From positions 894,001 through 958,000 of the forward strand of contig NZ_CP094226.1 of assembly GCF_022749195.1 (NCBI RefSeq): DNA of 64,000 nucleotides, in the 5' to 3' direction. The translations under genes and the position numbers were made by a program. Source of the DNA: Streptococcus oralis (GTDB lineage: Bacteria; Bacillota; Bacilli; Lactobacillales; Streptococcaceae). Positions 1 to 64,000 of this stretch are shown piece by piece. The notes under the pieces are model-generated. The model was given only the letters and a program-made list of their open reading frames with translations. It was not told where the DNA came from and did no database searches. Numbering within the stretch: position 1 is the stretch's first letter; the number at the start of each line of letters is the position of its first letter.

Positions 1-252
<252 letters not shown>

Positions 253-401
253 AGAATAGTTGAAAACTAGATGTTAGATAGTCTGAAATTATCTCTCCTG
301 ATGTGTTTTTATATCTATTAGAACTATTCTCTATTGTGCTGAAATTCCCGTTAAATTCTTCAGCATAACTTAAAAATTAAAATTAGGAATTAGGAAAAGA
401 A

Positions 402-2687
402 ATGTATAGATACCCAGTAGTCATCCATTTTCACCGAAAGAATGGGGATTATGATGCTTGTTCATTCAGTAGAAAACAAGCAGATGTTAAAGAAAATTTG
501 TATTATGAAAATGATTATTTTGGAGCAAAATTTTCCTTTACAGTCACAAGTGAAGAAAGACTCGATACTTTAACCTTTTCTGTCGAAATAGATGGAAAGA
601 CAAAAGACTATCTCCTACGGTTTAACTATTATCCACTGTTGACTGAGGTTTGGATATTAGATGGTGATGAGACGGTTTATTATTCTGAAAATCCAGCCAT
701 TGCAAGTCCTTGCTATAAAGATCGAAACCCGTTTGCTTTTGATAAAGCCTTTCACAGTGAAAGTTTTGATCATCATTGGGGATACCAAGGAGAGTTGGGT
801 TATAGTATCTCAGACTACCAGACAAGCTTTAAACTCTGGGCTCCAACAGCTACAGCAGTCCAAGTGGTCGTTTATGAAAATACAAGTAACGACGCGCCGA
901 TTTGGAAAACCTTTAATCTAAAGCGAGGGAATAGCTATTCATACAGTCATAAGTACAATACCATTGGTGTTTGGAGTGTAGACCTGGATGAAAATCTTGC
1001 AGGTAAAGCTTATCACTATCAGATTGAGTTTCCGCACCACCAGACCTTGACACGAGACCCATACACTATCGCTACAAGTCCTGATGGAAAACGTTCTGTC
1101 ATCCTATCTCAGCAAGATAGACAGGTAGAAGTTTTTAAAGTCAAACATGGGACAGATGCTCCTTGGCGTTTGGAAAACCCATGTAAAGCCGTTATCTGCG
1201 AGATGCACATTCGTGATTTTACAAAATCACCGACATCTGGAGTTCCAGAAAACCTTCGAGGGACCTTCCTTGGGGCTGCCCAGACTGGAACGGTTAACCA
1301 GTATGGTCAAGCAACAGCCTTTGACTATATCAAAGAACTCGGCTGTAATTATGTTCAGCTCCAACCAATCTTTGATCGCCATAAGGAATATGACGAGGAT
1401 GGAAATGTAACCTATAACTGGGGTTATGACCCCCAAAACTACAATGCGCCAGAACCAAGTTTCTCTAGCAATTCAGATGATCCAGGACAGGTTATTCGAG
1501 ACCTCAAGACCATGATTCAGGCATATCATGATGCGGGAATCGGTGTCATTATGGATGTCGTTTACAACCATACCTTCTCAACGGTTGATGCACCTTTCCA
1601 AACAACTGTTCCTGATTATTACTATCGTATGAATCCAGATGGAACCTTCCAAAACGGCACAGGTGTAGGAAATGAAACCGCAAGCGAACACGAAATGTAC
1701 CGCAAGTATATGATTGACTCACTCCTTTATTGGGTAAAAGAATACAATATTGACGGTTTCCGTTTTGACTTGATGGGAATTCACGATATCAAAACCATGC
1801 AGGCAATTCGTTGGGCACTGGATGAAGTTGATCCTCGTATTATCACTTATGGAGAAGGTTGGAATATGGGGACCGGTCTTGCACCTTATGACAAGGCCAA
1901 GAAGGACAATGCCTACCAGATGCCAAATATTGGATTCTTCAATGATGATCAGCGTGATGCCATCAAAGGAGGAGAAGTTTATGGCTCAATCAAGGCAGGA
2001 TTTGTTAGTGGTGCAGCTACAGAACCGATTGTAGCCAAAGCTATTCTTGGTAGCCGAGAGTTGGGTTCATATCTTAGTCCAAACCAAGTTCTTAACTACG
2101 TGGAAGCCCATGATAATTACAACTTGCATGATTTGTTAGTAACCCTTCATCCAGATCACAGTTCAGATAAGATTATGCGTCAGGTTGAGACAGCAACAGC
2201 GATGAGCATTCTTATGCAAGGTATGTCCTTTATAGAGCTGGGTCAAGAATTTGGACGCACCAAACTCCTTGCTACTGGAGAAAATGGCGAGCTGACTGCG
2301 GCAGATAGAGAACGTGCCATGAATAGTTACAATGCTCCAGATAGTGTCAACCAGGTCAACTGGGATTTAATCAATGAGAGACAAGAGAGCATTGACTTCA
2401 TTCGCCAGATTATTCGCCTAAAAACACAAACGCGTGCTTTCTCTTATCCTACATACGAAGAAGTTTATCGTCATGTCTTTGTCCATACAGCTGCTGAAAA
2501 TAGTGGGTGGATTGTTTACGAAATTCACGGTGAATCAAAGCACTTATTGGTTGTATTCAATGCTAAAGGAACTTCCTTCTACTTTGAAAATGCCGGAAAT
2601 CTTGAAATGCTGGTATCCAATAGTCGTTCTAAAGAGTCTAATGTGATTGATGATATCAGCGTTGCAGTCTTGCAGGTACTTTCATAG
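402..2687 (+). CDS. pulA: type I pullulanase, cytoplasmic
   Basis: This enzyme hydrolyses alpha-1,6 branch points in pullulan, glycogen and branched maltodextrins. The 761-residue protein has an N-terminal beta-rich region, a CBM48-type module near residues 130-165 (motif FKLWAPTATAVQVVVYE) and a GH13 barrel. It carries the pullulanase signature YNWGYDP at 338-344, the likely nucleophile Asp456 in GFRFDLMG, the acid/base Glu485 in TYGEGWN, and His570-Asp571 in VEAHDNYN. No signal peptide or LPxTG anchor is visible, so it differs from the large surface pullulanase SpuA and probably acts on internal glucans, alongside the glg genes downstream. The ATG follows a purine-rich AGGAAAAGAA. A Rho-independent terminator follows the gene. 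Confidence 0.93.
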   Translation: MYRYPVVIHFHRKNGDYDACSFSRKQADVKENLYYENDYFGAKFSFTVTSEERLDTLTFSVEIDGKTKDYLLRFNYYPLLTEVWILDGDETVYYSENPAIASPCYKDRNPFAFDKAFHSESFDHHWGYQGELGYSISDYQTSFKLWAPTATAVQVVVYENTSNDAPIWKTFNLKRGNSYSYSHKYNTIGVWSVDLDENLAGKAYHYQIEFPHHQTLTRDPYTIATSPDGKRSVILSQQDRQVEVFKVKHGTDAPWRLENPCKAVICEMHIRDFTKSPTSGVPENLRGTFLGAAQTGTVNQYGQATAFDYIKELGCNYVQLQPIFDRHKEYDEDGNVTYNWGYDPQNYNAPEPSFSSNSDDPGQVIRDLKTMIQAYHDAGIGVIMDVVYNHTFSTVDAPFQTTVPDYYYRMNPDGTFQNGTGVGNETASEHEMYRKYMIDSLLYWVKEYNIDGFRFDLMGIHDIKTMQAIRWALDEVDPRIITYGEGWNMGTGLAPYDKAKKDNAYQMPNIGFFNDDQRDAIKGGEVYGSIKAGFVSGAATEPIVAKAILGSRELGSYLSPNQVLNYVEAHDNYNLHDLLVTLHPDHSSDKIMRQVETATAMSILMQGMSFIELGQEFGRTKLLATGENGELTAADRERAMNSYNAPDSVNQVNWDLINERQESIDFIRQIIRLKTQTRAFSYPTYEEVYRHVFVHTAAENSGWIVYEIHGESKHLLVVFNAKGTSFYFENAGNLEMLVSNSRSKESNVIDDISVAVLQVLS

Positions 2688-2697
2688 TAAATGCAGC

Positions 2698-2730
2698 AAA
2701 AAGGTTTAGTTAAAACTAGACCTTTTTTGA
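2698..2730 (+). terminator. Rho-independent terminator after pulA
   Basis: AAAGGTTTAGT pairs with ACTAGACCTTT (one G-U) around a TAAA loop and runs into a T tract. Confidence 0.85.
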
Positions 2731-2790
2731 TTTTTATTGAAAAACCAATATCTAATAGGAATAAATTTCAAATAATTTGAAGAATCAAGT

Positions 2791-2819
2791 TTGTGAAAAA
2801 AATATCAATATTTTCACAA
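2791..2819. promoter_or_regulatory. 9-bp inverted repeat upstream of the gapN promoter
   Basis: TTGTGAAAA (2791-2799) and TTTTCACAA (2811-2819) form a perfect 9-bp inverted repeat separated by 11 bases, ending 6 bases before the gapN -35. The half-sites look like those of the redox repressor Rex (TTGTGAA/TTCACAA), but Rex sites normally have about a 4-base gap, so the factor is uncertain. Confidence 0.5.
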
Positions 2820-2825
2820 AAGGGG

Positions 2826-2853
2826 TTGTAATTTTCTGAAAATTTGATAAAAT
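2826..2853 (+). promoter_or_regulatory. gapN promoter
   Basis: TTGTAA (2826-2831), 16 bases, then TAAAAT (2848-2853) preceded by TGA, giving an extended -10. It lies 31 bases before the gapN start and just after the inverted repeat. Confidence 0.65.
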
Positions 2854-2884
2854 AAGTTTTAATCATTTTCAGGAGGAAGAGAAT

Positions 2885-4309
2885 TTGACAAATTATCAGA
2901 ATTTAGTGAATGGAAAATGGAAATCATCAGAGAATGAAATTGCCATCTATTCTCCCATCAATCAGGAAAAGCTGGGTACAGTACCTGCTATGAGTCAGGC
3001 TGAAGTAGATGAGGCGATGAAAGCTGCGCGTGCAGCTCTCCCAGCATGGCGTGATTTAGCACCAGTTGAGCGTGCAGCATATTTGCATAAGACAGCAGAC
3101 ATTTTGGAACGTGACAAAGAAAAAATTGGTACCATTCTTGCTAAAGAGGTTGCAAAAGGGATTAAAGCAGCCATTGGAGAAGTAGTACGTACAGCAGAAT
3201 TGATTCGTTTTGCTGCCGAGGAAGGTCTCCGTATCACTGGACAAGCAATGGAAGGTGGCGGTTTTGAAGCTGCAAGTAAAAATAAACTAGCCGTTGTCCG
3301 TCGTGAACCAGTTGGTGTCGTTTTAGCTATTGCACCATTTAACTATCCAGTCAACCTTTCTGGATCTAAGATTGCTCCGGCTTTGATTGCAGGAAATGTC
3401 GTTATGTTCAAACCCCCAACACAAGGATCTATTTCTGGTCTCTTGTTGGCTAAAGCATTTGACGAAGCAGGAATCCCAGCAGGTGTCTTTAACACCATCA
3501 CTGGACGTGGTTCTGAAATCGGAGACTACATCATCGAACACAAGGAAGTGAACTTCATTAACTTTACAGGTTCAACACCGATTGGGGAGCGTATTGGTCG
3601 TTTAGCTGGTATGCGCCCAATTATGCTTGAACTTGGTGGAAAAGACGCAGCAATTGTTTTAGAAGATGCAGATTTAGAAAATGCAGCTAAGCAGATCGTA
3701 GGTGGTGCTTTTAGCTACTCTGGTCAGCGTTGTACTGCTATCAAACGTGTTTTGGTTGTGGAAAGCGTAGCAGACAGATTGGCTGAATTGCTCCAAGCTG
3801 AAGTTGCTAAGTTAACAGTCGGTGATCCATTTGACAATGCAGATATCACACCTGTTATTGATAATGCTTCAGCTGATTTCATCTGGGGATTGATTGAAGA
3901 TGCTCAGGAAAAAGGAGCTAAAGCGCTCAGCCCAATCAAACGTGAGAATAATCTCATTTGGCCAGGACTTTTTGATTATGTCACAAGAGATATGAAATTA
4001 GCCTGGGAAGAACCATTTGGACCTGTTCTCCCAATTATTCGAGTTTCAGATGCTAATGAAGCGGTAGAAATTGCTAATGAATCAGAATTCGGTCTTCAAT
4101 CTTCAGTCTTTACAAATGACTTTAAGAAGGCATTTGAAATTGCTGAAAAACTTGAAGTTGGAACCGTTCATATTAATAATAAAACACAACGTGGACCAGA
4201 TAATTTCCCATTCCTTGGTGTAAAAGGTTCTGGTGCAGGAGTTCAAGGAATTAAATATAGTATCGAAGCGATGACAAATGTCAAATCCATTGTTTTTGAT
4301 GTGAAATAA
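2885..4309 (+). CDS. gapN: NADP-dependent non-phosphorylating glyceraldehyde-3-phosphate dehydrogenase
   Basis: GapN oxidises glyceraldehyde 3-phosphate straight to 3-phosphoglycerate with NADP, bypassing the ATP-yielding step. It is a main NADPH source in streptococci, which lack the oxidative pentose phosphate branch. The 474-residue protein is a full-length aldehyde dehydrogenase and closely matches the S. mutans enzyme as I recall it. Catalytic residues are visible: Glu249 in LELGGKD and Cys283 in YSGQRCTA. The NADP-binding FTGSTPIGERIG is also present. The start is a TTG at 2885, chosen because AGGAGGAAGAGAA lies at ideal spacing upstream and no ATG fits. The gene is monocistronic, with its own promoter and a terminator directly after. 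Confidence 0.96.
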   Translation: MTNYQNLVNGKWKSSENEIAIYSPINQEKLGTVPAMSQAEVDEAMKAARAALPAWRDLAPVERAAYLHKTADILERDKEKIGTILAKEVAKGIKAAIGEVVRTAELIRFAAEEGLRITGQAMEGGGFEAASKNKLAVVRREPVGVVLAIAPFNYPVNLSGSKIAPALIAGNVVMFKPPTQGSISGLLLAKAFDEAGIPAGVFNTITGRGSEIGDYIIEHKEVNFINFTGSTPIGERIGRLAGMRPIMLELGGKDAAIVLEDADLENAAKQIVGGAFSYSGQRCTAIKRVLVVESVADRLAELLQAEVAKLTVGDPFDNADITPVIDNASADFIWGLIEDAQEKGAKALSPIKRENNLIWPGLFDYVTRDMKLAWEEPFGPVLPIIRVSDANEAVEIANESEFGLQSSVFTNDFKKAFEIAEKLEVGTVHINNKTQRGPDNFPFLGVKGSGAGVQGIKYSIEAMTNVKSIVFDVK

Positions 4310-4314
4310 TTTAT

Positions 4315-4352
4315 AAAATCAGGAAAATAACTTCCTGGTTTTATTTTTTTTT
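4315..4352 (+). terminator. Rho-independent terminator after gapN
   Basis: AAAATCAGGAA pairs imperfectly with TTCCTGGTTTT around AATAAC and is followed by a run of T. Confidence 0.85.
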
Positions 4353-4514
4353 AAAAAATACAGTAGAAAATTGATAAAAAGCGAATATTCTGGTATTATA
4401 ATAAAAAAATATATGGAAATTGTTTCGTGTTCTATTTTCTGGATATCTTTTTTAAAATGCTAGGTAATTTTTTGAAGACTTTCATAAAAAAATATGATTT
4501 CCTTCGTAAATTAC

Positions 4515-4543
4515 TTGAAAGTTATCTTAAAAGATTGTATAAT
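4515..4543 (+). promoter_or_regulatory. glycogen operon promoter
   Basis: TTGAAA (4515-4520), exactly 17 bases, then TATAAT (4538-4543). The predicted transcription start, near 4550, falls right at the cre site and 30 bases before glgB. Confidence 0.8.
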
Positions 4544-4551
4544 AGAATTAT

Positions 4552-4565
4552 AGAAAACGCTTACA
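4552..4565 (+). promoter_or_regulatory. cre (CcpA) site in the glycogen operon promoter
   Basis: The bases AGAAAACGCTTACA match 13 of 14 positions of the consensus TGWAANCGNTNWCA. It overlaps or follows the predicted transcription start, a position at which CcpA usually represses. So glycogen synthesis genes should be down-regulated on preferred sugar. Confidence 0.75.
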
Positions 4566-4581
4566 AAAGAAAGGGGATTGA

Positions 4582-6477
4582 ATGAATAATCAAGAAGCAT
4601 TAAGAACCTTTACTACAGGTGAGAACTTTCACCTCCAGCATTATTTAGGAGCGCATAGAGAGGAGAAAAACGGAGAAATAGGCTATACCTTTAGGGTTTG
4701 GGCCCCGAATGCACAAGCAGTTCATCTAGTTGGTGATTTTACTGATTGGGTTGAGAATCAGATTCCCATGGTTCGTAATGAAGCAGGTGTTTGGGAAGTC
4801 TTTACGAGTCAAGCTCAGGAAGGTCAGATTTATAAATATCATATCACGCGTGCAAATGGTCACCAGATTATGAAGATTGATCCTTTGGCAGTTTATTTTG
4901 AAGCTAGACCGGGTACAGGAGCTGTTTTGACTAATATCCGTGAAAAGAAATGGAAAGATGGCCTTTGGTTAGCACGTCGCAAACGTCTGGGATTTTTCGA
5001 GAGACCAGTTAATATATATGAAGCCCATGCAGGATCTTGGAAGAGAAATCCAGATGGTAGTCCCTATACTTTTTCGCAACTGAAAGACGAGTTGATTCCA
5101 TACTTAGTTGAGATGAACTATACACATATTGAGTTCATGCCTTTAATGGCTCACCCACTTGGATTGAGCTGGGGCTATCAACTTATGGGTTACTTTGCTT
5201 TTGAACATTCCTATGGCAGACCTGAGGAATTCCAAGATTTCGTTGAAGAGTGTCATATAAATAACATTGGTGTTATCGTAGACTGGGTTCCAGGTCATTT
5301 CACTATTAATGATGATGCCTTGGCATATTATGACGGTACACCAACTTTTGAATACCAAGATCACAACAAGGCTCATAACTATGGTTGGGGTGCTCTGAAT
5401 TTTGACCTCGGGAAAAATGAGGTCCAATCTTTCTTGATTTCAAGTATTAAATTCTGGATTGATTTTTACCACTTAGATGGTATTCGGGTCGATGCAGTGA
5501 GCAATATGCTGTATCTAGATTATGATAATGCTCCTTGGACTCCAAACAAAGATGGTGGAAACCTTAACTACGAGGGTTATTATTTCCTTCAACGGTTAAA
5601 CACAGTGATTAAGTTAGCTCATCCAGACATCATGATGATTGCAGAAGAAAGTTCATCAGCGACAAAGATTACTGGTATGAAAGAAATGGGTGGCCTTGGA
5701 TTTGACTATAAATGGAATATGGGCTGGATGAACGACATTCTCCGTTTCTACGAGGAAGATCCGATTTATCGCAAGTATGACTTTAATCTTGTGACTTTCA
5801 GCTTTATGTATGTTTTCAATGAAAACTATCTCCTACCTTTCTCACACGATGAAGTTGTTCATGGCAAAAAGAGTATGATGCATAAGATGTGGGGAGATCG
5901 CTACAATCAGTTCGCTGGTCTGCGCAACCTCTACACCTATCAAATTTGTCATCCAGGCAAGAAACTCTTGTTCATGGGTAGTGAGTACGGACAATTCCTC
6001 GAGTGGAAGTCCGAGGAGCAGTTGGAGTGGTCTAATCTAGAAGATCCGATGAATGCCAAGATGAAGCATTTTACTTCTCAACTCAATCAATTCTATAAAG
6101 ACCATCGTTGTCTGTGGGAAATTGATACTAGTTATGATGGTATCGAGATTATCGATGCTGATAATAGAGATCAGAGCGTCCTCTCCTTTATTCGTAAGGG
6201 CAAGAAGGACGAAATGTTAGTCTGTGTCTTTAATATGGCACCAGTTGAACGTAAGGACTTTACGATTGGTTTACCTGTTGCAGGTATTTACGAAGAAGTT
6301 TGGAATACAGAATTAGAAGAATGGGGAGGTGTGTGGAAAGAGCACAATCAAACAGTTCAGACTCAAGAAAGCTTATGGAAAGATTATGAGCAGACCTTGA
6401 CCTTCACCTTGCCTGCCATGGGAGCAAGCATCTGGAAAATCAAGCGTCGTTTGAAACCAACTAAGAAAAAAGAATAA
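4582..6477 (+). CDS. glgB: 1,4-alpha-glucan branching enzyme
   Basis: GlgB transfers short alpha-1,4 chains to O6 positions to branch glycogen. The 631-residue protein has an N-terminal CBM48 module ([20 protein letters not shown], about residues 37-56) and a GH13 barrel with nucleophile Asp304 in [11 protein letters not shown], acid/base Glu355 in MIAEESS and the transition-state Asp423 in [11 protein letters not shown]. The HDEVVHGK string is characteristic of branching enzymes rather than amylases. It is the first gene after a promoter and cre site. The ATG follows AAAGGGGA. A 159-base spacer with no obvious terminator separates it from glgC, so one transcript probably covers glgB-glgC-glgD-glgA. 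The C-terminus ends in a basic tail. Confidence 0.96.
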
Positions 6478-6636
6478 TGAGCTGTTGATTACAATTTTTT
6501 AGAATTTAAAACCGGATGTACTTGTATTGGACTTGAAACACAAGAAAAATGGACTTCCTATTATTTTTATAAAAAAGTTTGACTTCCGACCTTCTTACGA
6601 TTTTAACGTTCACATGTCTATAAAAAGGAGTAGAAA

Positions 6637-7779
6637 ATGAAGAATGAAATGCTAGCTTTGATCCTTGCGGGTGGGCAAGGAACACGTCTCGGAAAACTCA
6701 CTCAAAGCATTGCCAAACCAGCGGTGCAATTCGGTGGGCGCTACCGTATCATTGACTTTGCGCTTTCAAACTGTGCTAACTCTGGAATCCATAATGTTGG
6801 TGTGATTACGCAATACCAACCTCTCGCTTTGAACAACCATATCGGAAATGGTTCTAGCTGGGGATTGGATGGTATCGGTTCAGGTGTCTCTATTTTACAA
6901 CCTTATTCAGCCAGCGAAGGAAACCGTTGGTTTGAAGGGACCAGTCACGCTATCTACCAAAACATCGACTACATCGACAGTGTTAATCCTGAATATGTTT
7001 TGATCCTTTCAGGTGACCATATCTACAAGATGGATTATGATGATATGCTCCAATCTCATAAGGATAACAATGCCAGTTTGACAGTAGCTGTCTTAGACGT
7101 ACCTCTCAAAGAAGCTAGCCGTTTTGGTATCATGAATACAGATGCCAATAATCGTATCGTTGAATTCGAAGAAAAACCTGCTCAACCTAAGTCTACAAAG
7201 GCTTCTATGGGAATTTATATCTTTGACTGGAAACGACTTCGCAATATGCTTGTTGCTGCTGAAAAGAGCAATGTGGATATGTCAGACTTTGGTAAGAACG
7301 TTATCCCTAACTATCTCGAGTCTGGTGAAAGTGTCTATGCTTATGAATTTAATGGCTACTGGAAAGACGTTGGTACGATTGAGTCGCTTTGGGAAGCCAA
7401 TATGGAGTACATTTCGCCAGAAAATGCTTTGGATAGCCGTAATCGTCAGTGGAAAATTTACTCAAGAAACTTGATTTCACCACCAAACTACTTTGGTGCG
7501 CATGCACACGTTGAAGATTCATTGGTCGTGGATGGATGTTTTGTAGATGGAACTGTTAAACGTTCGATTCTTTCAACAGAAGCACAAGTACGTGAAGGTG
7601 CCGAGGTTGTTGATTCTGTCATCATGAGTGGAGCTATCATTGGCCATGGAGCAAAGATTACTCGTGCTATTATTGGTGAGGGTGCCATTATTGCAGACGG
7701 AGTAGAGATTGACGGAACGGATGAAGTACAAGTAGTAGGATACAATGAAGTAGTGGGGGTAGCAACAGATGAAGATTGA
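6637..7779 (+). CDS. glgC: glucose-1-phosphate adenylyltransferase, catalytic subunit
   Basis: GlgC makes ADP-glucose from glucose 1-phosphate and ATP, the committed step of glycogen synthesis. The 380-residue protein begins with the nucleotide-binding loop [15 protein letters not shown] and contains the sugar-binding [23 protein letters not shown] and EFEEKPAQP motifs. Its C-terminus is a left-handed beta-helix with hexapeptide-like repeats. The full GGxGTRL loop marks it as the active subunit, in contrast to GlgD next to it. The ATG follows AAGGAG. The last 11 bases overlap the start of glgD in another frame, implying translational coupling and equal production of the two subunits. Confidence 0.96.
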
Positions 7780-8908
7780 TAAATATTCAGCCATTTTAGG
7801 AAACACAGTTGGTTTTCATGATATGTCAACGTTAACAGAACACCGTCCGGTAGCTAGCTTGCCTTTCGGTGGGAAATACCGTTTGATTGACTTCCCCCTT
7901 TCCAGTCTTGCAAATGCAGGTGTTCGTAGTATCTTTGGTATTTTCCAACAAGATAATATCAGCTCAGTTTTCGACCATATCCGTTCAGGTCGTGAGTGGG
8001 GATTGTCAACCCTTCTAAGTCACTACTATCTAGGAATTTACAATACTCGTGTTGAAAGCAGTACAGTTGGAAAAGAGTATTACCAACAGCTTCTCACCTA
8101 CTTGAGACGTTCAGGTTCAAACCAAACCGTTTCGATTAACTGCGATGTTTTGGTGAATATTGATTTGAATCAAGTCTTTCACCTGCACAATACAACAAAA
8201 GGACCGATTACAGTTGTATATAAGAAACTTCCCAAGAAAGACATTTCTGATGTGAATGCTATCTTGGAAATTGATGAAACAGACCATGTTCGTTCGCATA
8301 AACTCTTTGATAACAAATCTACAGATGAACTCTTCAATATGTCTACAGATATCTTTGTTGTGGACACTCCTTGGTTGATTGAACGACTTGAAGAAGAGGC
8401 TCAGAAAGAATATCCTGAAAAGTTGCGCTATGTTCTTCGCGATTTAGCTGTAAAAGAAGGAGCTTTTGCTTACGAATACACAGGCTACTTAGCAAACATT
8501 CATTCTGTTCAGTCTTATTATCAAGCGAACATCGATATGCTTGAATCTAAAAAATTCTACTCACTTTTCTCACCAAATCAAAAGATTTATACAAAAGTTA
8601 AGAATGAAGAACCAACCTACTATGCGAATACTTCAAAAGTAAGTACTTCTCAGTTTGCTTCTGGTAGTATCATTGAGGGTGAAGTAGTTCAGTCAGTCCT
8701 ATCTCGTAACATTTATGTTCACAAGGATAGTGTGGTGAAGGACAGCATTCTATTTCCTCGTGTTGTGATTGGTCAAGGTGCCCAGGTTGAATATGCTATC
8801 TTGGATAAGGGAGTTGAGGTTGCGGACGGTGTTGTCATTCGAGGCACAGCAGAGCATCCAGTTGTAGTGAAGAAGGGTGAAACAGTAACAGAGGACATTT
8901 ATTCATGA
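7769..8908 (+). CDS. glgD: glucose-1-phosphate adenylyltransferase, GlgD regulatory subunit
   Basis: GlgD is the second subunit of Firmicutes ADP-glucose pyrophosphorylase. In other species it is poorly active alone and modulates GlgC in a GlgC-GlgD complex. The 379 residues keep the fold ([13 protein letters not shown], about residues 34-46) and the C-terminal beta-helix. The catalytic loop of GlgC is replaced by [13 protein letters not shown], which lacks the GGxGTRL sequence. That loss supports a regulatory role, from sequence only. The gene overlaps glgC by 11 bases and glgA by 4 bases (ATGA). Confidence 0.94.
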
Positions 8909-10338
8909 AAATTTTATTTGTAGCGGCAGAAGGAGCACCCTTTTCAAAAACAGGTGGTTTGGGCGATGTCATTGGCGCACTTCCCAAATCACTTGTAAAA
9001 GCGGGGCACGAAGTTGCAGTTTTCTTGCCTTATTATGATATGGTAGAAGCTAAGTTCGGAGACCAGATAGAGGATGTTCATCACTTTGAAGTTAGTGTAG
9101 GATGGCGTAGACAGTACTGTGGTATTAAAAAAACTGTCTTGAATGGTGTAACCTTCTACTTCATTGATAATCAGTATTATTTCTTCCGTGGTCATGTGTA
9201 TGGTGATTTTGACGACGGTGAACGCTTCGCCTTTTTCCAACTGGCTGCTCTTGAAGCCATGGAACGCATCGGCTTTATCCCTGACCTTCTCCATGTTCAT
9301 GATTACCACACAGCCATGATTCCCTTCTTGTTAAAAGAAAAATACCATTGGATTCAGGCATATCAAGGTATCAGAACAGTTTTAACCATTCACAATTTGG
9401 AATTTCAAGGTCAATTTTCTGAAGGAATGTTGTGGGATTTATTCGGTGTTGGGTTTGAACGCTATGCTGATGGGACCCTTCGCTGGAATGATTGTCTCAA
9501 CTGGATGAAAGCGGGGATTCTCTACGCGGATCGTGTCTCAACCGTTTCCCCTAGCTATGCGAACGAGATTATGACCAGTCAGTTTGGTTGCGGTTTGGAC
9601 CAGATTCTTCGGATGGAGTCAGGTAAGGTTTCAGGTATTGTCAATGGTATTGACGCAGATCTTTATAATCCTCAAACAGACCCACTTTTAGACTATCATT
9701 TTGATAAGGAAGATTTGTCTGGAAAAGCTCAAAACAAAGCAAAATTGCAAGAGAGAGTTGGGTTACCTGTGCGAGCAGATGTTCCGCTAGTTGGGATTGT
9801 CTCTCGATTGACACGCCAAAAAGGTTTTGATGTTGTTGTAGAAAGCTTGCATCGTTTCTTACAGGAGGACGTTCAAATAGTCCTTTTAGGAACAGGTGAC
9901 CCGGCTTTTGAACATTCCTTCTCCTGGTTTGCGCAAGTTTATCCTGACAAGCTATCAGCAAATATCACTTTTGACGTCAAACTTGCTCAAGAAATCTACG
10001 CAGCTTGTGATCTCTTCCTCATGCCAAGTCGTTTTGAACCATGTGGCTTGTCTCAAATGATGGCGATGCGCTATGGAACTCTACCATTGGTTCATGAAGT
10101 GGGTGGCTTGCGTGATACGGTTCAATCTTTCAATCCAATCGAAGGAACTGGAACTGGATTTAGCTTTGACAATTTAACACCATACTGGCTTAACTGGAGT
10201 TTCCAAACAGCCTTGGATGTTTATAAGAATCAGCCGGACGTTTGGAGAAATCTACAAAGGCAAGCTATGGAATGTGATTTCTCATGGGATACAGCCTGCA
10301 AATCTTACCTGGACTTGTACCATAGTTTAGTCAACTAA
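8905..10338 (+). CDS. glgA: glycogen synthase (ADP-glucose)
   Basis: GlgA extends alpha-1,4 glucan chains using ADP-glucose. The 477-residue GT5 protein has the N-terminal substrate loop Lys15-Thr-Gly-Gly-Leu followed by GDVIGALPK, the hinge [14 protein letters not shown], and near the C-terminus [18 protein letters not shown], which holds the conserved Glu pair of retaining glucan synthases. Length is normal for bacterial GlgA. Its ATG overlaps the glgD stop by 4 bases, so translation is probably coupled. It is the last gene of the glycogen operon, closed by a strong terminator. With GlgB, GlgC and GlgD this is a complete classical glycogen synthesis set. No glycogen phosphorylase is in the window. 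Confidence 0.96.
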
Positions 10339-10344
10339 TAGATA

Positions 10345-10374
10345 AAATCGTATGATTCTTTCATACGATTTTTG
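10345..10374 (+). terminator. Rho-independent terminator ending the glycogen operon
   Basis: AAATCGTATGA and TCATACGATTT are perfectly complementary around a short loop and are followed by T residues. Confidence 0.9.
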
Positions 10375-10396
10375 GGCTGTTTAGAAAGGAAAGCTT

Positions 10397-11041
10397 ATGT
10401 CTCAAGTAAAAGGCTTGTGTGTCATGGACGTTGACAGCACCCTGATAGCAGAAGAGGTGATTGATCTTTTAGGAAGAGAAGCAGGTTGCGAAGAAGAAAT
10501 ATCGCAGATTACAAGCCAGGCAATGCGAGGTGAACTAGACTTTGAAACAAGTTTACGAGCGAGGGTAGCTTTGTTAAAAGGCCTTCCGGTTTCGGTCTTT
10601 GATTCAGTCTTCAAATCCATTCATCTGTCCAAGAATGCTCAAGAATTTATCTCCATACTTCAAAAGAAGGGCATTCTAGTCGGTCTAGTGTCTGGTGGAT
10701 TTACACCAATAGTTGAGAGATTAGCAGAATCCCTTGGTATCTCCTATTTCTCCGCCAACCAGTTGGAAGTCAAAGACGGATTTTTAACAGGTAAATTAGT
10801 TGGTGAAATTGTGACAGGTCAAGTAAAACAAGTTACTCTTGAGAAATGGAGAAAGGAATTAGAACTGCCCAAAGAAAGAACGTTTGCTATCGGTGATGGT
10901 GCCAATGACCTCTTGATGTTAAAGTCAGCAGGATGCGGTATAGCCTTTTGTTCCAAAGAGGTCGTAAAAACAGAGATAGCTTGTCATGTAGATACGAGGG
11001 ATTTTTTAGAAGTTCTACCTTTGATTGATTTCTTAGAATGA
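10397..11041 (+). CDS. serB: phosphoserine phosphatase, HAD family
   Basis: It probably dephosphorylates 3-phosphoserine, the last step of serine synthesis from 3-phosphoglycerate. The 214-residue protein shows all HAD motifs of the SerB type: Asp11 and Asp13 in MDVDSTLIAEE, the Ser of VSGGFTPI, the lysine in the linker before the third motif, and GDGANDLLML. The motif DSTLI with E-E following is typical of phosphoserine phosphatases, although other small-molecule HAD phosphatases look similar. It starts 58 bases after glgA, beyond the terminator, with AAAGGAAAG upstream of the ATG. Only 9 bases separate it from glycerate kinase, and both act near 3-phosphoglycerate, so they likely form a unit. 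Confidence 0.85.
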   Translation: MSQVKGLCVMDVDSTLIAEEVIDLLGREAGCEEEISQITSQAMRGELDFETSLRARVALLKGLPVSVFDSVFKSIHLSKNAQEFISILQKKGILVGLVSGGFTPIVERLAESLGISYFSANQLEVKDGFLTGKLVGEIVTGQVKQVTLEKWRKELELPKERTFAIGDGANDLLMLKSAGCGIAFCSKEVVKTEIACHVDTRDFLEVLPLIDFLE

Positions 11042-11050
11042 GAGGGAACT

Positions 11051-12166
11051 ATGAAAATTGTAATTGCACCCGATTCTTTTAAAGAGAGTTTGACGGCAGA
11101 AGAGGTCGCTCAAGCTATAGAAAGGGGCTTCCAAAAATCGATAGCAGATGTAGAATGTCTGCTTTGCCCTGTAGGTGATGGTGGGGAAGGAACTGTAGAT
11201 GCTATTCGACATTCTCTTGACCTAGAAGAAAAATGGCAAGAGGTGACTGGACCTTTTGGCCAAAAAGAATCCATGCGCTACTTTCAAAAAGGTCAAATAG
11301 CGCTCTTTGAAGTTGCTGACTTGGTTGGTCTTGGGAAGATTCCGCAGGAGAAACGAAACCCTCTCCATATCCAAACCAGAGGTATCGGAGAGTTGATTCG
11401 CCATCTCGTTGATCAAGGGATGAAAGAAATCTATATCGGAGTTGGTGGTACGGCTAGTAATGACGGTGGGATAGGCATTGCTGCTGGTTTAGGTTATCGT
11501 TTTTATGATAAGAATGGAAAAGAATTGCCAGCTTGCGGTCAGACTTTGCTTGAGTTTGAGTCAGTTTCAAATAGCAAGTTGTATAGAATTCCTGAAGATG
11601 TAAAAATTCGCATTTTAGCAGATGTCGTGAGCCCTTTATGTGGTCTTCAAGGAGCGACCTATACATTTGGAAAACAAAAGGGCTTGGATCCTGCTTTGTT
11701 TGAGACAGAAGATTTGGCTATACAGCGGTTCTATGAAAAATTTTCACCATCAACCCTCTCTCTTAAAGGAGCAGGAGCCGGCGGTGGGATTGCGGCTGGA
11801 CTCTGTGCCTTTGCTGAGGCCACTATCGTATCTGGGATTGACACTTGCTTAGATTTGATTGACTTTGACAAGAAAGTTGAAGATGCTGATTTGGTTATCG
11901 TTGGAGAAGGCAGACTGGACAGTCAAAGCTTTGTTGGAAAAGCTCCTATTGGTGTAGCAAAAAGAACTCCTAAGGGAGTTCCAGTTATCGCTATTTGTGG
12001 TAGTCTTTCCGAGGATTTACCTTCCCTACCATTCGAAAATATACAAGCAGCCTTTTCTATTTTAGAAAAAAGTGAACCTTTGGAAGACAGTCTGAAAAAT
12101 GCAAGTCTCTATTTGGAGCACACAGCAGCTAATATTGGTCGTTTATTAAATATGAGAAATCATTAA
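11051..12166 (+). CDS. glxK: glycerate kinase
   Basis: It phosphorylates D-glycerate to a phosphoglycerate that enters lower glycolysis. The 371-residue protein belongs to the GlxK/GarK family: N-terminal [18 protein letters not shown], then [10 protein letters not shown], the glycine-rich [36 protein letters not shown], and GEGRLDSQS with GKAPIGVA near the C-terminus. These are the family hallmarks. RBS GAGGGAA lies just before the ATG. It follows serB by 9 bases. Its last 4 bases overlap the 3' end of the convergent yueI-like gene, so no terminator separates the two. Whether the product is 2- or 3-phosphoglycerate cannot be told from sequence alone. Confidence 0.9.
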
Positions 12167-12609
12167 CCAAACCATTTTTTCCAGATGGATTTTTTAGGTG
12201 GCTCTACCTTTTTCTCTTCCCAGAGGCTTGAGAATGCAAATCTAAGGTCCTTTTCGTCTACTTGAACAGGTTCATTTGTATGAATGACAAGACCAAAAGG
12301 AGAGGTGATATGATCATCTGAAACAATAGTCGCCTGACAGTTGCTTTCCTTTGCTTGTTTTAAGTAAAAGACCTGTTTGTCAAACTCGATATTTGGTGAA
12401 ATCTTCACAAAAAGTGCCTCAACCTTTTCTTGAAAACCCTCTAAAATAGAGAAAAATCCATGTTCTAATTCAGGACTATTGGCAGTATTAATATCAGCGT
12501 AGCCAAGAACTCTTTCCTCAAAAGTGCCGAGATAGCGGCGTTGTTCGTCAGGGTTTAATTTCGGCCCACCATGAGCTTTTTCTAGTAGTTGTTTTGATAA
12601 ATCTGTCAT
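12163..12609 (-). CDS. YueI family protein (DUF1694)
   Basis: This is a 148-residue protein of the YueI/DUF1694 family, whose function is unknown. Recognition rests on the N-terminus ([20 protein letters not shown], followed by ERVLGY), the central QVFYLKQA and [20 protein letters not shown], and the KSIWKKWFG tail. The family is common in Firmicutes. It is soluble, with no membrane segment. It is the only minus-strand gene in the left 31 kb, and so faces against the inferred replication direction. Its 3' end overlaps glxK by 4 bases. Its promoter must lie in the 160 bases shared with the divergent enolase promoter. Confidence 0.8.
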
Positions 12610-12705
12610 AAAAACAGTATATCACAAAAATCGCAAGAAAACAGACAAAAGAAAGCGATTACTTTATAAAGTTAAGGAAAATTTGCACAAAGATAACGTT
12701 TTTTC

Positions 12706-12734
12706 TTGAAAAACGCTTATTTTTAAGGTATCAT
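12706..12734 (+). promoter_or_regulatory. enolase promoter
   Basis: TTGAAA (12706-12711), 17 bases, then TATCAT (12729-12734). The AAAGGAGAG ribosome site of eno lies downstream. Confidence 0.75.
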
Positions 12735-12768
12735 AGAGGTGTAAAAAATTTAACTCAAAGGAGAGTAA

Positions 12769-14076
<1,308 letters not shown>

Positions 14077-14098
14077 TCGTTGATTTAACAACGTTTTT

Positions 14099-14130
14099 AG
14101 CCCCTCGGATTTTATCCGAAGGGCTTTATT
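14099..14130 (+). terminator. Rho-independent terminator after eno
   Basis: AGCCCCTCGGAT pairs with ATCCGAAGGGCT (one mismatch) around a TTT loop, followed by TTATT. Confidence 0.88.
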
Positions 14131-14162
14131 CTGTTCAGGGGGGAAAAAGGGGGCTGAGATTA

Positions 14163-14171
14163 TGGTATAAT
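14163..14171 (+). promoter_or_regulatory. extended -10 promoter of the YkgJ-like gene
   Basis: TGG then TATAAT (14166-14171), 31 bases before the start codon. No good -35 is seen, as is common for extended -10 promoters in this genus. Confidence 0.65.
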
Positions 14172-14201
14172 AGACAAAAACACTTGTATTAGAAAGAAAC
14201 T

Positions 14202-14696
14202 ATGTCTAAAGAAATTGATATTGAGTATTACCATCAACTAGCACTGCAAAAGCAGAAGGAGCATCGTAAAGTGTTAGCTAATCTAAAGAAAAAACCACCT
14301 AAAAACTTAGATAAGATTGCGCAGCAGATTCACCAAGAAGTCTTTGCTGAGATTGATTGCACTGCCTGTGCCAACTGTTGCAAGACTTTGGGACCCGACT
14401 TTAAAGAAGCAGATATTACCCGTATTGCTAAGTACTTTAAGATGAAATTACCAGCCTTTGAAGCAGAGTTTTTACAGGTGGATGAAGATGGGGATAAAGT
14501 TTTCAAATCCATGCCTTGCCCCTTTCTAGGAGGAGACAATCTCTGCTCAATCTATGATGTTCGTCCCAAGGCTTGCCGTGAATTTCCCCATACAGACCGG
14601 AAAAAGATCCATCAAATTAATCATTTGACGATTAAGAATACCTTGACCTGTCCAGCAGCATATCTCTTTGTTGAGAAATTAAAAAATAAGTTATAG
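14202..14696 (+). CDS. YkgJ family cysteine-cluster protein
   Basis: A 164-residue protein of the YkgJ (CxxCxxCC) family, proposed to bind zinc or an iron-sulfur cluster. Its biochemical role is unknown. The defining pattern is visible: DCTACANCCKTLGP at about residues 52-65, then CPFLGGDNLCSIYDVRPKAC with REFP, and a last Cys in LTCPAAY. Together these supply about eight conserved cysteines. The N-terminal 45 residues are basic and helical. It has its own extended -10 promoter after the eno terminator. The next gene is about 200 bases away, behind a hairpin repeat, so it is probably transcribed alone. Confidence 0.82.
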   Translation: MSKEIDIEYYHQLALQKQKEHRKVLANLKKKPPKNLDKIAQQIHQEVFAEIDCTACANCCKTLGPDFKEADITRIAKYFKMKLPAFEAEFLQVDEDGDKVFKSMPCPFLGGDNLCSIYDVRPKACREFPHTDRKKIHQINHLTIKNTLTCPAAYLFVEKLKNKL

Positions 14697-14768
14697 AATT
14701 TACACCTTTAAATCTTGTACAAAGATTCTAGTGTGGAAGTATCTTGTATTTGTTAGAATATAGATAGA

Positions 14769-14876
14769 ATTGAACACGGACTAAAAGCTATGCGAAAAAG
14801 AAAAAATTACCTAGAATCAGAAGAACCAGCGTTAATTTTCCTATTTTCACTTTGCTTTTAACGACCTTTGTATCTT
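14769..14876 (+). repeat. hairpin repeat, copy 3 of a roughly 105-nt family
   Basis: This copy shares its arms with the two copies at 26144-26250 and 26257-26355. TAAAAGC (14782-14788) pairs with GCTTTTA (14854-14860). An A-rich inner strand, GAAAAAGAAAAAATTA, faces AATTTTCCTATTTTC. The tips of the three copies differ in sequence. It lies between the YkgJ-like gene and the AraC gene, in the direction of transcription. Confidence 0.6.
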
Positions 14877-14898
14877 GTGGAGGTAAGAAAAGAAGAAT

Positions 14899-15735
14899 AT
14901 GATGCATCAATTCAATCAAACCATGGATTATTTGGAGCAGCAGCTGACTGGAGAAGTGGATATGAAAAGATTTCAGCAGTTATCGGGCTATTCTTATCCT
15001 CTCTTTAGCAGGCTATTTTCTATCCTGGCAGATATGACATTAGCAGAATACTTGCGCAATCGCAGGTTGTCAGAAGCTTTGACAGACTTGCGGGAAGGCT
15101 CTGAGAAAGTCATTGACATAGCACTGAAATACGGCTATGAGTCTGCTGACGCCTTCAGCGCAGCATTTAAGAAATTCCATGGTTCAACTCCCTCAGAAGT
15201 TCGAAATGGAAAACCTTATCGGGTCTTTCCTAGACTTCAATTATCCTTAAAGATTACAGGAGGAAAGAACATGGATGTCAAGATTCAAAAGAAACCTGCT
15301 TTTACCGTGGCAGGCGTTCTATTGGAAGCTATTGACAATAGCAAATGCCCGTCCGCTTGGGAGAATCTCTATAACAATCACAGTGTTGAAAACCTAGAAA
15401 GTTTGGGTAGTGGGCAATCCTTTGGTGTCTGCTCGGATGTCAAAGAAGGCGAAATCATCAACTATATGGCCGCTTATGATGTCGTGGATAAAGCGAAAGC
15501 AGAAGAACTAGGTCTGTCCATCAAAGAAATTCCAGAAGCTGAATATGCTATCGTCCCAGTCAAAGGTCCTATACCAGCTAGTATTCACAATGCTTGGAAA
15601 TATGTCTTGGAGGTCTTTTTCCCTGAAACAGGCTATCGCCACTCAGGCTCATCAGACTTCGAAGTCTATATCGAAGGTGACATGTTGTCACCTGACTATC
15701 AAATGGAACTCTGGATACCAGTGATTAAAAACTAG
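14899..15735 (+). CDS. AraC family regulator with GyrI-like effector-binding domain
   Basis: A predicted transcription regulator in two parts. Residues 1-105 form the two helix-turn-helix units of AraC/XylS proteins (MKRFQQLSGYSYPLFSRLF and VIDIALKYGYESADAFSAAF, then FHGSTPSEVR). Residues 120-278 form a GyrI-like/BacR effector-binding module (VKIQKKPAFTVAGV at its start, WIPVIKN at its end). Such domains bind hydrophobic drugs or peptides, and the arrangement resembles Rob and other multidrug regulators. The ATG at 14899 has only a weak site nearby (GTGGAGG is 15 bases off), and an ATG three bases later is possible. A terminator follows. The target is unknown, but the downstream DfsB-like and BtrH-like genes are candidates. 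Confidence 0.85.
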   Translation: MMHQFNQTMDYLEQQLTGEVDMKRFQQLSGYSYPLFSRLFSILADMTLAEYLRNRRLSEALTDLREGSEKVIDIALKYGYESADAFSAAFKKFHGSTPSEVRNGKPYRVFPRLQLSLKITGGKNMDVKIQKKPAFTVAGVLLEAIDNSKCPSAWENLYNNHSVENLESLGSGQSFGVCSDVKEGEIINYMAAYDVVDKAKAEELGLSIKEIPEAEYAIVPVKGPIPASIHNAWKYVLEVFFPETGYRHSGSSDFEVYIEGDMLSPDYQMELWIPVIKN

Positions 15736-15768
15736 AACATTATCTGACAATTTATAAAGATGCAAATT

Positions 15769-15802
15769 GAACTCTGTAGAAAGAATCTCTACAGAGTTTT
15801 TA
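15769..15802 (+). terminator. Rho-independent terminator after the AraC gene
   Basis: AACTCTGTAGA and TCTACAGAGTT are perfectly complementary around AAGAATC, followed by TTTT. Confidence 0.9.
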
Positions 15803-15917
15803 ATTGTTGACATTCATGTCTGTAAACAAACAAACCATATTTTTTGTTTGGATTTTATGGGGCATGCGAATAGTTTTCTCGGTATAATAGTCCCATAGAA
15901 GATAAGGAGGCAAGAAT

Positions 15918-16832
15918 ATGCAGATGTATTTTGGAGATGTGTCGCTTTGCTATAACTATTCATTGGCTATGGCACTGGATGCCTATGGTTATGACTTTAA
16001 AGCAGAGTTTTTAGAGGCAATTATGGTGATGGGCAATGGCGCTAGTATTGTAAAGGAAGATGAACGACACCCTCTAGTATTCTTTGACAATGGAATGCCA
16101 GATCTTTCAATATCTCATTCTTTAAAAATACTTGGGTTTGACTATGAGGACTTCTATCTAAAAGATGGAGTGAAAGTAGATTTAGAAGAGGTTAAAAGAA
16201 AGTTGGAAACATTTCTGTCCAATGGACCTGTCGTACTGGGACCTCTTGATATGGGCCATCTGATCTACAATCCCAATCACACAATTCTTTATGGTGTGGA
16301 TCACTTTGTAACTGTGTATGCTCTTGATAGTCAGTATCTCTATTTGCATGATCCAGCTGGTTTTTCCTGTATAAAGGTTGCTTTTAATGACATTTTAGAA
16401 GCTTGGAAGGCAGAGGCTATTGACTATAAGCGTGGAGCTTATTCCATGTGGGGAAATTTTAAGAAGGTCAAGAGTCCTAGTCAGTCTGAAATCTATCAGG
16501 AAACAGCAAGGATTATGAAAAACCGATATCTGAATGGTCAAAATGGTGTTTTGGAATGCTATGCAAAATCAGTTGCTGAAAATGGCTTAAATACAGAGCA
16601 AAAACAATTGCATCAGTATTTCAGCTTTAAACTTGCTGCTGTTCGAAATCTCTATCTCAGTAAGTTCTTAAAAGATCATGATCCAGAAGGGGCAAGATTA
16701 AAAGAGGAATTGGCTACTCTATTTGGTCAAGCCCACCTTTCATGTTTAAAAGAAGATTACCAAGAACTAGCCCACTTGCTCTATCAGATAGCAGAATTGG
16801 ATGGTCGCTTTAGAGATTTATATGTAAAGTAG
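15918..16832 (+). CDS. BtrH N-terminal-like / C39-like cysteine protein
   Basis: A 304-residue cytosolic protein. The N-terminal half resembles the BtrH N-terminal domain (butirosin biosynthesis acyltransferase) and C39-like papain folds. Cys11 lies in GDVSLCYNYSLAMAL, His129 in YGVDHFVTVYAL and Asp145 in LYLHDPAG, which is the order of a Cys-His-Asp triad. Known members move acyl or peptide groups, but no biosynthetic genes are nearby, so the substrate is unknown. The C-terminal half (about 170-304) is helical. RBS AAGGAGG fits the ATG. TATAAT at 15883-15888 is a weakly supported promoter. A terminator closes the gene, so it is a single-gene unit. Confidence 0.6.
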   Translation: MQMYFGDVSLCYNYSLAMALDAYGYDFKAEFLEAIMVMGNGASIVKEDERHPLVFFDNGMPDLSISHSLKILGFDYEDFYLKDGVKVDLEEVKRKLETFLSNGPVVLGPLDMGHLIYNPNHTILYGVDHFVTVYALDSQYLYLHDPAGFSCIKVAFNDILEAWKAEAIDYKRGAYSMWGNFKKVKSPSQSEIYQETARIMKNRYLNGQNGVLECYAKSVAENGLNTEQKQLHQYFSFKLAAVRNLYLSKFLKDHDPEGARLKEELATLFGQAHLSCLKEDYQELAHLLYQIAELDGRFRDLYVK

Positions 16833-16859
16833 TGACTATAAGCATAAAAAATAGTTAGT

Positions 16860-16895
16860 AAAAGCAGTTTTTCGTAAAATGAAGAACTGCTTTTT
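16860..16895 (+). terminator. Rho-independent terminator after the BtrH-like gene
   Basis: AAAGCAGTTTTTC pairs with GAAGAACTGCTTT (one mismatch) around GTAAAAT and runs into T residues. Confidence 0.88.
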
Positions 16896-16900
16896 GATTA

Positions 16901-16909
16901 TGGTATAAT
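16901..16909 (+). promoter_or_regulatory. extended -10 promoter of the DfsB-like gene
   Basis: TGG then TATAAT (16904-16909) directly after the preceding terminator. The gene starts 48 bases on. Confidence 0.65.
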
Positions 16910-16957
16910 GAAGTAAGAAAACACCTTAACCTACTAGAAAATGAAGGGAGAACTCCT

Positions 16958-17500
16958 ATGCCTAGACCAAGAACAAAAGAGGAGTTGGTGCTAGCCTCTA
17001 AGGAAAAATATGAAAAGCTCAATCACTTTATATCTAAATTAAGTGAAGAGGGGCTACAGACTCCTTTTGATTTTTCAAAAGACCAAAAGAAAAAAGAAGC
17101 TCACTGGAATAGAGATAAAAATCTACGGGATGTCCTGATCCATCTCTATGAATGGCATCAGTTACTTTTGAATTGGGTAGATTCTAATCAAAAGGCTCAT
17201 GAAAGACCTTTTCTCCCCGAACCTTATAATTGGAAAACTTATGGAGAAATGAATGTCGCTATTTGGAAGAAGCACCAGAAAACATCTTTAGAAGAAGCGA
17301 CTAAACTACTAGAGCAATCGCATGAAGAGGTTTTAGAGTTGATGGAAGGCTTCAGCAATGACCAACTCTTTACCAAAGGTATCTATAAGTGGACAGGAGG
17401 GACAAGTCTAGGTTCCTACTTTGTGAGTGCCACTTCCAGTCACTATGATTGGGCTCTGAAAAAACTCAAAGCTCATCAGAAAAATTGTAAGAATAACTAG
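16958..17500 (+). CDS. ClbS/DfsB family four-helix bundle protein
   Basis: A 180-residue protein of the ClbS/DfsB family (formerly DUF1706), related to DinB-like four-helix bundles. Diagnostic segments are MPRPRTKEELVLASKEKY, RDKNLRDVLIHLYEWHQLLL, the mid-protein NWKTYGEMNVAIW and TSLGSYFVSATSSHYDWA at the C-terminus. ClbS itself is a cyclopropane hydrolase that protects against colibactin, but most relatives have no known substrate and nothing here makes such a toxin. His residues near positions 63 and 166 may be functional. It has its own promoter and the RBS AAGGGAG. No terminator is evident before the 284-base gap that follows. Confidence 0.8.
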   Translation: MPRPRTKEELVLASKEKYEKLNHFISKLSEEGLQTPFDFSKDQKKKEAHWNRDKNLRDVLIHLYEWHQLLLNWVDSNQKAHERPFLPEPYNWKTYGEMNVAIWKKHQKTSLEEATKLLEQSHEEVLELMEGFSNDQLFTKGIYKWTGGTSLGSYFVSATSSHYDWALKKLKAHQKNCKNN

Positions 17501-17509
17501 TTAAAGTGA

Positions 17510-17784
17510 GTATGAAGTTTAGAAAAAAGTCTTCTAAGCTTCGAATAGCTTCATTCTCGTGATTTTTGAGTTATTCTAGCTTTAGAATCCTTCTAAAATT
17601 AAAATTTAGGGTTATCATAAACTTAGAATAGCACTAAAACATTTATATCGATGCAATTCTAAGTTTAGAATTACAATGATATTAAAGAAGTTGGACTGTT
17701 CGATGCTTAGAATGCCTTTGTTCTGAGAAATGTTGACTTGAAACGGATTCGAAAGGCTTATTTCTGATATAGGGTGATAGATAG
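17510..17784. repeat. gene-free stretch with repeated TTTAGAA/TTCTAA boxes
   Basis: No gene is seen. The stretch holds at least eight copies of a box close to CTTAGAAT or its complement: at about 17518 (TTTAGAA), 17532 (TTCTAAG), 17581 (TTTAGAA), 17591 (TTCTAAA), 17621 (ACTTAGAAT), 17655-17672 (AATTCTAA-GT-TTAGAATT, a perfect palindrome), and 17706 (CTTAGAAT). It may be an operator cluster or a degenerate repeat. Confidence 0.5.
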
Positions 17785-17796
17785 ATGGGGGAAATG

Positions 17797-18288
17797 ATGA
17801 ACATACAAAAAGAGAAAGTTAGAAAAGAGTTGGTGTCCCTCTGTTTGGGAGAGTTCACAGCCGTCCTATCTATTTGGTTTTGTTTTTTCCTTTTGAAAAA
17901 TAGGCTTGGTGATTGGAATGGTTTGATCTCTATTCTTCATCCGTTGTCTTTACTGACATTTATATTGCTTCAAGGTTCGACCTATTGGGCAATTTTGATT
18001 AGAAGACTGTCAAATCACCAGTTCGGAAATGGAAATGTGCGGAAAATATATGGTGGTTTCAGAATACTAGACCTTGTTTTACTTATTTCAGGCTTTCCTT
18101 TTATTGTCTGGAATACCCAGAGTATCCTAGGGACTATCTTAGCCACGTTGATACAGCTTTTTGCCCTTATAGAATGGGTTAATTATTTCCTCGTACGCCT
18201 ATCTTATAGTTTGAATCCACTTGTTTTATGGAAACGAATTACCAAGGGAAAACTTGAAAAGAGCAGAATAGCCAAGGAGTTGAGGTAG
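17797..18288 (+). CDS. four-segment membrane protein, unknown function
   Basis: I do not recognise this family. The 163-residue product has about four hydrophobic segments: near residues 18-34 (CLGEFTAVLSIWFCFFLL), 47-67, 90-107 (LDLVLLISGFPFIVW) and 113-133 (ILATLIQLFALIEW). It ends in a basic cytoplasmic tail (KRITKGKLEKSRIAKELR). An ATG exists at 17785, but GGGGGA at 17787-17792 sits right after it and is placed for the ATG at 17797, which I chose (MNIQKEK). It follows the repeat-rich gap and may be governed by it. It is followed by the Imm70-like gene after 84 bases. Confidence 0.6.
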   Translation: MNIQKEKVRKELVSLCLGEFTAVLSIWFCFFLLKNRLGDWNGLISILHPLSLLTFILLQGSTYWAILIRRLSNHQFGNGNVRKIYGGFRILDLVLLISGFPFIVWNTQSILGTILATLIQLFALIEWVNYFLVRLSYSLNPLVLWKRITKGKLEKSRIAKELR

Positions 18289-18372
18289 GGGAATGAATGT
18301 ATGTTTTAGATACTATCAATATAAAACTTTAGTTGACGTTAAATAATATTAAAAATGAATAGGAGAATATCT

Positions 18373-18789
18373 ATGTCTGTAGGGTTAATGGTTGGTTATA
18401 ATTGGTGGACTATAGGAGAAGGGAGTCTTTTTAATTCATTCTTTTCGACTATTTATGTTCGCTTAGAGAATAATGAGTGGGGAAGTAGATACCCAGTAAT
18501 AATGAATAAGCTTTACTGGGGAGATGTTCCTTTTGAATCTGTTGAAAAAGGAATAGAGGAGTTGTTATCTATCCAAGAAGAGTTGAAAAAATTTCTCCCT
18601 CAGGATGTTATATGGGATTTTGAAGATTTGTCACTCACTCCTCCTTGGGGAAATAATATCGCAGAGCATATAACAAATTTATCGCATTATTTCATAACGA
18701 GTTCCGGAAAAGATTTAATAGAAGTTTTGCTGACTAGTTTTAGATTTGCACTTGAGCACGGTCAAAATGTGAGTGTAAAAAGTATTTGA
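18373..18789 (+). CDS. probable Imm70 family immunity protein
   Basis: A 138-residue soluble acidic protein. The N-terminus (MSVGLMVGYNWWTIGEGSLF, then NSFFSTIYVRL) and the internal PVIMNKLYWGDV and DLSLTPPWGNNIAEHITNLS recall the Imm70 family of polymorphic-toxin immunity proteins. I recognise this by pattern only. No toxin gene lies next to it, so it may be an orphan immunity gene taken up against neighbours' toxins, or be mis-assigned. AGGAGA at 18361-18366 is spaced for the ATG at 18373; the upstream ATG at 18355 overlaps that site and is not the start. AT content looks higher than in the flanking housekeeping genes, which hints at acquisition. Confidence 0.55.
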   Translation: MSVGLMVGYNWWTIGEGSLFNSFFSTIYVRLENNEWGSRYPVIMNKLYWGDVPFESVEKGIEELLSIQEELKKFLPQDVIWDFEDLSLTPPWGNNIAEHITNLSHYFITSSGKDLIEVLLTSFRFALEHGQNVSVKSI

Positions 18790-18815
18790 AACTCAATAAA
18801 TCAAAGATTCATTTA

Positions 18816-18824
18816 TGCTATAAT
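18816..18824 (+). promoter_or_regulatory. extended -10 promoter of the HAD nucleotidase gene
   Basis: TGC then TATAAT (18819-18824), 32 bases before the chosen ATG. Confidence 0.65.
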
Positions 18825-18855
18825 ATTCTTAATGAATTTTCAGAAAGGAAACTCA

Positions 18856-19548
18856 ATGCCCTACAAATTTCTACTCTTCGACCTTGACCACACCTTGCTT
18901 GATTTTGATGCTGCTGAGGATGTGGCTTTGACGCAACTTCTAAAAGAAGAAGGAGTTGCGGATATTCAAGTCTATAAAGAATACTACGTTCCTATGAACA
19001 AGGCTCTCTGGAAGGACTTGGAGCAAAAGAAAATCCGTAAACAAGAACTGGTTAACACGCGCTTTTCTCGTTTATTTGCTCATTTTGGACAGGAAAAAGA
19101 TGGTAGGTTACTTGCCCAGCGTTACCAATTTTACTTAGCCCAACAGGGACAAACTCTTTCGGGTGCTCATGAACTCTTGGACAGCCTCATCGAACGTGAT
19201 TATGACTTGTATGCTGCGACAAATGGCATTACTGCCATTCAGACGGGACGTTTGGCTCAATCTGGTCTGGCTCCCTATTTCAACCAAGTCTTTATCTCTG
19301 AACAGTTGCAAACACAAAAACCTGATGCACTATTCTATGAAAAAATCGGTCAGCAGATTGCAGGATTTGATAAAGAAAAGACGCTGATGATTGGAGATTC
19401 CTTAACTGCCGACATTCAAGGTGGCAATAATGCTGGCATTGACACTATCTGGTACAATCCTCAACGAATCGAAAATCACACACAAGCCCAGCCAACTTAT
19501 GAAGTCCATTCTTACCAAGACTTGCTAGATTGTTTGGATGCTATGTAG
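18856..19548 (+). CDS. YjjG-type HAD family (pyrimidine) nucleotidase
   Basis: A 230-residue HAD hydrolase of the YjjG/YfnB type, which dephosphorylates non-canonical pyrimidine nucleoside monophosphates and helps keep damaged bases out of DNA. Motif I is FDLDHTLLDF with Asp9 and Asp11. A helical cap with FDAAEDVALTQLLKEEG and RKQELVNTRFSRLF follows, then motif II AATNGI, the lysine of QTQKPDALFYEKI and motif III MIGDSLTADIQGG. The chosen ATG (18856) follows AGAAAGGA; the ATG at 18832 is too close to the promoter. Nucleotide-pool cleaning fits with ung and mutX just downstream, but they are separate transcripts. Exact substrate is uncertain. Confidence 0.8.
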   Translation: MPYKFLLFDLDHTLLDFDAAEDVALTQLLKEEGVADIQVYKEYYVPMNKALWKDLEQKKIRKQELVNTRFSRLFAHFGQEKDGRLLAQRYQFYLAQQGQTLSGAHELLDSLIERDYDLYAATNGITAIQTGRLAQSGLAPYFNQVFISEQLQTQKPDALFYEKIGQQIAGFDKEKTLMIGDSLTADIQGGNNAGIDTIWYNPQRIENHTQAQPTYEVHSYQDLLDCLDAM

Positions 19549-19571
19549 TGCTTTTCCTAAGAGGGGATGAT

Positions 19572-19865
19572 ATGGAAACTAAAGTCATTGAAGAGATTGA
19601 CAATTTACTAAACCTCATCGAGCAGTATCAGTTAAAAGGTGTGGTTGCTCAAGTAAATTCGTTAAAAGAGTTAAAGTATATCATAAGCAATCATATAGAG
19701 TTAAGTACTCGAGAGAAGATGAATATTCACTATTCACTCTTTCTTCCTAGGGGTGGCTTATCTGAGCTCTACTATATGGACGCTAATTTTGAACGGATGA
19801 TGTCTGTAAATAATCAACTTTCCTATGCTATTGAAACAATCGAAAAGTTTTTAATGGCTGATTGA
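19572..19865 (+). CDS. small protein, unknown function
   Basis: I do not recognise this 98-residue protein. It is soluble and mostly helical, beginning METKVIEEIDNLLNLIEQY and containing FLPRGGLSELYYMDANFER in the middle. It carries no membrane segment or metal motif. GAGGGG at 19561-19566 lies 5 bases before the chosen ATG at 19572; a longer frame from 19530 would overlap the preceding gene and lacks a ribosome site. It starts 23 bases after the nucleotidase stop and is probably co-transcribed with it. A terminator follows. Confidence 0.6.
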   Translation: METKVIEEIDNLLNLIEQYQLKGVVAQVNSLKELKYIISNHIELSTREKMNIHYSLFLPRGGLSELYYMDANFERMMSVNNQLSYAIETIEKFLMAD

Positions 19866-19921
19866 TACTGTGAATACTAATGTCCAATACTAGGATGAAT
19901 AACAGTATATATAAGAACTGT

Positions 19922-19948
19922 AAAAAGTGGTTTAGATAGCCACTTTTT
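19922..19948 (+). terminator. Rho-independent terminator before ung
   Basis: AAAAAGTGG pairs with CCACTTTTT around TTTAGATAG. The T run leads directly into the ung -10. Confidence 0.85.
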
Positions 19949-19956
19949 GCTATAAT
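19948..19956 (+). promoter_or_regulatory. extended -10 promoter of the ung operon
   Basis: TGC then TATAAT (19951-19956), overlapping the 3' end of the preceding terminator. The gene starts 28 bases on. Confidence 0.65.
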
Positions 19957-19984
19957 AGAGGCAGTAAAAACGAAGGAGTTGGCG

Positions 19985-20638
19985 ATGCAACACTCATCAT
20001 GGCATGCTTTGATTAAGGAGCAATTACCTGAAGGTTATTTCGGGAAAATCAATCAATTTATGGAACAGGTCTATGCTCAGGGAACTGTCTATCCACCTAA
20101 GGAAAAAGTTTTTCAAGCTCTCTTGACTACTCATCTGGAAGAGGTTAAGGTGGTGATTCTAGGGCAAGACCCCTATCACGGGCCAGGTCAAGCGCAGGGT
20201 TTGAGTTTTTCTGTACCCGATGCTATCCCAGCTCCGCCGTCCTTGCAAAATATCTTGAAAGAATTGTCGGATGACATCGGAGCTAAGAAATCCCATGATT
20301 TGACAGCTTGGGCTGAGCAAGGAGTCTTGCTTCTCAATGCTTGCTTGACGGTTCCTGCTGGGCAAGCCAATGGTCATTCTGGGCTAATATGGGAGCCCTT
20401 TACTGATGCTGTGATTCAGGTGGTCAATCATCTAGACAGACCTGTAGTCTTTGTGCTCTGGGGCGCTTATGCACGTAAGAAGAAGGTCTTGGTTACCAAT
20501 CCTCACCACTTGATTATCGAATCAGCCCATCCTAGTCCGTTATCGGTTTATAGAGGATTTTGGGGTTCCAAGCCTTTTTCCAAGGCCAATGCATTCTTAA
20601 AAGAGACAGGACAAGAGCCAATCGATTGGCTTAGATAA
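19985..20638 (+). CDS. ung: uracil-DNA glycosylase
   Basis: Ung removes uracil from DNA as the first step of base excision repair. The 217-residue protein has family-1 hallmarks: Asp62 and His65 in [48 protein letters not shown] and a final catalytic-loop His (about 182) in [14 protein letters not shown]. Length is standard. GAAGGAG at 19972-19978 fits the ATG at 19985; a TTG at 19979 is in frame but touches the ribosome site. It begins a tight run ung-mutX-pyrC-MATE exporter with gaps of 9, 12 and 41 bases. Grouping Ung with MutX makes a DNA-damage avoidance pair. Confidence 0.96.
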
Positions 20639-20647
20639 GGAGAAAAT

Positions 20648-21112
20648 ATGCCTCAGTTAGCGACTATTTGCTACATTGATAACGGAAAAGAACTGCTCAT
20701 GCTCCATCGTAATAAGAAACCCAATGATGTCCACGAAGGAAAATGGATTGGTGTGGGTGGTAAGCTAGAGCGAGGGGAGACACCTCAGGAGTGCGCAACG
20801 CGTGAAATCCTCGAAGAAACAGGGCTCAAAGCCAAGCCAGTACTTAAAGGTGTTATCACTTTTCCTGAATTTACGCCAGATTTAGACTGGTACACCTATG
20901 TTTTTAAGGTGACAGAGTTCGAGGGTGACTTGATTGACTGCAATGAGGGAACCTTAGAATGGGTTCCCTATGATGAAGTCTTAAGCAAGCCGACTTGGGA
21001 AGGTGATCACACCTTTGTTGAGTGGCTTTTAGAGGACAAACCCTTCTTTTCAGCCAAGTTTGTTTATGATGGGGATAAATTGTTGGATACCCAAGTTGAT
21101 TTCTATGAATAA
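20648..21112 (+). CDS. mutX: MutX/MutT-type 8-oxo-dGTP diphosphatase (Nudix)
   Basis: It hydrolyses oxidised nucleotides such as 8-oxo-dGTP to prevent mutation. The 154-residue protein contains a complete Nudix box: Gly38-Lys-Leu-Glu-Arg-Gly-Glu44, seven residues, then Arg52-Glu-Ile-Leu-Glu-Glu-Thr-Gly59-Leu60. The upstream VHEGKWIGVGGKLE and the C-terminal PFFSAKFVYDGDKLLD match streptococcal MutX. RBS AAGGAG lies 5-8 bases before the ATG. It sits between ung and pyrC in one operon. Another Nudix substrate cannot be excluded from sequence alone, but family and context favour 8-oxo-dGTP. Confidence 0.9.
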   Translation: MPQLATICYIDNGKELLMLHRNKKPNDVHEGKWIGVGGKLERGETPQECATREILEETGLKAKPVLKGVITFPEFTPDLDWYTYVFKVTEFEGDLIDCNEGTLEWVPYDEVLSKPTWEGDHTFVEWLLEDKPFFSAKFVYDGDKLLDTQVDFYE

Positions 21113-21124
21113 AGGAGAAAGCAG

Positions 21125-22393
21125 ATGCTACTAATCAAAAATGGTCGTGTAATGGATCCCAAGTCTGGTTTGGATCAAGTGTGTGATGTTTTGGTCCAAG
21201 ATGGGAAAATTGTCAAAATTGCCCCTGAAATCAAGGAAGAAGGAGCAGAGCTAATTGATGCTACTGGTCTTGTAGTTGCGCCTGGACTAGTTGATATTCA
21301 TGTTCATTTCCGTGAACCTGGTCAGACCCACAAGGAGGACATCCATACTGGGGCACTAGCGGCTGCTGCAGGTGGTTTTACAACGGTTGTTATGATGGCT
21401 AATACCAGTCCAACCATTTCGGACGTAGAAACTTTGCAAGAAGTTCTTCAGTCAGCTGCCAAGGAAAAAATTAACGTCAAAACGGTTGCGACTATTACCA
21501 AGAACTTTAATGGCCAAGATTTGACAGACTTTAAGGCACTCTTAGAAACAGGTGCGGTTGGTTTTTCTGATGACGGGATTCCCCTTGAAAGTAGTAAAGT
21601 GGTTAAGGAAGCCATGGAGGAAGCCAAAAAACTCAATACCTTTATCAGCCTTCATGAGGAAGATCCAGGTTTGAACGGGATTCTTGGCTTTAATGAAAAC
21701 ATCGCTAAGGAACATTTTCATATCTGTGGGGCGACTGGGGTGGCTGAGTACGCTATGATTGCGCGTGATGTTATGATTGCCTATGCAACCAAGGCCCATG
21801 TTCACATCCAGCATTTGTCTAAGGAAGAAAGTGTCAAGGTAGTGGAATTCGCTCAAGGTTTGGGAGCACAAGTCACAGCAGAAGTAGCGCCACAGCATTT
21901 CTCTAAGACAGAAGCTCTTCTTTTAACTCAAGGAAGCAATGCCAAAATGAATCCTCCGCTTCGTTTGGAATCAGACCGTCGTGCTGTTATCGAAGGTCTC
22001 AAGTCAGGTGTTATCACAGTTATCGCGACAGACCACGCTCCTCACCATGCAGATGAGAAAAATGTAGAAGATATCACCAAAGCACCATCTGGTATGACAG
22101 GTTTGGAAACCTCTCTTTCTCTTGGTTTGACTTATTTGGTGGAAGCTGGTGAGCTAAGCTTGATGGAATTGATTGAAAAAATGACTGTCAATCCAGCCAA
22201 ACTTTACAACTTTGAAGCTGGTTACTTGGCTGAGAATGGTCCAGCGGATATCACTATCTTTGATGCTAAGGCTGACCGCCTTGTGGACTCACACTTTGCT
22301 TCAAAAGCAGCTAATTCACCATTTATCGGTGAAACTTTAAAAGGGCAGGTTAAATATACCATCTGTAAGGGACAAATCGTCTATCAAAACTAG
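21125..22393 (+). CDS. pyrC: dihydroorotase
   Basis: It cyclises carbamoyl-aspartate to dihydroorotate in pyrimidine synthesis. The 422-residue type I enzyme shows the zinc ligands His59 and His61 and the substrate Arg63 in [16 protein letters not shown], then [14 protein letters not shown], a metal-region His in [16 protein letters not shown] with the catalytic Asp, and [13 protein letters not shown]. Length is typical. It is the third gene of the ung operon, with AAGGAG upstream, and its placement apart from other pyr genes is normal for streptococci. No PyrR-type leader is seen in the 12-base gap. Confidence 0.95.
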
Positions 22394-22434
22394 ATGGGAT
22401 TCTGCTCTATAAACTATAAGAATAGAGAGCGTAT

Positions 22435-23775
22435 ATGTATCCAACCCATCAATTTAAAGACAAGTTTGTCTTATTTCTTAAGATATTTTTTCCTATCCTA
22501 ATTTATCAATTTGCCAATTATTCTGCCTCTTTTGTTGATACAACTATGACTGGGCAGTACAATACCATGGACTTGGCGGGGGTGTCAACCGCAACGAGTC
22601 TATGGAATCCTTTCTTTACTTTTTTAACAGGGATTGTTTCGGCCATGGTTCCCATCATAGGCCATCATCTGGGACGGGGCAAAAAGGAAGAAGTAGCATC
22701 TGATTTTTACCAATTTATCTACTTGGCTTTCGGACTGTCTTTGGTCTTGCTTGGAATGGTAGTATTCTTAGCGCCACCTGTCTTAAACAACATCGGACTA
22801 GAAGCTCAAGTGGCGGCAGTTGCAGTTTCCTATCTTTGGTACCTTTCTATCGGGATTATTCCCTTGTTGCTTTTCAGTGTCATTCGGTCTTTGTTGGATT
22901 CTCTTGGTTTGACCAAGTTATCTATGTATCTGATGCTCCTATTACTTCCGCTAAATAGTGGTTTTAACTATCTCTTGATATATGGAGCATTCGGTTTTCC
23001 TGAGCTTGGTGGTGCAGGAGCAGGTCTGGGAACTTCCCTAGCCTATTGGGTTTTATTGGGGATTTCTCTGCTTATTTTGTTCAAACAAGATAGGTTAAAA
23101 GCGTTACATCTTGAGAAACGGATTCCACTCAATATAGATAAAATCAAGGAAGGTGTTCGGCTAGGTCTACCAATCGGGGGAACCGTCTTTGCGGAAGTAG
23201 CTATTTTCTCCGTAGTGGGACTAATCATGGCTAAGTTTTCATCGCTCATCATCGCCAGTCACCAGTCAGCTATGAACTTTTCGAGTCTCATGTATGCTTT
23301 TCCTATGAGTATTTCCTCTGCTATGGCGATTGTTGTGTCTTACGAGGTGGGGGCCAAACGTTTTGAGGATGCAAAAACCTATGCTCGTCTGGGAAGAGTA
23401 ACCGCCCTTATGTTTGCAGGTCTTACCCTGTCCTTTCTCTACATTTTTAGAGATCGTGTAGCAAATCTATATGGAAATGGCCCTCAGTTCATTGAAACAA
23501 CTGCTGTATTTCTAACCTACAGTCTCTTTTTTCAGTTAGCTGATACCTTTGCGGCTCCTCTCCAAGGAATTTTAAGAGGCTATAAGGACACTATCGTTCC
23601 TTTCTATCTTGGATTAATCGGATATTGGGGAGTAGCGATACCACTAGGATATCTACTAGATCAAGCAACTGACTTAGGGGCATTTGCCTACTGGATTGGG
23701 TTAATTGCCAGCTTGATTGTTTCTGGTTGTTTGTATCAATGGCGTTTGAAAACCGTAATGAAAAAATTGAGCTAA
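22435..23775 (+). CDS. MATE family efflux transporter
   Basis: A 446-residue integral membrane protein with about 12 hydrophobic segments, typical of the MATE superfamily that exports cationic drugs by Na+ or H+ antiport. Characteristic features are SASFVDTTMTGQYNTMDLAG near the N-terminus (first MATE segment), GIVSAMVPIIGHHLGRGKKE between segments 2 and 3, and the matching second-half segment ASHQSAMNFSSLMYAFPMSI followed by SSAMAIVVSYEVGAKR. Substrates cannot be predicted. It lies 41 bases after pyrC, with no promoter evident, so it is probably read from the ung promoter. A terminator follows. Confidence 0.9.
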   Translation: MYPTHQFKDKFVLFLKIFFPILIYQFANYSASFVDTTMTGQYNTMDLAGVSTATSLWNPFFTFLTGIVSAMVPIIGHHLGRGKKEEVASDFYQFIYLAFGLSLVLLGMVVFLAPPVLNNIGLEAQVAAVAVSYLWYLSIGIIPLLLFSVIRSLLDSLGLTKLSMYLMLLLLPLNSGFNYLLIYGAFGFPELGGAGAGLGTSLAYWVLLGISLLILFKQDRLKALHLEKRIPLNIDKIKEGVRLGLPIGGTVFAEVAIFSVVGLIMAKFSSLIIASHQSAMNFSSLMYAFPMSISSAMAIVVSYEVGAKRFEDAKTYARLGRVTALMFAGLTLSFLYIFRDRVANLYGNGPQFIETTAVFLTYSLFFQLADTFAAPLQGILRGYKDTIVPFYLGLIGYWGVAIPLGYLLDQATDLGAFAYWIGLIASLIVSGCLYQWRLKTVMKKLS

Positions 23776-23829
23776 TTTTTGGGAAATATCCTGAAAAAGA
23801 ACTTTGTGAAAAAACGCTCCAACTAGAGG

Positions 23830-23861
23830 GAATCCCTGTTTTAACAGGGATTTATTTTTTT
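23830..23861 (+). terminator. Rho-independent terminator after the MATE gene
   Basis: AATCCCTGTT pairs with AACAGGGATT around TT, followed by TATTTTTTT. Confidence 0.9.
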
Positions 23862-23890
23862 ATATTGTGAAATTTTATTAGCCATATACT

Positions 23891-23919
23891 TTGACAGTGT
23901 ATACTAAAAAAGGTAAAAT
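23891..23919 (+). promoter_or_regulatory. promoter of the 2-oxoacid dehydrogenase operon
   Basis: TTGACA (23891-23896), 17 bases, then TAAAAT (23914-23919). This is the best -35 in the left half and lies 34 bases before the E1alpha gene. Confidence 0.8.
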
Positions 23920-23953
23920 AGTAAGGTAAGAACAAAGTTAGAAAGGCAAGATT

Positions 23954-24922
23954 ATGTCAACTTTAGATAAGAATCTTTTGCTAGAGATGTTCCGTAAGAT
24001 GGAAGAAATCCGTCGCATGGACTTAAAAATTGCTCAGTTAGTGAAAAAGGGGAAAGTTCCCGGTATGACTCACTTTTCTGTCGGAGAGGAAGCAGCTAAC
24101 GTCGGAGCGATGCTGGCTCTTAATCCAGATGATCTGATTACCTCAAATCACCGTGGACACGGGCAAGCTATTGCCAAAGGGATTGACCTCAACGGAATGA
24201 TGGCTGAAATCCTCGGGAAATACACTGGAACCTGTAAAGGAAAAGGTGGTTCTATGCACATCGCCGACCTTGATGCGGGTAACCTTGGTGCCAATGGTAT
24301 CGTAGGTGGTGGTATGGGAATCGCTGTCGGTGCAGCCCTCAGTCAGCAAATGCAACATACTGGTAAAATCGTTGTCTGCTTCTTTGGAGATGGCGCGACC
24401 AACGAGGGTGTTTTCCACGAAGCAGTGAACATGGCTTCTATCTGGAAACTTCCTGTTATTTTCTACTGCATTAACAACGGTTATGGGATCTCTGCGGATA
24501 TCAAGAAAATGACCAATGTGGAGCATATCCATCAACGTAGTGCTGCTTATGGAATCCCTGGAATGTTTATCGAAGATGGAAACAATGTCATCGATGTCTA
24601 TGAAGGATTTAAGAAAGCCGTAGACCATGTTCGTGGTGGCAATGGACCAGTTTTGATCGAAAGTGTAACCTATCGCTGGCTTGGTCACTCATCATCTGAC
24701 CCTGGTAAATATCGTACCCGTGAAGAAGTGGAATTGTGGAAACAAAAAGACCCAATCGAAAACCTTCGCAAGTACCTCGTTGAAAATAATATTGCGAGTG
24801 CAGAAGAATTGGAAGAAATTCAAGCACAAGTCAAGGAAGCAGTGGAAGCTTCTGTTAAATTTGCAGAAGAAAGTCCATTCCCACCACTAGAATCCGCATT
24901 TGAAGATATTTACGCAGACTAA
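23954..24922 (+). CDS. pdhA: 2-oxoacid (pyruvate/acetoin) dehydrogenase E1 alpha subunit
   Basis: The E1 alpha chain binds thiamine diphosphate and, with E1 beta, decarboxylates the oxoacid and passes the acyl group to a lipoyl arm. The 322-residue protein has PGMTHFSVGEEAANVGAML, TSNHRGHGQAIAKG, the TPP motif GDGATNEGVFHEAVNMA (the matching NN is in YCINNGYGIS) and KGGSMHIAD. In streptococci these four genes are named acoABCL or pdhABCD; the complex supplies acetyl-CoA, and pyruvate is the likely substrate, since no acetoin genes are nearby. It is first in the operon, with GAAAGG upstream. The next ribosome site begins at its stop. Confidence 0.92.
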   Translation: MSTLDKNLLLEMFRKMEEIRRMDLKIAQLVKKGKVPGMTHFSVGEEAANVGAMLALNPDDLITSNHRGHGQAIAKGIDLNGMMAEILGKYTGTCKGKGGSMHIADLDAGNLGANGIVGGGMGIAVGAALSQQMQHTGKIVVCFFGDGATNEGVFHEAVNMASIWKLPVIFYCINNGYGISADIKKMTNVEHIHQRSAAYGIPGMFIEDGNNVIDVYEGFKKAVDHVRGGNGPVLIESVTYRWLGHSSSDPGKYRTREEVELWKQKDPIENLRKYLVENNIASAEELEEIQAQVKEAVEASVKFAEESPFPPLESAFEDIYAD

Positions 24923-24938
24923 GGAGAAAGAGATAAAA

Positions 24939-25931
24939 ATGGAAACAAAAACAATGTCGTTCCGTGACACCATTATCCTTGCTATGTCTGAGGAAATGCG
25001 TCGCGATGAAAATGTATTCTTGATGGGAGAAGACGTCGGTGTCTTCGGAGGAGACTTCGGAACTTCTGTTGGAATGCTCGAAGAATTTGGTCCAGAACGT
25101 GTCCGTGACTGTCCGATTTCTGAAGCTGCCATCTCGGGAGCAGCAGCAGGAGCAGCCATGACAGGACTTCGTCCAATTGTCGATATGACCTTCATGGACT
25201 TCTCGGTTATTGCCATGGATAATATCGTCAACCAAGCTGCTAAAACACGTTATATGTTTGGTGGTAAAGGTCAGGTTCCAATGACTGTACGTTGTGCAGC
25301 TGGTAACGGAGTTGGTTCTGCGGCCCAGCACTCGCAATCTCTAGAGTCTTGGTTTACACACATCCCTGGTCTCAAGGTTGTAGCTCCAGGTACGCCTGCG
25401 GACATGAAAGGACTGCTCAAGTCTTCTATCCGTGATAACAACCCTGTTATCATCCTTGAATACAAGTCAGAATTTAACCAAAAAGGGGAAGTGCCAGTTG
25501 ATCCAGACTACACAATCCCACTTGGAGTTGGTGAAATCAAACGCCAAGGTACAGATGTAACAGTCGTTACTTATGGAAAAATGCTTCGCCGTGTGGTTCA
25601 AGCTGCTGAAGAATTAGCAGAAGAGGGAATTTCAGTTGAAATTGTGGACCCACGTACTCTTGTACCGCTTGATAAGGATATCATCATTAACTCAGTGAAG
25701 AAGACTGGTAAGGTGGTGCTAGTCAACGACGCCCACAAAACAAGTGGCTATATCGGAGAGATTTCAGCTATTATTTCAGAATCAGAAGCATTTGATTATC
25801 TAGACGCACCAATCCGCCGTTGTGCAGGAGAAGATGTGCCAATGCCTTACGCACAAAACCTAGAAAATGCAATGATTCCAACAGTTGAAAGCATTAAAGA
25901 TACCATCCGTAAGACTTATAACAAAGAATAA
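24939..25931 (+). CDS. pdhB: 2-oxoacid dehydrogenase E1 beta subunit
   Basis: The E1 beta chain completes the decarboxylase heterotetramer. The 330-residue protein starts METKTMSFRDTIILAMSEEM and shows GEDVGVFGGDFGTS, RVRDCPISEAAISGAAAGAA, AAQHSQSLESWFTHIPGLKV and VDPRTLVPLDKD, the usual E1 beta landmarks. A longer in-frame start at 24900 would overlap E1 alpha and has no ribosome site; the ATG at 24939 follows AAGGAG, although the 12-base spacing is long. A 448-base gap full of hairpins separates it from the E2 gene, unusual within such an operon, and may alter the E1:E2 ratio. Confidence 0.92.
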   Translation: METKTMSFRDTIILAMSEEMRRDENVFLMGEDVGVFGGDFGTSVGMLEEFGPERVRDCPISEAAISGAAAGAAMTGLRPIVDMTFMDFSVIAMDNIVNQAAKTRYMFGGKGQVPMTVRCAAGNGVGSAAQHSQSLESWFTHIPGLKVVAPGTPADMKGLLKSSIRDNNPVIILEYKSEFNQKGEVPVDPDYTIPLGVGEIKRQGTDVTVVTYGKMLRRVVQAAEELAEEGISVEIVDPRTLVPLDKDIIINSVKKTGKVVLVNDAHKTSGYIGEISAIISESEAFDYLDAPIRRCAGEDVPMPYAQNLENAMIPTVESIKDTIRKTYNKE

Positions 25932-26143
25932 TATTGCATAAATTAAATTACGTAAATTTTTAAAGATTTTAACTTTAGTAACTTGAGGTATGTTTTGTAT
26001 CCAAGTTGTATATAAAGTTGCGACAGTTTTTTGACGAATCGATCATATTCGACAAAAAACTTAGTAAGCCTACTAGGTTGACCGCCTAATAGCGGCAACC
26101 GTAGTAACTTGAGACGCGTTTCGTGTCCAAGTTACTTGTAGAG

Positions 26144-26250
26144 TTGAACACGGGCTAAAAGCTCGGAAAAAAGATAAATCTCCTTGACTTCATCGAAGTC
26201 TGCGTTGATTTCCGATTTTTCGGTCGCTTTTAAACGCCCTTTGCATCATG
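26144..26250 (+). repeat. hairpin repeat, copy 1 (E1)
   Basis: GGGCTAAAAGC (26152-26162) pairs with GCTTTTA-aac-GCCC (26226-26239). AAATC (26176-26180) pairs with GATTT (26207-26211). The tip is a perfect GACTTC-atc-GAAGTC (26186-26200). Arms match the copy at 14769-14876. Confidence 0.7.
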
Positions 26251-26256
26251 TAATTG

Positions 26257-26355
26257 AATTCGGACGGAGGTCTTCGAAAAAAAGATAGATTTCCTTGTGT
26301 GCATCGAACACATGGTCAATCTCCTATTTTTTCATTGCCCTCTTCGTCCTTAATA
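26257..26355 (+). repeat. hairpin repeat, copy 2 (E2)
   Basis: GGACG-GAGG (26262-26270) pairs with CCTC-tt-CGTCC (26339-26349). AGATT pairs with AATCT (26319-26323). The tip is TGTGT (26296-26300) against ACACA (26308-26312). The inner strand AAAAAAAGATAGATTTCCTT resembles that of copy 1 (AAAAAAGATAAATCTCCTT). Confidence 0.65.
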
Positions 26356-26379
26356 TCTTAGTATAGAATTGGAGAGGTC

Positions 26380-27423
26380 ATGGCTGATGACAAGCTAAGA
26401 GCGACTCCTGCGGCTAGAAAGTTAGCGGATGATCTAGGGATCAACCTCTACGACGTTTCTGGCTCAGGTGCAAACGGTCGTGTCCACAAAGAAGACGTGG
26501 AAACTTATAAAGACACAAATGTGGTTCGCATTTCGCCACTTGCAAAACGAATTGCCCTCGAACATAACATTGCTTGGCAGGAAATCCAAGGAACTGGCCA
26601 TCGTGGTAAGATCATGAAGAAGGACGTTTTGGCCTTCCTTCCTGAAAATATCGAAAACGACACCATCAAGTCCCCTGCTCAGATTGAAAAAGTGGAAGAA
26701 GTTCCAGACAATATCACTCCTTATGGTGAGATTGAGCGTATTCCAATGACACCAATGCGTAAGGTAATCGCCCAACGTATGGTTGAATCCTACCTAACTG
26801 CGCCAACCTTCACACTCAACTATGATGTCGATATGTCAGAAATGTTGGCTCTTCGTAAGAAGGTTCTTGAACCAATCATGGAAGCAACTGGTAAGAAAAT
26901 TACGGTTACTGATCTTCTTTCACTTGCTGTTGTGAATACATTGATGAAACATCCTTACATCAATGCTTCATTGACAGAAGATGGCAAGACCATTATCACT
27001 CATAATTATGTCAACCTTGCTATGGCGGTTGGTATGGATAATGGATTGATGACACCTGTTGTCTATAATGCTGAAAAAATGAGCTTGTCAGAGTTGGTTG
27101 TAGCCTTCAAGGATGTTATTGGCCGTACCTTGGATGGTAAATTGGCTCCAAGCGAACTGCAAAATTCAACCTTCACAATCAGTAACTTGGGAATGTTTGG
27201 TGTTCAGTCCTTTGGTCCGATTATTAACCAACCCAACTCAGCAATCCTCGGGGTAAGCTCAACAGTCGAGAAACCTGTAGTTGTCAATGGTGAGATTGTT
27301 ATCCGACCAATCATGAGCCTTGGTTTAACTATTGACCACCGTGTTGTAGATGGTATGGCTGGTGCTAAGTTTATGAAAGACTTGAAAGCCTTGATTGAGA
27401 ATCCGATCTCAATGTTGGTTTAA
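26380..27423 (+). CDS. pdhC: dihydrolipoyl acyltransferase (E2) lacking a lipoyl domain
   Basis: E2 transfers the acyl group from a lipoyl arm to CoA. The 347-residue protein starts directly with two peripheral subunit-binding domains (about residues 6-41, RATPAARKLADDLGI and GANGRVHKEDV; and 50-85, ISPLAKRIALEHNI and GHRGKIMKKDV), then the catalytic core (about 115-347) with His320 and Asp324 in DHRVVDGMAG. Typical E2 proteins begin with one to three lipoyl domains; none is visible here or in remnants upstream. The lipoyl arm sits on the next gene's product instead, as described for pneumococcal DLDH. RBS GGAGAGG precedes the ATG. Confidence 0.92.
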   Translation: MADDKLRATPAARKLADDLGINLYDVSGSGANGRVHKEDVETYKDTNVVRISPLAKRIALEHNIAWQEIQGTGHRGKIMKKDVLAFLPENIENDTIKSPAQIEKVEEVPDNITPYGEIERIPMTPMRKVIAQRMVESYLTAPTFTLNYDVDMSEMLALRKKVLEPIMEATGKKITVTDLLSLAVVNTLMKHPYINASLTEDGKTIITHNYVNLAMAVGMDNGLMTPVVYNAEKMSLSELVVAFKDVIGRTLDGKLAPSELQNSTFTISNLGMFGVQSFGPIINQPNSAILGVSSTVEKPVVVNGEIVIRPIMSLGLTIDHRVVDGMAGAKFMKDLKALIENPISMLV

Positions 27424-27466
27424 GTCAGCTATTGTATTTTAGAGATTTAGATAAAGGAAGTAAGAC

Positions 27467-29170
27467 ATGGCCTTAGAAGTAATTATGCCAAAAGCCGGCG
27501 TAGATATGACAGAAGGACAAATCGTCCAATGGAATAAGAAAGTCGGAGAATTTGTAAAAGAAGGAGAAATCCTTTTGGAAATCATGACTGACAAAGTCAG
27601 TATGGAATTGGAAGCCGAAGAAGATGGATACTTGATTGCCATCCTCAAAGGAGATGGTGAAACTGTCCCTGTAACGGAAGTTATCGGTTACCTTGGGGAA
27701 GAAGGGGAAAACATCCCAACAGCTGGAGTAGCAGCACCAGAAGCTAGCCCTGCTCCCGCAGCTAGTGTCTCAAGCGACGACGGCAAGAGCGATGATGCCT
27801 TTGATATCGTTGTGATTGGTGGAGGTCCTGCTGGATATGTAGCGGCCATTAAAGCTGCCCAACTTGGCGGTAAGGTTGCCCTTGTTGAGAAATCTGAACT
27901 CGGTGGAACTTGCTTGAACCGCGGCTGTATCCCAACTAAGACATACCTTCACAATGCTGAAATCATCGAAAACATCGGTCATGCAGCAAATCGTGGTATC
28001 GTCATCGAAAATCCAAACTTCACTGTTGATATGGATAAACTTTTAGAAACTAAATCTAAAGTTGTCAATACCTTGGTAGGTGGTGTTGCGGGTCTTCTTC
28101 GTAGCTACGGAGTTACTGTTCATAAGGGTGTTGGTACGATTACTAAGGATAAGAATGTCTTGGTTAATGGTTCTGAATTGCTTGAAACCAAGAAAATTAT
28201 CCTTGCTGGTGGTTCAAAAGTCAGCAAGATTAACGTCCCTGGTATGGAATCTCCACTTGTGATGACCAGCGATGATATTCTTGAAATGAACGAAGTTCCA
28301 GAAAGCCTCGTAATCATCGGTGGTGGAGTTGTCGGTATCGAACTCGGCCAAGCCTTCATGACATTTGGTTCAAAAGTAACTGTTATCGAAATGATGGACC
28401 GTATCGTTCCTGCTATGGATGCGGAAGTGTCTAAGAACCTTCGTTTGATCCTTGAGCGCAAAGGTATGACCATCTTAACTGGTACAAAATTGCAAGAAAT
28501 CATCGAGGAAAATGGTCAACTTCGTATCAAGGTTGAAGGTAAAGACGATATCATTGCAAGCAAAGCCCTTCTTTCAATCGGTCGTGTGCCAGACCTCGAA
28601 GGAATTGGCAATGTTGAGTTTGAGTTGGATCGTGGACGTATCAAGGTCAATGAATACATGGAAACTTCTGTTCCAGGTATCTACGCACCAGGTGACATCA
28701 ACGGTACTAAAATGTTGGCGCACGCGGCCTTCCGCATGGGTGAAGTTGCTGCTGAAAATGCCCTCAAAGGAAACCATGCTGTTGCCAAATTAAACTTAAC
28801 TCCAGCAGCTATCTACACTCTTCCTGAAGTAGCAGCAGTAGGTTTGACTGAAGAACAAGCTCGTGAGAAATACGATGTAGCCATCGGTAAATTCAACTTT
28901 GCTGCGAACGGTCGTGCCATTGCTTCTGATGCAGCTCAAGGTTTCGTTAAAGTCATTGCAGATAAGAAATACGGAGAAATCCTTGGCGTCCATATCATCG
29001 GTCCTGCAGCAGCAGAATTGATCAACGAAGCGTCAAGCATCATCGAAATGGAAATTACTGTTGAAGAAATGCTGAAGACTATCCACGGACACCCAACATA
29101 CTCTGAGGTTATGTACGAAGCATTTGCAGATGTTCTAGGAATGGCCATCCATTCACCTAAGAAAAAATAA
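27467..29170 (+). CDS. lpdA: dihydrolipoyl dehydrogenase (E3) with N-terminal lipoyl domain
   Basis: E3 reoxidises the dihydrolipoyl arm, passing electrons to NAD. The 567-residue protein is about 100 longer than a plain E3. Residues 1-80 are a lipoyl domain with the acceptor Lys43 in EIMTDKVSMELEAEEDGYL. An Ala/Pro-rich linker (about 83-110) follows. Residues 112-567 are the flavoprotein: FAD motif VIGGGPAGYVAA, redox pair Cys149-Cys154 in GGTCLNRGCIPTK, NAD motif IIGGGVVGIELG, and the His-Glu pair in HGHPTYSE. It carries the lipoyl arm that E2 lacks. The neighbouring lplA supplies the lipoylation activity. AAAGGAAG precedes the ATG. Confidence 0.95.
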   Translation: MALEVIMPKAGVDMTEGQIVQWNKKVGEFVKEGEILLEIMTDKVSMELEAEEDGYLIAILKGDGETVPVTEVIGYLGEEGENIPTAGVAAPEASPAPAASVSSDDGKSDDAFDIVVIGGGPAGYVAAIKAAQLGGKVALVEKSELGGTCLNRGCIPTKTYLHNAEIIENIGHAANRGIVIENPNFTVDMDKLLETKSKVVNTLVGGVAGLLRSYGVTVHKGVGTITKDKNVLVNGSELLETKKIILAGGSKVSKINVPGMESPLVMTSDDILEMNEVPESLVIIGGGVVGIELGQAFMTFGSKVTVIEMMDRIVPAMDAEVSKNLRLILERKGMTILTGTKLQEIIEENGQLRIKVEGKDDIIASKALLSIGRVPDLEGIGNVEFELDRGRIKVNEYMETSVPGIYAPGDINGTKMLAHAAFRMGEVAAENALKGNHAVAKLNLTPAAIYTLPEVAAVGLTEEQAREKYDVAIGKFNFAANGRAIASDAAQGFVKVIADKKYGEILGVHIIGPAAAELINEASSIIEMEITVEEMLKTIHGHPTYSEVMYEAFADVLGMAIHSPKKK

Positions 29171-29176
29171 ATCGAT

Positions 29177-29213
29177 GATAGAATAGACTGGAAGGGAATT
29201 TCCAGTCTCTATC
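29177..29213 (+). other. long hairpin between lpdA and lplA
   Basis: GATAG and AGACTGGAA pair with TTTCCAGTCT and CTATC around GGGAA. There is no T tract, so it is more likely an RNA processing or stability element than a terminator; lplA can still be read from the operon promoter. Confidence 0.6.
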
Positions 29214-29228
29214 GTATAAAGGGATATC

Positions 29229-30218
29229 ATGAAATATATTATCAATCATTCAAACGAAACTGCTTTTAATATCGCCTTGGAAGAATATGCCTTTAAACAC
29301 TTACTAGATGAGGATCAAATCTTCCTTCTTTGGATTAACAAACCTTCTATCATTGTTGGTCGTCACCAGAATACTATCGAAGAAATCAACCGTGATTATG
29401 TTCGCGAAAATGGTATTGAGGTAGTCCGCCGTATCAGTGGTGGCGGAGCTGTTTACCACGATCTAAACAACCTCAACTACACCATCATTTCAAAAGAAGA
29501 TGAAAACAAGGCCTTCGACTTCAAGAGCTTCTCAACTCCAGTTATCAATACCTTGGCTCAACTTGGTGTTAAAGCCGAATTTACAGGCCGTAATGATCTA
29601 GAGATTGATGGCAAAAAATTCTGTGGCAATGCTCAAGCCTATATCAATGGGCGTATCATGCACCATGGTTGCTTGCTCTTTGACGTTGATTTGTCAGTTC
29701 TTGCTAACGCCCTCAAGGTTTCAAAGGATAAATTTGAGTCAAAAGGTGTCAAATCCGTCCGTGCCCGTGTAACAAATATTGTCAATGAATTGCCAGAAAA
29801 AATCACAGTTGAAGAATTCCGTGATTTGCTCTTGGAATACATGAAAAAAGAGTACCCAGAGATGACTGAATACGTTTTTTCTGAGCAAGAATTGGCTGAA
29901 ATCAATCGTATCAAGGATACCAAGTTCGGTACTTGGAACTGGAACTACGGTAAATCACCTGAATTTAACGTCCGTCGTGGAACAAAATTCACCAGTGGTA
30001 AGGTCGAAGTTTTTGCCAACGTCATTGAATCAAAAATCCAAGATATCAAGATCTATGGGGACTTCTTTGGTATCGAGGACGTTGCAGCTGTAGAAGATGT
30101 CCTCCGTGGAGTGAAATACGAACGTGAAGATGTCCTCAAGTCACTAGAAACTATTGACATCACACGCTACTTTGCTGGTATTAGCCGTGAAGAAATCGCT
30201 GAAGCAGTAGTGGGGTAA
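29229..30218 (+). CDS. lplA: lipoate-protein ligase
   Basis: LplA activates free lipoate with ATP and attaches it to lipoyl-domain lysines. The 329-residue protein has the LplA/LipM fold: FNIALEEYAF, LWINKPSIIVGRHQNTIEEI, the glycine-rich RRISGGGAVYHDLNNLNYT (about residues 67-85), KKFCGNAQAYINGRIMHHG and an accessory C-terminal domain (about 245-329) with KFTSGKVEVF. The length matches the two-domain form. It is 58 bases after lpdA, behind a hairpin, and most likely modifies the lipoyl domain of LpdA. A terminator follows, closing the five-gene operon. Confidence 0.93.
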   Translation: MKYIINHSNETAFNIALEEYAFKHLLDEDQIFLLWINKPSIIVGRHQNTIEEINRDYVRENGIEVVRRISGGGAVYHDLNNLNYTIISKEDENKAFDFKSFSTPVINTLAQLGVKAEFTGRNDLEIDGKKFCGNAQAYINGRIMHHGCLLFDVDLSVLANALKVSKDKFESKGVKSVRARVTNIVNELPEKITVEEFRDLLLEYMKKEYPEMTEYVFSEQELAEINRIKDTKFGTWNWNYGKSPEFNVRRGTKFTSGKVEVFANVIESKIQDIKIYGDFFGIEDVAAVEDVLRGVKYEREDVLKSLETIDITRYFAGISREEIAEAVVG

Positions 30219-30220
30219 GG

Positions 30221-30252
30221 AAAAAGAATCCATTTATGATGGATTCTTTTAT
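30221..30252 (+). terminator. Rho-independent terminator after lplA
   Basis: AAAAAGAATCCAT pairs with ATGGATTCTTTT around TTATG. Confidence 0.88.
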
Positions 30253-30323
30253 TAGGGTTAAACTTAATAATCATGCTGATTAGATTATAATAGAGATGAA
30301 AAATGAAAAGGAGTTATTCATTA

Positions 30324-30965
30324 ATGTTAGAAATTCCAGTAGAAAGTCTTAATCTATTTGAACAGTTAGACCGCAATGTTGTTGCTTTCTATAGAAATGA
30401 AGAAATTTATCAAACTGAAAGTTTAAATATAAGCATCACACAAGAACATTATGATAAGAAATACAAAGAGCTTCAACCTTTAGGATACCAAGCTGTTCAA
30501 ATACCTTTAGGAATGGCTTTAGATAATGTAATCCAGCAAGCCCATTTTCAAAATCTTATAATTGGCGGTCTTCTCCCCGATGAAATCAAAGTAAACAAAG
30601 GGGACTTAATGTCTTTGAAGGACATTGTTGATAGTTTTTGTATTATGTATGCTGCAGCGAATAACCGACTAGAACATAGTAAGGCTTATGAATTTATGAA
30701 AGATAAGACAGTGTTCTTTATTGGTAAACTGTTAACTGACGATCTTAAAAATGGTGACGAAATTTCGTATATGGGAATCGAAAGAGAATCAGCTGATGGT
30801 ACTTCTTATGAAGCAGTAAAATGTTTTCTAACTAAAGAGAGTGCTGAGCAGTACAATGATTCAAAAAAACCAGTAAGCCCAGCAAATCTAGCCTATCTGC
30901 AAGCCTTTTGGGGTAAACCAGTAATTATAGAGCCTCACCGTAACTACTGGATTGAGTTTAAATAA
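30324..30965 (+). CDS. hypothetical protein, unrecognised family
   Basis: I do not recognise this 213-residue protein. It is soluble, acidic to neutral, and begins MLEIPVESLNLFEQLDRNVV. The C-terminal third (AVKCFLTKESAEQYN, then LAYLQAFWGKPVIIEPHRN) has an SseB-like flavour, but that is a weak impression and no function follows. AAAGGAG at 30307-30313 is spaced for the ATG at 30324; the ATG at 30303 overlaps that site. It is the last rightward gene before the terminus site and has its own terminator, shared with convergent xerS. Confidence 0.6.
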   Translation: MLEIPVESLNLFEQLDRNVVAFYRNEEIYQTESLNISITQEHYDKKYKELQPLGYQAVQIPLGMALDNVIQQAHFQNLIIGGLLPDEIKVNKGDLMSLKDIVDSFCIMYAAANNRLEHSKAYEFMKDKTVFFIGKLLTDDLKNGDEISYMGIERESADGTSYEAVKCFLTKESAEQYNDSKKPVSPANLAYLQAFWGKPVIIEPHRNYWIEFK

Positions 30966-30967
30966 AT

Positions 30968-31005
30968 AAAAAACGAAAGATAAAGGAATTGGTCTTTCGT
31001 TTTTT
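30968..31005. terminator. bidirectional terminator between the hypothetical gene and xerS
   Basis: AAAAAACGAAAGA pairs with TCTTTCGTTTTTT around TAAAGGAATTGG. A/T tracts lie on both sides. Confidence 0.88.
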
Positions 31006-31043
31006 AGCAATAGTTGCTTTACATAATTTATAATATGTAACAA

Positions 31044-32114
31044 TCATAAACTATCTAAAGCATTCTTTTGTTCATCATTGACGATATGGGTATAGAGGTC
31101 AGTGACTTGTGTACTGGCATGTCCTAGCTGATGGCTGACCAAAACTTGCGATTTAGTAGCATCATAGAGCCTAGTCGCCAGGGTATGGCGTAGTTTGTGT
31201 GGAGTTACACGGACTTTGAAGTCCTCAGAGTACTTAGCAACCATCTTTTCAACACTAGAAGCATCAATACGATTGGGAACGCCTCGATATAAGGTCAAAA
31301 AGAGAGCTGTATCTGTCTTTTCCGTCTTATAGCGTTGATTTCGAATGGCTAGATAATTCTCTAGGTAAGGCTTAGCAAAAGCAGCGACATTGACAGAATC
31401 ACGTTTCCCCCCTTTTCGAGTGACATCGATCACCATCATTTTGAGATTGAGGTCTCTTAGATCTAGATTAACAGCTTCAGATAAGCGGACACCAGACGCT
31501 AGGAGAAGGGCAATAATGGCCAAATCACGTTCTTTGTTCTTATTAAATGATGAGAGAGCGCGATTTGAGAGCTGTTGTGGGTACTCCTGATCGATATAAG
31601 TTAGAAAACCTTCTGTTTCATCACCTAGAAAGAGTTTTTGCTTGATGTTTTCAGCTCTAGCAGCAAGTGTTTCTTTCTTTTTCTTGGTTGAAACTTTCTT
31701 CATTACATTACGATAGAAATAGGGTTCTCCCAGGTCGTTTTCAACCTCCTCTGTTAGATACTTGTAAAGACTAGAAAGTGCTGATAAGGTCCGATTGATG
31801 GTCGTCTGAGATACACCTTGCTTGGTTGTATTAGCATTCAGCAATGGACGTTCACGTAGATATAGGATAAAAGCTTCCATATCTTTCTTAGACATATTTT
31901 CCAAGACAGATAAAGGAATATCAGACATTTTATCAGCATTTGAAATTCCAGACTCTAAAACCCAGCTGAAAAATCGATCGTATTCCTTGAGATATTCGTA
32001 CAAGGTTGTAAAACTGTAGGGCACAGCAAGCTTGGATTGGTAGTATTCCAGAACATACCAGGGCATGATTTGTTTTAGTTTGTCGATTCGTTCCAGTAAA
32101 ATCTCACGTTTCAT
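31044..32114 (-). CDS. xerS: XerS tyrosine recombinase
   Basis: XerS is the single recombinase that resolves chromosome dimers at dif_SL in streptococci and lactococci, replacing the XerC/XerD pair. The 356-residue protein has an N-terminal SAM-like DNA-binding region (about 20-130) and a catalytic domain with the first Arg in [14 protein letters not shown], the lysine hairpin around [22 protein letters not shown] and the nucleophile Tyr341 in [10 protein letters not shown]. Length and layout are those of XerS rather than phage integrases, and no phage genes are nearby. The dif_SL-like site is 52 bases upstream of its start, the classical arrangement. An extended -10 (TGC TATACT) lies at 32144-32152. 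Confidence 0.95.
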
Positions 32115-32143
32115 GTATTTTCTCCATAATTAAGTCTACTAGT

Positions 32144-32152
32144 AGTATAGCA
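32144..32152 (-). promoter_or_regulatory. xerS extended -10 promoter
   Basis: On the minus strand TGC precedes TATACT, 30 bases before the xerS start. It lies between the gene and the dif_SL site. Confidence 0.6.
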
Positions 32153-32165
32153 TAGACTCATATAT

Positions 32166-32196
32166 TTTTCAAGAAAATTATAGTTTTTCGGAAAGA
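32166..32196. other. dif_SL chromosome dimer resolution site
   Basis: Read on the minus strand, the 31-mer has the arms TCTTTCCGAAAA and TTTTCTTGAAAA joined by ACTATAA. This closely resembles the dif_SL sites I know from S. suis and S. pneumoniae, and it lies just upstream of xerS as in those species. It marks the replication terminus; gene orientation flips here. Confidence 0.87.
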
Positions 32197-32223
32197 CGTT
32201 ATAGGTGTTTGATGGATTCTAGA

Positions 32224-32268
32224 AAAAACAAGGACCTGGTTCCACAATCATAAGAAACAGGTCTTTTG
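32224..32268 (-). terminator. Rho-independent terminator after the MepB-like gene
   Basis: On the minus strand AAAGACCTGTTTC pairs with GGAACCAGGTCCTT, followed by GTTTTTT. Confidence 0.8.
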
Positions 32269-32292
32269 TGTGTATGTAATCCGGCAATATGT

Positions 32293-32730
32293 TTATATTT
32301 CAATTTCTCTAAAATATTGCAATTGCCATTTTTGTGTTGCTCGAGCTGTTGTATTTAAATTTGAGCACCAAGGAGGATAAAATCGCATAGACATTTTTCC
32401 ATTGCTATCTTTTGTCGACAGAATGTTTTTACGAATAGCCACCTCGTTTGGAATAATGAATAGTCCCCTCTTATCATTATCGATGATAACGATTATAAGT
32501 TCATTTCCTAAGTCCTCATTGGTATAAGGAATGTTCTTGTTATTTTGGTCTTTTTTCCAAAAAACTGTAAAATATCCTTCTTTTTTTGGTGTTCTTTTTG
32601 CCAAGCGGCATCTTTTATACCCTTGCTCTTCCTTTATATTGATAAGAATACCTTCATATTTTTCATTGTATTTTTCTTCAATGAAATCAAAATCACCATA
32701 AAAATTATATAAAACATCGAGTATTTTCAT
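32293..32730 (-). CDS. MepB family protein
   Basis: A 145-residue protein of the MepB family, named after the third gene of the staphylococcal mepRAB drug-efflux operon; its biochemical function is unknown. Diagnostic segments are YEGILINIKEEQGYKRCRLA, FTVFWKKDQNN, the central IIVIIDNDKRGLFIIPNEVA and MRFYPPWCSNLNTTARATQ with KWQLQYF at the end. No mepA-like exporter is adjacent. The ATG at 32730 follows AAGGAGG; a TTG at 32754 is in frame, but it is upstream of that site. It is isolated between the terminus site and the CPBP gene, and has its own terminator. Confidence 0.78.
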   Translation of the reverse strand: MKILDVLYNFYGDFDFIEEKYNEKYEGILINIKEEQGYKRCRLAKRTPKKEGYFTVFWKKDQNNKNIPYTNEDLGNELIIVIIDNDKRGLFIIPNEVAIRKNILSTKDSNGKMSMRFYPPWCSNLNTTARATQKWQLQYFREIEI

Positions 32731-32795
32731 TATGATGTATGTCCTCCTTAGCAAATAACTTTTCCAAAGAATAATACTGTTTCCAACAAAATCAG

Positions 32796-33536
32796 CTACC
32801 GACTATGCACACCTTTTTTATGTATTACTATATAGCAGGATACCAAGATGATGAAGATTTTAAGCAGGTAGGTTTCGGATCGATTAGTGTCTATGGTTAG
32901 CTGAGACAAGACATTAATGATCGAATGTGTCATAACGCAAATCCAGAGATTCTTTGTTTTGTTATAAAGAGCTGAGAGTATGAAAGAATTCGTCAGCAAT
33001 CCAAATAAAAACGGTAGAATTTGCAGTGTTGCTAGGGAACCATCTATGTAAAAGAACAACAGATGCCAAAGCGCCCAGCTGAAAAAGGTTAAGATTGTTG
33101 AGTAAAAATATGGCAACTTTTCTTGTAAAATTGGTTGAAAAACATATCGCCATCCAATCTCTTCTATACCACCAAAGACAATAAATTTGAAGAACATCAA
33201 AAATGGGAGATACCAGCTAAATTCTATTATTTTTCCACCAAACATTAGAAAAGAAAAATCAAGGATAATAAGGAAAAAAGATAATAAATAGTGTTTATAA
33301 CTGGTATGAATGTTAAAAAAAACGTTTACAATCTTCTTAAAATGAATATGAAAATAGTGATTTGCAACAATTGTTCCCCAAAGAGCTGAAGAAATGCCAC
33401 CTAGAAAGATTCCTAAAATAGTTAATAGATTGGACTGAACAGAAAAATGATTCAAGAGAAAGAAAAGGAGACAAACTGATACTAACTGGCTAAATGTGCC
33501 TAGCAAATATACTGCAATTGCCTTATTTCTTTTCAT
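32796..33536 (-). CDS. CPBP family intramembrane metalloprotease
   Basis: A 246-residue membrane protein with about seven hydrophobic segments and the CPBP/Abi (type II CAAX protease-like) motifs: GGIEEIGWRYVFQPIL (Glu-Glu and Arg), WALWHLLFF (His) and MTHSIINVL (His and Asn). Family members cleave prenylated or signal peptides; in lactic acid bacteria many relate to bacteriocin self-immunity or stress response. No bacteriocin gene is adjacent. The ATG at 33536 follows GAAAGGA; a TTG 15 bases upstream lacks a site. Codon use and the many aromatic residues give a markedly AT-rich gene, a possible sign of transfer. Confidence 0.85.
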   Translation of the reverse strand: MKRNKAIAVYLLGTFSQLVSVCLLFFLLNHFSVQSNLLTILGIFLGGISSALWGTIVANHYFHIHFKKIVNVFFNIHTSYKHYLLSFFLIILDFSFLMFGGKIIEFSWYLPFLMFFKFIVFGGIEEIGWRYVFQPILQEKLPYFYSTILTFFSWALWHLLFFYIDGSLATLQILPFLFGLLTNSFILSALYNKTKNLWICVMTHSIINVLSQLTIDTNRSETYLLKIFIILVSCYIVIHKKGVHSR

Positions 33537-33587
33537 AGAGAATCCTTTCAATGATATTTTACGTAAAATAAATTATGTAAACAGAAC

Positions 33588-35138
33588 TCATAACAACAAA
33601 TCTTTGACTTTTCCAATTTCACTTTTTGGAATCACCAGGTGAATCATATCACCCAGATACATTCTAGTTGAGCCATTAACCGTTTGGCTTTTGCCATTAT
33701 GGACTTTGGTAGTGATGAGGACATTGTGTGGTAGGTTGAGTTCATGAACCTGTTTTCCAGCGATTTTATCTGATACAGGGATTTCAATGAGGGTGACTTC
33801 TCCTTCATCTGTCGCTTCTTCTGGCAACATTTTTTCCAGCATAGCCTCATAGACTGGAGCACCCTTGAGCAGATCCATGACAATGTAGGCGACTAAGGTC
33901 ACTAAGCCAAGTGGCATGAGGTTGCGAATGTCCCCAACCATCTCAGTAACAAGTATCATAGCGGTTAAGGGAGCCTTGGAAATTGCACCAAAGTAGCCAC
34001 TCATTCCTAAAATGACAAATATAGGAAACTGCTCCTGACTAACAAGCCCAAGATTGACACAAATGACACCGACTAGGGCACCAAGTAAGGAACCAAGCGC
34101 CAAAATGGGTAGGAAAATTCCTCCTGGGAGACCACTTCCATAACTAATCATGCTCCAAACAAAGCGAATCAAAAAGTAAGCTAATAGAACTTGAAAACTA
34201 AAATTTTGCTCAGTTAGGGAAAGAACAAGCTGATTTCCACCACCAAGAATTTGAGGTAAGAAAATTCCGACTGGGATGATGAGGATAAAGGCTAGGATTG
34301 GGTAATAAGCTTTATCTAAATGGATTCTTTGACCAATCCAGTCATAAATTCGACCGACATTGAGTACAGCCTTCTCATAGAGAAAACCAGAAAGTCCCAG
34401 AAAAACTCCCATAAGGAGGTAAATCCAATATTGATCCAGCGTCATGAGAGGGATGTTGTCTGGCATATCCAGTACGGGTGTTAGGCCAAATATAAGTAGT
34501 GAGACAAAGTTTGCTACGATGCTGGCTGCTAGAGTTGAGATCCAGAAAAAGCGTGAAAAATGGTGATAGACTTCTTCTACAACAAAGAGGAGACCTGCAA
34601 TTGGTGCATTAAAGGCAGCTGCTAAACCTGCAGCAGCTCCACTGGCAATCAGGGAACGTTCCTCTACTGGGCTAGATTTGAGCCACTTGGCTATACCTTT
34701 ACCACCAACTGCTCCAAGTTGAATACTTGGCCCTTCTCGACCTAGCATAAGGCCACTGGCAATAGCAAGAATACCTAATACATATTTCTTCCAGAGGACA
34801 CTCCACCAGTTAAGAGTCATGAGTCCCTTTAGTTCGGCTTCGACTTGAGGAATTCCTGAACCCTTGATATCTTTTTCTGACCGAGTTAGTTTCGCACTGA
34901 GCCAGCAAACGATTACATAAAATAGACCAATGATAAAAAGATTGCGCACTAGGTGCGCTTGATCTTGATAGAGTCCTTGTATCAGGTGGAAGCCCTTTTC
35001 GATTAAGAAACGAAAGGATCCGACGATGAGACCAACGACGATACCAACAATGATTCCTCGTCCAACTTGGGATAATATGGTGCTTGAGGCAAAGGCAAAT
35101 TCTTTCTTGGATCGGAGTATTTCTGACTGTTCCTCCAT
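33588..35138 (-). CDS. ClC family chloride/proton antiporter with RCK_C domain
   Basis: A 516-residue ClC protein that moves chloride (or fluoride-like anions) across the membrane in exchange for protons. It has all pore signatures: KGSGIPQVEAEL (GSGIP), GLMLGREGPSIQLGAVGG (GREGP with the gating Glu) and GSGLPGGIFLPILALGS (GxFxP). The gating Glu marks an antiporter rather than a channel. Residues about 436-516 are a TrkA-C/RCK_C domain, which usually binds a small ligand. The second ATG (35138) is chosen because AGAGGA is too close to the first at 35144. Only 12 bases separate it from rnhB, so it is probably in the ylqF-rnhB transcript. Confidence 0.9.
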   Translation of the reverse strand: MEEQSEILRSKKEFAFASSTILSQVGRGIIVGIVVGLIVGSFRFLIEKGFHLIQGLYQDQAHLVRNLFIIGLFYVIVCWLSAKLTRSEKDIKGSGIPQVEAELKGLMTLNWWSVLWKKYVLGILAIASGLMLGREGPSIQLGAVGGKGIAKWLKSSPVEERSLIASGAAAGLAAAFNAPIAGLLFVVEEVYHHFSRFFWISTLAASIVANFVSLLIFGLTPVLDMPDNIPLMTLDQYWIYLLMGVFLGLSGFLYEKAVLNVGRIYDWIGQRIHLDKAYYPILAFILIIPVGIFLPQILGGGNQLVLSLTEQNFSFQVLLAYFLIRFVWSMISYGSGLPGGIFLPILALGSLLGALVGVICVNLGLVSQEQFPIFVILGMSGYFGAISKAPLTAMILVTEMVGDIRNLMPLGLVTLVAYIVMDLLKGAPVYEAMLEKMLPEEATDEGEVTLIEIPVSDKIAGKQVHELNLPHNVLITTKVHNGKSQTVNGSTRMYLGDMIHLVIPKSEIGKVKDLLL

Positions 35139-35150
35139 AATCATTTCCTC

Positions 35151-35930
35151 TTACTTATCTTTCTTAGTTGAAACTAGTGTTTTGACTGGTTCAAAACTGG
35201 TTCGGTGAATTGGGCTGACACCTAGTTTTTCAAGCCCTTCTAGATGTTTAGCTGTTCCATAACCTGCATTAGCTGTAAAATCATAGCCAGGATATTGCTG
35301 ATCGTATTCCTTCATCAATTCATCCCGTGTCACCTTGGCCACTATAGATGCAGCTGCGATGGAGAGGGAGTTGGCATCTCCTTTGATAATGGCTGTTTGG
35401 TAAATAGACAAATCCAGTTTCATGGCATCAATCAAGAGGTGCTCAGGTTGCGGACTGAGCTGGGAGATTGCTTCCTTCATGGCTAGTTTGGTAGCTTCAT
35501 AGATATTGACTTGGTCGATGACCTGATTATCCATGATACCAATCCCGATTGACAAGGCTTGGTCTTGAACGGCTTGATAAATTTCCAGATGTTTCTTTTT
35601 AGGGATTTTTTTGCTATCGTTGAGGCCTTTAATCTTACAATTTTTGGGCAAGATAACGGCTGCAGCGACTACAGGTCCAGCCAGAGGACCACGGCCGACC
35701 TCATCAACACCTGCTATTAAGGTCAATTCTTGCTTGTAAAGCTCTTTTTCATAGGAAAGCATGGATTCCAGACGAAGATCCTCATCCAGTTCAGCCTGAA
35801 TGGCTTTTTTACGTTTGTTGATTTCCTTTTGAACTCCAGAACGAGGATCCTTTTCCAGTTCAAGAAAAAGGGGATTGTCTAATTCTTTGACAGTGGCAAG
35901 AAGTTCTTTGATTTCTTTAATCGTCGTCAT
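35151..35930 (-). CDS. rnhB: ribonuclease HII
   Basis: RNase HII nicks RNA in RNA-DNA hybrids and removes single ribonucleotides misincorporated in DNA. The 259-residue protein has an N-terminal helical extension of about 70 residues, common in Firmicutes RnhB, then [20 protein letters not shown] with catalytic Asp76 and Glu77, [17 protein letters not shown], a third acid in LLIDAMKL and [17 protein letters not shown]. The start overlaps the end of ylqF by 14 bases, a gene order conserved in many Firmicutes, and indicates translational coupling. Confidence 0.95.
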
Positions 35931-36768
35931 CGATGTCGTCCAATGTATCTAAGGTGTAGTTACCGAGTTTTCCATCACGGACTTCCTTGACGAAGAGGCT
36001 GTAAAAGCGGTCGTAATCATCTCGGAAACCGAGAGCACGGGTCATATCCATGATGATAACAGGTGCTTCTTCTTCTATCTTCATTTGTTTGAAGCGTTCA
36101 GCTAGCTTTTCTGGATAATGTTTTTTGAAATAATTGAGACCAAAAATGGTCACTTCATCCATTGGGAGTAGTTGATCTTTAATTGCTCCAGTCAAGGCTA
36201 GTTTCAAAGCAACGGTTTCGTCTTCAAATTTAGGCCAGAGAATCCCTGGTGTGTCTAAAATTTCAAGGTCTTTGTTGGTTTTGAGCCACTGTTGCCCCTT
36301 GGTAACACCTGGTTTATTGCCAACAACCGCAATCTTTTTCCCAGCCAAACGGTTCATGAGAGTTGACTTACCAGCATTTGGAATTCCGATAATCATGGTC
36401 CGCAAGGTTTCGATCTTGATACCGCGTTCTTTCTGGCGTGCAATCTTATCAGCCATGAGTTTTTTAGCTGCATCTGTCACAACTTTTACAGTTACTTGCT
36501 CTTTGGAATTGATAGCCAGAGTTTGGATTCCCTGTGATTCAAAATACTGACGCCATTCTTTGGTCATTGCAGGATCAGCCAGATCCGCCTTATTTAAAAT
36601 CAAAAGTTTAGGTTTATCACCCACAATCTTGGTTAACATAGGATTTTGACTAGATAAAGGTAGTCGAGCATCCACCAAAATTGTCACAAAATCAACAAAC
36701 TTAAGATTCTCCTGAACTTGCCGCCGAGCCTTAGACATGTGACCCGGAAACCATTGAATAGTAGCCAT
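35917..36768 (-). CDS. ylqF: ribosome biogenesis GTPase YlqF/RbgA
   Basis: YlqF (RbgA) drives late maturation of the 50S subunit. The 283-residue protein is a circularly permuted GTPase: the G4 motif Asn59-Lys-Ala-Asp62 precedes G1 [16 protein letters not shown] and G3 LDTPGILWP, and a C-terminal RNA-binding helix region follows (about 190-283). [18 protein letters not shown] is the standard N-terminus. The C-terminus is very acidic (DDIDDDD). It is the first gene of the ylqF-rnhB-clc unit. A 7-bp hairpin with a T tract lies 24 bases upstream of its start and could act as a weak attenuator. Confidence 0.95.
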
Positions 36769-36788
36769 AATATTTTCCCCTTCCGACT

Positions 36789-36813
36789 AAAAAAAACGTA
36801 GTAAAAACGTTTT
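36789..36813 (-). terminator. possible attenuator hairpin in the ylqF leader
   Basis: On the minus strand AAAACGT pairs with ACGTTTT around TTTTACT, followed by T residues, between a TGA-TAGAAT promoter-like box and the ylqF start. Weak: only 7 bp, one GC-rich pair step. Confidence 0.35.
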
Positions 36814-36924
36814 CTTTCTTACTACCTATTCTATCATAAATGAGGAACTTTTGCACAGGCTTTGACCACAATAAATGACAAATAGTATGGGTGCGAAACA
36901 TCCTTGATACCAGTAAGGATTGAC

Positions 36925-36963
36925 TTGACTTTTTTTGATGATAGGTATATACTTAGTGTATAC
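36925..36963 (+). promoter_or_regulatory. toxin-antitoxin promoter with palindromic operator
   Basis: TTGACT (36925-36930), 17 bases, then TATACT (36948-36953). GTATATAC-TTA-GTGTATAC (36945-36963) is an inverted repeat with one mismatch lying over the -10. Such placement suits autorepression by the antitoxin or toxin-antitoxin complex. Confidence 0.7.
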
Positions 36964-36983
36964 ATTTTTCTGGAGGTAGAGCG

Positions 36984-37199
36984 ATGAATACAGTAAAGAC
37001 TCGGAAGGTAGGGAATTCTCTCACTGTGACTATTCCTAAAAATTTGGGGATGGCAGAAGGTCAAGAAATGGTTGTCTACAAAGGGATTGACGGAGTCATT
37101 GTTTTAGCTCCAAAACTGAAAGATCCTTTTGATGGGGTTACTGATTTGAGAATGACAAACGATTTTGAAGGGGTAAGGTCACTTGATAGCGAAATCTGA
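36984..37199 (+). CDS. MazE-like (AbrB-fold) antitoxin
   Basis: A 71-residue protein with the swapped-hairpin AbrB/MazE DNA-binding fold at its N-terminus (VKTRKVGNSLTVTIPKNLGM) and an acidic C-terminal tail that would wrap the toxin. It should bind its own promoter at the palindrome 20 bases upstream and neutralise the next gene's product. The ATG follows GGAGGTAGAG. The gene overlaps the toxin by 17 bases. The pair runs rightward while its neighbours run leftward, which suggests insertion as a unit next to the terminus. Confidence 0.83.
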   Translation: MNTVKTRKVGNSLTVTIPKNLGMAEGQEMVVYKGIDGVIVLAPKLKDPFDGVTDLRMTNDFEGVRSLDSEI

Positions 37200-37539
37200 C
37201 TATATTCCTGAAAAGCAGGATATCATTTGGTTGGACTTTGATCCATCAGTCGGTCGGGAAATCCAGAAACGGCGACCTGCCTTGGTAGTTTCTAGGAGAG
37301 AATATGCCTTGCAAACTGGGTTTGTGGCTGTCTGTCCCATCACTCATGGCCAACAACGTTTGGCAGAAAAAGGCTTGCTCGTTCCTGTCTCGTCGGACAA
37401 GGTAGATGGCGCTGTCAATCCATTTCAACTCTATACCTTCGATTTTCGGATGCGTAATGCTCAAAAAATAACAAAAATGGACACGCAGTGTTTTCAGAAA
37501 GTCGTCCAACTTTACCAGTACATATTTGGTGATACTTAA
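37183..37539 (+). CDS. MazF/PemK-family toxin
   Basis: A 118-residue MazF/PemK-type endoribonuclease predicted to cut mRNA when freed from the antitoxin. Family landmarks: DIIWLDFDPSVGREIQKRRP with the GxE-(x)-RP pattern (Arg/Arg-Pro), ALVVSRREYALQTG, VCPITHG (Ser/Thr catalytic position) and DGAVNPFQLYTFDFR. The start is a TTG at 37183 that lies inside the antitoxin gene, with GGGGTAAGG upstream; no ATG fits, so translation is probably coupled and lower than that of the antitoxin. A strong terminator follows. Cleavage specificity cannot be told. Confidence 0.85.
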   Translation: MIAKSDYIPEKQDIIWLDFDPSVGREIQKRRPALVVSRREYALQTGFVAVCPITHGQQRLAEKGLLVPVSSDKVDGAVNPFQLYTFDFRMRNAQKITKMDTQCFQKVVQLYQYIFGDT

Positions 37540-37573
37540 ATCCTACCATGCATAGACAAGGTAGGATTTTTTC
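37538..37573 (+). terminator. Rho-independent terminator after the toxin gene
   Basis: AAATCCTACC pairs with GGTAGGATTT around ATGCATAGACAA, followed by TTT. The A residues on the other side also suit convergent transcription. Confidence 0.88.
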
Positions 37574-38751
37574 TATATGAGAAACCTATCTAAAAACGGA
37601 TGAAGACAATTGAGGAGAATCCCTCTAGTCCAGCTTTCTTGTGCAGATGATAGATGTTCTGCCTGAAGGCATTCTTTTAGAAAATCGCGGACTTGTTCGG
37701 GTTCAATTTCAAACTCAAAGGCTTTCATCTTGTAGAAAAAGTCGATGAGATGTTCAGATAAGTATTCATCTGAAAAGTGTACTTCTCCACTTTTTCGAAA
37801 TTCTAATAAGAGTCGAGAAAATCTAGCTTTTTCATCAGGTAAATCCCGAAAATAAGAATTAAGAAGCCAAGTCTGCTTCTGCTTTCGTTCAATAGGATCT
37901 TGATTTGCAATTCGCTGATCCTTTTCCAGCTCCTTTTGGTTTTGCTTATCCTTGATAGCCCGTTCGTCTCTATTCTTACCAAAGAGGATTTTCTCCCACT
38001 TTCGTTCTTCTTGGGTCAAGGTTTCTGTAAAGCCAAAGTAATCTTGATAGGCTCGTTCTGCAGGTCCCATGGCAAGAATGAGGTTGTCAGCGTATTGCTT
38101 GGCAATTTTATCTCTTTTCTTGCGTTCTTTCTCCGCTTGAATCCGTAAATGCTGCTCGTAGTTAATTTTCTCCTTGCCTAGTTTGACAAGGTAGAGTTGA
38201 TCATCGGTCTTACCAAGTAGAAAAGGTTTGATACACTTTTCCAGCACTTCTTCCATACGAGCCTTCTTCTTTGGCTCTGCCTTGGTCCAACTTCCGCCTT
38301 GAAAGACCTCTAGGAAGAGCTGATAGTCTCTCTCAGGTGCGAATTGATTGCCACGATTGGCTTTGAAAACACCTTTCTCCCAAAACCATTTTAGAAGTCG
38401 TTCGTCAAAATCGCTTTTATTGACCTTGATTTTTTCCTTTTTCTGAGCTTTTCTGGTTAGGTTTTCAACTTTTCTGAGTAGTTTTTCCTCCTCTTCTAGT
38501 TGCTGATCGAGGCTAATACGATGAAAATGGCGAACACAGTCGCTTCCTATAGGAAAGAGACGTTGGCCTGTAACTCCGTTAAAGAGTTCGTAGGCGTATT
38601 TTATGGCATTCCCGCAGACACAATTACTACGGCCAATGCCATTAAAAATCAAGGAAACTTCATTCCATTCCTTGGTAGCTTGATCCCAAGTATCGGCTTT
38701 TGAAGCCTGTAAAACCGCATCGTGCAGGGATTTTCTAACTGGAAGTGTCAC
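37573..38751 (-). CDS. 392-residue protein with Cys/His cluster, unrecognised
   Basis: I do not recognise this family. Residues 1-80 contain a cluster that could bind zinc: Cys44-Val-Cys46 in GRSNCVCGNAIKYAYE and Cys72 with His75/His77 in PIGSDCVRHFHR. Similar CxCG ... GSxC patterns occur in small phage-type DNA-associated proteins. Residues 80-330 are highly charged and helical (EEEEKLLRKVENLTRKAQKK, EKERKKRDKIAKQYADN), probably coiled coil. The rest is globular with WFW and aromatic patches. No signal or membrane segment. It lies between the toxin-antitoxin pair and a BOX element. Start ATG follows AAAGGAGA. A nucleic-acid role is only a guess. Confidence 0.6.
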   Translation of the reverse strand: MTLPVRKSLHDAVLQASKADTWDQATKEWNEVSLIFNGIGRSNCVCGNAIKYAYELFNGVTGQRLFPIGSDCVRHFHRISLDQQLEEEEKLLRKVENLTRKAQKKEKIKVNKSDFDERLLKWFWEKGVFKANRGNQFAPERDYQLFLEVFQGGSWTKAEPKKKARMEEVLEKCIKPFLLGKTDDQLYLVKLGKEKINYEQHLRIQAEKERKKRDKIAKQYADNLILAMGPAERAYQDYFGFTETLTQEERKWEKILFGKNRDERAIKDKQNQKELEKDQRIANQDPIERKQKQTWLLNSYFRDLPDEKARFSRLLLEFRKSGEVHFSDEYLSEHLIDFFYKMKAFEFEIEPEQVRDFLKECLQAEHLSSAQESWTRGILLNCLHPFLDRFLI

Positions 38752-38766
38752 GAGGTCTCCTTTCTA

Positions 38767-38963
38767 ATACTCAATGAAAATCAAATAGCAAACTAGGAAG
38801 CTAGCCGCAGGTTGCTCAAAGCACTGCTTTGAGGTTGTAGATAAGACTGACGAAGTCAGCTCAAAACATGGTTTTGAGGTTGTGGATAGAACTGACGAAG
38901 TCAGTCACCTATATACGGCAAGGTGAAGCTGACGTGGTTTGAATTTGATTTTCGAAGAGTATA
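38767..38963 (-). repeat. BOX element (A-B-B-C type)
   Basis: Read on the minus strand it begins TATACTCTTCGAAAATCAAA, continues with CCACGTCAGCTTCACCTTGC (boxA), has two boxB-like units (each with GACTTCGTCAGT and ACCTCAAA), and ends with GCGGCTAGCTTCCTAGTTTG and CATTGAGTAT (boxC). Ends are inverted. It starts 2 bases after the rexA stop codon. BOX elements are hallmark repeats of Mitis-group streptococci. Confidence 0.92.
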
Positions 38964-38965
38964 AA

Positions 38966-41900
38966 TTATACTTTTACAACTTGAACCTCATCTTTACCTA
39001 GTATAATCAAGTATTTTTCTATGTTTTCAATTGAATAGGCACGAGATAAAGCCTCTCCGTATAGGGCTAACTGACTACGATAGCGGTCTATGAGTTGACT
39101 TGGTTGATCGTAACGGTCTGTCTTGTAGTCGAAAAGAACGATACGATCCTCATAAAGCAGATAGCCGTCCAAGATCCCACGGACAACGAAGTCTTCCTGA
39201 CTCTTTTGGTCTCGTTTAAGCATGGAGAAAGGTTGCTCGCGGTAGAGAAGGTCGGTATTAGCGAGAATTTCCTGACCAAGTGCTGTATCAAAGAATGCGA
39301 GAATTTTAGAAAGATTGATCTTGTCTCTTACAGCTGGACTAGTCTGAACTTGTTTGAGAGTCTCTGTCAAGCTAGCAAGTGTTGGTTGCTGACTAAGGTC
39401 AATTCTCTGCATGAGTTCATGAGTGGCACTACCAACCTCAGCTCCAGTTACCTTTTCTTTAGTTGAAAAATCAGGTAAATCAAAGCTGATTTTCTTCTCA
39501 GTTGATTGAGTTTGGTTAGTAACTTCTACCCCTTCCATATCCATAACCGGTTCGTAGAATTTCTTGATTTGGCTTGGGGTTTGAACACTTGGTAGTTCAA
39601 TGGCTGCGCGGTGAAGAGTATTATAAACTTCCACCTCTTTCAGCATTTCCAGAGCTTCTTTGATGGTCTCTGACTGACGGTTGCTTGATTGAGAGCTATC
39701 TTGTAGAGGACTCTTGTTTTCCAACTCTCCGATAGCTTCTCTAGTCAACTGGTCTTCACCAATAAAACGATAGCTAAAGTTGAGATTGTCCTTGGCAAAT
39801 ACTTTACTGATAGCCCAGATCCAATCTTGGAAATTTCTTGCTTGCAGTCTGGTATTGCCATCTAATTTTCCATTGTTTGCTGCTGGGTATTCCTTGGCTT
39901 CTAGCTTTTCACGAGACCCCTTACCGACAAGATAAAGTTTTCTCTCCGCCCTCGTCATGGCAACATACAGCAGACGCATCTGCTCTGAATAGCTAGCCAG
40001 TTGCAATTCTTCTTCATTCTGGGTATAGGTAAGGCTGGGAATGGAGAGTTTGATGGTTTTAGGATAGTGTGCTTCCACTGCTCCTGTATCCACTTTGGCA
40101 ATGTATTTGACACCAAGCCCATTTTGACGACTGAGAATAACTTCTGACATTGAGTCTTGCTTGTTGAAGTCCTGATCCATGTTGAGGATAAAGACATAAG
40201 GAAACTCCAGTCCTTTGCTCTTGTGAATGGTCATGAGTTCCACGGCATCTTTAAGTGGAGCGACAGCTACGCTTGCGAGGTCATGCTGAGCCTCTAAAAC
40301 TTGGTCAATCATACGGATAAAACGAGACAAGCCCTTGAAATTGCTCTTTTCAAACTGATCAGCTCGCAGAGCTAGGGCATAGAGATTAGCCTGTCTAGCA
40401 GGTCCGTTCGGCAAAGCCCCAACATAGTCATAATAAAAACGGTCGTTGTAAATCTTCCAAATCAAGTCATAGAGAGAGTGGGTTTTGGCATACAAGCGCC
40501 AAGAATCCAAGATATCCATGAATTGATTTAATTTTTCAGCTAGGTCCTTGTGAATTAACTCTTTCTGATCAGTTACCTGTCTTTGAGCATTAACTAGTTT
40601 CTCATAAAGATTCTCTTGTACTTTATCTTCTGCTTTCTGAAGAGATAAACGCGCCAACTCGTCCTCATCGAAACTAAACATAGGAGACTTCATAAGGGCA
40701 ACCAAGGCGTAGTCTTGCAGGGGATTGTGGATGACACGAAGGGTGTCCAACATGACTTGTACTTCTAAGGATTGGAGGTAGTTGTTTTGCTCACCGTCGG
40801 TTTTGACAGGTATCCCGTACTCAGACAGGGCAAGTAGAATCTGGTCATTACGACTGCGACTGGAAGTCAGAAGGGCAATTTCTTTGAAGGCCACACCTTT
40901 TTCTTGATGTAGCTTTAAGATTTCCTTGATGACAAGGCGCATTTCCCCAGTGAGTTTCGTGTCTTCATCACTTTCTTCTTTCTCTTGCCCACTATCGCCC
41001 TTATCGTAGAGGAGAAATTCTGCCTTGTTGTCTGGATTAGGAGTCAGTTTGGTATTGGCAAAAACAAGCTGGTGCATGCTGTCATAGTTGATTTCACCGA
41101 CCTCTTGGTCCATAAGGCGTCCAAAAACATCATTGGTTGCTGACAGCACTTCTGAACTACTACGGAAATTTTCCTTGAGCAAAATCAGCTTTCCTTCTTG
41201 AGGATTTTGCGCATAGCGTTGAAATTTTTCATTGAAAATCTGCGGGTCTGCCTGACGGAAACGGTAGATGGACTGCTTGATATCTCCCACCATAAAGCGA
41301 TTGTGACCATTCGACAGCAATTCCAGCATTCGTTCTTGAATGTGGTTAGTATCCTGATACTCATCGACCATGACTTCATGGAATCGTTCCTGATAAGCCT
41401 CACGAACTTGTGGGAAATTCTCTAAAATCTCAATGGTGTAATGACTGATATCAGCGAATTCAAAGGCATTTTCCTGACGTTTACGTTCACGATAAGCTTC
41501 CACAAAATCGCTCATAAAGTTTTGGAAAGTTTTAGCTAGATCCCAGGTGTCTACATGATAACGCTCTTGATAGTCGAGAATGGTTATCTGGTCTGCTAGT
41601 TGTCCTAGTTTAGCAAACTGGGTCTTTCTCTCTTCGTTGTAGGCATCAGCCAGTGGCTTTAAATCAGCCTTTCGACTAGAGTTAGCTAGAGCTCGACCAT
41701 TCTTTTCTTTCGATATTGCGACAATACGCGCAAGCACTGCTCGATAAGCCTGGCTATCGGACTCTTGATTTAAGGAGCTAATTTCATCCAGAACCAGCTG
41801 CACATTTTCTAAATAGGCAGCTTTTGGAAACTCCTTGGCATCGTTATCCAGATGATAACGGAAGAAACTTTCCAAGTCCCAAAGCGCCTGCTTGATTTGC

Positions 41901-42619
41901 TCAATTAGTTTCTCTTTTTCATTTGCAAAGTCAGCTTTTTCAAACCCTTTGAGAAAAGACTCGTTCAACCATTTTTGTGGACTGCTGGTGGATTGGAGGA
42001 AATCATAGATTTTGAAGACTTGCTGGCGCAGACCACGTTCATCCTTGCCTCGTCCAGCAAAGTTTTTCACTAAACGACTAAAGTTCTCTTTATTTTCACC
42101 TTGGTAATGCTCTTCAAACACCTGATGAAAAACTTCGTTTTTTAAGAGTAACTGTTCGCTTTCATTTTGCAAAATACGGAAGTTCGGTGCGATATCAATC
42201 AAATAGCCATGTTTGCCAAGGAATTTTTGTGTGAAGGAGTCCATGGTTCCGATGGCAGCGTTTGGTAGGTCTGCCAACTGGCGTCCCAAGTGTTGTTTGA
42301 GATCAACATCATCGGTTTCTTGGATTTGTTGGCTGATTTTCTTCTCCAAACGTTCCTTAAGTTCGCTAGCAGCCTTAACGGTAAAGGTCGAGATAAAGAG
42401 TTGAGAAATTTCGACACCACGCGCTAACTGATCCAGAATGCGTTCTGCCATGACAAAGGTTTTCCCTGAACCAGCAGACGCTGATACTAGGATGTTTTGC
42501 CCAGCAGTATAAATGGCTTGGATTTGCTCGGCAGTTTTCTTCTGTTCCTTGCTTGAACTCGCTTCTGCTTCTTGCAGTTTTTGAATTTCTTCCTCAGTTA
42601 AAAAAGAAATGGGCTTCAT
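38966..42619 (-). CDS. rexA: ATP-dependent helicase/nuclease subunit A (RexA/AddA)
   Basis: RexA is the motor and one nuclease of the RexAB (AddAB-type) complex that processes double-strand breaks to Chi and loads recombinase. The 1217-residue protein has UvrD-like motifs: Walker [18 protein letters not shown] (about 46-62), [30 protein letters not shown], and [17 protein letters not shown] and [11 protein letters not shown] further on. A C-terminal RecB-type nuclease ends in [15 protein letters not shown]. Length is normal. Its ATG overlaps the rexB stop by 4 bases. A BOX element begins 2 bases past its stop. Confidence 0.96.
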
Positions 42620-45600
42620 CGATTCAACTCCTCTCTCATTTTTTCAAACCAAGCTTGCTTGAGTTTTTCTCCGACCAGACGCTTGCCGTCAGCTACTTCT
42701 AACTTTTCTAGGAAACGGGCTTGTCCCAAGTGGTAATTGGCTTCAAAACCTGTAATGGCTTGATGTTGCTGAACGTACGGGGCAATGCTTCTGCCATTTT
42801 CGGTATAGGGATTGATGGCGAACTGGCCTTCTAGAATCTTTTCAGCAGCCTTCTTGTACAGATGGGCATTATAGTCTAGTAAGAGCTGGAATTCCTCGTC
42901 TGTCAGCTGGTTAGCCTTGTTTTTGTTGTAAAATTCGCCCAAGTGACTGCTTTCTTTCTCTAAAAAGAGTCCCTGGTATTTCATTGATTTGCTGGCTTCT
43001 ACTACTGCTCCTGCCAGACTTTTAACAGCTAATAAAGATTGGACGGGTTCAGCCATTTCTAAGTACATAGCACCGAAAAAGTTCTGCTCCCCTTCTCTTT
43101 TTAGGGCAGCAAGATAGGTAGGCAGTTGGGAATTAAGCCCATTGAAGAAATGAGGAAACTGGAACTGGGTCAAACTAGACTTGTAGTCTACCACTCCCAG
43201 TGCTCCATCAGCTTTCAAACGGTCAATACGGTCAACCTTGCCACGCACATGGACACTCCGACCATTATCCAATTGAATAAAGGCCTGATCTTTACCACCA
43301 AATGTTGCTTCCTCTTGAATGGTTTCGATAGCTGGATTATGACGTAGGATGTGGCCCGTAGTTCGCGCGACATCAAGTAGAACTTCCTTGATAAATTGGG
43401 CTTCCAAACTTTCTTGATAAATAGCTTCAAATTCGCGTTCTTGGCTGGTTTCCTTGATAGCTTGCTCCAAACGCTGGTCAAACGGATTTTCAGCAGGTAG
43501 TTTCAAGGCACGTTCAAAAATACGATGCAAGAAATTCCCATGACTGCGAGCATCTGGACGCAGGCGAAATTCTTCCTGCAAACCTAAGACATAACGGAGG
43601 AAATAACTGTATTCATTGCGGTAAAATTCTGTCAAACCAGAAGTAGACAGGTAAAACTCCTTGTCAGCAGGGTAGAGAGCCTGCAAGGTCTCTTTCTCTA
43701 ATGGCTTGCTGCTTGGACTAGTTGGGAGTGCAGGATTTGTAAGACCTTTTTGATCTAGTTTTTTCCCCATGACACGAGCCAAAACCTTGACAAAGGTGAC
43801 ATCTTTTTCATTTTCACTTGAACCTGCCTGCTGGTGATAGGCAACCAGACTAGACAAAAGACTGTGATAAGAACCCATATCATCCTTAGACAGACTTTTT
43901 TGATGAATCTTCTTCTCTATTCGGCTAAATCCAAAACTCACCAGTTCCTGAAGATAGGCCGATTCCTTGCTCTCATTTTCATTGAGGAGACTTGGAGCTG
44001 ACAACACCAACTGCTTACGAGCAGCATTGACTAAAGAAAGCATGGTATAGCGATTTTTCTTGAGATTTTCGCTACTTGCAATCAGTAATTGCACTCCCTC
44101 CTCAGTTGCTTGGTTTAGGCTTTGTCGTTCTTCATCTGTCAAAAGACTGGTGTTTTGCGCAATTTTTGGCAAATGATCCTGAGTCAGACCGATGGCATAG
44201 ACAAAGTCAGCGGTCATAGGTGCAATCAGATCGTAACTCTGCACCAGAACGGTGTCCACTGTTGCTGGTATTGTGCGATACTGAGACAAACTCATCCCAG
44301 AATGAAGCAAGGCCAGGAAGTCCTCCAGGCTAACTTGTGAACCAGCAAAAACCGTCGCAAATTGTTCTAAAACATGGCAGAAGGCTTTCCAAACTTCGGC
44401 TTGTCTTTCCTGTTCTAGAGTTTCCATAGTAGCTGTCAAGTCTTGCATCTGCTTGCTTAAAGCAGCATTTTTTAGAAAAGTATTCCACTTTTGCAAGAGA
44501 TTTTCAGCCTTTTGCTTCCGACTGGCAAATAAGGTTTCAAGTGGCGCCAAAACGCGCAGACGAAGAGCATTTAAACGCTCTAAATCAAATTTTCCATGAT
44601 GGGATTTGGTAAAGTTCTGCTGAAAAGCTGGCAAGCCATTGATGCCAAGATAGCGGAGATATTGCTCAAAATCATCAATATCAGCCTGACTAAGGTCGGT
44701 ATATAGACCAGTTCTGAGGAGATTAATCAAATCCTCCTGACGGAAACGGTAACGTTTTAAACGTAAAATAGACTCCACATACTGAGTCAGAGGATGATGG
44801 GCCATGGATTCACTTCTACCAAGATAGAAAGGAATCTGGTACTGGTCAAAAATAGTTTTCAGCGATAGCTGGTAAGATGCCACATCACCCAGCAAAATAC
44901 GGAAATTCTTGTAACTCAGTTCTGGATGGTCATGTAATTTCTGACGAATGCTACGGGCTACTAATTCCAGCTCTTCTTTTTGCGTCAAACAAGACCAGAT
45001 TTGCAGATTTTCACGGTCCTTCTCATCAACATCTAAAGCGAGTTCTGAAAAGTCATAAGAAGACTCCAGCAAATGAGAGGCCTTGTCAAAACTATCCATT
45101 TTTTCATGAGTCTGAGAACGATCCTGAGCAGGTGTTTGGTATTTTGCCCCCAAATGATGAAGAAATTCCACACTGGCTTGGTAGAGATTCCCTTCAGAGA
45201 ACGGACTGATATAGGCTTTCTTGCTTGCATAGGCCCCAATAACAATCTCGGCACCTTTTTGATGAAGTAGATCCACTACACGCTCTTCCTCGGCAGAAAA
45301 ACGAGTAAATCCATCAATAACCAAGGCAATCTGACTGAAATCACTGCTTACCTTGTCATTCTCAATAGCCTCAATCAAATGGGACAACTGACTTCCCTGA
45401 GCCAACTGGCTTTGATTGAGATAAGCAGTCACTTTCTCAAAAATCAAGAGTAAGTCTGCCCGCTTGTCCTCATCCGTCAAACTTTCCAAGTCCAAAAAGC
45501 TCATCTGAGCAGTCGTCATCTCGTGATAAAGTTCCATCAACTGCTGGATAAATTGAGGATCCTGCTTAATCGCACCATAAACTCGCAATTCTTTAGGATC

Positions 45601-45891
45601 AAGTTCCGCAAGGCACTTATAAAAAGCCATCCCAAGCCCGATGTCATCTAGACTAGTTTTAGTCGGCAAATCATTCAAGACCAGGTAACGAGCCATTTGA
45701 GCAAAGCGCGTGACGGTAATCGCAAAAGAAGCCTGCTGGGACAAGCATTCCAGCACGGCGCGTTCCTTTTCAAATGAAAGAGAGTTGGGTGCGATGTAGA
45801 AAACACGCTTGCCAGCAGCAACTAGCTCTTCTGCCTCTCTCGTTAAAATTTCAGTCAAAGAAGTCCGAATATCAGTATACAGTAATTTCAT
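42616..45891 (-). CDS. rexB: ATP-dependent nuclease subunit B (RexB/AddB)
   Basis: RexB is the Chi-recognising, second-nuclease partner of RexA. The 1091-residue protein begins [16 protein letters not shown], has an inactivated helicase half and a C-terminal RecB-like nuclease ([13 protein letters not shown], about 890-910). Bacillus AddB ends with a four-Cys iron-sulfur cluster; the matching tail here ([20 protein letters not shown]) has no cysteines, so the cluster is absent. Normal streptococcal length. A TTGGAC-17-TATAAT promoter lies just upstream. It precedes and overlaps rexA. Confidence 0.95.
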
Positions 45892-45927
45892 CTCAGCCTC
45901 GTTTGGTTTATCAAAGTTTCTTACTCT

Positions 45928-45956
45928 ATTATAGCAAAGTTCGCTTCACAGTCCAA
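45928..45956 (-). promoter_or_regulatory. rexBA promoter
   Basis: On the minus strand TTGGAC (45956-45951), 17 bases, then TATAAT (45933-45928) preceded by TGC. It lies 37 bases before the rexB start. Confidence 0.7.
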
Positions 45957-45997
45957 ATCCAAAATTCTAGTTGACAATCATTTAATTTGCAAATCAA

Positions 45998-46417
45998 TCA
46001 TGCTTCATCATCCACTTTCATATGCTGAAAGATATAGAGGAAAAAGTCTTTGGAAACTTCAAAATGTCCATAACGAAGTCGAGAAGTATAGTCTTTCCAT
46101 TCAGGATGTTGTCTGGCTATTTCTATGGAACAATCTTTGACTGGTTGATAATACTCGACATTTCGTCTAAAGGGAAAGAATCCTTCAAACTGCTCTACTT
46201 GATAGGCTTTGTCATCTATGATTTTACCTACGGCCACAAAAGCCTGTAACTTATCTTGACTGTTCATATCGTATTTGGGACTATAGTATAAAAAGTAGTC
46301 ACCTTTTTTCATACGATTTAAGGGGCCGCTCTTTCCATGACAGACCTGACAAAAATTTCCTTCAACTCCTCTTAAAACATGGTTCTTCGAAACAACTCCG
46401 ACCCAATATCTAGGCAT
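45998..46417 (-). CDS. EVE domain protein
   Basis: A 139-residue single-domain EVE protein (PUA-like fold), a family that binds modified bases in DNA or RNA. Landmarks are MPRYWVGVVSKNHVLRGVEG, RMKKGDYFLYYSPKYD, LQAFVAVGKIIDD and FFPFRRNVEYY. A small CQVC pair (near residues 23-26) precedes the central strand. EVE proteins are linked in some genomes to modification-dependent defence, but none of those genes is seen here. The gene overlaps the MarR gene by 8 bases, so the two are one operon and the MarR protein may regulate it. Confidence 0.8.
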   Translation of the reverse strand: MPRYWVGVVSKNHVLRGVEGNFCQVCHGKSGPLNRMKKGDYFLYYSPKYDMNSQDKLQAFVAVGKIIDDKAYQVEQFEGFFPFRRNVEYYQPVKDCSIEIARQHPEWKDYTSRLRYGHFEVSKDFFLYIFQHMKVDDEA

Positions 46418-46871
46418 TTTTATCCTCCAACTCTACTAACAAACGATTAAAAACTTCTCTATCGTTAGAAAGTTTTTCAAAAAATTTTTCATCAACCCCT
46501 TCTACTAAGGGTAAAGCTTGATTGACCTTTTCCGCGCCAGACTTCGTCACTGAGACAAGTTTTGCCCGACTATCCTTTGGATGTTGATCACGTCTAATGT
46601 AGTCCTTCTTCTCCAGTAGCCTAACAATCTGGGAAACCGTCATGACATCCATTCCAGTGAACCGAGCAATATCAACTTGCGTTACATATTCCTCTCTATT
46701 AGACAGAAACAAGAGCGAGGTTAAAACGATAAATTGAGGCAAAGTGAGTCCAACTGATTTCAAGACTCTTTTTAAGTTGCTTTCCCACTTGTTGTAGACT
46801 TTGATGAAAAGAAGACCTGTAGACTCTGTTTCATCATTTTTGTAAATTGAATTAAAGTGATACTTTGACAT
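46410..46871 (-). CDS. MarR family transcription regulator
   Basis: A 153-residue winged-helix regulator. Core helices are visible: LPQFIVLTSLLFLSNREEYV, TQVDIARFTGMDVMTVSQIV (recognition helix), RLLEKKDYIRRDQHPKDSRA (wing) and LVSVTKSGAEKVNQALPL. Most MarR proteins repress their own operon and respond to phenolics or oxidants; the only visible partner is the EVE gene. An AAGGAG ribosome site and a palindromic stretch around ATATGTATAC lie just upstream, near the promoter, and could be the operator. Confidence 0.88.
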   Translation of the reverse strand: MSKYHFNSIYKNDETESTGLLFIKVYNKWESNLKRVLKSVGLTLPQFIVLTSLLFLSNREEYVTQVDIARFTGMDVMTVSQIVRLLEKKDYIRRDQHPKDSRAKLVSVTKSGAEKVNQALPLVEGVDEKFFEKLSNDREVFNRLLVELEDKNA

Positions 46872-46978
46872 TATTTCTCCTTAAATATTAAGTATACATA
46901 TTATATAAGATTTTATTTTCTTTTTCAAGGAAAGGAAAGCCGAATTTTACTATTCTGCCAGACATTTCATAGTCTATA

Positions 46979-46987
46979 TGCTATAAT
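46979..46987 (+). promoter_or_regulatory. extended -10 promoter of the Cof-type HAD gene
   Basis: TGC then TATAAT (46982-46987), 31 bases before the start codon. Confidence 0.65.
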
Positions 46988-47017
46988 AAAAGCAAAACAC
47001 CTAGAAAAGGAAGTCTT

Positions 47018-47827
47018 ATGATTAAACTACTTGCCTTGGATATGGACGGAACCCTCCTTAATGAAGCCAAGGAAATCCCGCAAGCCCACATCAGTGCCAT
47101 TCACCAAGCCATTGAAAAAGGTGTCAAACTGGTTCTCTGTACAGGTCGCCCGCTTTTCGGTGTTCTTCCTTACTACAAAAAACTGGGACTGGACCTTCAG
47201 AATGAGTATGTCATCGTAAATAACGGTTGTTCAACCCATCAGACCAGTGACTGGAGTCTAGTTGACTGGCAAGAACTTAGTCCAGCTGACATTGAATACC
47301 TCTATGACCTAGCAGAAAAAAGCGACGTTCAGTTGACTCTTTTTGATGAGAAACATTATTTTGTCCTCGGTGGCAAGCCTAATGAAATTGTTCAGAATGA
47401 TGCCAAACTTGTTTTTTCAGACCTGACTGAAATTTCACTAGAGGAAGCGACTAGTGGCAAGTATCGGATGTTCCAAGGCATGTTTTTGGGCACCAAAGAG
47501 CAAACAGACGATTTTGAGCATCGGTTTTCTGAGGAACTCTGTCAACGATTTAGCGGTGTTCGTTCGCAGCCTGTCATTTATGAAGCCATGCCACTTGGAA
47601 CGACAAAGGCTACTGCTCTTTCTCGACTAGCAGCGATTTTGAAGATCGAGCCCTCAGAGATTATGGCCATGGGCGATGCCAATAACGATATCGAAATGCT
47701 TCAGTTTGCAGGACTTGGCATTGCAATGGGAAATGCCAGTGACCATGTCAAATTCCTTGCTAATGACGTTACAGCCAGCAATGAAGAAGAAGGCGTTGCA
47801 CGCGCCATTGAGAAGTATATTTTATAA
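47018..47827 (+). CDS. Cof-type HAD-IIB phosphatase
   Basis: A 269-residue Cof/YidA-type HAD phosphatase, a family that dephosphorylates sugar phosphates, FMN or related small molecules. Motif I is LALDMDGTLLNE (Asp8, Asp10); VLCTGRPLFGVLPYYKKL, a C2B cap, the lysine of GTTKATALSRLA and MAMGDANNDIEMLQFAG with AMGNASDHVK complete the set. Substrate is not predictable. AAAGGAAG precedes the ATG. It is one of three rightward genes in the otherwise leftward right arm and ends at a terminator shared with convergent traX. Confidence 0.88.
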   Translation: MIKLLALDMDGTLLNEAKEIPQAHISAIHQAIEKGVKLVLCTGRPLFGVLPYYKKLGLDLQNEYVIVNNGCSTHQTSDWSLVDWQELSPADIEYLYDLAEKSDVQLTLFDEKHYFVLGGKPNEIVQNDAKLVFSDLTEISLEEATSGKYRMFQGMFLGTKEQTDDFEHRFSEELCQRFSGVRSQPVIYEAMPLGTTKATALSRLAAILKIEPSEIMAMGDANNDIEMLQFAGLGIAMGNASDHVKFLANDVTASNEEEGVARAIEKYIL

Positions 47828-47872
47828 AAAAGAAAAGCAAATAGACAGAAATTACTGTTATTTGCTTTTTTG
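47828..47872. terminator. bidirectional terminator between the HAD gene and traX
   Basis: AAAAGCAAATA pairs with TATTTGCTTTT, with ACAG/CTGT extending the stem inward, and A/T tracts on both sides. Confidence 0.85.
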
Positions 47873-48610
47873 TTACTTAACCAAATAGGCAATCAAGGCT
47901 ATAATCCATAAATGAGCTGGGTAGAAAATATAAAAGAAATATTTACTCCAACTGGTTTCCGTTCCTCGCTGTCCATTATACAAGGCCATAAAAGGAAAGA
48001 CGGTGACAAAGAGCCAGTCAGAATTGAAAAGCATCATTTCCAGTGTTTGGTGCCAAGTGTCGTAAATTTGGATGGAAGTCACTAACAAGAAGGCCCACAG
48101 AAAAGCATAGAGGAGATTTCGCAAGCCCTTGCGATTTCGACAAGAGTAACTAATCAAGAGAAATGGTAGCATGGTGATACCACCCTCAGTAAAAAGACAA
48201 CCGAAAATCAAGAGACCAGCAAGCCCAATCCGACGCCACAACTTCTCTTTTTTATCCAGCTCTTTTCTGGGAAAACCAATCCAAAGCATGGTGACACCGA
48301 TGGCCAAAGTAAAGAAAATATTATTATTGACCATTACTCCTTTGGATGCAAATAGGGCATTGAGAAGGCTATTTCCAGCAAACATGATAAGCGCCCAACT
48401 CCAAAGGCGGATGAGATAGTCTCTCAGGTTTCGAGTATGGATGAAGCCTTCCATAGCCATATAGGCAAACCAAACTCCCACACAACGGGTCAAGGCGTGA
48501 AAGATACCTTCCCACAAAGGAGAAACGATTCCGGTAATATGCGGAATATGGTCTAGAACCATTACTGCCGCCATCAGATACTTCAACTGCGTTGCATTCC
48601 ATTTTTTCAT
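47873..48610 (-). CDS. TraX family membrane protein
   Basis: A 245-residue membrane protein with about seven to eight hydrophobic segments that matches the TraX family, named after the F-plasmid pilin N-acetylase. Landmarks: NATQLKYLMAAVMVLDHIPH at the N-terminus, RCVGVWFAYMAMEGFIHTRN and HLWIIALIAYL at the end. Chromosomal members are common in Firmicutes and probably acylate an unknown surface component; no conjugation genes are near. An extended -10 (TGC TATACT on the minus strand at 48641-48649) precedes it, upstream of which lie two direct repeats and a hairpin. Confidence 0.85.
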   Translation of the reverse strand: MKKWNATQLKYLMAAVMVLDHIPHITGIVSPLWEGIFHALTRCVGVWFAYMAMEGFIHTRNLRDYLIRLWSWALIMFAGNSLLNALFASKGVMVNNNIFFTLAIGVTMLWIGFPRKELDKKEKLWRRIGLAGLLIFGCLFTEGGITMLPFLLISYSCRNRKGLRNLLYAFLWAFLLVTSIQIYDTWHQTLEMMLFNSDWLFVTVFPFMALYNGQRGTETSWSKYFFYIFYPAHLWIIALIAYLVK

Positions 48611-48640
48611 AATAAACCTCTTTCTTTTTGATCTACATAG

Positions 48641-48649
48641 AGTATAGCA
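48641..48649 (-). promoter_or_regulatory. traX extended -10 promoter
   Basis: On the minus strand TGC TATACT, 31 bases before the start codon. Confidence 0.6.
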
Positions 48650-48676
48650 TACATTTCTACGTATAATCGTACACCC

Positions 48677-48715
48677 ATCTTACATTTAAAAAGCCTATCT
48701 TACATTTTTGTAAGA
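48677..48715. repeat. direct repeats and a hairpin between aguB and traX
   Basis: ATCTTACATTT occurs at 48677-48687 and 48697-48707, exactly 20 bases apart. The second is part of a perfect hairpin TCTTACA-TTTT-TGTAAGA (48698-48715). On the minus strand this hairpin is followed at a short distance by TTTTT, so it may end the polyamine operon; the 20-base phasing also suits an activator site for traX. Confidence 0.5.
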
Positions 48716-48754
48716 CAGGAGTGAATATCAAAAATTTATTATGAAAGTTACCTT

Positions 48755-49630
48755 CTAGTCGGTAATACGTTGGTACATTTCTGGTCTTCTATCACGAAAC
48801 AGTCCCCAGTTGAGGCGCTCGCTTGCTCCCTTATCAAGGTCATAAGTGGCTAACAGAACAGCTTCTCCTTGTCTTTCAGCTCTCTCTAGAATAGCTCCTG
48901 TTTCATCCGTTATAAAGGAGGAACCGTAGAAGTCAAGACTGGAACTCTGTCCACCATTTTCCTCACTAGGAGTGACTTCTTCCAAACCATAGCGGTTGGC
49001 TGCAATGACTGGAACAATATTTGCTGCCGCGTGCCCTTGCATAGTACGTTGCCAATGACCACAACTATCCGTATCTAAGATAGGCTCTGAACCAATGGCT
49101 GTTGGATAAAAGAGCAATTCAGCACCATTCAGAGCAAGACAGCGGGCTGTTTCAGGGAACCATTGATCCCAACAGATGCCAATCCCAATCTTAGCGTAGC
49201 GAGTATCCCAGACCTTGAAACCAGTGTTACCAGGCGTAAAATAAAACTTTTCTTGATAATAATGATCATCTGGTATGTGGGTCTTCCGATAGACGCCAAG
49301 CACTTCTCCATCAGCATCAATGACGGCGATTGAGTTGTACAAGACATTGCCATCTTTTTCATAGAAACTGATCGGTAAAACAACTTTTAGTTCCTTAGCA
49401 ATCACCTTAAAATGCTGAATGGCTGTATTTTCTGTCACCGACTGAGAATACTGGTAATAGTCATACTGACGTTCTTGACAGAAATAGGGACGTTCAAACA
49501 ACTCGGGCAAGAGAATAATTTGTGCGCCTTGTTCTGCAGCCTGACGTACTAAACGCTCTGCGGTTTGGATATTTGTTGCTACATCCTTGGCGCATTGCAT
49601 CTGGATCGCTGCAACTCTAACATTTCTCAT
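48755..49630 (-). CDS. aguB: N-carbamoylputrescine amidase
   Basis: AguB hydrolyses N-carbamoylputrescine to putrescine, CO2 and ammonia. The 291-residue nitrilase-family enzyme has the Glu-Lys-Cys triad: Glu43 in ILLPELFERPYFC, Lys116 in VYRKTHIPDDHYY and Cys153 in IGIGICWDQWFPE. The RPYFC and DHYYQEKFYF strings are typical of AguB. The second ATG (49630) is chosen because GGAG lies at a better distance. It is the last gene of a six-gene, tightly spaced polyamine operon; with SpeA and AguA it completes arginine to putrescine. The gap to aguA is 9 bases. Confidence 0.95.
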   Translation of the reverse strand: MRNVRVAAIQMQCAKDVATNIQTAERLVRQAAEQGAQIILLPELFERPYFCQERQYDYYQYSQSVTENTAIQHFKVIAKELKVVLPISFYEKDGNVLYNSIAVIDADGEVLGVYRKTHIPDDHYYQEKFYFTPGNTGFKVWDTRYAKIGIGICWDQWFPETARCLALNGAELLFYPTAIGSEPILDTDSCGHWQRTMQGHAAANIVPVIAANRYGLEEVTPSEENGGQSSSLDFYGSSFITDETGAILERAERQGEAVLLATYDLDKGASERLNWGLFRDRRPEMYQRITD

Positions 49631-49639
49631 CATTTTCTC

Positions 49640-50725
49640 CTATTCTGGGATTTGTTGGGTGATACAGTGGATATTGCCACCACCTAAGAGAATATCTCTG
49701 GCTGGAATTCCTACGACCTTACGGTCTGGGAAACACTTACTGAGGATATCTAGGGCCACTTGGTCGTTTACATCCTCAAACTGGGGAACCAAGACAGCCT
49801 TGTTGGCAATATAAAAATTGACATAGGATGCTGCAAGGCGCTCGCCCTCATAACGCTCCTCTTCCCCTTCTTCATAGGTATAGCCTGATAAATCCTCTTC
49901 AGTGACAACCTGACGAATAGCTGGGATCGGAAGCTTATGAATAGTGAAAGGGTGACCTTTCGCATCCGTTTCCTTCTCTAAAAGGGCAAGGTCAGCTGCA
50001 GACATGGCATACTGAGGATCGCTTTTGTCGTCTGTCCAAGCTAGAACAAGCTCTGCAGGACCAACAAAGGCAACAACATTGTCAACGTGTTCATTGGTTT
50101 CGTCCTGATAAATACCATAAGGAAGCCAAATAACTTTTTCAGCTCCAAGGCTCTCTAATAAGGTGTTTTCGATTTCCTCTTTAGTCAGATGGGGATTGCG
50201 TCCAGGACTGAGTAAGCAGCTTTCAGTCACAAGAATGGTTCCTTGACCATCGCTGTGTATCGCTCCACCTTCCAGTACAAAAGGTTTAGCATCATAAACA
50301 GGCATCTCTAAGACTTCTACAAAGCGACTGGCTACTTGGTCATCGGCTTCATAGTCTTGGTAAAGACCGTCAACAGCACCACCCCAAGCATTGAAAGACC
50401 AGTCTACTGCCAACTTTTCTCTCTTATCATTGACAAGAATCGTCGGACCTGTATCACGAGCCCAGGCATCATTGGTGGGAATATCTAAATAAACGACCTT
50501 GTCTCCAAGATAGGATTGGGCTTCAGATAGATAGTCCTGCTCCACCAAAAGGTAAACCCTTTCCCCTTGGGCTATGGTCTCAATAATCTGGCTAAAGGCC
50601 TTCTTAGCCGCTTTTCCTTGAAAGGGCCATGAACCTGGTCGAGTTGGCCATATCATGAGGGTACCATGATGGGGTTCGTACTCTGCTGGCATACGATAAC
50701 CTGCTTTTTTCGGAGTTTCTATCAT
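49640..50725 (-). CDS. aguA: agmatine deiminase
   Basis: AguA converts agmatine to N-carbamoylputrescine and ammonia. The 361-residue guanidino-group-modifying enzyme shows [68 protein letters not shown] and the C-terminal nucleophile Cys354 in [16 protein letters not shown]. Length and all motifs match streptococcal AguA. It overlaps the nspC gene by 4 bases (ATGA). In this context it works biosynthetically from SpeA-made agmatine, not in an agmatine catabolic operon, because no agmatine-putrescine antiporter or carbamate kinase is nearby. Confidence 0.96.
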
Positions 50726-51849
50726 GATAATCTCCCTTTAAAGTCTTGATAGCCGAAGGCTTTGACTAAGCTGCAGTCTCCCTGCTCGTCCATAAGATAG
50801 AGACTTGGCAAGCCAATACCGTTAAAGGTATTATTTTTGACAAAAGAATAAATGGCCATGTCTTCGAAATAGAGTCTGTCACCGATTTGGACTGGATTTT
50901 CAAAGCTATAATCGCCAATCACATCACCCGTCAGACAGGTATTGGAAGAAAGTCTATAGGTATGGGATTTTTCCTGAGCTTCAAAGCCATTTCTCAAAGG
51001 TGGACGATAGGGCATCTCAAGTACGTCTGGCATATGGCAGGTCGCGGACGCATCTAAAACTAAGATATCCATACCGTTTTCGACAATGTCCAATACTTCA
51101 GTTGCTAGATAACCCGCATTGAGCGCAATAGCTTCACCAGGCTCGATATAAACTTCAAGATTGTAAGTTTCTCGGATACGCTTGATTTCAGAAATCATCA
51201 AATCCACATCATAGTCTTCTCTCGTTATGTGGTGTCCTCCACCCATATTGAGCCATTTAACTTGATGTAAGTAGGGACCAAACTGAGCTTCTACAGCTTT
51301 CAAAGTTGTCTCTAAATCATCCGCCCCCTGCTCGCAAAGGGTGTGAAAATGAAGACCATCTACTAAGTCCAGCAAATCGCTTGGTATCTTGTCTAGAGTA
51401 ACTCCAAAACGAGATCCAGGTGCACAAGGGTCATAGAGCGCGTGGTCTCCTTGAGTTGAACACTGTGGGTTGAGGCGCAAACCGACACTAATGCCAGCCT
51501 CTCGACAACGAGGACCATGTTTACGCAACTGTCTCTCTGAGTTGAAGACGATATGATCCGTTATTTCCAGCAATTCCTCCAAGTCTGCATCCTTGAAAGC
51601 AGGTGCAAAGACATGGACTTCCCCCGGGAATTCTTCTCGTGCTAGTTTGGCCTCATAGATACCACTTGCAGTTGTACCAGATAGGTACTCGCTAATCAAG
51701 GGATAGGTTTTATAAAGAGAATATGCCTTCTGGGCAAGCAAAACCTTGCAACCGGCTTCTTCTTGAACATACTGTAGAATGCGACAATTCTCTTCTAATT
51801 TTCCTAAGTCAATGACATAGGCTGGTGTGGGTACTTGTTCTAACTTCAT
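50722..51849 (-). CDS. nspC: carboxynorspermidine/carboxyspermidine decarboxylase
   Basis: NspC decarboxylates carboxyspermidine (or carboxynorspermidine), the last step of the aspartate-semialdehyde route to spermidine. The 375-residue PLP enzyme belongs to the alanine racemase-fold decarboxylases: [18 protein letters not shown], the PLP lysine Lys41 in [26 protein letters not shown], the substrate-binding [13 protein letters not shown] and [12 protein letters not shown] with the reactive Cys. It shares one base with the dehydrogenase upstream and 4 with aguA downstream, so all are co-translated. Confidence 0.93.
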
Positions 51850-53108
51850 TAGTCCACCATTTGTGGATTTTCAACCACAACCCATGGCAAGCCGTACTCA
51901 TTCAAAGCTTCCATGAATGGATCTGGATCCAATTCTTCAAGGTTGTAAACTCCAGGTTGTTTCCAAGTTCCGTTCATCACTAATTTGGTCCCAATCATGG
52001 CTGGAACGCCTGTTGTGTAAGAAATTGCTTGTGAACCAACTTCTGCGTAACATTCCTGATGATCACAAACATTGTAGATATAGATAGTCTTTTCAACACC
52101 GTCTTTGACACCTGTAAAGATACAGCCGATATTGGTTTTTCCAACAGTGCGTGGGCCAAGGCTTGCAGGGTCTGGAAGCAAGGCTTTCAAGAATTGAATC
52201 GGAACGATGTCTTTTCCATTAAAGTTAATAGCATCTGTACGAAGGAGACCAACGTTTTCCAAGCATTTCATATGCGTTAGATAGGATTGGCCAAAAGTCA
52301 TAAAGAAACGAATCCGTTTGACACCAGGAATGTTTTTGGCCAATGATTCAATTTCTTCATGGTGAAGGAGATACATGTCTTTTTGTCCAACCTGAGGGAA
52401 ATCATACTCACGCTTGATTGACATGGCTTCCACTTCGACCCATTTTCCATCTTCCCAGTAAGAACCTGGCGCAGAAACCTCGCGGAGGTTGATTTCTGGG
52501 TTAAAGTTTGTTGCAAATGGATAACCGTGGTCACCACCATTACAGTCTAAAATGTCGATATAGTGGATTTCATCAAAATAGTGTTTGAGAGCATAAGCTG
52601 AAAAGACACTGGTCACACCTGGGTCGAAACCAGAACCGAGAAGAGCAGTTAAGCCCGCTTCTTTGAATTTCTCCTGATATGTCCATTGCCATGAGTAGTC
52701 AAAGTAAGCTGTAAAACCAAGTTCCTTGCAGCGTTTTTCATAAATGGCACGCCATTCTGGGTCTTCTGTGTCCTCAGCCTCATAGTTGGCGGTATCGATA
52801 TAGTGGACACCTGTTGCCAAGCAAGCATCCATAATTGTTAAATCTTGATATGGTAAAGCTACGTTCAAAACAGCTTCTGGTTTGTAGCTATCAATTAAGG
52901 CAATCACTTCTTCAACCTTGTCAGCGTCAAGGGCAGCTGTCTCAATCTTTGTACTTGTTTTACCTTCCAGTTTAGCCTTCAAGTCATCACATTTTGACTT
53001 GGTACGGCTAGCAATCATAATCTCTGTAAAGGTTTCGCTATCTTGGCAAATCTTTGAAATAGCAACTTGGGCAACGCCCCCACATCCAATAATTAGTAAA
53101 CGACTCAT
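51849..53108 (-). CDS. carboxynorspermidine/carboxyspermidine dehydrogenase (saccharopine dehydrogenase family)
   Basis: It condenses putrescine (or diaminopropane) with aspartate semialdehyde and reduces the imine with NADPH, giving carboxyspermidine for NspC. The 419-residue protein starts with the Rossmann loop LLIIGCGGVAQVAISKI, has VLNVALPYQDLTIMDACLAT and HYIDTANYE in the middle, LLGSGFDPGVTSVFSAYAL, and ends in a family-typical C-terminal domain. Often annotated as saccharopine dehydrogenase or Lys1, but the adjoining nspC identifies the polyamine role. RBS AAGGAAAA precedes it and overlaps speE by 4 bases. Confidence 0.92.
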   Translation of the reverse strand: MSRLLIIGCGGVAQVAISKICQDSETFTEIMIASRTKSKCDDLKAKLEGKTSTKIETAALDADKVEEVIALIDSYKPEAVLNVALPYQDLTIMDACLATGVHYIDTANYEAEDTEDPEWRAIYEKRCKELGFTAYFDYSWQWTYQEKFKEAGLTALLGSGFDPGVTSVFSAYALKHYFDEIHYIDILDCNGGDHGYPFATNFNPEINLREVSAPGSYWEDGKWVEVEAMSIKREYDFPQVGQKDMYLLHHEEIESLAKNIPGVKRIRFFMTFGQSYLTHMKCLENVGLLRTDAINFNGKDIVPIQFLKALLPDPASLGPRTVGKTNIGCIFTGVKDGVEKTIYIYNVCDHQECYAEVGSQAISYTTGVPAMIGTKLVMNGTWKQPGVYNLEELDPDPFMEALNEYGLPWVVVENPQMVD

Positions 53109-53965
53109 TTTTTTCCTTCCTCTTCTTCTAAAATGTCCTCAACATACTTGGGCAACATAAAGGCTCCCACATGTAAGTTTGCAGTATAGTATTCTGTGAA
53201 AAGCTGGCGTTTTTTCCAGCCTTCCTTGTCAAAATCTTTGACAGGGTGGTATTTTTTCGATGCAAATCCAAACAACCAATAGCCCGCTGGACTGGTTGGG
53301 ATATGGGCCTGATAAACCCGACTGATTGGAAAGGCTTGATTGACCTTGCGGTGCATACTTCGGCAAGCTGACTCATCCTCGTCAAAGAAGGGACTCCCAT
53401 GCTGATAGATCATGATGCCATCTTCTTTGAGAGCTCTGTAACTGTTACCGTAAAATTCCTTGGTAAAGAGCCCTTCCGTATGTCCAAATGGATCTGTCGC
53501 ATCGTTGATAATGATATCGTAATCATCCTCACAGTTTCTCAAAAATCGCAGTCCATTTTGGTAGTAAATGGTGACACGAGGGTCATCTAATCCAGCAGCA
53601 AAATCTGGGAAATACTCACGACAAACCTCAACCAGCATTTCATCTGGTTCAACGATATCGATTTGCTCGAGTTCAGGATAGAGCGTTAATACTTGGGCAA
53701 CACCGCCGTCGCCACCCCCAATAACCAATACTTTCTTAGGATTAGGATGGACAGCCATGGGTACGTGGACGGTCATTTCATTGTAAACAAAATCATCTGC
53801 ATCTGAAAACAAGACATGCCCATTTAAGATCAATATCTTTCCAAAAGCTGGCGTGTCTAAGACTTCTATATCCTGCCATTCACTCTTACCAGCGTAGAGT
53901 TGCTTGGCTGTTCTCAGGGACAGTTTCACATCTGGAGTATGAACTTCAGAAAACCATAAATCCAT
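53105..53965 (-). CDS. speE: spermidine synthase (aminopropyltransferase)
   Basis: SpeE adds an aminopropyl group from decarboxylated S-adenosylmethionine to putrescine. The 286-residue protein has the full fold: N-terminal strand domain with LDTPAFGKILILNGHVLFSD, MAVHPNPKKVLVIGGGDGG (Asp86), EPDEMLVEVCREYFPD, and the catalytic loop IIINDATDPFGHTEGLF. Decarboxylated SAM needs a SpeD-type enzyme, none of which is in this window, while the dehydrogenase-decarboxylase route to spermidine is next door. It starts immediately after the speA stop with no gap and overlaps the dehydrogenase by 4 bases. Confidence 0.93.
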   Translation of the reverse strand: MDLWFSEVHTPDVKLSLRTAKQLYAGKSEWQDIEVLDTPAFGKILILNGHVLFSDADDFVYNEMTVHVPMAVHPNPKKVLVIGGGDGGVAQVLTLYPELEQIDIVEPDEMLVEVCREYFPDFAAGLDDPRVTIYYQNGLRFLRNCEDDYDIIINDATDPFGHTEGLFTKEFYGNSYRALKEDGIMIYQHGSPFFDEDESACRSMHRKVNQAFPISRVYQAHIPTSPAGYWLFGFASKKYHPVKDFDKEGWKKRQLFTEYYTANLHVGAFMLPKYVEDILEEEEGKK

Positions 53966-55426
53966 CTAGTTCTCCTTTCTCTTAATGACGTTGATATGAT
54001 TGACCTCTGGATCTTCCGTCCCTTGGAGGGAGCAACCACGTTCCTTGGCAAATTGGATATAGTCTACAATTTCTCGTGTAATGCGTTCACCTGGTGCTAG
54101 GATTGGAATCCCTGGAGGATAGCACATGACAAATTCCCCACAGACTTGTCCAACAGAATCATCCAAGGTTAAACTTTTTCTTTCTGAATAGAAGGCTTCT
54201 TGTGGAGACAGCACCAACTCGGGCTGGATATATTCACCAGCAATCAAGTCCTTCCCATCTCTCGAGTAGAGCCTCTTGATGTCAGCCAAAGCACCGACTA
54301 AGCGCTCGATGTCTTGGATGCGGTCACCGATTGAAATATAGGCCAATATATTGCCAATATCCCCGAATTCAATCTGAATATCGTATTCGTCTCGTAAGAG
54401 GTCATAAACCTCTATCCCTGTTAGCCCAATACCCTGAGTGTAAACGGACAGCTTGGTCACGTCAAAATCACAGACGGACACTCCGTCTATTAACTCTTTT
54501 GAGTAGGCATAATAGCCACCGATAGCATTGATTTCACGACGAGCATACTCGGATAGCTCAATGACTTTCTCAAAAGACTCTTTCCCACGAAGGGCTAAGT
54601 TACGACGAGAAATATCCAGACTAGCCATCAACAAGTAAGAGGCTGATGTAGACTGGGTCAGGTTGATGATCTGACGAACGTACTCAGGATTCATCTGTTC
54701 CCCGATAAGCAGGATGGAACTTTGAGTCAAACTCCCACCAGACTTATGCATAGAGACCGCCGCCATATCAGCGCCAGCATCCATAGCAGACAGTGGCAAT
54801 TTATCTGTAAAATGCAAATGCGCTCCATGGGCTTCATCCACTAAAACCAGCATGCCCGCTTCGTGAGCCATCTCTGTCAATCCCTTAAGATCTGAACAAA
54901 TCCCATAGTAAGTAGGATTGTTGATTAGGATAGCTTTAGCATCTGGATGTTCCTTAATGGCCTGGGTAGCCCGGTCATTTTCAAGACCTAAAGCGATGCC
55001 GATTTTAGGATCCACACTCATCTCGATATAGATGGGAATGGCACCACATAGAACCAACGCATTGATAGCAGATTTGTGGACATTTCGTGGCAGAATAATC
55101 TTATCTCCTGCCTTACAAGTCGAAAGAATCATAGTTTGAACTGATGAGGTTGTTCCTCCAATCATGAGAAAGGCATGGGCTGCACCAAAAGCATCCGCAG
55201 CCAATTCCTCAGCATCCCTGATAATCGAAATGGGATGGCCTAGATTATCCAAGGGTTTCATCGAATTGACATCAATGCCAACACATTTTTCTCCTAATAG
55301 TTCGACAAGTTCTGGATTTCCCCGTCCACGCTTGTGACCTGGCACATCAAAGGGGACAATCCTTTTCTTGCGTAGCTTGACCAAGGCCTCATAAATTGGG
55401 GCTTGGTTTTGATCTAACTTCTTCAA
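53966..55426 (-). CDS. speA: arginine decarboxylase (aminotransferase-fold Orn/Lys/Arg decarboxylase)
   Basis: It decarboxylates arginine to agmatine, the entry step of the operon. The 486-residue fold-type I PLP enzyme lacks the wing domain of the large inducible decarboxylases. Landmarks are VPFDVPGHKRGRGNPELVE, IGGTTSSVQTMIL, LLVDEAHGAHLHF-like LVLVDEAHGAHLHF, Lys228 (PLP) in AVSMHKSGGSLTQSS and a C-terminal domain. Older annotations call it lysine decarboxylase (Cad), but AguA and AguB downstream make arginine the logical substrate. The start is a TTG at 55426 with AAGGAG 6 bases upstream. The 5' side is a long structured leader with a terminator. Confidence 0.9.
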   Translation of the reverse strand: MKKLDQNQAPIYEALVKLRKKRIVPFDVPGHKRGRGNPELVELLGEKCVGIDVNSMKPLDNLGHPISIIRDAEELAADAFGAAHAFLMIGGTTSSVQTMILSTCKAGDKIILPRNVHKSAINALVLCGAIPIYIEMSVDPKIGIALGLENDRATQAIKEHPDAKAILINNPTYYGICSDLKGLTEMAHEAGMLVLVDEAHGAHLHFTDKLPLSAMDAGADMAAVSMHKSGGSLTQSSILLIGEQMNPEYVRQIINLTQSTSASYLLMASLDISRRNLALRGKESFEKVIELSEYARREINAIGGYYAYSKELIDGVSVCDFDVTKLSVYTQGIGLTGIEVYDLLRDEYDIQIEFGDIGNILAYISIGDRIQDIERLVGALADIKRLYSRDGKDLIAGEYIQPELVLSPQEAFYSERKSLTLDDSVGQVCGEFVMCYPPGIPILAPGERITREIVDYIQFAKERGCSLQGTEDPEVNHINVIKRKEN

Positions 55427-55429
55427 GAC

Positions 55430-55489
55430 TTACTCCTTTACCATATTTTTAGCACCTCAAGAAGATAAAGGCGCTAAAGGTTGACTTAT
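55430..55489 (-). other. spacer between leader terminator and speA, with hairpin
   Basis: TTTAGCGCC pairs with GGTGCTAAA (one G-U) around TTTATCTTCTTGA, just before the ribosome site. No convincing promoter is seen in these 60 bases, so speA may depend on read-through of the leader terminator. Confidence 0.5.
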
Positions 55490-55518
55490 GAAAAAAGAGC
55501 AGGTTTTCACCTGCTCTG
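55490..55518 (-). terminator. terminator at the 3' end of the speA leader RNA
   Basis: On the minus strand AGAGCAGGT pairs perfectly with ACCTGCTCT around GAAA, followed by TTTTTT. Confidence 0.92.
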
Positions 55519-55817
55519 CAATCTTCTGACGTGTGTATTTTGGTTTCTGTTGAGTATGTCTGTTCCTGATGTTTCCTAACTCTCTAGTAGCAAATATTAC
55601 GTACTTTATTGATCGTTTCACAAGATGACGTGTGCTTTCACCACACTAAAATTTATGAATTAGGACAAGCGTCCTAACATCAACTTATAAAAGTAGGCTT
55701 TTAACCCTATCAATAATGTGGCTTTTTAACCACGCTTCGGCATTCAACCCTGCCTGTCCGTAGGCATTTTTTACTCGGGTTTATATTTGCTAGAAAACAT
55801 CATCTCATTTTCTAAGC
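55490..55817 (-). ncRNA. large structured leader or noncoding RNA upstream of speA, family unknown
   Basis: About 328 nt on the minus strand, from a strong promoter to a strong terminator. Two distant segments pair twice: TAGCAAATAT (55792-55783) with ATATTTGCTA (55597-55588), and TGATGTTTTC (55802-55793) with GGAAACATCA (55576-55567). Together they form a roughly 20-bp helix that closes a 185-nt interior. Inside are AACCC/GGGTT around TGCCT-acggac-AGGCA, GTGG-ttaaaaag-CCAC, TAGG-gttaaaag-CCTA, TTAGGAC-gctt-GTCCTAA and GTGTG-gtgaaag-CACAC. No conserved open frame is seen. It does not look like tmRNA, RNase P RNA, T-box or known riboswitches. It could be a free RNA or a leader that controls the polyamine operon. 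Confidence 0.7.
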
Positions 55818-55823
55818 CTTATA

Positions 55824-55852
55824 ACTATATCATGTTTATAAGAGCTTGTAAA
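55824..55852 (-). promoter_or_regulatory. promoter of the speA leader RNA
   Basis: On the minus strand TTTACA (55852-55847), 17 bases, then TATAGT (55829-55824) preceded by TGA, giving an extended -10. Start expected near 55817. Confidence 0.8.
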
Positions 55853-56046
55853 GTATTTTGTGAAACTTTTTTAAAGAATTACTTTTTTTGTTCGCGAAAT
55901 ATTATTCAACGATAAAAGGAAATCGCTTTAAAACGTCATAGGAATAAGAAAAAAGAAACTACAACCATTAGCTGCTTCAATAATCTTAAAGTATAACTTG
56001 ATATTGAAAATCAATTCTTTTCATCAGATTTCATAAATATTTCCAG
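55853..56046. other. AT-rich gap without a gene
   Basis: About 190 AT-rich bases between the leader promoter and the end of the next leftward gene. I see no gene, repeat or clear terminator in it. Confidence 0.5.
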
Positions 56047-56601
56047 CTAGGAAGTGGGAATCAACTGCTCCAATTCTACTTCTGAAAGCTGTCCTTGATT
56101 GTAAAGTTTTCTAAGTAAGTCCTCATCTACGGTAATTGAATAGTAATCCGTCACAAACTCATGAAATTTCTCAAAACTGTCAAAGAAATAGGATAATAAC
56201 CATTCGCCACCGTCCTGCTCTTGATAGGTATTTTGATGTTCTTGACCGTCATACCATATAAAGAAGGTTGTTTCATCTTTTTGCTCTTCTGAGTATAGGT
56301 TTTGATACTTTTCATCCAGTCCTTTATAAAATCCGTCTATGATGTCTTGATCCCACTCATCCGCAGCAAATTGACTCAAACTGCTTTCATGATCAAAGCC
56401 CTTTATAAGGATGATTTTATCAGTAAAGATTACATCTAGAGAATCACCAGAACCATTGTCGATAAGGTAACGAACCCCATAGCTTCCCTCAGTCTTAACG
56501 ATCAATCGAAGCCAGGTCTTGTTTGGATCTGTTCGATACTCATCAATGACGAGCAAAGCATCTAAGCGAGTCTTTACCTTGTCCCATTCAATTTTTCCCA
56601 T
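56047..56601 (-). CDS. hypothetical protein, 184 residues
   Basis: I do not recognise this family. It is a soluble, strongly acidic protein (many Asp and Glu, aromatic-rich) starting MGKIEWDKVKTRLDALLVID, with FIWYDGQEHQNTYQEQDGGE and WLLSYFFDSFEKFHEFVTDY further on. The run of small acidic proteins here (this, the YfbM-like gene) resembles clusters of immunity-type proteins, but nothing specific supports that. The ATG follows AAGAGATGG. It is separated from the YfbM-like gene by 178 bases with weak hairpins and no clear promoter. Confidence 0.6.
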   Translation of the reverse strand: MGKIEWDKVKTRLDALLVIDEYRTDPNKTWLRLIVKTEGSYGVRYLIDNGSGDSLDVIFTDKIILIKGFDHESSLSQFAADEWDQDIIDGFYKGLDEKYQNLYSEEQKDETTFFIWYDGQEHQNTYQEQDGGEWLLSYFFDSFEKFHEFVTDYYSITVDEDLLRKLYNQGQLSEVELEQLIPTS

Positions 56602-56779
56602 CTCTTTAATCCTCCATCTTAAATTTTAAAAATTATTAAGGTTACACGTTCTATAACCAATTTCTATCTATCCCGTCCGACTACACGGTGAAATTTTTCC
56701 TTCACCAGACAAATCATCAGGTGTACGATTTTCTAAATGTGCATTCATCACGCACCTGACTAACAGTTGGTAAAAGCAC

Positions 56780-57286
56780 TTAGCAAATAGTCACTAAGAC
56801 ATTCCCCCTGAGAGTTAAGATTTTCTTGTAAAAGTCTTTCATTTTTACAAAGCTGGTTCGAATATCATCCTTGATTTCTTCCTCTTCTTCAAGATAATCC
56901 CAAATATCGGGGTATAAATCTGCCTTCTTACATGCTTCCATGCTAAAGTCTACCAGAGCCCTATCCATGTCAAAATTCTCTAAAGCTTGAACAATCTCAG
57001 CTATCTTTGAGTGTTCAGTATAGGCTATATATTCTGACACATTTTCTAAAGGGGTCACTCCCAAGACAGCTTCTCTCAAAGGATCGTCATCCATAAATTC
57101 TGAACTACTAAAGCCTGTCATAACAAAGAGTAAGGCGTCCCAGATTTTGTCAATATCTAGCAACGTCTCATTTTCCTTAGTAGAATCCTCGACTAAGTCA
57201 AGCAATTCCTCTTCCTGACGAGAATCTCGCATTATTTGGCTTAATTCATTGTCAGATAGATATCGATAATTAGCAATCATTCCCAT
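56780..57286 (-). CDS. YfbM family protein (DUF1877)
   Basis: A 168-residue protein of the YfbM/DUF1877 family, function unknown. Landmarks are the N-terminal MGMIANYRYLSDNELSQIM, IDKIWDALLFVMTGF, LREAVLGVTPLENVSEYIAY and KKADLYPDIWDYLEEE, with an acidic C-terminal helix. The ATG follows GGAGGAAACATT. It may share a transcript with the small membrane protein upstream (91 bases away). No partner gene helps to assign a role. Confidence 0.75.
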   Translation of the reverse strand: MGMIANYRYLSDNELSQIMRDSRQEEELLDLVEDSTKENETLLDIDKIWDALLFVMTGFSSSEFMDDDPLREAVLGVTPLENVSEYIAYTEHSKIAEIVQALENFDMDRALVDFSMEACKKADLYPDIWDYLEEEEEIKDDIRTSFVKMKDFYKKILTLRGNVLVTIC

Positions 57287-57377
57287 AATGTTTCCTCCTA
57301 TAAGTTCCTTAGGATAGCACTGATTTTACTAGTTACCTTTCTTGAAAAGGCATAATACTGTTTTTGGACTCTCCTCC

Positions 57378-57560
57378 TTATTTCTCATTCTCATCTTCCG
57401 TCACTTCCCAGACTTCTGACTGGTAGCCCTCACCGTCAATATCATAGCGCTGCATATAGCCAATAAATCTTTCCTTTTTATTTGCCTTACGAGGCTTGAG
57501 AATGTTTATAGCCCAAAATCCCATAAGAATGACAACTAAAAGCGCTATTACAGTCTCCAT
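57378..57560 (-). CDS. small single-pass membrane protein
   Basis: A 60-residue protein with one N-terminal hydrophobic segment (TVIALLVVILMGFWAINIL, about residues 3-21) followed by a basic stretch (KPRKANKKERF) and an acidic tail ending DENEK. It is preceded by AAAGGAGAAG, a good ribosome site, which supports it as a real gene despite its size. It starts 21 bases after the lipoprotein gene and is probably translated with it. No family recognised. Confidence 0.6.
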   Translation of the reverse strand: METVIALLVVILMGFWAINILKPRKANKKERFIGYMQRYDIDGEGYQSEVWEVTEDENEK

Positions 57561-57581
57561 ATTACTTCTCCTTTGCCTACA

Positions 57582-58457
57582 TTAATATCCTTCAACCCAC
57601 TTTTCATTGTCCATGATGAAAGGCTTAGCTAGTCCGTCACCTGTGTAATCCGCATATTTGGTGGATAGATACTTGTAACAATCTTCCTTTCTCGCAAACT
57701 TAATAGCTTGATAAGGTTCTTCAAAAGTCAGTTTCTCTACAAATAAGAAACCATCTTCAGCCGGCACTAAAATACCAACATGCCCGACAAAAAGAAACTC
57801 TCCATCCAAATTATCATGCAACACAACAGACAGCATTCGGGCCTTGTCATTAAATTGAAACTGGGAGAAGAATTTCTCCATCTTCTGCGCGTGAACTTTT
57901 ACATCCGTCGTTGCTTCCGTCTCCACCCTAGAAAATAGAATATCAAACTCTTCCTTGTCTTTCGCATCAAACACCTTTCCCTTATCAATAGCGTCGTTAT
58001 CCACAAAAAGCAGCTGATCATTCTTTTCGAGTTTTGGGATTGTAACTGAATTTTTTAAGAGCGCATAGCTATTAATACGGCAGTTGGTCCCGACAAAGTC
58101 ACCCTTTTTTTCATTCCATAGATTACTAATTTTCTCTACGTCGTATTCTGTCTTCGTAAAGGAGGCAAAATCACCACTTAAGCCAGTAGAGCCGACTGTC
58201 GCATTATAGTCTGTGACAAGATTGAAAAATGCCTCAACACTATTTGGATCCAAGTGAGCTGATAAGAGAGATTTGACCTCTTCGGTACTGACCTGATTAT
58301 TAAGATTGGTATATGAAGCCGTCCAAGGAACTTTATCTGAGCTGGCTTGTGTCTGATTTCCAGCTCCAGTCCTCGTATTATTTTGCTCACAAGCAGTCAA
58401 TCCAAATAATAACGGCAAACACAGTCCCAAGGCTACTACTTTTCTCGTTCGTTTCAT
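57582..58457 (-). CDS. DUF4300 family lipoprotein
   Basis: A 291-residue surface lipoprotein of the DUF4300 family, known mainly from streptococci and of unknown function. The N-terminus is basic (MKRTRKVVALGL), hydrophobic (CLPLLFGL) and ends in the lipobox Leu20-Thr-Ala-Cys23, so the mature protein is anchored through Cys23. A flexible Gln/Asn/Thr/Ser stretch follows, then a globular domain with VSTEEVKSLLSAHLDPNSVE, VGTNCRINSYALLK and FVGHVGILVPAEDGFLFVEK. The ATG at 58457 follows GAAAGGAAAG; a start 21 bases upstream lacks a site. Confidence 0.82.
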   Translation of the reverse strand: MKRTRKVVALGLCLPLLFGLTACEQNNTRTGAGNQTQASSDKVPWTASYTNLNNQVSTEEVKSLLSAHLDPNSVEAFFNLVTDYNATVGSTGLSGDFASFTKTEYDVEKISNLWNEKKGDFVGTNCRINSYALLKNSVTIPKLEKNDQLLFVDNDAIDKGKVFDAKDKEEFDILFSRVETEATTDVKVHAQKMEKFFSQFQFNDKARMLSVVLHDNLDGEFLFVGHVGILVPAEDGFLFVEKLTFEEPYQAIKFARKEDCYKYLSTKYADYTGDGLAKPFIMDNEKWVEGY

Positions 58458-58559
58458 GAACTTTCCTTTCTCAAGCACAAGTCTCTATTTTTCTTTAAAC
58501 ACTCTTCACTAATCCCTCATCCGGTAATCCGTGACTTAGCTTTATTATACTACATAAGT

Positions 58560-58602
58560 CAAAAAAAGACTGCACGAATCACCCATTCATTACAGCCTTT
58601 TT
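58560..58602 (-). terminator. Rho-independent terminator after nplT
   Basis: On the minus strand AAAGGCTGTA pairs with TGCAGTCTTT (two G-U pairs), followed by TTTT. Confidence 0.75.
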
Positions 58603-58613
58603 GAGTACGATTT

Positions 58614-60356
58614 TTATTGGATTATAAAACCTTTAGGCAATATCACCAGTTGCTGCTCCAATACTTGGCAATGACTGGCTAGCGCTACAGCATCACTGTC
58701 TTCTAAAAGATAGTTTTCAGTTGATTGGTTAAAAATAGCTTGGATTTTTTTTCCATCATAATTCCATTCTAGAGCTAGAACATCTGGCTTGATTTCTTGC
58801 AGACTATAGGTGCCATGTTGGATAATGCCTGAAACATCCTTACGAAGTTGAATCAATTTCTTCATAAAATTCAACATCTCATTGCTATCGGAAACACGTT
58901 CCCAAGGCATGACACGACGGCAATCTGGATCTGGTCCGCCACCTAACTCCAACTCAGTTCCATAGTAGAAACACGGTGTCCCCCTTTGTAGAAAGAGGCA
59001 AGCAAGGGCAGACTTAACGAGTTGGACATCTCCCTTGGCAGTAGCCAAAATGCGCTCCGTATCGTGCGAATCCAAAAGATTGAACATCACTTCCGAAATC
59101 TGTTGTCTATAGTACATAGACTGGCTTTTGATCTCATTGATGAATTGAGGTGACTTCTTAACCCCTCGCAAGAAATAATCCTTGATGCTGTCGGAGAGAG
59201 GATAGTTCATGACTGCGTGGAATTCATCTCCGTTTAGCCAGGGTTGGGAAGTGTGCCAGACCTCTCCAAGAATATAAAGGTCAGACTTTTTAGCTAAGAC
59301 AGCCTTACGGAAATCTCGCCAAAATTGATGGTCTACTTCATTTGCCACATCCAGTCGCCAAGCATCAATATCAAACTCTTCAATCCAGTAGGTAGCAACT
59401 TTTAAGAGATAGTCTTTGACTTGAGGGTTTGCCGTATTGAGCTTGGGCATATAGCTGGCAAAGGCAAAGGTATGGTAAGGGAGCTTTCTTGGATTTCCAA
59501 GCTTATCTTTGGTCACGGGAAATTCTTGAACATGGAACCAGTCTTTGTAAACAGAATCTTCACCATGCTTGAGAACATCCTGCCACTGAGGAGACTGATC
59601 CCCGATATGATTGAAAACAGCATCCAGCATGATTTTCATCCCTCTCTGATGGGCCTCCTCCACCAGTTTACGAAAGGTTTCCTTATCTCCAAAATGACGA
59701 TCAATTTCGAAATAATCCGTCGTATTATACTTGTGATTGCTTGGGGATTCAAAAATCGGACAGAGATAAAGACCTGTAATCCCTAAGTCTTGCAAGTAAT
59801 CCAGATGATCAATAATGCCCTGTAAATCACCACCAAAAAAATCACTCGTCTTTGGCTTGATAGAGGAATCCCAAGTTAGTGCACCTTCGGGTGAAATCTC
59901 AGGGGTCCCATTAGCAAAGCGTTCTGGGAAAATCTGGTACCATACCGTCTCTGCTACCCAGTCAGGAACATGGCAAGCATCAATCTCATGGATATACGGA
60001 ATTTTAAAGCCATTTCCTTCATAATGAAGGTTTTCTAGCGTGTTTTCAACATATCCCTTATCGCCATATAAAATACTCTGACCTAGCTTATCTTTGAGTT
60101 CAAAAAGATACTGTAGTCGAGCATAGCCCACTGAAACTTCTGCTTGCCAGTAATCAAATAAGGCATCAGAAGTTACTTTGATCATTGCCTTGCTTGCTTC
60201 ATAATGGTCCTCTAAAAAGATAAAAGTATCTCCATAATGCAAATGGATGCTTTCAATATCATCTTTCTTAGTCCGGATACGAATGTGCATTATCTTATCC
60301 TTATAAAGATAAGCATACTCTGACTCTGGTCTATGGTAAATGGCACTTAATTCCAT
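58614..60356 (-). CDS. nplT: neopullulanase / cyclomaltodextrinase-type GH13 enzyme
   Basis: It hydrolyses alpha-1,4 (and some alpha-1,6) bonds of maltodextrins or cyclodextrins in the cytoplasm. The 580-residue protein has the N-terminal beta domain found in GH13_20 enzymes (about 1-120), then the barrel with PKTSDFFGGDLQGIIDHLDY, MLDAVFNHIGDQSPQW, nucleophile Asp336 in WRLDVANEVDHQFW, acid/base Glu365 in LGEVWHTSQPW and Asp432 in LLDSHDTERIL. WHTSQPWL and NHIGD are typical of neopullulanase and maltogenic amylase. No signal peptide. Its promoter carries a cre-like site, so it is probably under CcpA, like the glycogen operon. Confidence 0.9.
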   Translation of the reverse strand: MELSAIYHRPESEYAYLYKDKIMHIRIRTKKDDIESIHLHYGDTFIFLEDHYEASKAMIKVTSDALFDYWQAEVSVGYARLQYLFELKDKLGQSILYGDKGYVENTLENLHYEGNGFKIPYIHEIDACHVPDWVAETVWYQIFPERFANGTPEISPEGALTWDSSIKPKTSDFFGGDLQGIIDHLDYLQDLGITGLYLCPIFESPSNHKYNTTDYFEIDRHFGDKETFRKLVEEAHQRGMKIMLDAVFNHIGDQSPQWQDVLKHGEDSVYKDWFHVQEFPVTKDKLGNPRKLPYHTFAFASYMPKLNTANPQVKDYLLKVATYWIEEFDIDAWRLDVANEVDHQFWRDFRKAVLAKKSDLYILGEVWHTSQPWLNGDEFHAVMNYPLSDSIKDYFLRGVKKSPQFINEIKSQSMYYRQQISEVMFNLLDSHDTERILATAKGDVQLVKSALACLFLQRGTPCFYYGTELELGGGPDPDCRRVMPWERVSDSNEMLNFMKKLIQLRKDVSGIIQHGTYSLQEIKPDVLALEWNYDGKKIQAIFNQSTENYLLEDSDAVALASHCQVLEQQLVILPKGFIIQ

Positions 60357-60393
60357 TGTATCTGTCTCCTAGTTTACTTTCATTCATTTGCGA

Positions 60394-60416
60394 AGCAAAC
60401 GTTTTCACAATTGTGA
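60394..60416 (-). promoter_or_regulatory. cre site and palindrome upstream of nplT
   Basis: On the minus strand TGAAAACGTTTGCT (60407-60394) matches 12 of 14 cre positions. It overlaps the perfect 12-base palindrome TCACAATTGTGA (60405-60416). Both lie just downstream of the -10, a repressing position. Confidence 0.7.
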
Positions 60417-60420
60417 TTCT

Positions 60421-60449
60421 AGTATACTACTTTAAAATTTTATTTTCAA
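60421..60449 (-). promoter_or_regulatory. nplT promoter
   Basis: On the minus strand TTGAAA (60449-60444), 17 bases, then TATACT (60426-60421). Confidence 0.78.
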
Positions 60450-60487
60450 GACTTGTCCGTAGTTTCGAGTGGATTGTTTTTGAGAAT

Positions 60488-60521
60488 ATAAAAAAGCAGT
60501 AAGTCTTAATACCTACTACTT
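60488..60521 (-). terminator. Rho-independent terminator after the nucleotidyltransferase-like gene
   Basis: On the minus strand AGTAGTAGGT pairs with ACTTACTGCT (two G-U pairs) around ATTAAG, followed by TTTTT. Confidence 0.75.
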
Positions 60522-60534
60522 TCTGATTGATGAT

Positions 60535-61026
60535 TTACAAATGCCTTTCCAGCCAATCTATCTTTTTAAAATCCTTATTGTTATTGTGGTCATTTCTATA
60601 GGAATCTTGAGAAGAAGCTTTATATATACTGAAATACTGTTCTAAACTTGGAACACGAAACGTGATGTCCTCGGGATGAATCAACTCTATATCTGATTCA
60701 GATACTCCTGCAAAATCAGGTAAGGAATCGATACTTCCAAATTCAACGCTCACATCATCTTTTTGGAATTCGTGCTCGTGAATATCTACCAAGGTATAGC
60801 CTAAGTGGTTCATCACTTTCATTATCTTGTCCCACTCATAAATCCTGAGATGATCAGGCGCATCCCAGCCTCTAGGATCTCCAGGAACATGAATGTCAAT
60901 GTCAGACGGCTGCCATTCTTCATTTGAACGGTATTCAAAACCCAAAGACCCCATGAGTGTCGGTGTGATTCCGACTTGGTTTAAATGAAAACAAATTGTT
61001 CGAAATTCATCAAATAGAGAATTCAT
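60535..61026 (-). CDS. nucleotidyltransferase-like protein
   Basis: A 163-residue protein whose N-terminal half resembles the nucleotidyltransferase fold: the loop LMGSLGFEYRSNEEWQPSDI with the Gly-Ser and the acid pair in SDIDIHVPGDPRGWD, and a third acid in VSVEFGSIDSLPDF. It has no clear partner for a toxin-antitoxin pair (no HEPN gene is adjacent). The substrate and even the activity are unknown. The ATG at 61026 follows GGAGGAGG; a longer frame starting at 61071 lacks a site. A terminator closes it, so it is a single-gene unit apart from a possible link to the lipid kinase upstream (63 bases away). Confidence 0.5.
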   Translation of the reverse strand: MNSLFDEFRTICFHLNQVGITPTLMGSLGFEYRSNEEWQPSDIDIHVPGDPRGWDAPDHLRIYEWDKIMKVMNHLGYTLVDIHEHEFQKDDVSVEFGSIDSLPDFAGVSESDIELIHPEDITFRVPSLEQYFSIYKASSQDSYRNDHNNNKDFKKIDWLERHL

Positions 61027-61089
61027 TCCTCCTCCAATCGTTGATATAGAACTTAATTTCGTTGTGAACAATAAACTAATTTTTACCTT

Positions 61090-61971
61090 CTACTCTTTCG
61101 GTTTTGAAAATACTTCTACTCGTTGAGCTAGGACTTTGATTTCTACAGGTAGGTTATCCGATTTATCGCCGTCAACATCTGACTCCAATTCACTATCTGA
61201 AGAGATTTTAATATTACGTGCTCTGATATACTCAATATTATCATTTCCGACAACATCTCCTTTTAGTAAATCAGGAATAACGGATAATTTAGAGAATATA
61301 GAAGCATCTTTTAGAATCAAAATATTAGCATAGCCATCTTTGTCTTCTTCAAAGATTTTCTTATCAGCGAAGTAATTGGTCAAGAGAACCAAAACATGGC
61401 TCGCTTCACCTTCATAATTTCCATTTTCTGTCTCAATCTTAATGTTAAAGACCTGATCCGTCATCACAGACTTCATGGTATTTACAGCGTAGGCTAAAAT
61501 ACCGAATTTTGTCTTGTCCTCGATCTCCACATTGTGAATCGCCTCAGGCAGAGAACCGATACTAAAGATATAACCAAAATAGTTGTCATTCGCTTTACCA
61601 ATATCAATCTTATTGGTTAAATTAAAATCGAGTTCATCAATCGCGCCATCGATGTCTTGATTGATTTCCAACAGTTTCGTAATGAGGTTGCCCGTACCGC
61701 CAGGGATAATCCCTAACTTCGGAATGTAGTCTCTCTCAGCAATACCCGAAATGACTTCATTGACAGTCCCGTCTCCACCGAAAACAACCACTGCATCGTA
61801 CTCCTCACGAGACGCTTCCTCAGCAAAGTGTGTTGCATCCAGTGCTTTTTCGGTAATTTTGGTTTCCACGTGCTCAAAATAATCTTTGGCCTTATTCTCC
61901 AGCTTGACCTTATAATCCAAGGCCTTTTCCCCACCAGAGGTAGGGTTAATAATTAACATTGCTTTTTTCAT
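61090..61971 (-). CDS. diacylglycerol kinase family lipid kinase (YegS/DagK type)
   Basis: A 293-residue soluble lipid kinase that probably phosphorylates diacylglycerol or a related lipid with ATP, recycling the diacylglycerol left from lipoteichoic acid synthesis. Landmarks: LIINPTSGGEKALDYK, the catalytic loop VVVFGGDGTVNEVISGIAER, LGIIPGGTGNLITKLL and IDIGKANDNYFGYIFSIGSL. Acidic residues in SDSELESDVDGD near the C-terminus match the metal site of DgkB-type kinases. An AAAAGGAGT site precedes the ATG. Sphingolipid or other lipid substrates cannot be excluded. Confidence 0.88.
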   Translation of the reverse strand: MKKAMLIINPTSGGEKALDYKVKLENKAKDYFEHVETKITEKALDATHFAEEASREEYDAVVVFGGDGTVNEVISGIAERDYIPKLGIIPGGTGNLITKLLEINQDIDGAIDELDFNLTNKIDIGKANDNYFGYIFSIGSLPEAIHNVEIEDKTKFGILAYAVNTMKSVMTDQVFNIKIETENGNYEGEASHVLVLLTNYFADKKIFEEDKDGYANILILKDASIFSKLSVIPDLLKGDVVGNDNIEYIRARNIKISSDSELESDVDGDKSDNLPVEIKVLAQRVEVFSKPKE

Positions 61972-62106
61972 TAATAATACTCCTTTAAAAGTTACAAAAA
62001 TTCTAGTAACTAATTATATCACTTGAGTTGTGGAAACGCCATCTAAATGCTTGAAAAATCGAATCCACTAACTAGAATAGAGACGTTAATCTGTCAAATA
62101 AAACAC

Positions 62107-62856
62107 TCAACTTTTTAAAAATTCTTTAGACTTCCGTACGATATAGTGCTGTTCATCTTCTTGAGCGAGTTTTCTAAACAATTCATTCGCCCTAGTCATA
62201 TCCCCTTTTAATTTAGAGTTCAAAGCTTGATAGTAACTGATTTCCAATTGTTGATATTTAAACTCGTTTTCCAATTCTTCAAAATAATCATTGAATTGAT
62301 GAGCAATTGTTAAATCGTAAAGCGCAATACTAACGCTTTTTGTTTTCTCAGCTAGAGACGAATCTGAGATGGACATTTTGTTTAGTATAAGATCAAGCTG
62401 GTCCCTGGTCAGGTTTGGATTTGCAAGAACTGTCGAGCGAATAAGATAACTTTCTAAAAAATCCCTATATTTCGGCTTCAGTTTTTGATCAGTCATTGCT
62501 TCAGAAGCCTCCTTAATGGCAGCATCGAAATCACCAATCATATAGGAATAGCCAACAGATGTTAGTGTCACATCCATTTTTATAATAGCTCTTTTTGCAA
62601 CTTTCTTCAATTCAATGTATTGCTTCCAAGACGGTAAATCTAAATCCATATGAAGTAACTTAGTACCGCTCCTTAAATACCCTCTTCTGATTAGCGCAAT
62701 GAAAAGAAATAAGAGTGCATTTATGAATAAAATACAAAGGGTTTGAATAGTCCTATCTTTCACCATCCAAGCTACAAAAAGAATGAGAAGAACAGCCAAA
62801 ACAATCACGACTTTTCTATAAAATCCATATTTCTTGCGTATTTCTAGATAATTCAT
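62107..62856 (-). CDS. membrane protein with two N-terminal segments, unknown function
   Basis: I do not recognise this 249-residue protein. Two hydrophobic segments lie near the N-terminus (about residues 16-31, VVIVLAVLLILFVAWM, and 38-57, LCILFINALLFLFIALI). The remaining 190 residues are soluble and helical, with alternating short helices (GDFDAAIKEASEAMTDQKL, YYQALNSKLKGDMTRANELF) that resemble TPR-like repeats. The C-terminal part therefore probably makes protein contacts on the cytoplasmic face. An AGAAAGGGAG site precedes the ATG. No operon partner is clear; the next gene to the right ends 165 bases away. Confidence 0.6.
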   Translation of the reverse strand: MNYLEIRKKYGFYRKVVIVLAVLLILFVAWMVKDRTIQTLCILFINALLFLFIALIRRGYLRSGTKLLHMDLDLPSWKQYIELKKVAKRAIIKMDVTLTSVGYSYMIGDFDAAIKEASEAMTDQKLKPKYRDFLESYLIRSTVLANPNLTRDQLDLILNKMSISDSSLAEKTKSVSIALYDLTIAHQFNDYFEELENEFKYQQLEISYYQALNSKLKGDMTRANELFRKLAQEDEQHYIVRKSKEFLKS

Positions 62857-63020
62857 TTTTACTCCCTTTCTAAATTATAAAATATCATTACGTGAGCAGT
62901 TCTTGACCTTAAATGAGTAATTGACCAACAAAATGCTCTCTATTCAGTTCCCTAATTTTTCTTATAAAATAACCCAATGTGACCTGCAAAAGAGGATCAT
63001 AAAATAGCTTTCATCTTAAT

Positions 63021-63689
63021 TTATAACTTCTCAATCTTTTCAAAAACAAGTTCTTGCTTTTCGACACTTTCTCGGAGTGGTGACATGCCTAAAATCACTG
63101 TAAAAAATCCCAATAATAGAATACTATTAATAACAAGTAAGGCTCCCTCTGTTCCATTAACAGTATATAGATAAAATGCAAAACATCCAAGAGTCGGAAC
63201 AAGGATAAAAGGAAGAAGTTTGTAATGTTTTAATTGACGCTTATTTCCAACTGGTTTAAAAGTTATTTGATAGTTTGAAACTTTATTCTCAAGTCTTTTT
63301 TGGACGCTATGACGAGCTCTTATGGCAATGAACCAGAAAGCAAGATAAGCTAGGAAAATGAATAGGCCATATAAGCCTATCTTTAAAGGAAGGTTGTGAC
63401 TAATCCCATTGTTTCTAAAAAAATTTGTCACAAGCCGATAGCCAGATCCCCCTATTGCTGTACCAATTGCAATCCCAATTGATTTACTCATAGTTGGAGC
63501 TACACTCTCAAAACGCATATCTCTTTTATCTAACTTTTGCATTTTTGCAGTAATTTCATCGGGAAGAGAACCCCAGAAATAGGATTTTGGACTAATGGTC
63601 GTCAAATCTAGAATATACTTTTCTCCCTCAACTTCCACTATTTTGAAAAAAGCTTTATTCGTTTCTTTAAATTTTACTTTCATACTCAC
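63021..63689 (-). CDS. membrane protein, unknown function
   Basis: I do not recognise this 222-residue protein. A soluble N-terminal part (about 1-65; KFKETNKAFFKIVEVEGEKY, PKSYFWGSLPDEITAKM) is followed by about four hydrophobic segments (IGIAIGTAIGGSGYRLV region, LKIGLYGLFIFLAYLAFWF, LLPFILVPTLGCFAFYLYTV and ALLVINSILLLGFFTVILG). The start follows AAAGGTGAGT. It lies 53 bases after the partial gene at the window edge and may share its transcript. The N-terminal YFWGSLPDEI hints at the small streptococcal membrane proteins of unknown role near other peptide genes, but nothing specific can be said. Confidence 0.6.
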   Translation of the reverse strand: MSMKVKFKETNKAFFKIVEVEGEKYILDLTTISPKSYFWGSLPDEITAKMQKLDKRDMRFESVAPTMSKSIGIAIGTAIGGSGYRLVTNFFRNNGISHNLPLKIGLYGLFIFLAYLAFWFIAIRARHSVQKRLENKVSNYQITFKPVGNKRQLKHYKLLPFILVPTLGCFAFYLYTVNGTEGALLVINSILLLGFFTVILGMSPLRESVEKQELVFEKIEKL

Positions 63690-63742
63690 CTTTAAATCCT
63701 TCTCAGAGTTAAAAAACTCTTTTCAATAACATTGCTAAATCG

Positions 63743-64000
63743 TTAGCCCCGTTTTTTAATAATAGTTAAACCAATTTTGACAGACATCTCTTTCGATGTT
63801 AACTGTATTGTGATCCCATAATTTGTTTTATCTGAGTGATCTATTCTAATTTGGCATGTTGTTTCCTCAGGTAAATCATATTTGCTTTTCAATTTCTGAA
63901 AGAGTTCAGAGTGAGTGTCTGGCTGGTAGATAATTTCACTAAGCTCTGTTGTTCCAGTTCTTAACGTTCTTTTTACATTCAAGGAGTCAAAAACATCTCT
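63743..64000 (-). CDS. hypothetical protein, 5' end outside the window (partial)
   Basis: The reading frame stays open to base 64000, so the N-terminus is missing. Upstream of a TTG at 63982 it continues in frame (Arg-Asp-Val-Phe-Asp-Ser). The visible 85 residues end SVKIGLTIIKKRG and contain IIYQPDTHSELFQKLKSKYD and TCQIRIDHSDKTNYGITIQL. No family recognised. The TTG could also be a true start, but no ribosome site with good spacing is seen. Confidence 0.45.
   Translation of the reverse strand, partial: RDVFDSLNVKRTLRTGTTELSEIIYQPDTHSELFQKLKSKYDLPEETTCQIRIDHSDKTNYGITIQLTSKEMSVKIGLTIIKKRG

Follow-up and report, generated by a model that had tools for sequence, protein, structure and literature searches.

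The window, by which we mean the whole 64,000-nucleotide stretch of Streptococcus oralis DNA analysed here, carries on its minus strand a polyamine operon that is preceded by a structured RNA. The genes 3′ of this RNA lie in the order speA-speE-CASDH-nspC-aguA. The first of them, speA (53966..55426), has a TTG start and is the ortholog of SP_0916, an arginine decarboxylase according to the available text of two reports (PMC7531197, PMC7990898); its product reached no cut-off in a comparison with NCBIfam. The same comparison supports speE (53105..53965) as a polyamine aminopropyltransferase, nspC (50722..51849) as carboxynorspermidine decarboxylase and aguA (49640..50725) as agmatine deiminase, and CASDH (51849..53108) was labelled carboxy(nor)spermidine synthase/dehydrogenase from a score of 408 bits against NF043000, which is below the cut-off of 800. 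The leader RNA (55492..55818) is 327 nt long, with a start placed from the -10 element and a length equal to that published for M7/srn235. Near its 3′ end is an intrinsic terminator (55496..55517), a stem-loop with a 9-pair stem and a U run after it, and the same hairpin occurs in aligned relatives. The speA start codon lies 69 nt 3′ of the terminator stem and is preceded by a Shine-Dalgarno-like AAAGGAG (55433..55439). Upstream of the RNA is a promoter, TTTACA-17-TATAGT with a TG extension before the -10 (55824..55852), and a similar site is found in relatives. Both this promoter and the perfect 9-bp terminator had been described in the original prediction, and both are present.

Judged only by its hexamers, the promoter does not exceed chance level (four sites seen in the region versus 5.0 expected). 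Single hexamer scans are weak evidence, and our argument rests instead on consistent position across relatives. Among 82 unique sequences of the streptococcal form of the RNA, which we call type A, a promoter-like site lies just 5′ of the RNA in 75 and within the gap between terminator and speA in nine. In 75 of these sequences, the start of SpeA's AP[IV]Y motif lies 68-132 nt past the terminator, and in three it is farther away (172, 214 and 606 nt). The motif was not found in the remaining four: three of them lack speA, and in the fourth, L040, the RNA match and the SpeA match are 56 nt apart. With a promoter before the RNA, a terminator before the gene and second promoters scarce, the speA operon must be transcribed through the terminator. 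As inspected by eye, a 54-codon GTG frame (55621-55457) crosses alignment indels in relatives. An upstream peptide, AUGCCGAAGCG (MPKR), was rejected because its length varies among relatives and its ATG is absent in L073, also by eye. One locus (L094 in G238) has an insert of about 200 nt that separates the first hairpin strand of its leader from the remainder, together with an enlarged gap before speA that contains a promoter-like site.

The leader RNA folds with a predicted energy of -88.4 kcal/mol (z -4.25), which none of 100 shuffled sequences equalled. This value and conservation upstream of speA bear out the proposal of a complex structured RNA before the polyamine operon. Of the two long-range complementary pairs noted earlier, one is the outer closing helix P1, which joins GATGTTTTCTAGC (55801-55789) to GTTAGGAAACATC (55580-55568) over 13 bp in individual folds, and the other is P1a, in which the nearly invariant GCAAATAT (55790-55783) forms 8 bp with ATATTTGC (55597-55590). 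Individual folds of the RNAs of eight other species place closing helices at the same position, with the register of the outer helix shifted in one clade. At the 5′ end, TAGAAAA (55814-55808) can pair instead with part of the P1 5′ strand as a local hairpin that competes with P1, and strands resembling this hairpin are also present in relatives. By inspection, no conserved antiterminator was found; the P0/P1 alternative is confined to the 5′ end. Within the closing helices, a hairpin of AACCC and GGGTT around GCC-UACGGACA-GGC (55746..55781) is followed by a conserved mini-hairpin, GCCGAAGC (55734..55741), and by hairpin H2 (55718..55733), where two of four pairs show two-sided changes. Alignment supports helix H3, between UUAUUGAU (55709..55716), whose UUAUUG is common to the type B leader described below, and AUCAAUAA (55606..55613). 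It also supports hairpin H4 (55693..55708) with its conserved loop UUAAAAG and, along with comparison to type B, helix H5 between UUUUAUAAG (55684..55692) and CUUGUGAAA (55616..55624). The remaining elements are a variable hairpin, H6 (55660..55677), seen in folds and relatives, and the aligned hairpin H7, GUGUG..CACAC (55630..55646). A loop GGUUAAAA(A)GCC said to be common to two hairpins stood up in part: the second copy (55707-55695) is conserved with small changes, and of the first (55733-55718) only the stem is retained in relatives. In three loci (L073, L074 and L075, from G166, G230 and G176), the tip of H4 or, in L074 and L075, of H2 is widened by insertions to 141-168 nt (about 140 nt for H2) with the stem kept. 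Apparent tandem copies in G166 and G230 were rejected, as the double matches are a single RNA split by such an insertion.

An alignment of type A (A1) and its covariance model (R1, 16 sequences and 37 pairs) were used to evaluate pairing across relatives. In A1, 97.9% of cells pair, compared with 34-54% in slid versions. Two-sided changes occur in five pairs, a count reached by one of 500 shuffles, and the covariation score is above all 500 shuffles; the number of further pair types was not above shuffles (60/500). A purpose-written, tree-aware null with 60 simulations returned three column pairs at E 0.05, and among them only one corresponds to a modelled base pair; this pair belongs to H4, and the other two are non-pairing columns within H4. 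The power of the tree-aware test is low because the sequences are strongly conserved.

We compared the window with Rfam, and no family reached its threshold; tmRNA and tRNA are absent. The original prediction had likewise set the RNA apart from tmRNA, RNase P RNA, 4.5S RNA, T-box and catalogued riboswitches, and the Rfam comparison that it proposed gave no strong match. RF02440 stayed below its threshold, at 28.5 bits (E 0.004; cut-off 37.2) over 46 nt (55782-55737), most of which is the AACCC..GGGTT hairpin. A resemblance to the lysine riboswitch, based on the motifs GAGUAA and GCCGAAG, was rejected, as there was no Rfam match. RF02440 (SpF59_sRNA, ldcC RNA) is filed as a gene, and its model covers 54 nt, a single hairpin region on the 5′ side. 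On 13 related loci, it scored at or above its cut-off in eight, comprising seven Streptococcus copies (42.5, 42.3, 41.3, 39.8, 39.8, 39.3 and 38.4 bits) and the copy in genome G578, and below it in five. In 14 control genomes, RF02440 gave some match in six, Lactococcus lactis among them, with one over the cut-off.

The RNA does correspond to a catalogued pneumococcal transcript. M7, also named srn235, F59 and Spd_sr49, spans 327 nt in TIGR4 (869478-869804) and was found in 385 of 385 genomes, according to the available text of a 2025 report that still lists it as a candidate sRNA (PMC12323649). In the accessible part of an earlier study, F59 lies between SP0915 and SP0916 on the plus strand, and lung Tn-seq fitness was 0.05 for both srn235 and SN20 (PMC3395615). 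The intergenic place between SP0915 and SP0916 (speA), the strand and the 327-nt length agree between these RNAs and ours. When aligned to an S. pneumoniae contig (L146), the window RNA is identical at 319 of 326 positions. The leader RNA is therefore not wholly new, being a catalogued pneumococcal sRNA that RF02440 models in part. The earlier description of an unknown family thus holds in that no Rfam family matches at threshold, but not in that the locus is that of srn235/F59/SN20/Spd_sr49 and RF02440 covers 54 nt of it. In the portions of the literature available, srn235/F59 is published as a candidate sRNA, and its leader role, fold, terminator logic and wider family are unstated. What is new is the association of the RNA with speA across Streptococcus, the type B leader and a bridging copy in G578.

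The distribution of type A follows that of speA. A DNA search found the RNA in 62 of 147 Streptococcus genomes, and R1 matched 120 of 284; across the order, R1 matched 22 of 345 genomes sampled from 79 genera, all of them Streptococcus. SpeA matches (E up to 1e-20) were present in 119 of the 284 Streptococcus genomes. The RNA and a close speA occur together in 117, which is every genome with a close speA. Two genomes with a 63%-identical SpeA (G026 and G219) have no R1 match. Conversely, R1 found no RNA in 164 of the 167 Streptococcus genomes without a close speA. The RNA is thus not kept independently of its neighbour gene, as a trans-acting sRNA might be, since speA is absent from only three of the 120 genomes that carry it (G015, G110 and G269), in which the RNA is intact. 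In G110 and G269, the RNA is followed by a short element whose junction is common to both (148/150 nt identical) and which holds a frame that we take to be transposase-like. The G110 RNA is identical to that of the speA-bearing G014 at 347 of 351 positions, and from this near-identity and the common junction the loss of speA looks recent. In G015, the intact RNA is accompanied by a second terminator-like hairpin at the contig end, and the genome has no SpeA match. Seven genomes (G067, G099, G109, G120, G143, G166 and G228) keep the leader while their speA match is split or has an internal stop; in G120, part of the leader's core is missing as well. A search with an exact type A pattern gave 99 stretches in named genomes, 77 in Streptococcus and 22 elsewhere; the latter, of which none scored above 15.6 bits with R1, appear to be chance matches and were set aside. 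Phages, plasmids and viral contigs gave no match to type A or type B, with exact patterns used in the viral scans. Where a search covered more than 40 genomes, its filters were stricter, and weak matches are lost at such settings.

A second leader, type B, lies upstream of divergent SpeA genes and is strongly conserved among ten loci. Its alignment contains 48 pairs and is 97.9% paired, with seven two-sided changes that none of 500 shuffles matched; further pair types were not above shuffles (287/500). At threshold, no Rfam family matched type B, RF02440 included, and when the limit was relaxed to E 5 for three type B loci, the matches were weak and unrelated. A model of the type B core (R2) found an eleventh locus in G313 (158.9 bits), six matches in 223 genomes of the order, all upstream of speA, and three matches upstream of speA in 220 genomes of the class, plus a weak one in G578. 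We evaluated 13 divergent speA operons, two from Streptococcus and 11 from the 345-genome order sample (SpeA E up to 1e-120). Type B precedes 11 of the 13, namely both Streptococcus operons and nine of the 11 others. The two operons without it are from one genus, in which speD precedes speA; this pair has no R1 or R2 match, and no NspC match within 10 kb. SpeE and CASDH follow type B in all ten loci checked and NspC in nine, the contig ending in the tenth. In the two Streptococcus genomes concerned (L110 and L088), both the speA operon and its leader are of the kind that other genera have, which suggests transfer.

Type B has the same overall arrangement of promoter and terminator. A script identified an intrinsic terminator in ten of the 11 loci, and in the other (L215) one with a longer loop is visible by eye. 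A promoter-like site precedes the RNA in eight of 11 loci, once without the TG, and occurs in none of ten gaps between terminator and gene. From terminator stem to the ATG start codon is 26 nt in L110, the corresponding distance is 33-55 nt in L213, L216, L222 and L215, and other gaps are longer; in L214, about 800 nt with repeated blocks, as judged by eye, separate terminator and speA. The 5′ arm of the terminator includes ACUCAAG or ACUCAGG in six of 11 loci (L222, L223, L214, L088, L220 and L215) and lacks it in L213, L216, L219, L221 and L110. This motif echoes the invariant CGACUCAAAU inside the RNA and, judged from sequence, is a possible switch element.

Direct comparisons of the two types gave mixed results. 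R1 found nothing significant in type B (best at the RNA 7.3 bits, E 0.66). On ten type A loci, R2 overlapped the RNA core in six (L045 20.7, L001 19.1, L034 16.2, L076 15.2, L042 12.4 and L081 11.9 bits), with a best off-target score of 16.2 bits, and Smith-Waterman alignment of A against B placed two of 24 pairs above all 200 shuffles. The link between the types therefore rests mainly on G578, a single genome (84% complete) from another order of the same class. Its RNA scores 87.2 bits with R1, 30.2 bits with R2 and 61.9 bits with RF02440; the 5′ half is type A-like and the 3′ part (UAAGAGUGGUAAAAGUA..CUAUAUAGACUCU) type B-like. Two further weak R2 matches in this genome, which adjoin frames that are presumably rpsP/rimM-like and rRNA-methylase/recN-like, were taken as chance in that they have no R1 support. 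Beyond the order, R2 was applied to the 220 genomes of the class and R1 to G578 alone, which makes the range of type A a lower bound. The G578 RNA is followed by a terminator-like hairpin, seen by eye, and then by CASDH-nspC instead of speA, which indicates that the regulated unit is the spermidine pathway and not speA itself.

Where the original prediction left open a leader or an independent RNA, the evidence favours a leader. A conserved folded domain stands before a metabolic operon, and a terminator that could serve as expression platform stands between promoter and speA, as in riboswitches and attenuators. We think it probable that the RNA is the 5′ leader of a spermidine-synthesis operon and acts as a transcription attenuator with polyamine feedback. 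RNA polymerase would initiate about 390 nt before speA and produce the folded RNA; it would usually halt at the terminator, releasing the free 327-nt RNA that is catalogued elsewhere as an sRNA, and read-through would yield the operon mRNA. The folded domain would sense polyamine status, spermidine being the first candidate and other polyamines next, with plentiful polyamines favouring termination. We infer a regulated termination step, a polyamine signal and direct binding of polyamines by the RNA. Polyamine feedback fits most of the published expression data, as far as the accessible text of the reports goes, which we saw make no link to the RNA. In a potABCD mutant with reportedly low polyamines, qRT-PCR showed speA increased 16.9-fold and speE 14.4-fold, a change not seen by RNA-seq (PMC8540371, in part). 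A speE mutant has more arginine decarboxylase, and a putrescine-synthesis deletion reportedly lowers expression of spermidine-biosynthesis genes (PMC7990898, in part). The RNA-seq result and this last effect count against the attenuator reading, as do the failure to find a conserved antiterminator, the three genomes with an intact RNA and no speA, the further pair types and the tree-aware test, and the size of the RNA, which is large for a riboswitch.

A cis-acting attenuator might instead sense another signal, such as arginine or agmatine, a protein or a processive antitermination factor. Arginine is the substrate of the operon's first enzyme, and the lack of a visible antiterminator helix would fit an RNA that acts through a protein or the polymerase. 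However, the genes that follow the G578 copy are CASDH and nspC, none of them for an arginine decarboxylase, and the effect of the speE mutant, as given in the available text of PMC7990898, points to the end product, and we regard this alternative as unlikely. We give slightly less credence still to an independent, trans-acting RNA with a constitutive terminator, in which speA would be expressed by leaky read-through and the pairing with the gene would be historical only. Its presence in several pneumococcal sRNA sets and its candidate status as late as 2025 would suit such a role, as would the strong lung Tn-seq effect (these in the portions of the reports available), its intact state in three speA-less genomes and the failure to find an antiterminator. 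Yet R1 finds no RNA in nearly all Streptococcus genomes that lack a close speA, and the speA loss in G110 and G269 looks recent. Moreover, the operon behind type B in other genera is again this one, and the G578 copy stands before genes of this pathway. Insertions in the region may also have polar effects on speA, and these could underlie the Tn-seq result.

If polyamine feedback through the leader is correct, an RNA long screened as a possible pneumococcal virulence sRNA would be a control element of the polyamine operon, and the strong Tn-seq effect could then reflect polyamines. The leader would also supply a mechanism for speA feedback, of which we found no description in the available text of the literature. 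A more specific reading, which we advance tentatively and expect to fail somewhat more readily than to hold, is that the leaders form a new class of large spermidine riboswitch that is unrelated to the SAM-I-derived one. This class would have two architectures, type A in streptococci and type B in other genera, with an intermediate in a further genus, and would attenuate operons of the carboxyspermidine pathway.

The type B leader is a conserved structured RNA without a match in Rfam 15. In the available portions of three structured-RNA surveys (PMC11109978, PMC2864571, PMC8632094), the window leader is not described, and the accessible open-licence literature yielded no report of a speA leader RNA. 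The odc1 uORF and potE motifs (PMC8632094, in part) are also leaders near polyamine genes, but the genes differ, and it is by the genes in their descriptions and not by structure that we set them apart. The reported spermidine riboswitch is a variant of the SAM-I aptamer, and its main text mentions neither Streptococcus nor speA (PMC10853860); the window has no SAM-family match. The likeness between the two is the proposed signal, and if spermidine is indeed sensed by the leader, the streptococcal RNA would represent a second design by which natural RNAs sense polyamines.
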